Assembly (NCBI GenBank): GCA_025450235.1
Contig: JANWHX010000322.1
Coordinates: forward strand, 1 to 37,013
Origin: Chitinophagaceae bacterium
Lineage (GTDB): Bacteria; Bacteroidota; Bacteroidia; Chitinophagales; Chitinophagaceae
Reading direction: 5' to 3'
DNA: 37,013 bases
Shown here: positions 1 to 37,013 of the stretch, piece after piece
How the letters are laid out: the number at the start of each line of letters is the position of its first letter
How positions within the stretch are numbered: the stretch's first letter is position 1
Notes under the pieces: generated by a model
Seen by the model: only the letters and a program-made list of their open reading frames with translations
What the model was told of the DNA's origin: nothing
Database searches by the model: none
Position numbers and translations under genes: made by a program

Positions 1-62
1 CTTTGTGCTCCTTTCCCATCGTTCGTTAACCTGACTAATTTCCCATTTATTAACTTTATCGA

Positions 63-953
63 ATGCTCCGTCAAAAGGAAGTCAAATCAGTATTAAACAA
101 ACACAAAAAAAGAGACAGCTGGTTTCTGGATGACTATTCTGTGAATCCATATGAAGGATGCAGTTGCAATTGTCTTTACTGTTACATAAGAGGAAGTAAG
201 TATGGAGAAAATATGGAAGATGGCCTTGCCCTTAAAGCAAATGCCCTTGAAGTATTGGAAAAACAATTGGCAGTAAAAGCTAAAAAAAATCAATATGGTT
301 TTGTGGCAGTCGGATCAGGTACAGATGCCTATATTCATCACGAGGAAAAATACAGGTTGACCGAAGGAATGCTAACGTTGCTGTTGAAATACCGTTTCCC
401 TGTATTCATCAGCACAAAACGCACATTGATAACCCGGGATATCGAGCTGCTGAAAAAAATCGATGAAGCAGCCATTCTTCCCGATGATCTGAAAGACAAA
501 TTAAAGAGAGGGTTGATACTTTCTGTTTCCGTTTCCACATTAGAGGAAAAGATCAGTAATATGCTTGAACCCGGGGCAGTTGCCCCTTTGAAAAGGTTAG
601 AATTGGTCAAACAACTAAAACAAGAGGGATTTCTTACCGGTGTCAATGCCATTCCGGTCCTGCCCTTTATTTCTGATACCGAAGAAGAGCTGGAAAAAAT
701 TATTTTAGCGTCGAAAGAACATAATGCGGACTATATTTTAGTAGGCGGATTGACATTGTTTGGAAATGGACCGGCAGACAGCAAGACTTTGTTCTATAAA
801 TTCCTGGAAAGATATGATGCTTCACTTTTACCAAAATATCAGAAACTTTATGGCTCAAATTTTTACGTTCCATTTCCTTATCAAAATGAACTGAAAGAAA
901 GAGCAAACAGGCTTTGTAAAAAAAATAATATCAGGAGTACAATTTTGGAATAA
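63..953 (+). CDS. Radical SAM protein, SplB/COG1533-like
   Basis: A 296-residue protein with a radical SAM iron-sulfur motif CxxxCxxC at C33, C37 and C40 (context EGCSCNCLYCY), with an additional Cys at 35. The sequence before it (NPYEGC) and the later HHEEKYRLTEG and ISTKR segments fit the SplB-related group (COG1533) that includes spore photoproduct lyase and many uncharacterised relatives. It would bind a 4Fe-4S cluster and S-adenosylmethionine and make a 5'-deoxyadenosyl radical in the cytoplasm; the substrate cannot be told. The organism is not a spore former by its other genes, so true spore photoproduct lyase is unlikely. The stop lies only 2 nt before the AlkD-type glycosylase start, so the two are probably co-transcribed. 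That hints at a nucleic-acid repair or modification role, which is inference only. Confidence 0.88.
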   Translation: MLRQKEVKSVLNKHKKRDSWFLDDYSVNPYEGCSCNCLYCYIRGSKYGENMEDGLALKANALEVLEKQLAVKAKKNQYGFVAVGSGTDAYIHHEEKYRLTEGMLTLLLKYRFPVFISTKRTLITRDIELLKKIDEAAILPDDLKDKLKRGLILSVSVSTLEEKISNMLEPGAVAPLKRLELVKQLKQEGFLTGVNAIPVLPFISDTEEELEKIILASKEHNADYILVGGLTLFGNGPADSKTLFYKFLERYDASLLPKYQKLYGSNFYVPFPYQNELKERANRLCKKNNIRSTILE

Positions 954-955
954 AG

Positions 956-1525
956 ATGTCACAACAATTGAAGGAAATACAAAAGACATTATCGGCTAAA
1001 GCGGCTAAAACGAATGCTGAGTTCTTTCTCAAAATGGTGCCGGGCAAACAAAAGATTTATGGAGTAAAAACCCCTGAGCTTAATTTGCTGGCTCAGCAAT
1101 ACAAAGCTTTCTCATTTGATTTGGCCAAAGAGCTATGGACATCCGGTGCCCTGGAAGAAAAAGTAATCGCAATAAAGATCATGGAGAAGATGGGAAAGAA
1201 AGATCCACGAAAGTTACTTACCCTTTTCAAACAATGTTCGCGGCAGATTGATAACTGGGCAGTTTGCGACGGGCTTGGAATGCAATTCCTGAGGGGTATC
1301 GTGAAAACGCATGCGAAAGAGATTTTTGAGTTGGCAGGCCAGTTCAATCATTCGAAAGATCCCTGGCAAAGACGATTATCGCTGGTCATGGTCGAATGGT
1401 ACACCCGGGTCGGCGATCACCGGGACGAAATTAAAAAGCTGGTGAAGAACCTGGAGAACGACGATGAGTATTATGTAAAGAAGGCTGTGGTATGGATCAA
1501 TAAGAATTTTAAGAAAGGAAAATAG
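956..1525 (+). CDS. DNA alkylation repair protein, AlkD family
   Basis: A 189-residue all-helical HEAT-like repeat protein of the AlkD family (DNA_alkylation repair). These monofunctional glycosylases excise N3- and N7-alkylated, cationic bases from DNA. Bacillus cereus AlkD uses W109, D113, R148 and W187. Here W101 and D105 (in NWAVCDGLG), R140 (in DPWQRRLS) and W180 (in KKAVVWINK) have almost the same spacing (4, 35 and 40 residues), so the active site seems intact. The protein is shorter than B. cereus AlkD, like many Bacteroidota members. ATG is 2 nt after the radical SAM gene stop, indicating an operon. A stem-loop at 1542-1568 follows the stop. Confidence 0.9.
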   Translation: MSQQLKEIQKTLSAKAAKTNAEFFLKMVPGKQKIYGVKTPELNLLAQQYKAFSFDLAKELWTSGALEEKVIAIKIMEKMGKKDPRKLLTLFKQCSRQIDNWAVCDGLGMQFLRGIVKTHAKEIFELAGQFNHSKDPWQRRLSLVMVEWYTRVGDHRDEIKKLVKNLENDDEYYVKKAVVWINKNFKKGK

Positions 1526-1541
1526 GCATTCACAAAAATAA

Positions 1542-1568
1542 AAAGCCTGCTGCAGAGCAACAGGCTTT
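1542..1568. terminator. Bidirectional stem-loop terminator between convergent genes
   Basis: AAAGCCTG pairs with CAGGCTTT (8 bp) around an 11-nt spacer. On the minus strand the stem is followed by a T-rich run (TTTTTATTTTTG), so it should end the lipoprotein transcript arriving from 2499. On the plus strand only TTT follows, so termination of the AlkD transcript is weaker. Confidence 0.7.
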
Positions 1569-1602
1569 AGGATTTTCGGGATACGGGTTGTCTATAGATT
1601 GT

Positions 1603-2499
1603 CTATGGTAGGGTAATCAATCGGTGATTGTTTCCATTATTCCAGGTAAGCAATGCCTTGTTATCACAGTCACCATTACTTGGTGCGCCATAATCGAGGA
1701 ACAGCACCCTGTTATTGATCTTTATTTTCAGTGTACCATCGCTTATCCAACGGCAAGCCACTTTCTTGATCAATGGAGACTCTGTATCCAGGGTAATGGT
1801 CAGACCATTATTGAATTCAGTTTTTGATCTGCCTTCGATCTTATAAACATCATCAAGGTGATTGTTGGTAGTTGAACCGTCAACCTGGGCCACGTATTTT
1901 AATCCATTGTACTTGTAACCTCTTCCGCTCGGGAAGGTTACTTTGCCGCCTACAACCTGCACAGTGTATTTCAAAGCTCCATTGGTGCTAAGATTGCTAA
2001 CGATTTTTGTGCCTTCGATATGAGCACGGTTCAGGTAGAAATTACGGAATGTGATTGTAAGTACAGAACCAGAACGGCGTATTGGGCCTGTAAAATGAAG
2101 GATAATAGCTCCTTTACGGTGTTTACCATCTGCACACCAGCAACCATCGCCAGGAAACTCAATGGTAACGGTTTTAGGATAAGTGCTGTCGTCAGGAGTA
2201 ACTGTGATCACAGCACAGGGGCCGAGCCTTTCGCGAAGACGAGAGAACGGGAAGAGTCTTTGGAGCCGACCATCGGGGGCGCTCACCTGGCCCTCTTCTT
2301 CTGCGGCCTGCATGCTGATGTCTTCTACATCATCAAAACTGGCTTCTGCCTGGGCACTTTCGTCAGAATAAGTGACGGCTTGTTCTTCAGTGACATCGTT
2401 GGAATCGGACGAACTGCTTTCCTTCTGGCAGGAAAATAAAGCTGTTACAGCAAGGAAGAGAACTGTTATGGTTATCCGGTTAATTGACAAAAATTTCAT
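1603..2499 (-). CDS. Bacteroidota lipoprotein of unknown function
   Basis: I choose the ATG at 2499 (298 aa). It opens a clear lipoprotein signal peptide (MKFLSINRITITVLFLAVTA) with lipobox LFSC and acylated Cys at residue 24. The frame stays open upstream to 2622, but that would put unrelated sequence before the signal peptide and overlap the divergent gene at 2600. After the Cys there is a Ser/Asp/Glu-rich low-complexity linker to about residue 80. Then comes a mature domain with VTIEF, GCWCADGKHRKGAI and LHFTG segments, predicted mostly beta, of a type seen in several Bacteroidota lipoproteins with a G-x-C-x-DG-+-+-+-G-I pattern. The acidic residue-poor start after Cys (QKESSSS) does not tell which leaflet holds it. 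No enzymatic motif is visible. Confidence 0.75.
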   Translation of the reverse strand: MKFLSINRITITVLFLAVTALFSCQKESSSSDSNDVTEEQAVTYSDESAQAEASFDDVEDISMQAAEEEGQVSAPDGRLQRLFPFSRLRERLGPCAVITVTPDDSTYPKTVTIEFPGDGCWCADGKHRKGAIILHFTGPIRRSGSVLTITFRNFYLNRAHIEGTKIVSNLSTNGALKYTVQVVGGKVTFPSGRGYKYNGLKYVAQVDGSTTNNHLDDVYKIEGRSKTEFNNGLTITLDTESPLIKKVACRWISDGTLKIKINNRVLFLDYGAPSNGDCDNKALLTWNNGNNHRLITLP

Positions 2500-2599
2500 G
2501 ACTATACTTTTAGGGTTTATGGAAAATATTAACGCAACTTTGGAACTGAAAAGAGCAAGGAAGTTTAATGAGCCGGCAAAAAAATAATTTTTAGGGCGG

Positions 2600-3514
2600 A
2601 TGAAGGCTATTATCGGGTACATAAAATGGTGGTTTTACGAGACGGACAAGCGGGTTTTAGCGACTGTATCCTTCCTCACCGGAATGCTGATCTGGCTTAA
2701 CTATCAATTTGGCGCAGATACGTATATAAGCACCCAGGATAGCTTTATTTTCGGGTTTTTCAGCCGTGGCATAATCTTTCTATTTGCTTTTGGCCTGCCA
2801 TACCTGGCCTGCAGCCTATTCACCGGGAAAAAGTATTTCACCAGACCGGGCTTCCTGCTCCTGCTGGCAGCAGCTCCTTTCATTTTCTCGCTCAAGGTCG
2901 CGGCGAATCCGAATTTTAAGCTCTCCGCCAACTGGACCAGGAGTAATTTTTGGAACCACATTTTTTATTGGCCGGTTTTATGTGTTATGACCGCCACTAT
3001 TCTCTTCATCATTTGGAAAATTTTCGACCGTGACCAGCCATTTTATGGAATCAGAACAAAAGGGATAAACTGGAAGCCCTACATCACTATGTTGCTTATA
3101 ATGGTGCCACTTGTTGCAGCCGCCTCCACCCAGCCCGATTTCCAGGCGATGTATCCAAAACTGAAACTGGTAACCGACGTTTCGACTATTGATAAACTAT
3201 CGTGGTGGCAAAAACTACTTTTCGAGCTTTCTTATGGCAGTGATTTTATAACCATAGAATTATTCTTTCGTGGATTTTTAATACTGGCGTTTATTAAATG
3301 GGCGGGTAAAGATGCCATCCTGCCGATGGCCTGTTTTTACTGTACTATTCATTTTGGCAAACCGCTGGGCGAATGTATCAGTTCTTATTTCGGTGGGATA
3401 ATATTAGGGATTATTGTCTATCATACCCGATCTATTTTTGGTGGATTGATGGTGCATTTAGGAATTGCATGGTTGATGGAGTTAGGAGGATATATCGGAA
3501 ACTCCATTTGGTGA
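2600..3514 (+). CDS. CPBP-like intramembrane protease homolog
   Basis: A 304-residue multi-pass membrane protein with about eight hydrophobic segments. The C-terminal third resembles the CPBP (CAAX protease / bacteriocin-processing, Abi) family. Motif 1 appears as IELFFR (E220, R224) rather than EExxxR, motif 2 includes H251 (CTIHFGKP), and a later His is H286 (MVHLGIAW) where family members usually have HxxxN or similar. The first catalytic-site Glu is replaced by Ile219 and the last Asn by Trp, so protease activity is uncertain. CPBP proteins act on prenylated or peptide substrates inside the membrane. The gene is divergent from the lipoprotein at 1603-2499 and convergent with the one at 3519-4151. 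Confidence 0.72.
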   Translation: MKAIIGYIKWWFYETDKRVLATVSFLTGMLIWLNYQFGADTYISTQDSFIFGFFSRGIIFLFAFGLPYLACSLFTGKKYFTRPGFLLLLAAAPFIFSLKVAANPNFKLSANWTRSNFWNHIFYWPVLCVMTATILFIIWKIFDRDQPFYGIRTKGINWKPYITMLLIMVPLVAAASTQPDFQAMYPKLKLVTDVSTIDKLSWWQKLLFELSYGSDFITIELFFRGFLILAFIKWAGKDAILPMACFYCTIHFGKPLGECISSYFGGIILGIIVYHTRSIFGGLMVHLGIAWLMELGGYIGNSIW

Positions 3515-3518
3515 AACG

Positions 3519-4151
3519 TCAAATGGTCCACTGGTCATGAACAATTCCTACCAACAAAAATTTTCCATTTTTTTCCTTGAATACCAACCGGAGGCTTCTC
3601 CAATCCATTCCCTCGTACTTTTTCTCAAAGCCTGAAAAATGACTTTCAGTAAAATCACATCCTCTATAAACTGTTAAAAGATTATTCAGTGAGTTTCCTC
3701 CACCAATAAAGGCATTTGCTTTTTGTTTTTCCGGTTTAACAAAGTCAACGTCATAGACAAATTTTTGAATATACTCATTCAAAGTCATATTGATTGGTTC
3801 GCCAGAGCCATCAGATTCCCCCCAAACGAATTTATTTTGGTTTGCTTTTGTGACCTGTTCAACAAATTCTTCTTTCGAAAAAATCTTATCACTGACGGTA
3901 TCAACAAATCCATAAGGAGAAAAGCGAATGCCTGCAACCGGATCTATAAAATTTGCAAGGGCTGAATAATTCTTTCTTTTTATTTCTGTGAGGATATCGT
4001 TTGTTAATTGCAACAAAACCGAATCCTTGTTGGATGCAACTACGCTGTCTTTTGTCACACGAGGTAGTTCCTCTTCTTTCTTAGCTGTCTTATCTTTACA
4101 TGAAAAGAGAAAAGTTATAAATAAAGCAATTGCAATAAATGATCTTGTCAT
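3519..4151 (-). CDS. Lipoprotein of unknown function
   Basis: A 210-residue protein with a short lipoprotein signal (MTRSFIAIALFITFLFSC), Cys18 being the likely acylated residue, followed by a Lys/Glu-rich linker. The mature part has no motif I recognise. Its composition (SALANFIDPVAGIRFSPYG, and FLLVGIVHDQWTI at the C-terminus) is like small Bacteroidota lipoproteins with an NTF2/DUF-type alpha-beta fold, but that is only an impression. It starts just downstream of the RNase P RNA on the same strand, with about 17 nt between the RNA end and ATG. Its own promoter is not visible, so read-through or a promoter inside rnpB is possible. It ends 4 nt after the convergent CPBP-like gene stop. Confidence 0.68.
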   Translation of the reverse strand: MTRSFIAIALFITFLFSCKDKTAKKEEELPRVTKDSVVASNKDSVLLQLTNDILTEIKRKNYSALANFIDPVAGIRFSPYGFVDTVSDKIFSKEEFVEQVTKANQNKFVWGESDGSGEPINMTLNEYIQKFVYDVDFVKPEKQKANAFIGGGNSLNNLLTVYRGCDFTESHFSGFEKKYEGMDWRSLRLVFKEKNGKFLLVGIVHDQWTI

Positions 4152-4168
4152 AAGGAGAAATTTAAAAA

Positions 4169-4568
4169 GCTACAAGCCGGTAAGCCGGATTCTGTCGGGG
4201 GCTATCATTTATCTGTCCCGTCAATTACTTGAAGGGATCAATCTGCCTACCCAGTATCTCGGGCGAGCAGCCCTTTCCCGATAAAAATCGGGTCGATACT
4301 ATACGTGGCATTTCAGCATGCAAGGTTTACCCGCGAATAATGTTACCATTATAAGCTGTGAGCTCTTACCTCACATTTTCACCCTTCCATCCTCCCCTTC
4401 TCCACGTAGTGGAGAAGGGTAAGGGTTGAGGTCATTCTCTGTGGCACTTTCTGTTTTCGTTTCTGTCTAAAGAAAACGAAACCCGGCTATTCACCGGTGC
4501 ATTGCTCTGCGCTGTCCGGACTTTCCTGCCCACCGTCTAATAGATGAGCCGATAGCCTGGCTTGTAGC
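4169..4568 (-). ncRNA. rnpB: RNase P RNA (class A)
   Basis: This is the catalytic RNA that matures tRNA 5' ends. On the minus strand the 5' end GCTACAAGCC pairs with the 3' end GGCTTGTAGC (P1). The conserved segments follow in the right order: GGTGGGCAGGAAAGTCCGGA near the 5' end, the ACAGAAA segment, the AGGGTGAAAA...GGTAAGAGC core, GGTAAACC, GGGCTGCTCGCCCG, GGTAGGC and finally ACAGAATCCGGCTTA. P1 is followed by TTTTT on the minus strand and may act as terminator. The P12-side region holds an unusual perfect palindrome (see 4395-4419). Total length is about 400 nt, the upper range for this class. Confidence 0.96.
4395..4419. repeat. Palindromic interspersed-type repeat inside rnpB
   Basis: CCCTTCTCCAC and GTGGAGAAGGG form a perfect 11-bp stem around GTA. 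The flanking sequence (CCTC before, TAAGGGTTGAGGTC after) resembles the 'CCTCAACCC...CTTCTCCAC' palindromic repeats dispersed in many bacterial genomes. It lies in the variable P12 part of the RNase P RNA, where an extra hairpin can be tolerated. Confidence 0.6.
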
Positions 4569-4572
4569 GGTG

Positions 4573-4580
4573 CAAAGGTA
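4573..4580 (-). promoter_or_regulatory. -7 box of the rnpB promoter
   Basis: On the minus strand this reads TACCTTTG, a perfect match to the Bacteroidota -7 consensus TAnnTTTG. It ends about 5 nt before the predicted 5' end of the RNase P RNA, the expected distance to the transcription start. No clear TTG was found 19-21 bp upstream. Confidence 0.65.
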
Positions 4581-4619
4581 GATTTTTTCTGTGCATTCCA
4601 GCCATAACATAGAGATAAA

Positions 4620-4648
4620 AAAAATAGTTGACAAAATCAACTATTTTT
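4620..4648. promoter_or_regulatory. Perfect inverted repeat, probable MarR operator
   Basis: AAAAATAGTTGA, a CAAAA spacer, then TCAACTATTTTT: a perfect 12-bp inverted repeat ending 12 bp before the MarR start codon. It contains the likely -33 TTG and lies just before the -7 box, so a bound dimer would block RNA polymerase. Autorepression by the adjacent MarR protein is the simple reading. The repeat also faces the rnpB promoter (4573-4580) about 40 bp away. Confidence 0.65.
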
Positions 4649-4657
4649 ATAGTTTTG
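4628..4657 (+). promoter_or_regulatory. Promoter of the MarR-GNAT operon
   Basis: TTG (4628-4630), 19 bp, then TAGTTTTG (4650-4657) matches the Bacteroidota TTG / TAnnTTTG promoter. The predicted transcription start would be about position 4661, at the ATG itself, so the mRNA may be leaderless or nearly so. Confidence 0.6.
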
Positions 4658-4660
4658 GGA

Positions 4661-5092
4661 ATGCAGAAGAAACATGTGGCCGATATCAGGGCCTTTAACC
4701 GTTTTTATACCGGTGTGCTTGGCTTGCTCGATCAGCATATCCTGGACAGCCGCTATTCACTTCCCGAGGTCCGCGTACTTTATGAGCTGTATCATTCGGT
4801 TAATCTAACGGCGAGTGAGATCATTGCTATATTGCGAATTGACAAGGGATACCTGAGCCGGATGCTTCTGCAATTTCAAAAGAAAAAACTGGTGTCAAAA
4901 AAATGGTCAGCCAGGGATGGACGTGCTGCACATTTAAGCCTGACCGAAAAGGGCCGGAACGAATTTGAGGCATTAAATGAGGCATCGAACAGGCAAATCA
5001 AAGATATCCTTGAGAGGCTAACAGAAGACGATTGCAACATTCTCGTCGGTCACATGACAGGGATCAGGACGATCCTTTCAAAAACAAAATAA
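4661..5092 (+). CDS. MarR-family transcriptional regulator
   Basis: A 143-residue winged-helix regulator. The recognition region SLPEVRVLYEL...LTASEIIAILRIDKGYLSRML (about 33-70) and the wing DGRAAHLSLTEKG (about 86-98) are typical of MarR dimers, which usually repress nearby genes and release DNA on binding a small aromatic ligand. I choose the ATG at 4661. A TTG at 4628 in frame would place the operator inside the coding region. A perfect inverted repeat and promoter precede it. The GNAT gene begins 4 nt after the stop, so they form one operon. MarR and GNAT domains like these are often fused in one protein; here they are separate and in different frames. Confidence 0.88.
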   Translation: MQKKHVADIRAFNRFYTGVLGLLDQHILDSRYSLPEVRVLYELYHSVNLTASEIIAILRIDKGYLSRMLLQFQKKKLVSKKWSARDGRAAHLSLTEKGRNEFEALNEASNRQIKDILERLTEDDCNILVGHMTGIRTILSKTK

Positions 5093-5096
5093 AGAC

Positions 5097-5600
5097 GTGA
5101 ACAAAAAAACTACCATTAACGAAATAAGCATCCGGACAACGATGCAACCAGGTGACATTGGTTATATCATTTTTCGCCATGGCAAGCTATACAACGAAGA
5201 ATATGGATATGGAATCTCGTTTGAGGCCTATGTAGCGGCCGGACTATTCGAATTCCATAAATCGTATGATCCGCAACGGGACAGGATATGGATATGTGAG
5301 CACAGGGGTAATATCATCGGTTCCCTTCTTTTAATGCACCGGGAAAATAATACGGCACAACTGCGATATTTTTTTCTTGAACCAGCATACCGTGGTATCG
5401 GGCTTGGGAAAAATCTGATGTCTTTATATATGGATTTTTTTAAAGCATGCAGTTATTCATCTTCCTATTTATGGACAACGCATGAATTGGACGCAGCAGC
5501 GTCACTGTATCTACGGCACGGGTTTCAGTTGACGGAAGAGAAAGAATCAACTTCGTTTGGTAAAGCGCTGAGGGAACAACGATATGACAAGGTCAAATAA
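5097..5600 (+). CDS. GNAT family N-acetyltransferase (split MarR-GNAT partner)
   Basis: A 167-residue GCN5-related acetyltransferase. The acetyl-CoA pyrophosphate loop is seen as YRGIGLGKNLM (R/Q-x-x-G-x-G). It is preceded by beta strand AQLRYFFLEP and followed by the usual SSYLWTTHELDAAASLYLRHGF ending. The start is GTG at 5097; an ATG 45 nt further in would remove the first strand (ISIRTTMQPGDIG), so GTG is preferred. The domain resembles the C-terminal half of fused MarR-GNAT proteins. The reading frame is +1 relative to the MarR gene and overlaps its end without a stop, so an ancestral fusion broken by a frameshift is possible. Substrate unknown; a small molecule or amino group is likely. 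Confidence 0.87.
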   Translation: MNKKTTINEISIRTTMQPGDIGYIIFRHGKLYNEEYGYGISFEAYVAAGLFEFHKSYDPQRDRIWICEHRGNIIGSLLLMHRENNTAQLRYFFLEPAYRGIGLGKNLMSLYMDFFKACSYSSSYLWTTHELDAAASLYLRHGFQLTEEKESTSFGKALREQRYDKVK

Positions 5601-5808
5601 CTTCCATTCTATAATTAGTCTGTTAAGATTTAATTGAGTTTTATCGCGGAGGGAGATATTCGTTACAAACCCGAAATCTCAAGCTTGAAATCCGAAAAAG
5701 TCTTCCATCGGGGTCGGTTTTTTCGAATTTATTTGGAGCTTTTTTCCTGGAACTTAAGTTGAACCTTATCTGAAAAAGTCCGTAAGTTAAAGTGTTGATT
5801 AATTCAGC

Positions 5809-7482
5809 TTATTGCTGTTCCGAAATATTTATCAGGGGTAGTGAAAATGAAAAGACAGAGCCCTCATTCATCTTGCTTTTTACTGCGATCTTGCCATTGT
5901 GTTCTTTAACGATCTCCGCGGAAATATAGAGGCCCATTCCCAGGCCTGAAGTGATATACTTATTTTCGTCAGCCCTGTAGAAGCGCTCAAACACACGCTT
6001 TTGATCCGCCCGTGAAAGACCAATACCATGATCAATAACAGAGACAACTGCAAGCGTAGGGTTCTTTTCAACACATACGGTGATATCCTGGCTTTTAGGA
6101 GAATATTTTACAGCATTATTTATCAAATTCATTAAAACCTGCTCTAAACGTTCCGCATTGCCATACACCATGATACCAGTCTGCAGTTCCTTTTTTATTT
6201 TGAAGGATGGATACATATAGCTGCTATTCTCAATAGTGCTATTTACTAAAGCCGAAAGATCAATCACAGCTTTATCGAACTCCAGTTTGCCTGCCTTGAT
6301 CTTACTAACATCCAGCAGATCATTTATCAGGTGCTGAAGTTTATTTATGGAAATATTCCCTCTCGAGATATATAATTTTGTATCATCCGGAAGATGTTCC
6401 TGGTTTTCCATCAACTGCAGGTAGCCTTTCAGACTCGTCAATGGCGTTTTTAATTCGTGGCTTGCTACACTTATAAATTCATCTTTTCTTTCGATCTCCT
6501 GCTTTTGATCTTCGATATCGGTGGATGTTGCAAACCATGCGACAATATTTCCATCTTCATCCCTTAAAGGCTCCCCTTTTCCTACATGCCATCTGTAGGC
6601 CCCATCGCTTGCCCTCTTTATCCTGAATTCAAACTCAAACTTCCTTTGTTTTTCGATTGCTTCGTACCACGCGTTTACGGTGGATTCAAAATCATCCGGG
6701 TGCAATACCTTCTGCCAACCCGCATCTTTGGATTCATCAAAACTAAGACCTGTGCATTCATGCCATTGTTTATTGAAATAATATGCAGAGCCGTCGGGCC
6801 CGGAGGTCCATACGATGACCGGGATATTGTCCGCCAAAAATTTAAAATGCCGGTGACTCAGGAATAATTCATTTGTACGTTCTCTTACCAGTTCTTCTAA
6901 GTTTGCATTTAATTCTGATACAGCCAGCCTGGTTTCCTCCAGTTGCTTATTCTTCTGTTTTAACTGTTTTTCATTTTCTTTTTGTCCGGCCAGGTCTGTT
7001 AAAATTAAACTTAATGCCCGCCCTTCATCGAGTTCCAGCGACGTAAATGTTAAAAGAAACGGGACCAGCTCATTGTTTCTGTTCATTAAATATATTTCCC
7101 CCTTACTGTCCGATTCCCATCCCTGTTCCATTAAACTGTTGAAAACTTTCCTGTAATCAGCCGGAACGAATTCTGAAAAAGATAATCCAATGACTTTGGT
7201 CAATGGCAAATTTACCATAGAAGCAAATTGCGAATTACTATATAAGACAATTCCATCTTCATTCAGTGTTACAGCGCCTTCTTTCATCTTTTCAATAAAT
7301 ACCCTGTAAGTCTGATCCGCACTTTTTAACGTGAAAAGTTGGTGTTCGTCACCATTCTTTACCACCAGTGCATCCACCTGTCCTGTACGAATAGCTTCTA
7401 TGGTTTCATTTGCTTCCTGCAATTGTTGCCGTAGTTCCTCCATTTCTGTCAACAATGATTCGTATGTTTTCAATTCTCTCAT
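5809..7482 (-). CDS. PAS-domain sensor histidine kinase of the kai operon
   Basis: A 557-residue cytosolic histidine kinase with no membrane segment. Order of parts: N-terminal coiled coil (about 5-30) with IRTGQVDALVV (31-41), PAS1 (about 57-165), coiled coil (about 168-207), PAS2/PAC (about 209-325), HisKA with phospho-acceptor His342 (SHELKTPLTS), and HATPase with N-box NLINNAVKY (452-460), G1 DHGIG (484-488) and G2 GLGMGL (513-518). All ATP-binding motifs are intact. It is the last gene of a kaiC-kaiB-kaiB-kinase operon, 6 nt after the second kaiB. It would take the output role that SasA has in cyanobacteria, but it lacks SasA's KaiB-like N-terminal domain. No receiver or response regulator lies nearby. 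Partners and signal are inference from context. Confidence 0.92.
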   Translation of the reverse strand: MRELKTYESLLTEMEELRQQLQEANETIEAIRTGQVDALVVKNGDEHQLFTLKSADQTYRVFIEKMKEGAVTLNEDGIVLYSNSQFASMVNLPLTKVIGLSFSEFVPADYRKVFNSLMEQGWESDSKGEIYLMNRNNELVPFLLTFTSLELDEGRALSLILTDLAGQKENEKQLKQKNKQLEETRLAVSELNANLEELVRERTNELFLSHRHFKFLADNIPVIVWTSGPDGSAYYFNKQWHECTGLSFDESKDAGWQKVLHPDDFESTVNAWYEAIEKQRKFEFEFRIKRASDGAYRWHVGKGEPLRDEDGNIVAWFATSTDIEDQKQEIERKDEFISVASHELKTPLTSLKGYLQLMENQEHLPDDTKLYISRGNISINKLQHLINDLLDVSKIKAGKLEFDKAVIDLSALVNSTIENSSYMYPSFKIKKELQTGIMVYGNAERLEQVLMNLINNAVKYSPKSQDITVCVEKNPTLAVVSVIDHGIGLSRADQKRVFERFYRADENKYITSGLGMGLYISAEIVKEHNGKIAVKSKMNEGSVFSFSLPLINISEQQ

Positions 7483-7488
7483 CGATAA

Positions 7489-7812
7489 CTAACTTACGAG
7501 GTTCAGACTCTTAAATATTTTTTCGCTATTTGACATATCCCCGATCAGTCGTCTTTCGGGTAAGGGGAATTTCTTGATGAGTAATGGGAGGGCAATAATA
7601 TCCACAGATTTCGCGAATTGTGGTTGCTGATATACATCTATAATTTGCAACTCGTAACGACTTTTCAGGTACTTTTCAAAAAAAGCCTTAAGATTGGTAA
7701 TAGCACGGGACGAATTGGGCGATGCTCCAGTTACATACAACCGGAATACAAACGGGTCCCCGTCATTATTGTCCGCCTCAAACCCCGAATCCTTTTCTTT
7801 TTTCATAGTCAC
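7489..7812 (-). CDS. kaiB: KaiB homolog, second copy
   Basis: A 107-residue thioredoxin-like KaiB protein with an extra acidic N-terminal tail (about 20 residues, EADNNDGDP). [21 protein letters not shown] is the first strand-helix of KaiB. The segment [26 protein letters not shown] covers the metastable region, and [11 protein letters not shown] keeps the Gly-Asp that matters for fold switching in cyanobacterial KaiB. The usual PTL is PLL here, so it is the more diverged copy. Its ATG overlaps the stop of the first kaiB (ATGA), so translation is probably coupled. KaiB binds KaiC in cyanobacteria; here it might instead bind the kinase or a different KaiC state. Confidence 0.9.
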
Positions 7813-8102
7813 ACTTTTACCGGACGAATATTTAATCCTACTAATACCTTTTCTTCATTGGAAAGATCTCCTATGATCTTACGTATTGGTTCTGGCACTT
7901 TTCGTACCAAAGTAGGTATAGCAAATATCTGGTCGCCTTCAGCCAGTTGTGGCTTTTCTAAAAGGTCTATCACTTCAATCCTATACATACCTTTCAAATG
8001 CGTTTCGCAGTATTTCCTTAAGTTTTTTAGAGCAGCTACCGATTTAGGAGTTTTACCGGCCACGTACAGGCGTAATTCCCATGTTTTTTCGAGTTTTGCC
8101 AT
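7809..8102 (-). CDS. kaiB: KaiB homolog, first copy
   Basis: A 97-residue KaiB protein close to the canonical family: [19 protein letters not shown], then [19 protein letters not shown] with [10 protein letters not shown], and [16 protein letters not shown]. These match the cyanobacterial sequence pattern including cis-Pro (IPT) and GD. It lacks the acidic C-terminal tail of the Synechococcus protein. The start is 2 nt after the kaiC stop and the stop overlaps the second kaiB. In the known clock KaiB switches to a thioredoxin-like fold, binds the CI ring of KaiC and drives dephosphorylation. That role here is by homology only. Confidence 0.94.
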
Positions 8103-8104
8103 GT

Positions 8105-9622
8105 CTATCTGATCTTGTTTGCCGGTGCCCTAAAATGGCCCCGGCCATTCTGTTTTCCATTAGCCATTGCCTCTTTTTCCTTTGCCTCTCTTGCAGAACC
8201 AATGAGTACCCCTTCGGGACCCCGGTAAACATCTACAAGGTTTAGTCCTTTTGAACTTATGATAAATTCCCTGACTTCTTTGCTATGCTTCATTCCCCTT
8301 GATTTCATAATGTATAAAGCGCGATTTCTCTCTCCATCTGTTTCAACATCTCTCACCAATAACCATGCGTCCACTAAAGATGATACATTTTCATCAATAT
8401 GCTCCGTTGCGCCACTGTTTAAAGCCGTAAGCATGAGAGTAATTCCTTCATTCTGTAAATGATCAACGAGCCGTAACAACATAGAGTTAACGTCATTAAG
8501 CAACCCTACTGATACCAGGTTAGTAATCGGATCGACGATCACCGCGTGAGGTTTGAATTTCTTCACCAGCCTATACATTTTGGCTAAATGCATTTCCAAT
8601 CCATATAAACCGGGCCGGAAAGAATGAAACTGCAGTAAGCCTTTCTTCACATGTTGATCGAGACCAAGACCGATCGAACGCATATTGCGGATGATCTGCT
8701 GAGGTGATTCTTCAAAAGCAAAGAATATACATTTTCCTTTTCGCCTGCATGTTTCATTGGCAAAATTCGCAGCGATACTTGTTTTTCCTGTACCCGCAGA
8801 CCCGGATAATAAAATACTGCTTCCTCTAAAAAATCCTTTTCCTCCAAACATCTGGTCAAGTGTCGGAATACCTGTCGAAACTCTTTGGGAAGATACAGCC
8901 TTATCAAGCTTTAGCGAAGTAACTGGAAGGACAGTAATACCCTCTTCGTCAATCAAAAAAGGATATTCATTGGTGCCGTGAATGGAGCCCCGGTATTTTA
9001 CTATGCGAAGTCTTCTTGTTGATATTTGATTAATGATCCGGTGGTCCAACACGATCACACAATCGGATACATATTCCTCCAGTCCATGCCGCGTCAGCGC
9101 ACCTTCTCCTTTTTCACCTGTAATAATTGCTGTGACACCCTTCTCTTTCAACCATTGAAAGAGCCGACGCAATTCAGCCCGCAGAATACCCTGGCTGCTT
9201 AATCCAGCGAAGAGGTTTTCAATAGTATCCAATACTACCCTTTTGGCACCTATGCTATCAATAGCGTGGCCGAGTCTTATAAAGAGTCCATCAAGATCAT
9301 ATTCACCTGTTTCTTCGATTTCAGATGCCTTGATATGAACATAATCCAGTCTTAGTTTTTTGTTTCTCTGTAATTTCTCCAGGTCAAATCCAAGGGAAGC
9401 GACATTGGCACTGAGTTCATCAGCTTTTTCTTCGAAAGCCATAAACACTCCCGGTTCATCATATAACGTAGCTCCTTTAACAATGAATTCCAAAGCCATC
9501 AATGTTTTGCCGCAACCGGGACCACCGCAGATCAACGTCGGTCTTCCTTGCGGAAGTCCTCCTTCCGTGATCTCATCCAGACCATTGATCCCGGTCTTTG
9601 ATTTGGGTATTGACTTCATCAT
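8105..9622 (-). CDS. kaiC: KaiC-family ATPase/autokinase
   Basis: I choose ATG 9622 (505 aa; another ATG follows immediately). The frame upstream to 9718 encodes a non-conserved hydrophobic stretch. It has two RecA-like domains. CI has Walker A GGPGCGKT (33-40), catalytic EE (64-65) and Walker B VVLD (129-132). CII has Walker A GSAGTGKT (274-281), EE (304-305) and Walker B VIVD (361-364). The CII phospho-site region reads DENVSSLVD (410-418), so Ser414 and Ser415 align with Ser431 and Thr432 of Synechococcus KaiC. Thr426 is replaced by Ile409. The RCxxK-like tail is replaced by a Lys/Gly/Asn-rich end. It heads the operon with two kaiB genes and a kinase, and no kaiA is present. Confidence 0.95.
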
Positions 9623-9866
9623 ATATGATTGAACATTGATGTGTGGAAGTAAGGAAACACTAAAATAAACTATTATGAAATTCGAAAAAAAAATAAAGCT
9701 AACCCTACGCCGTCGCATTTAAGTCATTCACACCACTTATTCGTCCACAAAAAAAGCAGCCTATTTGTGCGCCGACGGTTTTCCTTGCCTAATGAATGAC
9801 TCTGATATTGATCGGTAAAGGCGGTGGAGATTCCTGATACCTGTTTTCCCATGTCTTTACTTTTGA

Positions 9867-10886
9867 TCAAAACTGAAAAAAAATCTCCGTTGCCCCATAT
9901 CCATATAGGGGGTGGTATTGGTTTACAAAGGACTTCACTTCTTTTTTCAGGCGTAGTCTTTCGTGTATTTCATCCCGGAGCTTCCCTTCTCCCACACCAT
10001 GTATAACGATCAGTGAAGGTTGAATGTGGGCAAGCGCCAGATCATAGTATTTTTCGAATGTCTTTAATTGCAAACTTACAATCTCATAATTGCTGAGATG
10101 TTTCCAATCATCGGTAAGTTTTTCAATGTGAAGATCAATTACACTGCGCGGGGGCTCCAGGTGCTGTCTTGCTTTTTTAGCATCATATATCTTATATCCC
10201 TTGGCTGAAAGGCCATCGGTATCGAATTTTTCTTCGAAAATTTTATCGGGATACTTTTCAAATAATTTATAAGAGAATGTAGCTTCATTCTTTTGTTTTA
10301 TGTCTTCGATGCTTGCGAAAAGTTGTTTTGCCTTTAGTTTTAAAGCGGACTCAAAGAACTCCGCCTTCTTTTTATCCGGCAGAAGCAGCGAAAACTCAAC
10401 TTCAAATAGAGGATTATCATTAAGATTTTCAAACGCTATATCATGGAGGTAAAAATCTTCAAAAGGATTTACCTGGTTCTTCAGGTCGAATTCCGCTTTA
10501 CCGAAGTAAGTAAGCCTGTAAGCAAAATTGTAAGCGGTTTCCGTTCTGTTTACCAAATGGACTTTCAATTCTACGACGACATCGTCACCGAATTCATCAG
10601 TCTGAAATACGGGAAGGAACGCTAACCAAACGCCATCAGCTACCCGGTTCGCATTTGATAGCTTCTCTTTCCTGACATCGTCCACGTATAGCTTCTCTTT
10701 CTTTTTGGGAAATAGTTTATTCCCGGAAAACCTTTTAAAGTAGGGAAAATCAAGCTGATCAATAAAAGCAGGAAACTTTACCCCCTTCACGTCGACCATT
10801 ACCATTTTCTCATTCATAATATCAATGATCTCACCCTCTTCATTGGAATGCAGGATAAGGACCTTATCTCCGACCTGGAATTTCAT
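9867..10886 (-). CDS. DUF2027 and Smr domain protein (MutS2-like nuclease relative)
   Basis: A 339-residue protein. The N-terminal FQVGDKVLILHSNEEGEI and MVMVDVKGVKFPAFIDQLDF segments form small beta-barrel-like folds as in DUF2027. The C-terminal Smr domain (about 250-339) carries DLHIEKL, the LIVIHGVGEGKLRDEI loop (the HGxGxGxLR motif) and ends in YGYGATEIFFQF. Smr domains cut branched or mismatched DNA, or RNA, in MutS2 and its relatives; the exact substrate here is unknown. The family is typical of Bacteroidota. A TAnnTTTG box sits immediately before the ATG (see 10891-10898). The kaiC start lies 245 nt downstream, so the kai operon may have its own promoter. Confidence 0.88.
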   Translation of the reverse strand: MKFQVGDKVLILHSNEEGEIIDIMNEKMVMVDVKGVKFPAFIDQLDFPYFKRFSGNKLFPKKKEKLYVDDVRKEKLSNANRVADGVWLAFLPVFQTDEFGDDVVVELKVHLVNRTETAYNFAYRLTYFGKAEFDLKNQVNPFEDFYLHDIAFENLNDNPLFEVEFSLLLPDKKKAEFFESALKLKAKQLFASIEDIKQKNEATFSYKLFEKYPDKIFEEKFDTDGLSAKGYKIYDAKKARQHLEPPRSVIDLHIEKLTDDWKHLSNYEIVSLQLKTFEKYYDLALAHIQPSLIVIHGVGEGKLRDEIHERLRLKKEVKSFVNQYHPLYGYGATEIFFQF

Positions 10887-10890
10887 AATG

Positions 10891-10898
10891 CAAAAATA
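10891..10898 (-). promoter_or_regulatory. Candidate -7 box before the Smr gene
   Basis: The minus strand reads TATTTTTG, a match to TAnnTTTG, ending 4 nt before the ATG at 10886. The transcript would then be leaderless or nearly so. No TTG was found at the expected -33 position, which lowers confidence. Confidence 0.4.
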
Positions 10899-10948
10899 CG
10901 CCGGTATCCCTAATTGAATGGTGAAGAAATGCGCAGTGAGATACCTGG

Positions 10949-12727
10949 TCAGAACCTGGTTTTGGATTCCTGCATCGCTGATTCTACAAGCGCCAATTTG
11001 CTTTTCTTATACCCGTACAAGAAATAGAAAACAACTCCTATGAGTAACCAGCTCAGGAACCATACCCAGTTACTTTTGGTCATACCCGTAAGCAAATACA
11101 TACAGGTAATAAGACCCATCAGTGGAATCAGGGAATATTTTTTGATAAAGGCAACCACCGCTAAGACAACGGCGCTTATCCAGAAAATTATTAATGATAT
11201 GTTCGGAGTGGCTGCATCCATAAAACTTATTTTTCCGCTCTTATAATCTTCATTCCCGCTAAAATCGAAATGGAAAAGATCGGCAAAGTAATTTTTGGAA
11301 AGTACCTGTGCCATGACAATTGCGCCCGCCACAATCAAAGGAAAGATAAACTGCCCGCTGATAAAAGGAATATGAAATCGCCCGGGTTGTTTTTCACGTA
11401 CCGGTATCAGCAATACTCCACCACAAACAAGTACAAACGCAAAAAGAGTAGCAATACTGGTAAAGTCCAGCACAAAAGTCTTATCGGTAAATAATATAGG
11501 AACCCCTACCACTAATCCGGTAATTATTGTGGCAAATGATGGGGTTTTATATTTTGGGTGAATTTTTTGAAAAACAGGGGGTAACAATCCATCGCGGCTC
11601 ATGCTCATCCATATTCTTGGTTGACCCATTTGAAATACCAACAATACACTGGTCATTGCAATCACGGCGCAGATGGAAACAAGGACCTGCATCCAGCCAA
11701 TGTTGAGATTTTGCTTTTCAAAAATGAAAGCCAATGGATCACCCACGCCGTCAAAATTCCGGTAATTCACAGCGCCCGTCAATACAAGTGTCAGTAAAAT
11801 ATAGATGATCGTGCAAATCACCAATGAGAGTATCATTCCCCGCGGCAGGTCTTTCTGCGGATTTTTACTTTCTTCCGCCAACACGCTTACTGCGTCAAAT
11901 CCAATATAGGCAAAGAATACACCGCTGACTGCTGCCATGACTCCACTAAAGCCATTCGGCATAAAAGATCTTACTTCGTCATCGTTTGGCGGTGTCCAAT
12001 TGTAAGTAAGTCCATTTGAAAATACCAGGGCACCTCCCACCAGGATGATCAACGCTACGACAGCTAATTTTAAAACCACCATTACATTGCTGAAGTTGCG
12101 GCTTTCTCTCACTCCACGAAATACTAAATAAGTGATGAGAACATTTATCACCAACGCCGGCAGATCAAGTATGATTCTCAGTCCACCGGCAACAGGAGCA
12201 TTGTTCCATGCTGCTAACTCATCAGCACTGCTACTGCCTTTTTCTATAGCATGTTTCGCCTCCATATAACTTGTACTCAGGTATTCAGGTATGTGAAGAC
12301 CCGTTTTATCAAGAAACGAAGTAAAATAATCGCTCCAGCTATAGGCGACATAAATGTTGCCAATAGAATATTCCATGATCAATGCCCACCCGATGATCCA
12401 GGCAAATAATTCACCGAAGGATGCATAAGCATACGTGTAAGCGCTTCCTGCCACCGGGATACGACTGGCAAACTCAGAATAACAAAAGGCTGTAAACGCG
12501 CATGCTATTGCGGTAATGATAAATAATATCACTACTCCCGGTCCACCATGAAAAACTGCCCCACCAAGACTGCTAAAACTTCCGGCTCCCAATATAGCCG
12601 CTATGCCGAAAAAAGTAAGATCACGAACTGTCAGCACTCTTTTTAAACCCTGGTCGCCATGACGATGATCCGATCCTTCTGAAAGTATTGAATCGATCTT
12701 TTTAGTCCGGAATAATGAATTTGCCAT
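10949..12727 (-). CDS. Amino acid permease, APC superfamily
   Basis: A 592-residue protein with about 14 membrane segments, after a soluble N-terminal stretch of about 35 residues. GIAAILGAGSFSSLGGAVFH (TM1 with the G-x-G-S/T substrate loop) and ASRIPVAGSAYTYAYASFG are the classic APC signature of the cationic amino acid transporter (CAT) branch. An insert between TM segments (about 130-190) and a hydrophilic loop near 440-480 are as in Bacteroidota relatives. It probably imports amino acids with protons; substrate specificity cannot be decided from motifs. It stands alone between the Smr gene and the polyprenyl synthase, with 66 nt upstream and no clear promoter. Confidence 0.9.
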   Translation of the reverse strand: MANSLFRTKKIDSILSEGSDHRHGDQGLKRVLTVRDLTFFGIAAILGAGSFSSLGGAVFHGGPGVVILFIITAIACAFTAFCYSEFASRIPVAGSAYTYAYASFGELFAWIIGWALIMEYSIGNIYVAYSWSDYFTSFLDKTGLHIPEYLSTSYMEAKHAIEKGSSSADELAAWNNAPVAGGLRIILDLPALVINVLITYLVFRGVRESRNFSNVMVVLKLAVVALIILVGGALVFSNGLTYNWTPPNDDEVRSFMPNGFSGVMAAVSGVFFAYIGFDAVSVLAEESKNPQKDLPRGMILSLVICTIIYILLTLVLTGAVNYRNFDGVGDPLAFIFEKQNLNIGWMQVLVSICAVIAMTSVLLVFQMGQPRIWMSMSRDGLLPPVFQKIHPKYKTPSFATIITGLVVGVPILFTDKTFVLDFTSIATLFAFVLVCGGVLLIPVREKQPGRFHIPFISGQFIFPLIVAGAIVMAQVLSKNYFADLFHFDFSGNEDYKSGKISFMDAATPNISLIIFWISAVVLAVVAFIKKYSLIPLMGLITCMYLLTGMTKSNWVWFLSWLLIGVVFYFLYGYKKSKLALVESAMQESKTRF

Positions 12728-12793
12728 TGTGCAGTTGGTTTGTAATTCAAAATAGGCAAAATATCAGTAACACTAAAGGAAGTTTATCAAGAA

Positions 12794-13759
12794 TCAATGA
12801 TCCCGTTTTATAAGGTAGGTGGCAAGATCCTTCAAAGGTTGTTTTCTTTTTGACAAAACGGCGATGTCTTCCAAATGTCCGAAAGCTTCATCCAGGAATT
12901 TATTTTTTAACTCCAGGGCCCATTCGTCTGCTTTACAGTCTTTGAATACCCGGATCAGTTTTTTCACTTTATCTCCCGAACTATCCTGAATTAATTTATT
13001 CAATTCTTTTTTCTGACTGGCGGATGCAGTTTCCCATGCGTGGATAAGAAGAAAAGTTTTCTTATTGGCCACAATATCTCCGCCCACTTGCTTGCCAAAT
13101 TTATCCGGATCCCCAAACGCATCCAGGTAATCATCCTGTACCTGGAACGCTAATCCGAGTTTCCTTCCAAATTCATACAGCAGGTTTTGATTTCTTTCGC
13201 CGGCACCGCCAAGTATAGCTCCCATTTTTAAGCTGGCGGCCAATAAAACAGATGTTTTTAGTTCGATCATTCTCAAATACTGATCAAACGCAACGGATTC
13301 CAGTTTTTCAAAATCCATATCCAATTGCTGGCCTTCGCATACTTCTTTTGCCGTCGCATTAAATAGATTTTGCACCCGCCGGATAACCGTAAGGCTGACG
13401 TTATTCATTAATTCATAAGCTGCAATCAGCATTACATCACCAGCAAGCAAGGCCGTATTAGCCCCGTATTTTTTAGGGACAGTTTCGATACCCCTTCGTA
13501 AAGGAGCATTATCCATTATATCATCATGAATCAGCGTAAAATTGTGAAATAATTCAATCGCTGTCGCCATTTCCCAGGCATCGGGTTTTATTTCATCAAA
13601 TAATTCATTGCCCATCAGGCACAGCACGGGTCGTATTCGTTTACCACCTGCTTTCAAAAAATATTCATTGGGTTCATACAAACTCGCCGGCTCAGGCGGA
13701 AAGTGTTTCTGGTTGAAATGAGCCGAAAACTGTTGTGATAATTGTTCGAATGATTGCAT
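12794..13759 (-). CDS. Polyprenyl synthetase (trans-isoprenyl diphosphate synthase)
   Basis: A 321-residue all-alpha isoprenyl diphosphate synthase. The first Asp-rich motif is DDIMD (79-83) followed by NAPLRRG, the second is DDYLD (209-213) in QVQDDYLDAFGD, and GGKRIRPVLCL (38-48) binds the allylic or isopentenyl diphosphate. Such enzymes condense IPP units with an allylic diphosphate to make FPP, GGPP or the longer chains used for menaquinone. The residues before the first motif (EL-FHNFTLIHDD) suggest a longer product than FPP. The gene follows RNase R with a gap of about 115 nt on the same strand. I did not assign a chain length. Confidence 0.9.
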   Translation of the reverse strand: MQSFEQLSQQFSAHFNQKHFPPEPASLYEPNEYFLKAGGKRIRPVLCLMGNELFDEIKPDAWEMATAIELFHNFTLIHDDIMDNAPLRRGIETVPKKYGANTALLAGDVMLIAAYELMNNVSLTVIRRVQNLFNATAKEVCEGQQLDMDFEKLESVAFDQYLRMIELKTSVLLAASLKMGAILGGAGERNQNLLYEFGRKLGLAFQVQDDYLDAFGDPDKFGKQVGGDIVANKKTFLLIHAWETASASQKKELNKLIQDSSGDKVKKLIRVFKDCKADEWALELKNKFLDEAFGHLEDIAVLSKRKQPLKDLATYLIKRDH

Positions 13760-13874
13760 CAGCCTTTATTTGATGTTTTCTCTATAATTCCGTTCTTTAA
13801 AAGTATAATCTCACAAACTTCAGAAAATGAATATTTTTTTTACTTATCTTTTTTAATTAAGAGCGTTTTGCATG

Positions 13875-15899
13875 TCACTTTTTCTTTTTGGCCTTTTGTC
13901 TTTCCGGCTTTATCTCATTTTCCGCCTTTGCTTTGGCTAACTCTTCCGCCACCACCCATTCATAGTCTAATTGGCGCTTGGTAAGATTAGCTGCCACAAC
14001 TTTTATCCAAACCTTATCTCCCATCCTGAATTTCTTGCCGCTACGCTGCCCTGCCAAACAATAATCGGATTCCACGTGCCGAAATTCATCGTATTCCAAT
14101 AAACTGTTTACACTGACAAGACCTTCGCATTTATGTTCAACCGTTTCGACCCAGAACCCAAAACTGGCGACACCGCTGATCACTCCTTCGAATTCTTCGC
14201 CAAGATAATTCTTCATGTATTGTACCTGCTTGTATTTGTTGGCGGCTCTTTCGGCCTCCATAGCAGCTCTTTCCCTTTCACTGCAATGCTTGCACTTTTC
14301 CTCCAATTTTTTATCAATGGTAACAGTACTTTCTAATACCTGTTGCAGTATTCTATGTGCCATCACATCCGGATAACGGCGAATAGGAGATGTAAAATGG
14401 CAATAATGCTCAAATCCTAATCCATAATGTCCTACGTTTTCCGTTGTATACTTTGCTTTGGCCATCGTTCGTATACCCAATTGCTCCAGCACGTGTTGTT
14501 CAGGACGACCATGTACATCCATTAATAGTTGATTGAAAGATGCAGCGATCGCCTCCGGCGATGATGTATCAAATGAATGACCGAATTTTTTGGCAAACGC
14601 TACAAACGGTAAGAGCTTTTCTTCATCGGGGTCGTCGTGTATCCGGTAAGGAAAAGGGACCTGTTTCCCTTTTACTTTGAGTTTTGAAATATTTTCGGCA
14701 ACATAACGGTTAGCCAACAGCATGAATTCTTCTATCAGCTGGTGCGACTCCTTACTTTCCTTGATCATGATGCCGATTGGATCACCTTTTTCATCTAACT
14801 TAAAACGAACTTCTGTTGACGAAAAATTTATGGCCCCTTTATTAAATCTTTTTTTTCTCATCCGCTGAGCCAGGTCATTTAATAATAAGATCTCGTCTTT
14901 ATATAATCCATCCCGGGTTTCAATAATTGCCTGCACTTCCTCATACGTAAACCGGTGATCAGAATGGATAATAGTTTTTCCAAGCCAGTATTGTTTTACC
15001 TCCGCTTTAGACGTTATTTGAAAAATGGCGGAGAATGTCAGCTTATCCTCTTTTGGCCGCAAGGAACATAATACATTAGAGATATGTTCAGGCAACATGG
15101 GGTTCACCCTGTCAGGTAAATACACAGAAGTTGCTTTTTGATAAGCCACTTTATCCAACGGGGTATCCGGTTCGACATAATGGGCTACATCAGCAATATG
15201 AACTCCGATCTCATAATTTCCATTTTTTAACTCGCGAAATGAAATTGCATCATCAAAATCCTTTGCGTCGATTGGATCTATAGTAAACGTGAGAATATCC
15301 CGGACATCCTTTCTCGCCTTTATTTCCGTTTCAGAGATGGTATCGGGTATCCTTGCTGCCACTTCCAGCGCATCTTCAGGAAATTCCAAAGGGAACCCAT
15401 TTTCCAGCAAGATCTCTTTCATGGCAGCGTCATTGCTGTTTTCGGCATCCAGCACACTCACGACTTCACCCACGGGTCGTTTGCCATCCTTCTCCCACTT
15501 TACCAAACGAACTACTACCCTATCCCTGTCTTTTGCGTTATTAATGGAAGAAAGTGGAATATAGAGATCCGGCATCGGTTTATCCATTTCCGGAATGAAA
15601 AATGCAAAGTCCTTACTGATCTCAAGATGACCCACGAACTCTGTTCTTTTTCGTTGAACCACGTCCTCAACTTCCCCCTGCATGCGCCTTCCGTTGCCGC
15701 TACCTTTCGTACGTACAATAACCGTATCTCCATGCAGGGCTGTATTGAAGTCACCCGGGCGAACCATGATGTCTATTTTAAGATCGGGTACTATCACAAA
15801 GCCCATTCCTGAACGGGTGACATCCATGTTTCCCTTAAATGTTTTTCCTCCTCCTGAATTACTCCTGTGTTTTGTCTTCTTTGCGTTTTTTCTTCCCAT
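13875..15899 (-). CDS. rnr: Ribonuclease R
   Basis: A 674-residue 3'-to-5' exoribonuclease of the RNB family. The cold-shock-like domains occupy about 20-190. The RNB domain begins with IDPIDAKDFDDAIS (207-220), whose Asp208, Asp211, Asp214 and Asp216/217 form the metal site. Later segments such as HYGLGFEHYCHFTSPIRRYPD are also typical. A C-terminal S1 domain (about 575-655) ends in a basic tail (KPERQKAKKKK). It degrades structured RNA and acts in rRNA quality control. It is shorter than the E. coli enzyme because the N-terminal helix-turn-helix part is absent, as usual in Bacteroidota. It lies 8 nt upstream of the lpxK stop on the same strand and is likely co-transcribed. Confidence 0.95.
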   Translation of the reverse strand: MGRKNAKKTKHRSNSGGGKTFKGNMDVTRSGMGFVIVPDLKIDIMVRPGDFNTALHGDTVIVRTKGSGNGRRMQGEVEDVVQRKRTEFVGHLEISKDFAFFIPEMDKPMPDLYIPLSSINNAKDRDRVVVRLVKWEKDGKRPVGEVVSVLDAENSNDAAMKEILLENGFPLEFPEDALEVAARIPDTISETEIKARKDVRDILTFTIDPIDAKDFDDAISFRELKNGNYEIGVHIADVAHYVEPDTPLDKVAYQKATSVYLPDRVNPMLPEHISNVLCSLRPKEDKLTFSAIFQITSKAEVKQYWLGKTIIHSDHRFTYEEVQAIIETRDGLYKDEILLLNDLAQRMRKKRFNKGAINFSSTEVRFKLDEKGDPIGIMIKESKESHQLIEEFMLLANRYVAENISKLKVKGKQVPFPYRIHDDPDEEKLLPFVAFAKKFGHSFDTSSPEAIAASFNQLLMDVHGRPEQHVLEQLGIRTMAKAKYTTENVGHYGLGFEHYCHFTSPIRRYPDVMAHRILQQVLESTVTIDKKLEEKCKHCSERERAAMEAERAANKYKQVQYMKNYLGEEFEGVISGVASFGFWVETVEHKCEGLVSVNSLLEYDEFRHVESDYCLAGQRSGKKFRMGDKVWIKVVAANLTKRQLDYEWVVAEELAKAKAENEIKPERQKAKKKK

Positions 15900-15907
15900 A
15901 ATAAAAT

Positions 15908-16981
15908 TTATAGTGTTTTTCTGAATTTCCGGATGAAATCTGTAACAAGCTCATTGAATTTACTTGCGTCGCCAAATAAAAAATCATGCCTGATTGGCAC
16001 GATAAATAAAGGCAGGCCGGTCAATTCGCTGTCAAATTTTATCAACCTGACTCCATCTTTTTCTGTTGTCAGAATAATCTTATCCGGAGATTCGATTTGT
16101 TTAAATTTCTTGCTGATGTCCCGCAGGTCGTCAATGGTGAAAATATGGTGATCGGGATATTGAAGGGTTGAATACGTTTTGCAGTTCGCTTTCAGCATTG
16201 CCTCCAATGGCTTAGGATTTGCAATACCGGTAACAAGCAACACGTCGGTCTTGTCGGTAAGTTTATAAAAATCCTTTGTTTTAATGTGTCTTGCCTCTCC
16301 ATATTCAATAGTCGTAAAGAAAACATTCTGACCTGGTCGGGGTTTTATTTCTTTGATGATTTTCTCTCTTCCTTCCCTTGTCAGGCCCGCATTACATTTG
16401 GTGACAATAATTACCTGCGCTCTTTTGTATGAGGACTTCTGATCACGCAAATTGCCGGTCGGCAAATAAAAATCACGGGTAAACAAATTATTACAGTCAG
16501 TAAGCAAAATATTGAGATCAGCCTTAATGGCCCGGTGTTGAAATGCATCATCCAAAATGATCGCCTCTGTTCCAGGGTGGTCGTGCATGAGCTGTGAAAT
16601 AGCATCGAGCCTTTCCTCTCCTACTGCTACTGGTACGTCAGGAAATTTAATATGAAACAACATAGGTTCATCCCCGATTTCTAACGCAGTGACCTTTTCA
16701 TTGGCTAAAGCATAACCTTTCGTTTTCCGTTTGTATCCGCGGCTTAGGGTGGCTATTTTAAATTGATCCTTTAACAAACTCACGAGATATTCTACCATGG
16801 GCGACTTGCCGGTGCCCCCCACTGATAAATTGCCCACACAGATCAGCGGCATACCAAATGAGGATGACCTGAGTATTTTTAGGTCGTACAGAAAATTTCG
16901 AATGGTAATGATCAACCAATACAATAATGCGACAGGAAACAAAATAATACGCAATGGTTTCGGAAAAAAACTAGAAAACAT
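15908..16981 (-). CDS. lpxK: Tetraacyldisaccharide 4'-kinase
   Basis: From ATG 16981 the product is 357 aa, the normal family length. The frame is open upstream to 17218, but this would run through the cyclo-ligase gene, so it is not used. A hydrophobic N-terminal helix (about 8-28) anchors it to the inner membrane. The P-loop-like NLSVGGTGKSP (51-61), then ATLSRGYKRKTKGY and EAIILDDAFQHR (with the DDAFQHR signature) are characteristic. It phosphorylates the 4' position of lipid A disaccharide, so this organism makes lipopolysaccharide. The start overlaps the cyclo-ligase stop by 11 nt, indicating coupled expression in the fau-lpxK-rnr set. Confidence 0.95.
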   Translation of the reverse strand: MFSSFFPKPLRIILFPVALLYWLIITIRNFLYDLKILRSSSFGMPLICVGNLSVGGTGKSPMVEYLVSLLKDQFKIATLSRGYKRKTKGYALANEKVTALEIGDEPMLFHIKFPDVPVAVGEERLDAISQLMHDHPGTEAIILDDAFQHRAIKADLNILLTDCNNLFTRDFYLPTGNLRDQKSSYKRAQVIIVTKCNAGLTREGREKIIKEIKPRPGQNVFFTTIEYGEARHIKTKDFYKLTDKTDVLLVTGIANPKPLEAMLKANCKTYSTLQYPDHHIFTIDDLRDISKKFKQIESPDKIILTTEKDGVRLIKFDSELTGLPLFIVPIRHDFLFGDASKFNELVTDFIRKFRKTL

Positions 16982-17540
16982 AAATGTTTTGAGGCGTGAT
17001 ACAAAGGTCCAAAGGTACATCAAATCCATGGCGGTCATCAATGGAATCAACCGGCTCAAAATAACAGAAACCGGCTTTGATACATTCATCCGTGCATTCA
17101 GGAAGGTATTTATCATAGAAACCTTTGCCGTACCCGACGCGAAAGCCGTTATGATCAAAGCCAAGCAATGGAACAAACACCATTTCAATCTCCGTGGCCG
17201 GAACAACAATACCGCCATTTGGTTCGTGGATATTCAGGTTCTTCTTTTCAAATGGAGTATCAATATCGGTGGCTACCGCCTGCATGGTCAGTGTTGTAAA
17301 ATCGGAAACCGGGTAACATATCCTGATGTCGGGATTTTTAAATCTCAGGTATTCGGTAAACAAATGCGTATTCGGTTCATTGTTTTCTTCGATAGGCCAA
17401 TAAGAAAGCACTGATTGAAGAAATGGAAGATCCACCCGTTGGAATTGTATCAACATGAGATCATCCATTTTCGACCTTTCTGCTTCAGAAAGTTGAAGCC
17501 TTTTATCCTTGTACAATTTGCGGGCTTCTTTTTTGTTCAT
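16971..17540 (-). CDS. fau: 5-formyltetrahydrofolate cyclo-ligase
   Basis: A 189-residue protein of the 5-FTHF cyclo-ligase family, which uses ATP to convert 5-formyl-THF into 5,10-methenyl-THF and so returns folate to the one-carbon pool. MNKKEARKLYKDKR is the N-terminal basic helix. VPLLGFDHNGFRVGYGKGFYDKYL (about 127-150) is the family signature with the Gly-rich nucleotide site. The length is normal. The stop overlaps the lpxK start by 11 nt. Upstream lies a 140-nt gap to rsmD with no recognisable promoter. Confidence 0.93.
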   Translation of the reverse strand: MNKKEARKLYKDKRLQLSEAERSKMDDLMLIQFQRVDLPFLQSVLSYWPIEENNEPNTHLFTEYLRFKNPDIRICYPVSDFTTLTMQAVATDIDTPFEKKNLNIHEPNGGIVVPATEIEMVFVPLLGFDHNGFRVGYGKGFYDKYLPECTDECIKAGFCYFEPVDSIDDRHGFDVPLDLCITPQNIYVF

Positions 17541-17680
17541 TTAAATATTTTCACATGATTTTTACGATTGTGATCTAATAAATAAATGTAGAAATATTTT
17601 TTTTGAAACACAGAATTTATAATGTTAGCTCTTACAGATGATTATAATGCTCAGGACCCCATGCAGAAAGCATTTAACAT

Positions 17681-18229
17681 TTAGCTTTCGCCGTTATACA
17701 CGAAGATCGAAAACACGGTTGTTCCGTAATTCCTTTCGTTCTGATAAAATGGAAAGCTTTTATAACTATTTCTCGGCGTATGTTCCAGCACAAACCAGCC
17801 GTTGAGGTTTAACAGCTGTTTTTCAAACAATCGCTTTGGCAACTCATCAATATTGGTCAATGCATAAGGAGGCCCGGCAAATACAAAATCGAATTTGTCG
17901 GTGCATTGATCAATAAACTTAAACACATCCATCTTCACAATCTTAATATTCTCCAACTTTAATTCCTTTGTTGTTTTTTTTATAAACTCAACCATGATTG
18001 GGTCCTTCTCAACGATGGTCAATTCTTTTGCTCCTCTTGATGCCAGTTCGTAACTGATGCTGCCAGTGCCGCCAAATAAATCCAGCGTTTTCAAATCTTC
18101 AATGTCGACGTTGTGCTGAAGTATATTGAACAAACCTTCCTTCGCAATATCTGTAGTAGGCCTGGTATTAGGCATTTTTGCAGGCGGGCTAAACTTCCTT
18201 CCACCGTGTTCTCCGCCTATGATGCGCAT
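17681..18229 (-). CDS. rsmD: 16S rRNA (guanine966-N2)-methyltransferase, altered DPPY
   Basis: A 182-residue Rossmann methyltransferase of the RsmD family, which methylates G966 of 16S rRNA in the small ribosomal subunit. MRIIGGEHGGRKFSPP and RPTTDIAKEGLFNIL are the family's N-terminal signature. Motif I is LDLFGGTGS (49-57). The catalytic motif IV, normally DPPY, reads GPPY (119-122) in VFAGPPYAL: the codon is GGG where GAC or GAT is expected. The Asp/Asn of this motif normally contacts the target amino group, so activity should be tested. The start overlaps the end of the DUF3822 gene by 13 nt, a pairing common in Bacteroidota. Confidence 0.93.
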   Translation of the reverse strand: MRIIGGEHGGRKFSPPAKMPNTRPTTDIAKEGLFNILQHNVDIEDLKTLDLFGGTGSISYELASRGAKELTIVEKDPIMVEFIKKTTKELKLENIKIVKMDVFKFIDQCTDKFDFVFAGPPYALTNIDELPKRLFEKQLLNLNGWFVLEHTPRNSYKSFPFYQNERNYGTTVFSIFVYNGES

Positions 18230-19038
18230 TGAGCAAGATCGTTAAGAGAGGTAAAAAAATGGGCGGGGTACCCGTTAGCTTTTGCTACAGGTAAATTCCA
18301 CGAAGGTTCCCTGAAGTCAGTACGTAAAAAATATTGATACAACTCCCGGAACAATTGTGACTCTTTTTCTATCAATCCGGAGATGTATAATTGAATTTCC
18401 CCGCGAGATAAAGAAAACTGGTTGCAGGCTTTTAATAAATGATAGAGGATATCTTCCGGCGAAGAATACGAGAGTGTTTGTGCTATCTGCAGTTTGCCTT
18501 CTTTAACGACAATAAAGGAAAATTCGTCTGTCGTGAAATCAACCAGGATATGATCGACCGGATCAACCGGCAATCTTCCCACTGCCAGTGTGTAATTGTG
18601 ACGATACTTATAAGAAGGATATATTCTGCTTACCCAATCATGCACATCATTTGGCACAGAATATATATTGTATAGCTGCCATCCATTGAGCGGCTCGGAA
18701 ATGACTGAGGAGCCAATAATATTTCCATACATCGAGTTCAAAACGGTTTTTGCCGCCTCGGCATCATAAAATTGCAACGGCACCAGCACACTTCCGGGAT
18801 GATCGTAACTTACCTGCACTTCATAAAAAGAATTATGCAACTCTCTGTGATCGGAATATATTTCCGACAATACATCGCCGGTCATTTCTTCATTAGCAAA
18901 ATAACCGAGGGAGTATAATTCCGCGCCGGCTTTCTCAGTCACTGCATAACTGTAATGCCGTTCGCCAATCCGCATCGACAGGATCTTCTCTGCAGCTGCA
19001 TCAGTATCTTCGTTATGTATGTGAAAAAGTTGCTTCAA
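18217..19038 (-). CDS. DUF3822 family protein
   Basis: A 273-residue protein of the Bacteroidota-specific DUF3822 family, whose fold is like the actin/ASKHA superfamily. The segment ILVDFTTDEFSFIVVKEGKLQ followed by SYSSPEDILYHLLKACNQF and IQLYISGLIEKES resembles the phosphate-binding repeats of that fold, though no nucleotide-binding motif is certain. It overlaps the rsmD start by 13 nt, which is the conserved gene pair of the phylum. A function in ribosome modification or in supporting RsmD is inferred from this neighbour only. Translation likely begins at the ATG at 19038; a repeat-filled spacer lies upstream. Confidence 0.82.
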   Translation of the reverse strand: MKQLFHIHNEDTDAAAEKILSMRIGERHYSYAVTEKAGAELYSLGYFANEEMTGDVLSEIYSDHRELHNSFYEVQVSYDHPGSVLVPLQFYDAEAAKTVLNSMYGNIIGSSVISEPLNGWQLYNIYSVPNDVHDWVSRIYPSYKYRHNYTLAVGRLPVDPVDHILVDFTTDEFSFIVVKEGKLQIAQTLSYSSPEDILYHLLKACNQFSLSRGEIQLYISGLIEKESQLFRELYQYFLRTDFREPSWNLPVAKANGYPAHFFTSLNDLAQCAS

Positions 19039-19364
19039 AGTTTATCGCGGATTAATCGATTTTATAGACTTCGCGGATTTAGAAGACGTCAACAAATGTA
19101 GTCGTCCGTGAAATCCAGCTCAATCTGCGAAATCAATGATTACTTGATTGCTGCAATAATACTGAAAAAAAAATCACGGATGATCACGGATTGATGGATT
19201 CTGTGGATTCTGTGGATTTAGAAGAAATCAACAAATGTAGTAATCCGTGAAACCGCGAGTTTTCAATCCGCGAAATCCTTCTTAATCCGTGAATTCAGTG
19301 ATCCTATCCGCGAAATCCTTCTTACTCTGTGAAATCCGCGATTCTTAATCTGCGAAATCCGCGA
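19039..19364. repeat. Spacer with degenerate ATCCGYG repeats
   Basis: The spacer between the DUF3822 gene and the MATE gene consists of related short units such as AATCCGTGAAATC, CCGCGAAATCC and CACGGATGATCACGGA. A longer unit is repeated: GGATTTAGAAGACGTCAACAA at 19075-19116 and GGATTTAGAAGAAATCAACA at 19215-19256, each continuing ATGTAGT..TCCGTGAAA. The two copies are 140 nt apart. No gene is visible. The 3' side merges with the MATE promoter. Confidence 0.75.
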
Positions 19365-19372
19365 TACCTTTG
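19365..19372 (+). promoter_or_regulatory. -7 box upstream of the MATE gene
   Basis: TACCTTTG matches TAnnTTTG and is identical to the rnpB box. It ends 15 nt before the ATG at 19388. A TTG at -33 is not evident. Confidence 0.5.
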
Positions 19373-19387
19373 CGCACTTTTCAATTT

Positions 19388-20749
19388 ATGGCACAAGCTT
19401 CTGTAAATAATTTACAGGTTGGGATCAGTAACCGGCAGATACTAAAGATCGCGTTGCCGATTAGTCTTGCCATATTAGTGCCCCAGTTAAATTTTATCAC
19501 CAACAATATTTTTCTTGGCCATTATGCTGACAATGGCCATTCCCTGGCGGTAGCAAGTATTACCGGCGTTTATTATCTCATCTTCGCCATGATCGGCTAT
19601 GGATTGAATAACGGATTACAGACTCTTATTTCGCGTCGGGCCGGCGAGAACAGACCTGAAGAGATCGGAAAGATATTTGGCCAGGGGGTATTTATTTCAT
19701 TGGTCATTGCGGCCGTCGGGATTCTCCTCACCTGGTTTATCGCGCCGCTGATATTACGGCAAGTTCTTCATTCTCCTGAAATTGCAAATGATACCGTCAA
19801 TTTTTTACGAATAAGAATATGGGGGCTACCATTCTTATATGTTTACCAAATGCGTAATGCTTTATTGGTGGGCACTAATAACAGCCGCTATCTCGTGAGC
19901 GGTACGCTGGCTGAAACATTGGCTAATATTCTTTTCGACTGGCTTTTCATCTTTGGACATTTTGGTTTTCCCGAAATGGGACTCAACGGCGCGGCTGTTG
20001 CCTCTATTATTGCCGAGTTCACCGGCATGTTCGTCATCTTTGTAGTAATTCATTATAAAGGCATCAGTCAACGATTCTCTCTATTCAAACACTTCAACTG
20101 GGACGGGCATAATGCTAAACTTATTTTATCAATTTCATTGCCACTGATATTCCAGTTGGCTATAAGTCTTATTAGCTGGGTTTTTTTTTATATTCTTATC
20201 GAACATCACGGACAAACGGCGTTAGCCGTATCGAATGTTATGCGGAACATCTTTGGCCTGGTAGGTTGTATTACCTGGGCACTGGCATCAACTACTTCTT
20301 CCATGGTCAGTAATATTATTGGGCAGGGCAAAGGTGACAAAGTAAGGGAACTGATCTGGAAGATAATCAAGATCAGCACCGGGCTTTCAACTATTGTTGC
20401 GATCCTGATCAACCTGTTTCCGAAAGTGCTCCTTTCGATTTATGGACAAGACGAGGCGTTTATGACGGCAGCCATACCTGTGCTGAGAGTAGTTACCTCT
20501 GCCATGGTGTTGATGTCGTTCTCAGTTATCTGGGTAAATGCAATTACCGGTACAGGCAACAGTCGTGTTACTTTTCTTATTGAGCTTATCACGATCATTC
20601 TATATAGTATCTATGTCTGGCTGGTTTTGGAAGAATATTCTCTCCCTATCACCATTGGCTGGATGAGCGAATGGCTTTACTGGCTTAGTTTATTTTCCCT
20701 CGCATGGTTGTACATGCGAAGCGGGAAATGGAAGAATAAGGTAATATGA
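19388..20749 (+). CDS. MATE family efflux transporter
   Basis: A 453-residue transporter with 12 predicted membrane helices in the two-bundle MATE arrangement. LKIALPISLAILVPQLN (TM1), LISRRAGENRPEEIGKIF, and RIRIWGLPFLYVYQMRNALLVGTNNSR with the family's GxxxP-like context and ALAVSNVMRNIFGL identify it. It would extrude cationic drugs or metabolites using Na+ or H+. A TTG 18 nt upstream is also possible as start, but ATG 19388 follows a TAnnTTTG box and is preferred. Repeats lie on both sides: ATCCGYG units upstream and a MITE-like element downstream. Substrate unknown. Confidence 0.92.
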   Translation: MAQASVNNLQVGISNRQILKIALPISLAILVPQLNFITNNIFLGHYADNGHSLAVASITGVYYLIFAMIGYGLNNGLQTLISRRAGENRPEEIGKIFGQGVFISLVIAAVGILLTWFIAPLILRQVLHSPEIANDTVNFLRIRIWGLPFLYVYQMRNALLVGTNNSRYLVSGTLAETLANILFDWLFIFGHFGFPEMGLNGAAVASIIAEFTGMFVIFVVIHYKGISQRFSLFKHFNWDGHNAKLILSISLPLIFQLAISLISWVFFYILIEHHGQTALAVSNVMRNIFGLVGCITWALASTTSSMVSNIIGQGKGDKVRELIWKIIKISTGLSTIVAILINLFPKVLLSIYGQDEAFMTAAIPVLRVVTSAMVLMSFSVIWVNAITGTGNSRVTFLIELITIILYSIYVWLVLEEYSLPITIGWMSEWLYWLSLFSLAWLYMRSGKWKNKVI

Positions 20750-20816
20750 TCCTTGTGGAATGTTACCCTGCCGGGCGGCAGTCATGGATATTTTTGAACC
20801 AAATTTTCAGTTTCGG

Positions 20817-20953
20817 AACATTAGGGTAGTGGTATAGTTTGAAAAATGATGCATTAAACTTCTTAAAAAGAAGCCACGGATGCAAAGAGTCTCAGAATGC
20901 GACCCTATCCGTGCATCCGTGGCTAATTCAAACTAGCCCACTACTAACATTAG
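20817..20953. mobile_element. MITE-like element with terminal inverted repeats and 8-bp direct repeat
   Basis: The direct repeat AACATTAG occurs at 20817-20824 and 20946-20953. Between them (20825-20945, 121 bp) the ends are inverted repeats: left GTAGTGGTATAGTTTGAA (20826-20843) and right TTCAAACTAGCCCACTAC (20927-20944), with 16 of 18 bases pairing. Inside, AGCCACGGATGCA (20872-20884) and TGCATCCGTGGCT (20912-20924) form a perfect 13-bp inverted repeat. There is no protein, as expected for a non-autonomous element; the transposase family that could move it is unknown. Confidence 0.75.
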
Positions 20954-21018
20954 CGTTTTACGCGACACATGATGCATTTTCGCTAAATTGGCCCATTATT
21001 AAAATACCGTTAATTATC

Positions 21019-21684
21019 ATGAAACAGGATCTTTTTGAATCAGTTGATAAATACATTAATGATCTTCTCGTAGATGAAGATGAGGCATTAATTGCAACGG
21101 AAATTTCTATCAATGAATCCAAAATCCCGCCAATAAGCATCTCTCCTAACCAGGGAAAATTCCTTCAAATTCTCGCGAAGCTTTGTAATGCAAAAAAAAT
21201 ATTGGAAGTGGGGACATTAGCGGGATATAGCACGATTTGGCTGGCAAGGGCCTTACCTAAAGAAGGACGTCTCGTAACGCTTGAGTTTGACCCCATGCAC
21301 GCCAAAGTGGCTCAAATGAACATCGCCCGTGCAGGTTTGGATGCCGTGGTTGACATCCGGGTCGGAAAAGCATTGGATACATTACCACAAATAGAAAAGG
21401 AAGGGATTGCGCCTTTTGATATGATTTTTATTGATGCAGATAAAACTCCATACACGGAATATTTTCAATGGGCACTCCGGTTGTCACGAAGGGGGACGCT
21501 TATAGTTGCCGATAATGTGATTCGTGAAGGGAAAGTGCTTGACCCGAACAGCACAGATGAAATGGTAAAAGGTGTACAGAGATTTAACAAGGAGCTGGCA
21601 AAAAGTACATCGGTAACGGCGACAATAATTCAAACGGTAGGGACAAAGGAGCATGATGGTATGGCAATAGCCATTGTAAACTAA
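21019..21684 (+). CDS. O-methyltransferase, family 3 (class I SAM)
   Basis: From ATG 21019 the product is 221 aa, normal for the catechol/caffeoyl-CoA O-methyltransferase-like family (Methyltransf_3). The frame stays open upstream through the MITE-like element to 20839, but that segment is unrelated, so it is excluded. LEVGTLAGYSTIWLARALP is SAM motif I, LVTLEFDPMHAKVAQ the ribose-binding acidic strand, and DMIFIDADKTPYTEYFQWA and LIVADNVIREGKVLDP carry the metal-binding Asp and Asn. It uses Mg2+ and SAM to methylate a hydroxyl of a small aromatic or other acceptor; the acceptor is unknown. Confidence 0.9.
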   Translation: MKQDLFESVDKYINDLLVDEDEALIATEISINESKIPPISISPNQGKFLQILAKLCNAKKILEVGTLAGYSTIWLARALPKEGRLVTLEFDPMHAKVAQMNIARAGLDAVVDIRVGKALDTLPQIEKEGIAPFDMIFIDADKTPYTEYFQWALRLSRRGTLIVADNVIREGKVLDPNSTDEMVKGVQRFNKELAKSTSVTATIIQTVGTKEHDGMAIAIVN

Positions 21685-21715
21685 AAGGCCATCCTGTTGA
21701 ATCACGCATGCTAAA

Positions 21716-22270
21716 ATGAAACCAACATTCTTTGCTAAACAATCTGATTTCAGAAAATGGTTACAAAAAAACCATAAGAAAGAAAAAGAACTATTGGTCG
21801 GCTTTTATAAAGTCAATAGCGGCAAACCGTGCATGACCTGGTCTCAGTCGGTAGATGAAGCGCTTTGCTTTGGTTGGATTGATGCGGTCCGCAAGTCAAT
21901 TGATAAGGACAGTTATACCATTCGCTTTACCCATCGAAACCCTGGTAGTGTCTGGAGTAGTATAAATATCAAAAAAATAAAAGACCTTGTAAAAAAGGGA
22001 CTAATCCAACCTGCAGGATTGGAAGCATTCAAAAAAAGAAAAGCTGCTAAATCAAGGATATACAGTTACGAAAAAGAAGCTTCCGACCTTAGTCCCGCTT
22101 ACCAGGAAATATTTAAAGCAAATAATAAAGCCTGGGCTTTCTTTCAATCAATGGCTCCTTCTTACCGGAAGCTGGGTATTCACCGTGTAATGGATGCCAA
22201 ACAGGAAAAAACCCGGTTGAGCCGTCTTGCAACACTAATTGCCGAATGTGAAGCAGGAAGAAAGCCCTGA
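21716..22270 (+). CDS. YdeI/OmpD-associated family protein
   Basis: A 184-residue protein of the YdeI / OmpD-associated family. Landmarks are FAKQSDFRKWLQKNHKKEKEL, VGFYKVNSGKPCMTWSQSVD, EALCFGWIDAVRKSID and RFTHRNPGSVWSSIN, then AFKKRKAAKSRIYSYE. The function is not settled: some members are linked to resistance to cationic peptides or porin regulation, others are small enzyme-like proteins. It follows the O-methyltransferase by 31 nt and precedes the next methyltransferase by 35 nt on the same strand, so they may be co-transcribed. A basic C-terminal half (Lys/Arg-rich) is visible. Confidence 0.85.
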   Translation: MKPTFFAKQSDFRKWLQKNHKKEKELLVGFYKVNSGKPCMTWSQSVDEALCFGWIDAVRKSIDKDSYTIRFTHRNPGSVWSSINIKKIKDLVKKGLIQPAGLEAFKKRKAAKSRIYSYEKEASDLSPAYQEIFKANNKAWAFFQSMAPSYRKLGIHRVMDAKQEKTRLSRLATLIAECEAGRKP

Positions 22271-22305
22271 TCATACTGGCAGGATAGTTGTAATTTTTTT
22301 CAACT

Positions 22306-23103
22306 ATGGACCATAAAGAAGCCGGAAAATACTGGAACGAAAATGCGGATGCGTGGACCACCATTGCCCGGGCAGGTTTTGATATTTACCGGGACTATCT
22401 CAACACACCCGCTTTCTTTGACATTCTGCCTGAGATTAGTGGTTTGTACGGAATCGATATCGGTTGCGGCGAGGGCCATAACACAAGGCTATTGGCGAAA
22501 AAAGGAGCGATTATGGAAGCCATTGATTTATCGGAGGTCTTTATTCAAAAAGCTCTCGGGGAAGAAAATGAAAACCCTTTGCACATACATTACCAGGTAG
22601 CAAGCGCCATTGAGCTCCCATTTGAGGAAATGAAATTCGATTTTGCAACAGCCTTCATGGTTTTTATGGACATACCGGAAACAGAAAAGGTTCTTAAAGA
22701 AGCTTTCAGAGTGTTGAAGCCCGGCGGATTCTTACAGTTTTCAATCAGCCATCCGTGTTTTGACACGACGCATAGAAAAAATCTGAAAAATCTACTTGGT
22801 AAGACCTATGCGATAGAGGTTGGTGACTATTTCAGGAATAAAAACGGCGAGATCGATGAATGGATCTTCAGTGCCGCCCCTCTTCATTTAAAACATAGTT
22901 TACGAAAATTTAAAACGCCTAAGTTCACCCGCACGCTAACACAATGGATGAATGCGATCATCGGTGCCGGTTTTATTATTGAACAACTCAACGAACCGTA
23001 CCCGGACGATGAAACCGTAAGAAAACAACCGAGGTTGCAGGATAGCCAGCTGGTGGCTTATTTTCTTCACATTCGTTGCCGGAAACCGGCAGCAGGTAAT
23101 TAA
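22306..23103 (+). CDS. Class I SAM-dependent methyltransferase
   Basis: A 265-residue methyltransferase. Motif I is GIDIGCGEGHNTRLLAKKG, motif II ends in EAIDLSE, and FDFATAFMVFMDIPETEKV plus EAFRVLKPGGFLQFSISHP are the family's post-motif strands. It resembles ubiquinone/menaquinone- or small-molecule-type methyltransferases (Methyltransf_11/25) but has no feature fixing the substrate. The N-terminal AGKYWNENADAWT is typical of that group. A short hairpin TGCCGG-AAA-CCGGCA lies in the last codons. It ends 5 nt before the convergent beta-propeller gene. Confidence 0.88.
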   Translation: MDHKEAGKYWNENADAWTTIARAGFDIYRDYLNTPAFFDILPEISGLYGIDIGCGEGHNTRLLAKKGAIMEAIDLSEVFIQKALGEENENPLHIHYQVASAIELPFEEMKFDFATAFMVFMDIPETEKVLKEAFRVLKPGGFLQFSISHPCFDTTHRKNLKNLLGKTYAIEVGDYFRNKNGEIDEWIFSAAPLHLKHSLRKFKTPKFTRTLTQWMNAIIGAGFIIEQLNEPYPDDETVRKQPRLQDSQLVAYFLHIRCRKPAAGN

Positions 23104-23108
23104 ACAAT

Positions 23109-24017
23109 TTATTCGCCGACTACCACCGCCAGTTTTGTATTGTCAGCATTTGCTGCCATCCTGGTGATATTTTTTACCATCGTAGTGTTGCCTTCTATTA
23201 TTCCCAGCTGCCAGGTCTTTTCGTTAAACTCTGTAAAAGGGCTAGTTTCATAAGAGAAGATCCTCGTGCCGTCGCTTGATAGCATAATTCTTTTTTGATC
23301 ACCCGTTGAATTTGGTTGCACCCAGCAAAAAAAATCCTGTCCCGGCAGTGTATTAATGATCGGGCTGCTAACCCCTGTAGCCAGGTCGTATCGTTTAATG
23401 ACATTCTGGTTATTGGCAAGTTTTTGCACATAGCTTAGCGCATTTTCCCGGGGTATTCGAAAGAGGCTGCGTCCGATGTTTTCTGCAATGACGGTATCGG
23501 TGTTTTTGCTGACATCATAATTATGAAGGGAGTTGTGAATGCTGTCATCCAGCACAAATAAGAACACTTTGCTGGGCGCCACCCAGGCATGATATCCCAC
23601 TTTCAAATGCCAGACCAATGTTTCTGGTTTGCCTCCCCCAATTGGAAATTTTGCAAGGTCCTGTGCACCGTTGTCACGCTGAATTATGCAGGAAATAAAT
23701 GCAGAATCAGGAGTTACCGTAGGGGAATATTCGCGTTCATGAGTGACTGTCAGGTTCTTTGTTTCCTTTGTTTCGTAGTTATAATACCTGATATCGCTGC
23801 GGCCGCTGTCATTAAAAGAAGAATAATAAATGATAGGCTTTGACGGATGAAAAGAGGGCTGATTGTCATAACCTTTATGATTCGTGATATTTATACCATT
23901 CGAAAGTATAACCTGGCCGTTGTTTAACTTCAGATCGAAAAGGTAAATCTCAGAGCCTGCCTGGCCGAACGAAGCGAACGATAGAAAAACAAAGATGAAG
24001 GGAAAGATGCTTTTCAT
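23109..24017 (-). CDS. Secreted beta-propeller protein (TolB/PD40-like)
   Basis: A 302-residue exported protein. MKSIFPFIFVFLSFASFGQAG is a classical signal peptide with cleavage near residue 19-20. The mature part has repeats such as QPSFHPSKPIIYYSS, YSPTVTPDSAFISC and RIMLSSDGTRIFSYE, which are the blade signature of WD40-like PD40 / TolB propellers (a P-x-G or S-P-D-G turn followed by Y or F strands). Six blades would fit the length. It is probably periplasmic and may bind a ligand or partner. No catalytic motif is seen. Its stop adjoins the convergent methyltransferase, and 22 nt upstream lies the folB stop. Confidence 0.8.
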   Translation of the reverse strand: MKSIFPFIFVFLSFASFGQAGSEIYLFDLKLNNGQVILSNGINITNHKGYDNQPSFHPSKPIIYYSSFNDSGRSDIRYYNYETKETKNLTVTHEREYSPTVTPDSAFISCIIQRDNGAQDLAKFPIGGGKPETLVWHLKVGYHAWVAPSKVFLFVLDDSIHNSLHNYDVSKNTDTVIAENIGRSLFRIPRENALSYVQKLANNQNVIKRYDLATGVSSPIINTLPGQDFFCWVQPNSTGDQKRIMLSSDGTRIFSYETSPFTEFNEKTWQLGIIEGNTTMVKNITRMAANADNTKLAVVVGE

Positions 24018-24039
24018 ACAGCCAATGTAGTAAAAGAAT

Positions 24040-24402
24040 CTAATATTCTTTAATGTACTTTACCGCTACTGTTCCCGTGAATTTATCGATGGGAGGATTT
24101 AGCTTTTCTACTTCTACTATTACCTTTTTTACCTGCGGGAAATGCAAGTGAACTTCATTGGCCATCGTTTGGACTAGGGTTTCCAAAAGATCAACCGGTC
24201 TTTGCATGGTCAAATTGATAATATCAAACAACACGGCATAGTCAATAGTATCATCCAGCGACATGAGAGCTTTCTTGCCCGTGATATAACAGACCTGCAT
24301 ATTCACTACAAAGTCATTTCCCTTCTGCCTTTCATCGGGATGCACACCATGATATGCCCGGAAACGAACATTATTGAGAGAGATCGTAAGAAGGTTGGAC
24401 AT
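24040..24402 (-). CDS. folB: Dihydroneopterin aldolase
   Basis: From ATG 24402 the product is 120 aa, the usual FolB length. The frame is open to 24453, but the first 17 residues would come from a 14-bp tandem repeat, so the internal ATG is chosen. MSNLLTISLNNVRFRAYHGV (with the conserved YHGV), HPDERQKGNDF, TIDYAVLFDII and LLETLVQTMANEV (catalytic LLE) match the family. It splits dihydroneopterin to 6-hydroxymethyl-dihydropterin in folate biosynthesis. Its ATG is 47 nt after the trxB stop on the same strand. Confidence 0.92.
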   Translation of the reverse strand: MSNLLTISLNNVRFRAYHGVHPDERQKGNDFVVNMQVCYITGKKALMSLDDTIDYAVLFDIINLTMQRPVDLLETLVQTMANEVHLHFPQVKKVIVEVEKLNPPIDKFTGTVAVKYIKEY

Positions 24403-24416
24403 TTTGATTACAGGGA

Positions 24417-24447
24417 CTTGGAATTTGGTTCTTGGAATTTGGTTCTT
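24417..24447. repeat. Tandem repeat CTTGGAATTTGGTT x2
   Basis: Two exact copies of CTTGGAATTTGGTT (24417-24430, 24431-24444) plus CTT follow each other in the short gap between trxB and folB. Its minus-strand form is AACCAAATTCCAAG. It sits before the FolB start codon and could affect the translation start region. Confidence 0.8.
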
Positions 24448-24449
24448 TT

Positions 24450-25397
24450 TCAATGGATTCCCTTCGCACTTAAATACCTTTCTGCATCAAGGGCCGCCAT
24501 ACAACCACTGCCGGCTGCTGTCACTGCCTGGCGATACACTTTATCCTGTACATCACCTGAAGCAAATACACCCTCTACGTTTGTCCTGGAAGTCCCGGGG
24601 ACCGTTTTGATATAGCCAGCTTCATCCATATCCAACCAGCCCTTGAAAATATCGGAATTTGGTTGATGACCAATGGCCACAAAAAAACCACTGATTGGGA
24701 TTTCCTGCGCAGCGCCGGTCTTATTGTTTTTCACCCGGACTGCTGTTACATTTTTGCCCCCCACTATTTCTTCCGTGTCCGTATTCCAATAGATCTTTAT
24801 GTTTTGAGTCTTAAAGACCCTGTCCTGCATGACTTTGCTTGCACGCATCGCATCCCTCCGGATAAACATGTGAACATTAGTAACGAGTTTTGAAAGATAT
24901 AAGGCTTCCTCTGCAGCCGTATCACCTGCACCTACAATAGCTACTTCTTTGCCGCGGAAGAAAAATCCATCACAAACGGCGCAGGCACTGACACCGTAGC
25001 CATTCAATCTCTGCTCGCTTTCCAAGCCCAGCCATTTTGCCGAGGCACCGGTCGCAATGATCACAGCATCTGCTTCAATGATCTTTTCCTCATCGATCCA
25101 TATTTTAAATGGCTGTTTCATGAAATCAACTTTGGTAGCAAGACCAAACCTGATATCGGCGCCCATACGATGGGCTTGTTTTTCAAAATCAACCATCATC
25201 TCGGGCCCTTGTATGCCATTCGCATAACCCGGATAGTTTTCAACCTCGGTGGTTATTGTCAACTGCCCGCCCGGTTGAATGCCCTGGTATAAAACCGGTT
25301 TAAGATTAGCCCTTGCCGCATATATTGCGGCACTATAACCAGCCGGCCCGCTACCAATGATCAAAACCTGTACTCTTTCAATGGAATTATCTGCCAT
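24450..25397 (-). CDS. trxB: Thioredoxin-disulfide reductase
   Basis: A 315-residue flavoprotein that reduces thioredoxin with NADPH. The FAD site is GSGPAGYSAAIYAARAN (15-31), the redox-active pair C139 and C142 is CAVCDG (139-144), the NADPH site is VGAGDTAAEEALYL (155-168), and the C-terminal FAD segment is GDVQDKVYRQAVTAAGSGC. The length is normal for the low-molecular-weight type. It supplies reducing power for thioredoxin-dependent enzymes and peroxide defence. The preceding 127-nt spacer to the RND gene holds no recognisable element. Confidence 0.97.
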   Translation of the reverse strand: MADNSIERVQVLIIGSGPAGYSAAIYAARANLKPVLYQGIQPGGQLTITTEVENYPGYANGIQGPEMMVDFEKQAHRMGADIRFGLATKVDFMKQPFKIWIDEEKIIEADAVIIATGASAKWLGLESEQRLNGYGVSACAVCDGFFFRGKEVAIVGAGDTAAEEALYLSKLVTNVHMFIRRDAMRASKVMQDRVFKTQNIKIYWNTDTEEIVGGKNVTAVRVKNNKTGAAQEIPISGFFVAIGHQPNSDIFKGWLDMDEAGYIKTVPGTSRTNVEGVFASGDVQDKVYRQAVTAAGSGCMAALDAERYLSAKGIH

Positions 25398-25524
25398 TTA
25401 AAAATTCTTCTATTTACAAAACAATAATTGCAAAAGAAAGTTTATTTCGGGAAAATGCCAAACGGGTTATTAGAGGCAGGTTTGATAACAACACACCCGG
25501 TATTTCTTTGCTATAATTAATTCT

Positions 25525-28500
25525 TTAACCTATGCCTTCTCCAATAATTTTCTTATCTATCTCTTCTTCTTTTTGATGTTCTTCCTGCAGGCGTTTTAAT
25601 TTTTTACCATAGGATATTTTTGTGATCAGGGCAAATAATACAGGAACAACAAAAATGGCAAGTGTGGTCGCTGCAAGCATCCCGCCAAATACAGTCCATC
25701 CTATCGTTTTACGGCTCTCAGCTGCGGCACCCGACGCAAAAGCTAATGGCAATACACCAAGCATGAATGCCATTGATGTCATAATGATCGGTCGTAAACG
25801 TAAGCTGACAGCTTGCAATGTAGCAGGGACGATCTGCATTCCCTTGTCCACCCTTTCTTTTGCAAACTCAACGATCAGGATCGCATTCTTGGCGGCCAGT
25901 CCAATCAACGTGATCAGACCTATCTGGGCATAGATATTATTGGTGAGTCCGGGAAGAAACGTCAATGTTAATATAGAACCAAAAGCGCCGATAGGAACTG
26001 CAAACAAAACTGAAAAAGGAACTGACCAGCTTTCATACAATGCGGCCAAAAATAAAAATACAAACACGATAGAGATCGCAAAGATCGTGGTCTGCTGGCT
26101 GCCTGCGGCTATCTCTTCACGGCTCATCCCGGAAAATTCATAGCTATAACCGGAAGGTAATGTTTCGGCAACTTCTCTTAATGCTTCGATGGCCTGTCCA
26201 CTGCTAAAGCCATCCCGCGGAGTACCGTTGATGTCAATTGAGCGGTAAATGTTATAATGTGAAATTACAGCCGGTGTTTCTATCACTTTCGTTGTGATCA
26301 ATGACCCAAGGGGCACCATACCTCCCTGGCTGTTGCGGACATAATATTTTTCAATGCTTGACAAGGAACCCCTGAACGAAGTATCAGCCTGTGACATGAC
26401 CCGGAAATTCCTTCCATACAGGTTAAAATCATTGATATAGCTGCTTCCTAAGAATGTTGAAAGGGTACTATAAACATCCGATACCAATACTCCCTGTTTT
26501 TTTGCCTTCTCCCTGTCTACATCTACCTGGTACCCCGGCGTGCGTGCATTGAAGAAAGTAAAGGCTGTTCCTATTTCAGGACGCTTATATAATTTTCCGA
26601 GGAAATCACGGGCCACTTTTTCAAATTGCTGGACGCTGTCAGTATTGCTTGTTTGCTGCAACACAAAAGTAAAACCCGACGTAGCACCAAGACCCGGAAT
26701 CGCAGGTGGTGCTATAGGCAACACTCTTGCTTCCCTTATATCCGCTGTCAGAGCCCTGATCTTTGCGATGACAGTTTGCACATGATGCTCTTTGCCCTTC
26801 CTGTCTTCCCAGGGTTTCAACATAACGAAGATCGTCCCGGCATTTGATTTAGCGGAAAAAGTTACAATATTCAAGCCCGCCAGTCCACCTGCCACTTTCA
26901 CTTCAGGCAATGTTCTGATCCGGCGGCTGATCTCTTTGAGCATTTCAATATTCCTTGTAGTAGAAGTAGCTTCCGGCATTTCATACGTTACAAACATCCG
27001 GCCCTCGTCTTCTATCGGGATAAAACCTGTCGGTTTGTTCTTAAACAGAAAATACAAGCCGGCAAACAATACCACAAGCATAACCAGGACATACGGTGTT
27101 CTTTTTATCCACGCAGCTACACCTTTTGTATATCCATGGTTCATCCGGTTAAAACCACGGTTGAATGCAGCAAAGAATTTTTCAAAAAGATTCTTCTTGG
27201 CGGAGGCATCTTTAGACGGTTTTAGCATCAGCGTACATAAAGCAGGTGTAAGCGACAAGGCAACAAATGCTGAAATGACAACTGATACAGCAATAGTAAT
27301 CGCAAACTGCTGGTATAATCTTCCTACAATTCCCGGGACAAATCCGACCGGCACAAACACTGCGGCTAATATCAGGGCGATGGCAATTACTGGTCCTGAT
27401 ATGTCTTTCATTGCTTTTCGTGTAGCTTCTTTCGGTGACATCTTTTCATGATCAATATTATGCTGCACCGCCTCGACTACGATGATCGCATCATCCACTA
27501 CAATTCCAATAGCCAATACAAAAGCAAATAATGTGAGTGTGTTGATCGTAAAGCCCAGCGTGCTAAACATTATAAACGTACTGATCAATGAAACAGGTAT
27601 CGCCAAAACTGGTATCAGCGTAGCCCGCCAGTTTTGTAAAAAAAGAAATACAACAAGTATGACCAATAACAATGCTATGAGTAATGTATGCACTACTTCA
27701 TTGATGGAGACCTGCACTACCGTAGCTGTTTCAAGCGGGACCAGGTAATCCAAATCCTGGGGGAAGTTCTTTCTCAACTCATCCAATGCTTTGTTTACAC
27801 CTTTGTATGTGTCCAGGGCATTGGCACCGGGCGCCTGGTAAACCAATACAAATGCTGCAGGTTTACCGTTTGCAAAAGCATTGATCGTATAGTCGAATTT
27901 GCCCAATTCTACTCTCGCAACATCTTTAAGATAAACGACACTTCCCTCTGAGGGTCGATTCCGGACAATGATATTTTCAAATTGGTCCTTTGTGTTGATG
28001 CGGCTATTGGTTAGTATACTGTACTCAAATACTTGTATTCCCGATTGCGGGTTGCCTCCCACTGTACCGGCGGCTATCTGCAGATTTTGTTCCAGCAGCG
28101 CCAGGTTCACGTCAGCGGGCGTCATTCCCATGGCAGCCAGTTTCTCAGGATTAAGCCAGATTCGCATGCTGAAATCATCTGCCCGGGTAAATACATCTCC
28201 CACGCCCTTTACTCTGGACAAAGCATCCTTTACATAGATGTTTACATAGTTTCCTATGAATGTCACGTCATGGGTTCCATTCGGAGAGTAAAACCCGAGT
28301 GCCATCATGATACTCGGATTACGTTTGCGAACCGTCAGTCCCAAACGTCTGACTGCATCGGGTAACGATGGTTGCGCTACGGTCACGCGGTTTTGCACAT
28401 CCAGTGTTGCAATATTAATATCCGTGCCTACTTCGAAATTTACCGTAATCCCGCTTGAACCACTGCTGGTACTGTTGCTCGTCATGTATGTCATCCCAGG

Positions 28501-28719
28501 TGTGCCATTCACCTGTGATTCGATTGCAGTTGTAGTTGTTTGTTCTACTGTTTGTGCATCGGCGCCGATAAAGTTGCCTGAGATATTTACTGTGGGAGGA
28601 GTGATGTCGGGATATTGCGCAATTGGTAAATTACTAAGCGAAATAAGTCCTACCAATACCAGTACAACAGAAATTACAATGGCTGTTACCGGTCTTTTTA
28701 TAAAAGTTTCTGCTATCAT
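25525..28719 (-). CDS. RND efflux pump inner-membrane transporter (HAE1)
   Basis: A 1064-residue proton-driven transporter of the hydrophobe/amphiphile efflux-1 family, like AcrB and MexB. It starts with ETFIKRPVTAIVISVVLVLVG (TM1). TM4 has the proton-relay pair VVDDAIIVVEAV, and QNRVTVAQPSLPDAVRRLG lies in the porter domain. C-terminal TM10-12 segments (AKNAILIVEFAKE and PLAFASGAAAESRKTIGW) complete it. It is the last gene of the outer membrane factor - adaptor - pump operon (31345 to 25525). It would export drugs, bile-like compounds or metabolites through a tripartite channel. Substrates cannot be deduced. Confidence 0.96.
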   Translation of the reverse strand: MIAETFIKRPVTAIVISVVLVLVGLISLSNLPIAQYPDITPPTVNISGNFIGADAQTVEQTTTTAIESQVNGTPGMTYMTSNSTSSGSSGITVNFEVGTDINIATLDVQNRVTVAQPSLPDAVRRLGLTVRKRNPSIMMALGFYSPNGTHDVTFIGNYVNIYVKDALSRVKGVGDVFTRADDFSMRIWLNPEKLAAMGMTPADVNLALLEQNLQIAAGTVGGNPQSGIQVFEYSILTNSRINTKDQFENIIVRNRPSEGSVVYLKDVARVELGKFDYTINAFANGKPAAFVLVYQAPGANALDTYKGVNKALDELRKNFPQDLDYLVPLETATVVQVSINEVVHTLLIALLLVILVVFLFLQNWRATLIPVLAIPVSLISTFIMFSTLGFTINTLTLFAFVLAIGIVVDDAIIVVEAVQHNIDHEKMSPKEATRKAMKDISGPVIAIALILAAVFVPVGFVPGIVGRLYQQFAITIAVSVVISAFVALSLTPALCTLMLKPSKDASAKKNLFEKFFAAFNRGFNRMNHGYTKGVAAWIKRTPYVLVMLVVLFAGLYFLFKNKPTGFIPIEDEGRMFVTYEMPEATSTTRNIEMLKEISRRIRTLPEVKVAGGLAGLNIVTFSAKSNAGTIFVMLKPWEDRKGKEHHVQTVIAKIRALTADIREARVLPIAPPAIPGLGATSGFTFVLQQTSNTDSVQQFEKVARDFLGKLYKRPEIGTAFTFFNARTPGYQVDVDREKAKKQGVLVSDVYSTLSTFLGSSYINDFNLYGRNFRVMSQADTSFRGSLSSIEKYYVRNSQGGMVPLGSLITTKVIETPAVISHYNIYRSIDINGTPRDGFSSGQAIEALREVAETLPSGYSYEFSGMSREEIAAGSQQTTIFAISIVFVFLFLAALYESWSVPFSVLFAVPIGAFGSILTLTFLPGLTNNIYAQIGLITLIGLAAKNAILIVEFAKERVDKGMQIVPATLQAVSLRLRPIIMTSMAFMLGVLPLAFASGAAAESRKTIGWTVFGGMLAATTLAIFVVPVLFALITKISYGKKLKRLQEEHQKEEEIDKKIIGEGIG

Positions 28720-28833
28720 GATAATGAATGGTGTCCCAAAGGCACCGGAAGGTAATTGTTGAATTTAATTGTCGCAATTCATCATTCTCTTTAATTCAAT
28801 TTTATTTATGGTTCCAAATCAACGGTCAATAGC

Positions 28834-29970
28834 TTACTTCTTCGCTGCACCCGGCTGCCGGGCGGAAGCAATGGTGATTACGGCACCATCTCTCAGGTTC
28901 TGAACTCCCTCCACTACAATCTTGTCTCCTTCCTTTAATCCCTCTTTAACAATGATGTTCGCACCTATTTGTTTTCCTAAAACCAACAGGCGCTGTGACA
29001 CTTTATTGCTATCTGCTAATACATACACAAAGAATTCACCCAACTGTTCCGTCACAGCTTTATATGGAATCATCACCGACTTCTGTGATGAATTATTCAA
29101 TATTCTTACTGTTGTACTCATTCCCGCTTTCAGCATATTGTCATCATTTGGAAATACCAGTCTTGTTTTGATCGTCCCTGTTTGCGGATCAACTGCGCGG
29201 TCAATCAGGCTAATAGTTCCATAATAAGGGTAAATGTCATTGCCAAACGCAATCGAAAAAGTAGAGTCGCCGGGTTTCTGTGCCTGCTGCAACTGAGAAA
29301 ACCGAAACACTTCTTTTTGATCAACCGCAAAATCAACCGCCATGGGATTATCGGTCGAAATAGTATTTAATACTGTTAGCCCTTGCACAACGGATGTTCC
29401 GCTTCTCACCATCGAGATTCCAATGGTACCGCTGAATGGAGCAACAATCGTCGCAAAATTCACATTGGCCCGTACTGCATTTACATTTGCCTTTGCCGCC
29501 TCTACCTGCTTTTTTGCAGCTTCTAATGCTGCGTCGGCATAGTCAACTTGTTGTTTGGCAATAGCATCTTTCTTGTCCAGTTCATGATAACGTTCTGCAT
29601 CTTTTTGTGCCTTGAGCAGGTTCGTTTCCTGCACTTGCAGGTTTGCCTCGGCTTGCTGATAATTCGCGTTATATAATTGCTGATCGATGGAATACAGGCG
29701 TTGCCCCTTCCTGACTTTTGTACCGTCCTTAAAGTAGATGCCTGTAATATAGCCGCTGACCTGTGCCCTTATCTCTGATTGATTCAATGCTGTCACTGTA
29801 CCGGGATAGTCATCATAATAAGCTGCGCCGGTCGTCTTCACTTCCGCGACTGTAACAGCAACCGGCGGCGGAGCTCCCTGTTGCTGCTGGTTCTTTCCAC
29901 CACAGGCTGCTAGCAATACCAGGGCAGCCGTAACAGTTTTATTTTTTATAGTTCTGTATGTCATGCTCAT
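28834..29970 (-). CDS. RND efflux periplasmic adaptor (lipoprotein)
   Basis: A 378-residue membrane fusion protein. The N-terminus is a lipoprotein signal with LLAAC (Cys23) followed by a Gln-rich linker. A lipoyl/barrel-sandwich half-motif is seen in SEIRAQVSGYITGIYFKDGTKVRKGQRLY. The long hairpin (about 95-150, EANLQVQETNLLKAQKDAER) is the docking coiled coil. VAPFSGTIGISMVRSGTSVV is the second lipoyl half. It links the pump and the outer membrane factor. It lies 31 nt from the outer-membrane factor and 114 nt from the pump. ATG 29970 and 29964 are both usable. Confidence 0.95.
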   Translation of the reverse strand: MSMTYRTIKNKTVTAALVLLAACGGKNQQQQGAPPPVAVTVAEVKTTGAAYYDDYPGTVTALNQSEIRAQVSGYITGIYFKDGTKVRKGQRLYSIDQQLYNANYQQAEANLQVQETNLLKAQKDAERYHELDKKDAIAKQQVDYADAALEAAKKQVEAAKANVNAVRANVNFATIVAPFSGTIGISMVRSGTSVVQGLTVLNTISTDNPMAVDFAVDQKEVFRFSQLQQAQKPGDSTFSIAFGNDIYPYYGTISLIDRAVDPQTGTIKTRLVFPNDDNMLKAGMSTTVRILNNSSQKSVMIPYKAVTEQLGEFFVYVLADSNKVSQRLLVLGKQIGANIIVKEGLKEGDKIVVEGVQNLRDGAVITIASARQPGAAKK

Positions 29971-30001
29971 TAAACTTATAATTCTATACTAAACTGAATC
30001 T

Positions 30002-31345
30002 TTAGAATTTTATCTGTCCCAGACTTTTTTGTACATCAATTTTACTACTTAATATCTGGTATAGCGCGTTGTAGTAATTTATCTCTGCCGTACGCAAGTC
30101 TGTTTCCGCCGTTACCACTTCAAGATAAGTTTTGACGCCCGAGCGGTACTGCAATTGTATCACATCGTATACCTCTCTTGCAAGCAATACATTTTCTCTT
30201 AATGCAAGATAATTGGCAAGGGCTGCTTTGTAAGTTGCCAACGCAGCGCTATACTCCGCGTTAATTGCGTTCTTCACGGCCACCAGAGCAAGGTCGGATC
30301 TTTTTACCTGCCATTCTGCCTGTTGTAAATCATGCTTTCGTTTTCCACCCTGGAAGATCGGGAATGAAAGGGTTAACCCGGCATAAGAATTTGGAAAGTA
30401 CTTATCGTATAACTTTCCAAACTCGTTATTAAGATAATTAAAGTTATAGGCTCCATTAGCTGATACGGAAGGAATATAGCTCCATTTATTGTATTTAACG
30501 TTCGCTTCCTGCAGTGCCTTCTGTGTTTCCAGGAGACGGTATTCGATACGAAGTCTATAATCAATGGTTTGCAATGTGTCTAATGCGATCTCATTTTCGA
30601 GGGCGGCGATGTCATACGAAATATTCAGTAACCCGCCTTCAGGATAATTCATCAAAGACCTCAGGTATTCAGTTTTTGCCTTCAATGCCTCGTCGTTGGT
30701 TTTACGCAGGGCCCGAGAATTATTTAAAGCAATAGTCGCTCTTTTATAATCAGTTTTATCAACAATACCTGCATCGTAGCGCGCCTTCGCATCCTGGAAA
30801 CTTCTTTCCAGCCGCACGGTGTTTTCCTTACCTACTTTTATTTGTTGCTCTGTAGCTAATATATCATAAAACGCTTTAGAGACACTTACTACGAGATCAA
30901 TCTTTGTATTTTCAGTTTGTTGCCTGGATTGCAGGATCACAGTTTCCTTTGTCTTGTTTGCCAATAAAACATCGCGGTCAAATATATTTTGGGTCGCTGA
31001 GAACTGAAGAGCTGCAGTATTATTGACACCCAGCCTCACGGGGCTGCCACCGATTATACTTGTCTGAACACTAAAGATATGCTGATAGACGTAGTCAAAG
31101 TTAATTTGAGGATACCATTCGGATAGCTTGGAACGAACCTGGAGTTGCGTGATGGCTTCATCCATCAGCGATTGCTCCACCAGAGGTTGTCTTTCTAATG
31201 CATACTGAATAACATCCGTCAACCTTGCCTGTTGCAAAATACTGTCAGAGTTTTTCTGGGAATTAACTGCCAATGAACAGCAAACCAAAACCAACACAAA
31301 CGGAAGAACCAAACCCCACCTTTTTATTATATTATCTCTAAGCAT
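30002..31345 (-). CDS. TolC-like outer membrane efflux protein
   Basis: A 447-residue protein with a signal peptide (LVLPFVLVLVCCSLAVNSQ). The rest consists of two repeats of long helices and short beta strands, each with the OEP pattern: SVSKAFYDILATEQQIKVGK and AEYSAALATYKAALANYLAL, plus the ends YRSGVKTYLEVVTAETDLRTA. It forms the outer membrane channel of the tripartite RND pump encoded immediately downstream. A small palindrome and a candidate -7 box lie upstream. No sign of truncation. Confidence 0.94.
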   Translation of the reverse strand: MLRDNIIKRWGLVLPFVLVLVCCSLAVNSQKNSDSILQQARLTDVIQYALERQPLVEQSLMDEAITQLQVRSKLSEWYPQINFDYVYQHIFSVQTSIIGGSPVRLGVNNTAALQFSATQNIFDRDVLLANKTKETVILQSRQQTENTKIDLVVSVSKAFYDILATEQQIKVGKENTVRLERSFQDAKARYDAGIVDKTDYKRATIALNNSRALRKTNDEALKAKTEYLRSLMNYPEGGLLNISYDIAALENEIALDTLQTIDYRLRIEYRLLETQKALQEANVKYNKWSYIPSVSANGAYNFNYLNNEFGKLYDKYFPNSYAGLTLSFPIFQGGKRKHDLQQAEWQVKRSDLALVAVKNAINAEYSAALATYKAALANYLALRENVLLAREVYDVIQLQYRSGVKTYLEVVTAETDLRTAEINYYNALYQILSSKIDVQKSLGQIKF

Positions 31346-31392
31346 AAACCAAACAAATGTTCTTAGGGCGGAGCATCGTTAACTTTAGATAA

Positions 31393-31405
31393 GTTGTATT
31401 ACAAC
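31393..31405. promoter_or_regulatory. Small palindrome upstream of the RND operon
   Basis: GTTGTATTACAAC is a perfect 13-bp palindrome (GTTGTA, T, TACAAC) in the leader of the efflux operon, between the candidate -7 box (31454-31461) and the ATG at 31345. It might bind a TetR- or MarR-like regulator, but no such gene is next to it. Confidence 0.35.
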
Positions 31406-31453
31406 ACAAAAATCCTGCTATTGTTTACTGAAAATCCGGATATTATCGGAGGA

Positions 31454-31461
31454 CAAATTTA
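31454..31461 (-). promoter_or_regulatory. Candidate -7 box for the RND efflux operon
   Basis: The minus strand reads TAAATTTG, matching TAnnTTTG. The transcription start would give an untranslated leader of about 100 nt. No TTG at -33 was found, so this is only a candidate. Confidence 0.35.
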
Positions 31462-31529
31462 AGAGTAATTCATTGTTTGGGTGGACCGTTTGTAAATTTT
31501 CACATTCGAAGGCGGCTTGTTAATGAAAA

Positions 31530-31554
31530 CAGCCTCAATCAAAAATTGAAGCTG
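31530..31554 (-). terminator. Terminator of rpoD
   Basis: On the minus strand CAGCTTCAAT and ATTGAGGCTG pair over 10 bp with one C-A mismatch around TTTTG, followed by TTTTC. It lies 61 nt past the rpoD stop. Confidence 0.6.
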
Positions 31555-31614
31555 CTTTCGTAAAATAAACCCACCAAATTTCCCCCCGACCTTTGGTTGG
31601 AGGTACTGCTATTT

Positions 31615-32472
31615 TTAGCCCAGGTATGCTTTTAATGCACTACTATAACGGGCCTTTTGTAAGCGTTTAATTGCTCTTTCCTTGATCTGGCGAATGCGTT
31701 CTTTTGTCAAGTCGTATTTCTGGCCGATCTGTTCGATTGTAACACCCTGTTCACCATCCAATCCAAAATAAGCATTTACAATTTCTGCTTCCCTTGGGCT
31801 GAGAGATTTCAGTACGCGACGGATCTCATTTCTCAATGAATCTTTCATAACATCATCATCGGTATCATCACCCCCTTCAAGTAAATCACCCATTGCTACA
31901 TCTTCCGCTTCATGCACCGGTGCGTCCAATGATGTATGACGAGTGTTGCTTTGGAAAATATTATTGATTTCAGTTTCACTCATTTCAAGTAATTCAGCTA
32001 ATTCTTCAGTTGAAGGCTCCCGTTCGTGTTCCTGCTCAAAAGCCATGTAAGCTTTGTTAGCTTTATTATAGGTCCCAATCTTATTTTGTGGAAGACGAAC
32101 CAATCTGCCCTGTTCTGCCAAAGCCTGAAGTATTGATTGACGGATCCACCATACCGCATAAGAAATAAATTTGAACCCTTTTGTTTCGTCAAAGCGCTGG
32201 GCAGCTTTGATAAGACCAAGATTTCCTTCATTAATCAGATCACTCAGAGATAAACCCTGGTGCTGATATTGTTTTGCGACAGACACAACGAAACGAAGAT
32301 TTGCCTGTACGAGTTTATCCAATGCTTTCTGGTCACCCATCTTAATACGCTGAGCCAGAGTAGTTTCCTCCTCGGGTGTGATCATTGAAATCTTGGAAAT
32401 TTCCTGGAGATATTTCTCAACCGCCTGAGAATCTCTGTTCGTGATTTGTGTTGCAATTTTGAGCTGTCTCAT
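31615..32472 (-). CDS. rpoD: Primary RNA polymerase sigma factor RpoD (Bacteroidota type)
   Basis: A 285-residue sigma-70 factor with regions 1.2 to 4.2 and no long region 1.1, as in Bacteroidota. Region 2 includes LVQANLRFVVSVAKQYQHQG and DLINEGNLGLIKAAQRFDETKGFKFISYAVWWIRQ (core and -10/-7 recognition). Region 4 ends in LTKERIRQIKERAIKRLQKAR, the helix-turn-helix that binds the upstream element. It initiates housekeeping transcription from TTG/TAnnTTTG promoters, several of which are annotated here. A terminator-like hairpin follows, and 259 nt upstream hold one candidate -7 box. Confidence 0.97.
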   Translation of the reverse strand: MRQLKIATQITNRDSQAVEKYLQEISKISMITPEEETTLAQRIKMGDQKALDKLVQANLRFVVSVAKQYQHQGLSLSDLINEGNLGLIKAAQRFDETKGFKFISYAVWWIRQSILQALAEQGRLVRLPQNKIGTYNKANKAYMAFEQEHEREPSTEELAELLEMSETEINNIFQSNTRHTSLDAPVHEAEDVAMGDLLEGGDDTDDDVMKDSLRNEIRRVLKSLSPREAEIVNAYFGLDGEQGVTIEQIGQKYDLTKERIRQIKERAIKRLQKARYSSALKAYLG

Positions 32473-32571
32473 AGTAATTACCTATCTGTTTAATAAACAA
32501 CGAATAATAGACAGTCTTTGTTTGCAGAATGTTGCAAAAGGGTAGTTAAATAGAACCGTCCGAGTCCGTTA

Positions 32572-32579
32572 CAAAAGTA
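32572..32579 (-). promoter_or_regulatory. Candidate -7 box of rpoD
   Basis: The minus strand reads TACTTTTG, a match to TAnnTTTG, 99 nt before the rpoD ATG. Other boxes with a proper -33 were not found in the 259-nt spacer, which otherwise shows no gene. Confidence 0.4.
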
Positions 32580-32731
32580 CATCGCAAACGGGAGAAATCA
32601 TAGCCGTTGTTGATAATTTATTCAAAAGGAGGCTCAAGTAGTTCATTTATGAATCCTTCGAAACCCAATACAGGCAGGGGTTTTGGCGAATTTATGCGAT
32701 GATAAAAAATTTAAGCACCGATGTTGATTAT

Positions 32732-33901
32732 TTAGTTGATGGTCTTTAGAGTTCTTGATTTGCGATATAAAACAATCCATAAAACCAGGCCGGAAAGAAA
32801 CAGTAAAGTCGAAATAATTTCCGCCTGGGTGGGTTGAAATCCGAATAAATTCAAGGTCTTGTTCACCCTTATTTTTTCGATAAAAAACCTCTCTAAACCG
32901 TTAAGCATTAAATAAAAAGCGAATAAGGTGCCCGGAATCGTCAGTTTCTTGCGGACTGACCAAAGAACAAGGAATAGAATAAGGCAGAGTATCGTCTCAT
33001 AAAAAGGGGTAGGAAACGCCGGCTGAGCCAGCTCGAAGCAGAACTTGCCATCACAGCCCGGAATGGGGTTATCCTGGTCCATCCTTGCCACATTATGAGG
33101 ATAGTTGTATGCCCACATCCAGTCGGGTAGCCAGGACAAGGGTTTTGGTGCAGTATTCGGGATGCCCCAATCACCGTCTCCCGAAACCTGGCATCCAATT
33201 CTGCCGACCGCATATGATAGCATTAAGGCCGGCGCCGCGGCATCATTTAAATGCCAGAACCCAATTTTGTGTTTTCGGGCGTAGACCCAAATAGCAAGGG
33301 CAGCACAAATAAGACCCCCATAAAATGTTAACCCTTCTGCTGAAAAAATATAATCAGATGGTCTCGTTAAGAAATCACTCCAGTTTTCGAATATGTCAAA
33401 TAGTTTGGCACCCAATAAGCCGAATACAAGGCCTAAAATCGTTATCTCTCCTACTCTGTCCTGTGGCCATATCCTGATTGTTCGCTTCTCAGGTTTAGGA
33501 AGTTTCTGTTTATTCTTATCCCGCCATTTCAAAAAGGCGAAAAGCAAACCCAGAACTATTCCGGCCGGCCAACTCCCAATCGTTGAAAAAATAAAAGCCT
33601 GTGGATCTTCGGTAGCCGAATTGTCCATGATGAATAAGGCAATGATCTTATACCCGAGTAAGAAACCGAGGAAGAAGTTCAGCAATAGCTCTGCCGGGGT
33701 CGCAGGCTGCCCTACCATCACCTGCATCTCGGTCGGATACAACAATCCTTGCTTGCTTTTACGTCTTAATTCCATGGTAAGAAAAATAGCAGCAAGAATA
33801 AAAGCGATGGCGACAAAAAAACCGAATGAATTGACAAAACGAAGAGGACTCCACTCTATTCCAAAAAGATCCTTAAATGCAAAATACAGGTTGGGATACA
33901 T
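32732..33901 (-). CDS. lgt: Prolipoprotein diacylglyceryl transferase
   Basis: A 389-residue integral membrane enzyme that moves diacylglyceryl from phosphatidylglycerol to the lipobox Cys. GRIGCQVSGDGDWGIPN is the Lgt signature containing the essential Arg and Gly residues. LTFYGGLICAALAIW and FYETILCLILFLVLW (GN/E helix) are conserved membrane segments. About 7-9 helices are seen. It is longer than E. coli Lgt (291 aa) owing to an N-terminal and loop extension common in Bacteroidota. It serves the lipoproteins encoded in this window (1603-2499, 3519-4151, 28834-29970, 35767-36096). Confidence 0.95.
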   Translation of the reverse strand: MYPNLYFAFKDLFGIEWSPLRFVNSFGFFVAIAFILAAIFLTMELRRKSKQGLLYPTEMQVMVGQPATPAELLLNFFLGFLLGYKIIALFIMDNSATEDPQAFIFSTIGSWPAGIVLGLLFAFLKWRDKNKQKLPKPEKRTIRIWPQDRVGEITILGLVFGLLGAKLFDIFENWSDFLTRPSDYIFSAEGLTFYGGLICAALAIWVYARKHKIGFWHLNDAAAPALMLSYAVGRIGCQVSGDGDWGIPNTAPKPLSWLPDWMWAYNYPHNVARMDQDNPIPGCDGKFCFELAQPAFPTPFYETILCLILFLVLWSVRKKLTIPGTLFAFYLMLNGLERFFIEKIRVNKTLNLFGFQPTQAEIISTLLFLSGLVLWIVLYRKSRTLKTIN

Positions 33902-34014
33902 TAAGATGTCGTTGGTTTATCGAAAGGCGAATATACAGATTATGATATACAATTTATACGCAAAGAATATCTGTCCATCTGCAATGGAAAATACCGGGCT
34001 TTGCTTATATCGTA

Positions 34015-34440
34015 TCAAACCAATTGACTGCAATGCTGCTCAAAAGCATCAATAAGGTTTTTAGCAATGACCTGTGCGGGTCTTCCTTCGATCTGGTGTC
34101 TCTCTATAAAATGCACCAACTTTCCATTTTTGAATAAAGCAATTGAAGGCGAAGATGGAGGATATGGCAATAGGTGCTGACGTACTTTGTTGACGGCGTC
34201 TGTATCAAAACCAGCGAAGGTGGTGGTCAGATAGTCGGGCTTTGTCTTTGTGTTGGCCACAGCCATCAAAACTCCGGGCCTGGCTAAACCCGCTGCACAG
34301 CCACAAACAGAATTGATCATTACGAGTGTAGTGCCAGCTTTGGCAATTTGTGTGTCAACATCTTTAGCAGTCAATAATTCAGAAAAACCATTATCGGTTA
34401 ATTCCTCTTTCATGGGTATGACAATCTCTTCTGGATACAT
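34015..34440 (-). CDS. Bacilliredoxin, BrxA/BrxB (YphP/YqiW) family
   Basis: A 141-residue thioredoxin-fold protein with the CGC active site at Cys46 and Cys48 (MINSVCGCAAGLARP), the hallmark of the BrxA/BrxB family. In Bacillus these proteins remove bacillithiol from proteins; Bacteroidota, which also may make bacillithiol, often encode one. The N-terminus MYPEEIVIPMKEELTDNGF and the C-terminal FKNGKLVHFIERHQIEGRPA match the family. It is a single gene, convergent with nothing nearby; the 210-nt spacer to hsp20 contains possible promoters for both. Confidence 0.92.
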   Translation of the reverse strand: MYPEEIVIPMKEELTDNGFSELLTAKDVDTQIAKAGTTLVMINSVCGCAAGLARPGVLMAVANTKTKPDYLTTTFAGFDTDAVNKVRQHLLPYPPSSPSIALFKNGKLVHFIERHQIEGRPAQVIAKNLIDAFEQHCSQLV

Positions 34441-34567
34441 ATTTTATTAATTTGTTATAGCAACGCAAAAATACACAAAAAGTTCAGTAAGGTTGATTGA
34501 GAAATTATGTCACATGGATTCAAAGATTTCTGAAATAATGTCTCTTAAATGAGGGAGAAACGTCCTA

Positions 34568-34601
34568 TTTGACATTAAAAACAGCGGTGGTATGTGCTTT
34601 G
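34568..34601 (+). promoter_or_regulatory. Weak promoter candidate upstream of hsp20
   Basis: TTTG (34568-34571) is followed after 19 bp by TATGTGCTTTG, which contains TA and TTTG but with five bases rather than two between them. The following leader to ATG 34651 is about 45 nt. No heat-shock (CIRCE-like) inverted repeat was seen. Confidence 0.25.
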
Positions 34602-34650
34602 AGCTGATACCTGCGAAATCAAAAATTCCAAAACATAAAAAATAATAATT

Positions 34651-35097
34651 ATGACTCACTTAAAATTTCAACGCCGACCGATCGAAGCCGGATTTAACAA
34701 TCTTATTGATGATTTGTTCTCTGATCTGCCGGTTCTTTTTAAGAATGGTAGCGGACAATCAAAATGGCATGGTTTTGTTCCTGTTAATATTAAAGAATCA
34801 GAAAAGAATTACAGCATCGAGGTGGTAGCGCCGGGTTTCGAAAAAACAGATTTCAAAGTCGATATTGACAAGGATATACTTACCATTTCTGCTGAAAAGA
34901 AAGATGAAGCAAAAAATGAGGGAGAAAATGAAATCCGCAAAGAGTATTCTTATCGTTCGTTTAAGAGATCTTTCACTGTGGATGAAAAAATTGATGGTGC
35001 TGCTATCGAAGCGAAGTATGTTAATGGAATCTTAACATTAAACCTTCCTAAAAGGGAAGAGGTCAAAACATCGTCTAAAGTAATTAGTGTACAGTAA
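34651..35097 (+). CDS. Small heat shock protein, Hsp20/alpha-crystallin
   Basis: A 148-residue sHsp. The alpha-crystallin domain spans about 45-140: VPVNIKESEKNYSIEVVAPGF, LTISAEKKDEAKN, YRSFKRSFTVDEKIDG and the conserved AKYVNGILTLNLPKR. The N-terminal segment (LIDDLFSDLPVLF) is the usual variable oligomerisation part. It is an ATP-independent holdase that keeps unfolded proteins soluble. A hairpin terminator follows at 35216-35248, after an 8-bp tandem repeat. Confidence 0.94.
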   Translation: MTHLKFQRRPIEAGFNNLIDDLFSDLPVLFKNGSGQSKWHGFVPVNIKESEKNYSIEVVAPGFEKTDFKVDIDKDILTISAEKKDEAKNEGENEIRKEYSYRSFKRSFTVDEKIDGAAIEAKYVNGILTLNLPKREEVKTSSKVISVQ

Positions 35098-35111
35098 TAG
35101 TTAGGCGTTCG

Positions 35112-35159
35112 GATATTAAGATATTAAGATATTAAGATATTAGGATATTAGGATTTAAT
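35112..35159. repeat. 8-bp tandem repeat GATATTAA/GATATTAG
   Basis: Five complete 8-bp units, three GATATTAA and two GATATTAG, followed by a degenerate GATTTAAT, fill the 3' side of hsp20. It is AT-rich and could vary in copy number. Confidence 0.85.
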
Positions 35160-35215
35160 TACTAAGATATAAACGAATTCAAGAATTTTCTCATAAGCAG
35201 TTGGTTTTGGTTTAC

Positions 35216-35248
35216 ACCCTGTCGTTTCTACGACGGGGTTTCTTTTTT
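35216..35248 (+). terminator. Rho-independent terminator of hsp20
   Basis: ACCCTGTCGT and ACGACGGGGT pair over 10 bp (one T-G wobble) with a TTCT loop, followed by TTCTTTTTTC. The end touches the stop of the convergent NTF2-like gene. Confidence 0.8.
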
Positions 35249-35703
35249 CATGGCTGACATCCCTGCCGGCGACGTGTATCTATCAGGTATTGTATCTTCC
35301 AGGCATTATTAAATCTGACAAGGTGGAATGAATTTACCCCGCAGTGGCTGAATTTGCCATTGCGATAAAAATTATAAGGCGTCCAGGCAATGGCAAGGGG
35401 CCCGTCAATTTTTATCGTCTCAAATGTGATTCGTTCATCGGCTGAATCTTTTTTCAGCTTGCCAACAAAATCGGCGAAGTCCTGCAGACTCTCATTTACC
35501 ACGACAGTTTTCCCCTCCCGGTTACGGCTTATAGTCTGCATGATAGCACTGTCGCTGAATACACTTTTAAACAAACCCGCATCGGCATTCTTCATCCCGG
35601 AAAACATAGCGTTGATCGCCGACTTCACGGAATCTTCTGCTGACTGGGCTCTTGTGCCCGTTGCGACAGACAGCACTGTTAAGAGTATCAAAAAGCATTT
35701 CAT
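35248..35703 (-). CDS. Secreted NTF2-like (SnoaL/DUF4440-type) protein
   Basis: A 151-residue protein with a signal peptide (MKCFLILLTVLSVATGTRA, cleavage likely near residue 19-21). The rest is one cone-shaped NTF2-like domain: SVKSAINAMFSGMKNADAGLF helix start, FSDSAIMQTIS, LAIAWTPYNFYRNGKFSHCG and FHLVRFNNAWKIQYLIDTRR, as in the nuclear transport factor 2 family (DUF4440). Such periplasmic proteins may bind or modify small molecules. No catalytic residue is certain. It is divergent from the small lipoprotein at 35767 across 63 nt. Confidence 0.85.
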   Translation of the reverse strand: MKCFLILLTVLSVATGTRAQSAEDSVKSAINAMFSGMKNADAGLFKSVFSDSAIMQTISRNREGKTVVVNESLQDFADFVGKLKKDSADERITFETIKIDGPLAIAWTPYNFYRNGKFSHCGVNSFHLVRFNNAWKIQYLIDTRRRQGCQP

Positions 35704-35766
35704 ATTAACAAAGTTTAAGCTTCGGGATCAAATCAAATATCGTCTCTAAAAATAAAACCATTCATT

Positions 35767-36096
35767 ATGAAAGCAATGAAAATTGTACAAATGGTACTAT
35801 TAGTAGCCGTGATAGGCGCGGCAGCCAGTTGCAGCACGAGACGTGGCTATGATAGCGCGTATTACCCGGCGCCCCAGCCAAATTTCTCTCTGATCGTAGG
35901 TTCTTCGCCTGGTCTTGTTGTTGCAAGACATCCAAATGGTATGTATTATTACCGTGACCCGGGAGGACGCATTTATTGGCGCGGTTATGACAACCGGTAT
36001 TACCTGGACAGAAAATATATAAGCCGGTCGTACTATAATCACAGGCAGTACAACGATTGGAACCGTTATCACAATAACAATCGTCGCAGAAAATAA
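35767..36096 (+). CDS. Small Tyr/Arg/Asn-rich lipoprotein
   Basis: A 109-residue protein with a lipoprotein signal (VLLVAVIGAAASC, Cys22) and a mature part rich in Tyr, Arg and Asn (YYYRDPGGRIYWRGYDNRYY and NRYHNNNRRRK). The composition is like short envelope or stress proteins in Bacteroidota but no family is recognised. The C-terminal basic end may bind nucleic acid or LPS; that is speculation. A perfect 12-bp hairpin follows 32 nt after the stop. Confidence 0.75.
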   Translation: MKAMKIVQMVLLVAVIGAAASCSTRRGYDSAYYPAPQPNFSLIVGSSPGLVVARHPNGMYYYRDPGGRIYWRGYDNRYYLDRKYISRSYYNHRQYNDWNRYHNNNRRRK

Positions 36097-36127
36097 TTGC
36101 TGGCCGGTAACTATCGGGAAGTGATTT

Positions 36128-36160
36128 GCCAATGGTGAATATCGCACGTTCACCATTGGC
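36128..36160. terminator. Perfect 12-bp hairpin between convergent genes
   Basis: GCCAATGGTGAA and TTCACCATTGGC pair fully around TATCGCACG. It lies between the lipoprotein and the arginine decarboxylase, so it likely serves both. Neither side has a long T run, so it may be a processing or blocking hairpin rather than a classic intrinsic terminator. Confidence 0.55.
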
Positions 36161-36173
36161 GGTTGCTTATTAT

Positions 36174-37013
36174 TTACCTGCTATAACCCAGTATCTTCAA
36201 CATACTCTGCGCAGTTTGTTGTTTGGCAAATAACCAATCGGTCAATTTGCCATTACGGTCGTAACCAACAATTACATGTTTGGGAGAAGGGATCAGGCAA
36301 TGTTTTATACCCCCATATCCGCTGATCTGGTCCTGGTAGGCACCTGTATGAAAAAAACCAACGTACAGCGGTTCGCCGTTATTTATCTTGGGGAGAAACA
36401 CTTCATTGATGTGTTCTTCCGAATCGTAATAGTCATGACTGTCGCAGGTGATACCGCCTAACACGACTCGTTGATAATCGACATCCCATTTATTAATCGG
36501 GAGCATCAGGAATTTTTCCCCAATTCCCCATGTATCCGGCAGCGTGGTAATAAATGAAGAATCTATCATGTACCAGGTTTCCCGGTCATTCTGCACCTTT
36601 TCACCGGTCACGCTATAAATATGTGCCATGCTCTCTCCTACTGTAAAGCTTCCAAACTCCGTATAAATATTCGGCATGGGTACTTTCGCTTTTTTACAGG
36701 CAAGCTTGATATTACGAACAATCTCATTGATCATAAACTGGTAATCGTATTCAAATCCAAGGGAGTGTTTGATAGGAAAACCGCCCCCGATATTAATGGA
36801 ATCCAATTCAGGGCAGATCTTTTTCAGCTGGCAATAAAGGTTGATGATCTTATTCAATTCACTCCAATAGTAGATATCATCCTTGATGCCTTTGTTCAGA
36901 AATATGTGGAGCATCTTGAGTTGAAACTTACTTTCATACCCTTCAATCCTGTCAACATAGAACTCCAGGATATCCTTCGCCCGAATGCCCAGCCGGGATG
37001 TATAGAAAGGAAA
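36174..37013 (-). CDS. speA: Arginine decarboxylase, C-terminal part (cut by window end)
   Basis: The frame is open from the stop at 36174 to the window end, giving 279 residues plus the stop, and has no start inside. The first visible residues, FPFYTSRLGIRAKDI, continue a longer protein, so the ATG at 36914 is internal. LDSINIGGGFPIKHSLG is the PLP-phosphate Gly-rich loop of fold III decarboxylases. TCDSHDYYD carries the active-site Cys and Asp. It makes agmatine for polyamine synthesis from arginine; a related diaminopimelate- or lysine-type specificity cannot be excluded. The N-terminal half with the catalytic Lys lies outside the window. Confidence 0.82.
   Translation of the reverse strand, partial: FPFYTSRLGIRAKDILEFYVDRIEGYESKFQLKMLHIFLNKGIKDDIYYWSELNKIINLYCQLKKICPELDSINIGGGFPIKHSLGFEYDYQFMINEIVRNIKLACKKAKVPMPNIYTEFGSFTVGESMAHIYSVTGEKVQNDRETWYMIDSSFITTLPDTWGIGEKFLMLPINKWDVDYQRVVLGGITCDSHDYYDSEEHINEVFLPKINNGEPLYVGFFHTGAYQDQISGYGGIKHCLIPSPKHVIVGYDRNGKLTDWLFAKQQTAQSMLKILGYSR

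Follow-up and report, generated by a model that had tools for sequence, protein, structure and literature searches.

Two distinct KaiB paralogs and a kinase with a kaiB-linked N-terminal module in a kai operon of a Chitinophagaceae bacterium

The operon and its gene order

The DNA analysed here ("the window") is a stretch of 37,013 nt, contig JANWHX010000322.1 of the Chitinophagaceae assembly GCA_025450235.1. On its minus strand it carries kaiC, two kaiB genes and the gene of a soluble PAS-PAS histidine kinase, as confirmed by ORF calling and family profiles. The features are as follows, with "KNT" being a name coined here for residues 13-84 of the kinase:

8105..9622, minus strand: kaiC, 505 aa from the ATG at 9622, with CI and CII ATPase domains and a short C-terminal tail
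8378..8383, minus strand: Ser414-Ser415 codons of KaiC, aligning with the R. sphaeroides KaiC phosphosites Ser413-Ser414
7809..8102, minus strand: kaiB1, a KaiB of the cyanobacterial type with 97 aa, ground-state fold predicted at low confidence
7489..7812, minus strand: kaiB2, 107 aa from a GTG, divergent paralog, predicted thioredoxin-like, fold-switched
5809..7482, minus strand: histidine kinase, 557 aa, KNT-PAS-PAS_3-HisKA-HATPase_c
7231..7446, minus strand: KNT module, kinase residues 13-84, conserved beside kaiB
6991..7308, minus strand: first PAS, kinase residues 59-164
6535..6780, minus strand: second PAS, of the PAS_3 type, kinase residues 235-316
5833..6486, minus strand: HisKA (333-398) and HATPase_c (441-550), the catalytic part of the kinase

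The tight four-gene operon that had been proposed from the sequence is found as described, with 2 nt between kaiC and kaiB1, a 4-nt overlap of kaiB1 with kaiB2 if the latter starts at the GTG, and 6 nt between kaiB2 and the kinase gene. With the alternative kaiB2 start, an ATG at 7806 that gives 105 aa, the overlap becomes a 2-nt gap. For kaiC there is a further in-frame ATG at 9718 (537 aa), but the starts of relatives lie near 9622.

A comparison of gene order across Bacteroidota, which had been recommended together with the original prediction, was carried out, and the order kaiC-kaiB-kaiB-kinase was shared by 79 of the 80 named loci found via the kinase N-terminus (80 of 200 candidates), so that a chance arrangement can be rejected. 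The set is ordinary for Bacteroidota, its arrangement being common among the kai loci of the phylum, and the assumption that it is little studied there agrees with the literature searched, in which tandem kaiB is mentioned only in passing. The genome of the window contains also a second kai set (L009), which had previously escaped attention.

Related operons with a single kaiB are known from purple bacteria such as R. palustris and Bradyrhizobium, where descriptions give the order kaiC-kaiB-PAS/HK(-REC) and, for BRADO1478-1481, an additional CheY-like gene (PMC4794148, PMC3899966). The two-KaiB order is found in the alphaproteobacterium Pararhizobium qamdonense on plasmid p3 as kaiC-kaiB-kaiB-KNT-HisKA kinase, although there the kinase has a C-terminal REC and KaiC a long tail. 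Thiodictyon syntrophicum, likened here by its description, has a tandem kaiB with kaiC (kaiCBB), but a diguanylate cyclase replaces the kinase (PMC5944118).

A KaiC that resembles the KaiA-independent type

KaiC matches its family in two stretches (E 4.9e-111), and its closest relative in the PDB is the KaiC of R. sphaeroides (E 1e-174), with which the Walker motifs and the EE pairs of both ATPase sites align. The earlier view that both ATPase domains are intact thereby holds, and the phosphosites, which in R. sphaeroides are Ser413-Ser414 (PMC10076222), are conserved as well. Judged by sequence, the protein is a double-domain KaiC, with Walker A and a catalytic EE in its two ATPase domains and a phosphorylatable serine pair in CII.

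The gene kaiA, whose absence had likewise been claimed, was found in none of the eight genomes searched, seven of the genus including the window's own, which is 64.5% complete, and one of the family, with Synechococcus elongatus as a positive control. In these genomes, the 64.5% complete one included, the kaiA of the cyanobacterial KaiABC clock was thus not found. The R. sphaeroides KaiC is described to autophosphorylate without KaiA and to take the ATP/ADP ratio as its cue (PMC10076222). The KaiBC system of R. sphaeroides, which lies on plasmid pB as kaiC-kaiB-KNT-HWE kinase, is like the present one in that no KaiA is reported, in its order of kaiC, kaiB and a PAS kinase, and in the KNT at the kinase start, but it has a single KaiB and an HWE core in place of HisKA, and a long C-terminal coil of its KaiC joins two hexamers. 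No such coiled coil was found in the window KaiC, whose tail has 59 residues past the K-x-RG-x-x-H motif; the R. sphaeroides tail (L153) is 121 residues long, and tails of 108-129 residues occur in 76 of the 79 KaiC of the named loci. This short tail had not been noticed before.

Two distinct KaiB proteins

Both small proteins belong to the KaiB family PF07689 (cut-off 27 bits), KaiB1 with 94.8 bits (E 2.5e-27) and KaiB2 with 78.4 bits (E 3.4e-22), and all three switch prolines are present in each. They are not interchangeable copies but distinct paralogs, for which opposite folds are predicted. The two fold-setting positions are both hydrophobic in 99 of 99 KaiB1 sequences; in KaiB2, one or both are charged in 94 of 99 and both are hydrophobic in three of 99. 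In R. sphaeroides KaiB, changes at the same two positions together with a third are described to raise the fold-switched fraction from 11% to 86% (PMC10808063).

The structure models point in the same direction. For KaiB1, the low-confidence model (pLDDT 65.7) agrees with ground-state KaiB crystals (TM 0.68-0.76, Z 10.6-11.7) better than with fold-switched KaiB (TM 0.45-0.50, Z 4.4-6.3). The confident KaiB2 model (pLDDT 84.0) matches fold-switched KaiB, with TM 0.63-0.79 and Z values of up to 16.9, and does not match ground-state KaiB (TM 0.41-0.42). From residues and models, KaiB1 looks able to switch its fold, and KaiB2 looks locked in the binding fold. The SasA N-domain (TM 0.59-0.65, Z 11.6) fits the KaiB2 model no better than do ordinary thioredoxins (Z about 11-12), and this resemblance therefore reflects only the common fold.

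The top structural match of KaiB2 is the Legionella KaiB Lpp1115 (4kun; Z 16.9, rmsd 1.1, 89 aligned, 35-36% identity), which is reported not to bind KaiC. KaiB2 could, like this protein, be thioredoxin-like without any KaiC contact and have another job, such as redox or chaperone. This is very unlikely in our view, as fold-switched KaiB solved in KaiC complexes is also close to the model (Z 11.6-15.0) and in 79 of 80 loci the kaiB2 gene sits between kaiB1 and that of the KNT kinase; moreover, cysteine is absent from the KaiB2 of the window, which speaks against a redox role through thiols.

In a KaiB tree, one side (84/86) holds all 33 KaiB2 and four single KaiB, and another (98/65) all 33 KaiB1 and seven single KaiB; neither support reaches the mark of the program. 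The tree is based on 90 rows and 99 columns, some rows are very long, and the labels need three to four changes. A recent tandem copy as the origin of the second KaiB is thought unlikely, since the tree separates KaiB1 and KaiB2, with supports below the mark. The operon might still be a plain kaiCB stress or energy module, in which KaiB2 would be partly redundant without a role of its own and the kinase merely co-transcribed. Such a module would agree with kaiC-kaiB and an adjoining kinase being described as common outside cyanobacteria (PMC3164672, PMC4794148) and with a described link of a Legionella kai operon to stress and fitness, but it is distinctly unlikely, given the separate position of KaiB2 in the tree with the four single KaiB inside its group, its different residue pattern, and the presence of KNT in all 20 tandem-kaiB genomes of the phylum draw.

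The kinase and its KNT module

Profile searches assign PAS, PAS_3, HisKA and HATPase_c domains to the kinase. It is soluble, as no segment of the membrane type is present (the 19-residue Kyte-Doolittle mean peaks at 1.05), and its predicted phospho-acceptor is His342 in ASHELKTPL, which we take to be the phospho-acceptor box. A KaiB-like domain gave no match in it at E 0.001, in agreement with the original prediction, and it thus does not have the N-terminus of a SasA-type kinase.

The kinase had, however, been regarded as a generic output, and this cannot be upheld, because a conserved and so far unnamed module lies at its start and is found beside kaiB in every strong match. KNT consists of a helix-like stretch, an AIR-x-G-x-VDALVV motif and the onset of the first PAS. 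Nothing above cut-off was found for it in Pfam and NCBIfam, and PDB sequences gave weak matches, mostly coiled coils (best: Rho-associated kinase, E 5e-4). There was no match in phages, and a tblastn search with the Pararhizobium KNT returned only the self-match.

In 395 Bacteroidota genomes, all 29 KNT matches lie within 263 nt of a kaiB, and in a second draw of also 395 genomes, partly overlapping with the first and with at most 14 candidates scored per genome, nine of nine strong matches lie within 56 nt of kaiB, in seven genomes outside the first draw. Outside Bacteroidota, the search covered plasmid records, where KNT is beside kaiB in 13 of 13 records, nine of them R. sphaeroides. Two weak matches, in G049 (E 6e-4) and G702 (E 9e-4), have no kaiB on their contigs. 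That KNT is simply the PAS start of any kinase was considered as well; no strong match was found away from kaiB in the two overlapping draws of 395 genomes each, with at most 14 candidates per genome. Conversely, nine of the 37 KaiB-bearing genomes in the first draw have no KNT, with G473 and G621 as further cases in the second, and in one Dyadobacter (L142) a KNT kinase and a REC gene persist while kaiC and kaiB1 are absent. KNT occurs with a single KaiB1-group KaiB in R. sphaeroides and with a single KaiB2-group KaiB in L009, so the KaiB pair is not required. Inspection by eye of the 263-nt gap in G166 and G270, in three frames, showed no second KaiB.

KNT is also found at the front of the R. 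sphaeroides kai-operon kinase, of hybrid kinases, and of an HD_5 domain protein (L182); as the module is constant while the effector varies, this suggests that KNT is the coupling part. In which direction it couples can be seen differently. The PAS kinase could sense redox state or oxygen and feed into KaiC, with KNT carrying the signal from the kinase to the Kai proteins; an input role has been proposed for the R. sphaeroides kai-operon kinase (PMC5520375, PMC10931921), which bears KNT, and the two PAS domains could serve to detect a ligand. The HD_5 protein and the hybrid kinases look like outputs, however, and REC genes adjoin at least 20 of 35 short kinases, which is why an input function appears unlikely. 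The window kinase itself has no adjoining response regulator gene.

Proposed mechanism

The operon may encode a KaiA-independent Kai timer that is driven by ATP/ADP and has a dedicated built-in read-out, a proposal that we regard as evenly poised between right and wrong. It builds on the gene order, the conserved catalytic residues and phosphosites, the KNT-kaiB linkage, the two KaiB groups and the predicted folds; every binding, signalling direction and timing in it we infer. Phosphorylation of the KaiC rings would track the ATP/ADP ratio with a slow reset, as in R. sphaeroides. KaiB1 would be a metamorphic KaiB, mostly in the ground state and switching slowly, and once switched it would bind the CI ring of phosphorylated KaiC and thereby promote faster ATP hydrolysis and resetting. 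KaiB2 would be held in the thioredoxin-like fold, the fold that KaiB and the SasA N-domain have when bound to KaiC, and could therefore join the ring without a slow switch, where it would compete with KaiB1 or complement it. With its N-terminal KNT, the kinase would sense in which state the complex of KaiC and KaiB is, and it would hand the phosphate to a response regulator encoded elsewhere. Of the originally predicted KaiC timer or redox/energy sensor with separate KaiB proteins and a generic kinase, the KaiA-less KaiC close to the ATP/ADP-driven one of R. sphaeroides and the separate KaiB stand, but the generic kinase does not, with KNT beside kaiB. Counted against the mechanism are the low-confidence KaiB1 model (pLDDT 65.7), the Legionella KaiB as top match of KaiB2, and that conserved gene neighbours need not make contact.

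With the cyanobacterial KaiABC-SasA system the operon shares the KaiC and KaiB families and, in the KaiB2 model, the thioredoxin-like fold of the SasA N-domain, but no KaiA was found here, the KaiB-like part stands as a protein of its own, and the kinase is of the KNT-PAS-PAS type. In a further step, KNT could be a portable Kai-coupling module, used by HisKA, HWE and hybrid kinases and an HD-domain protein, and KaiB2 an independent adaptor, similar to SasA and permanently in the switched fold, so that SasA would be split in two, a ring-binding KaiB2 and a KNT kinase. This is offered tentatively, as a somewhat unlikely reading.

Meaning for Kai systems outside cyanobacteria

What goes beyond the original prediction is the non-generic KNT kinase and the distinct KaiB paralogs, the gene arrangement itself being ordinary. 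KNT serves as a marker of signalling proteins linked to kai, across two phyla and several kinds of effector, the operon holds a natural KaiB pair with opposite predicted folds, and the coil-less KaiC of the genus is a natural counterpart to the coil deletion described in PMC10076222. In a survey, central output factors are described as missing from most non-cyanobacterial genera (PMC5520375). How KaiC timers without KaiA, SasA and RpaA pass on their state becomes, with KNT and the KaiB pair, a question that can be tested at the bench, and if SasA is indeed split in two here, this would provide Kai systems outside cyanobacteria with the output pathway that had seemed to be missing from them.

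The operon and its genomic site

An operon of kaiC, two kaiB genes and a PAS kinase gene had originally been predicted from the sequence alone, and the positions of the open reading frames bear out both its gene order and its spacings. All four genes lie head to tail in the same orientation, and the Pfam and NCBIfam matches of the reading frames are consistent with the names assigned:

9622-8105, minus strand: kaiC
8102-7809, minus strand: kaiB1
7812-7489, minus strand: kaiB2, with a GTG or an ATG start
7482-5809, minus strand: kinase

To be added is only the alternative start of kaiB2, as the GTG gives a 4-nt overlap with kaiB1 and the ATG a 2-nt gap. In the genus of this bacterium kaiB is present in three of seven genomes, whereas the Smr-domain neighbour is kept in all seven, and in the four kaiB-less genomes no kai gene was found within the approximately 6 kb examined on the side of that neighbour. 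In its behaviour the kai block is thus an accessory unit whose site is fixed. At 4628-5600, genes for a MarR-type regulator and for a GNAT acetyltransferase are convergent with the operon; this pair also adjoins the kai operon in genome G006 (locus L011) and has no label at the corresponding place in G004 (L099).

KaiC

The closest solved structure is KaiC of Rhodobacter (Cereibacter) sphaeroides (8db3 and 8dba, E about 1e-174 in a PDB sequence search), followed by an entry at E 1e-106 and by the 1u9i group at 1e-93. In an alignment with five relatives, both CI and CII retain their Walker A residues and EE pairs, and Ser414-Ser415 are aligned with the phosphosites of R. sphaeroides KaiC. The latter has been described to autophosphorylate independently of KaiA, with the ATP/ADP ratio as cue, and to link two hexamers by a coiled-coil tail, and an engineered coil-less version retained phosphorylation at a similar rate (PMC10076222). 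Unlike that protein, the window KaiC has no coiled-coil tail, with 59 residues after the K-x-RG-x-x-H motif, and it is therefore expected to be a hexamer. Measured from the same motif, the tail comprises 108-129 residues in 76 of 79 KaiC from named loci; L072, L078 and L099 deviate (57, 60 and 82 residues), and the last two of these agree in length with contigs from the genus of the window. Further short tails are found at L009, which is a second kai set in the window's genome, and at L013, L038 and L039.

Two dissimilar KaiB proteins

Across 99 loci with two kaiB genes (94 and 96 distinct sequences), KaiB1 hardly varies and resembles cyanobacterial KaiB, whereas KaiB2 is far more variable. 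Fold-setting positions were scored as the equivalents of I68 and V83 in R. sphaeroides KaiB, where substitutions at both of them and at a third residue have been reported to raise the switched fold from 11% to 86% (PMC10808063). Both are hydrophobic in all 99 KaiB1 and in only 3 of 99 KaiB2, of which 94 have at least one and 56 two charged residues there. The window KaiB2 has Glu and Lys; in that of Pararhizobium, the first position is hydrophobic and the second charged. With group-specific alignments, AlphaFold2 predicted a beta-alpha-beta-alpha-beta-beta-alpha order for KaiB2 (pLDDT 84.0) and a ground-state-like order for KaiB1 at a low pLDDT of 65.7, and Foldseek and VIA-align 2 concur with these predicted folds. 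The SasA domain fitted the KaiB2 model no better than ordinary thioredoxins did. In a tree the two groups stand apart, the support being modest and each group including some single KaiB: R. sphaeroides KaiB groups with KaiB1, the KaiB of L009 with KaiB2. Single kaiB genes of the KaiB2 group also occur on two Hymenobacter plasmids (L156, L157), where the surrounding 4 kb gave neither a kaiC nor a KNT match.

A kinase N-terminus encoded beside kaiB

Kinase residues 13-84, here termed KNT, comprise a helix-like segment, then an AIR-x-G-x-VDALVV motif and the start of the PAS. In 16 aligned kai-linked signalling proteins, selected for carrying KNT, mean pairwise identity per 12-residue block is 40-50% in KNT and 17-37% in the rest of the first PAS. 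KaiB exceeded the cut-off in 37 of 395 Bacteroidota genomes, 20 of which had tandem pairs. For KNT, 28 genomes gave 29 matches, none of them farther than 263 nt from a kaiB (27 within 74 nt). The 358 genomes in which KaiB stayed below the cut-off gave no match, and nor did nine of the 37 with KaiB. As most of the profile came from kai loci in these very genomes, a second draw of 395 genomes of the class was made. It gave 24 matches. Of these, 22 are strong (E 6e-18 or better) and all adjoin kaiB; nine of the strong ones are in seven genomes outside the first draw, at distances of 17-56 nt from kaiB. The other two are weak (E 6e-4 and 9e-4) and lie on contigs without a kaiB, and two more KaiB genomes lack a KNT match (G473, G621). 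In plasmid records with KNT, kaiB is adjacent in 13 of 13, nine of them from R. sphaeroides, and 5 of 18 plasmids with kaiB have no KNT match. Two genomes of the class have two separate KNT-kaiB places each (G459: C41, C75; G671: C18, C57). At L188 (G220:C1:288500-296500, 1417-5636), kaiB is flanked by genes for a 396-residue kinase-like and a 917-residue kinase/REC-matching protein, with neither KaiC nor KNT match within the 8 kb examined.

Proteins that carry KNT:

HisKA kinase: window
HisKA kinase with REC: L152, L179
HWE kinase: L153 (R. sphaeroides), L154; L155 by annotation
HD_5 domain protein: L182
238-residue protein, PAS as the sole domain found: L180

As KNT stays constant while the effector varies, these sequences argue that KNT rather than the kinase core would be the part tied to Kai. 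KNT is also retained alongside a short KaiC tail (window, L011, L009, L038, L039), which makes the KaiC coil unlikely as its only contact. At L182 (G197:C3:29500-34500, 1639-2811), the kinase downstream of kaiB is replaced by a KNT-PAS-HD_5 protein, perhaps a cyclic-di-GMP phosphodiesterase output; at the sister loci (family f33) the KNT protein is about as long.

Output partner

No response regulator gene is adjacent to the window kinase. A scripted check of 80 named loci found an adjacent REC gene for none of the 45 long kinases (those above 500 residues, like the window kinase; 36 of these loci are Mucilaginibacter by record title) and for 20 of the 35 short ones, with four more by labels (L103, L116, L142, L143). 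The second kai set, L009 (G000:C65, 423-4544), reads REC-kaiC-kaiB-short KNT kinase-REC with a single, KaiB2-group kaiB, and one may speculate that its regulators might serve both sets.

Distribution and relation to known operons

The order kaiC-kaiB-kaiB-KNT kinase is found in 79 of the 80 named loci, which come from 200 candidates found through the N-terminus of the kinase by a query derived from kai-linked kinases and, with many Mucilaginibacter, Dyadobacter and Spirosoma, are not independent. The sole exception, L142 of Dyadobacter sp. CY323 (also L178), has a REC gene, a 57-residue kaiB remnant and a 430-residue KNT kinase frame, and no kaiC or whole kaiB was found at this place; as the remnant, 16 nt upstream of the kinase, contains an internal stop, the operon looks like a case of recent decay. 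One record with a kai operon typical of Bacteroidota is titled Williamsia sp. (Actinomycetota; L084, JADCRZ010000009.1) and is perhaps misnamed or a mixed assembly. Plasmid p3 of the alphaproteobacterium Pararhizobium qamdonense, typed as conjugative, carries a complete kaiC-kaiB-kaiB-KNT kinase set (L152), a possible transfer between phyla.

Sets of kaiC-kaiB with a kinase or GGDEF/EAL protein have been described before (PMC3164672), as have kaiC-B-PAS/HK operons of purple bacteria (PMC4794148), a kinase-REC version in Bradyrhizobium (PMC3899966) and, by a mention, tandem kaiB in Thiodictyon (PMC5944118). For one Bacteroidetes group, PMC5520375 gives only KaiB2/KaiC2-like proteins (names that differ from KaiB1/KaiB2 here), and in the description of a Dyadobacter, kaiB and kaiC are regarded as rare among Bacteroidota (PMC11573002). 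The finding is real; its gene arrangement belongs to the known kaiC-kaiB-PAS kinase operons, of which it is a common variant. No publication on KNT or the Bacteroidota KaiB pair was found among the papers listed from the open-licence literature searched. To the extent tested, two features look new, namely the KNT module linked to kai and the opposite folds predicted for KaiB1 and KaiB2, and they render a specific read-out model testable.
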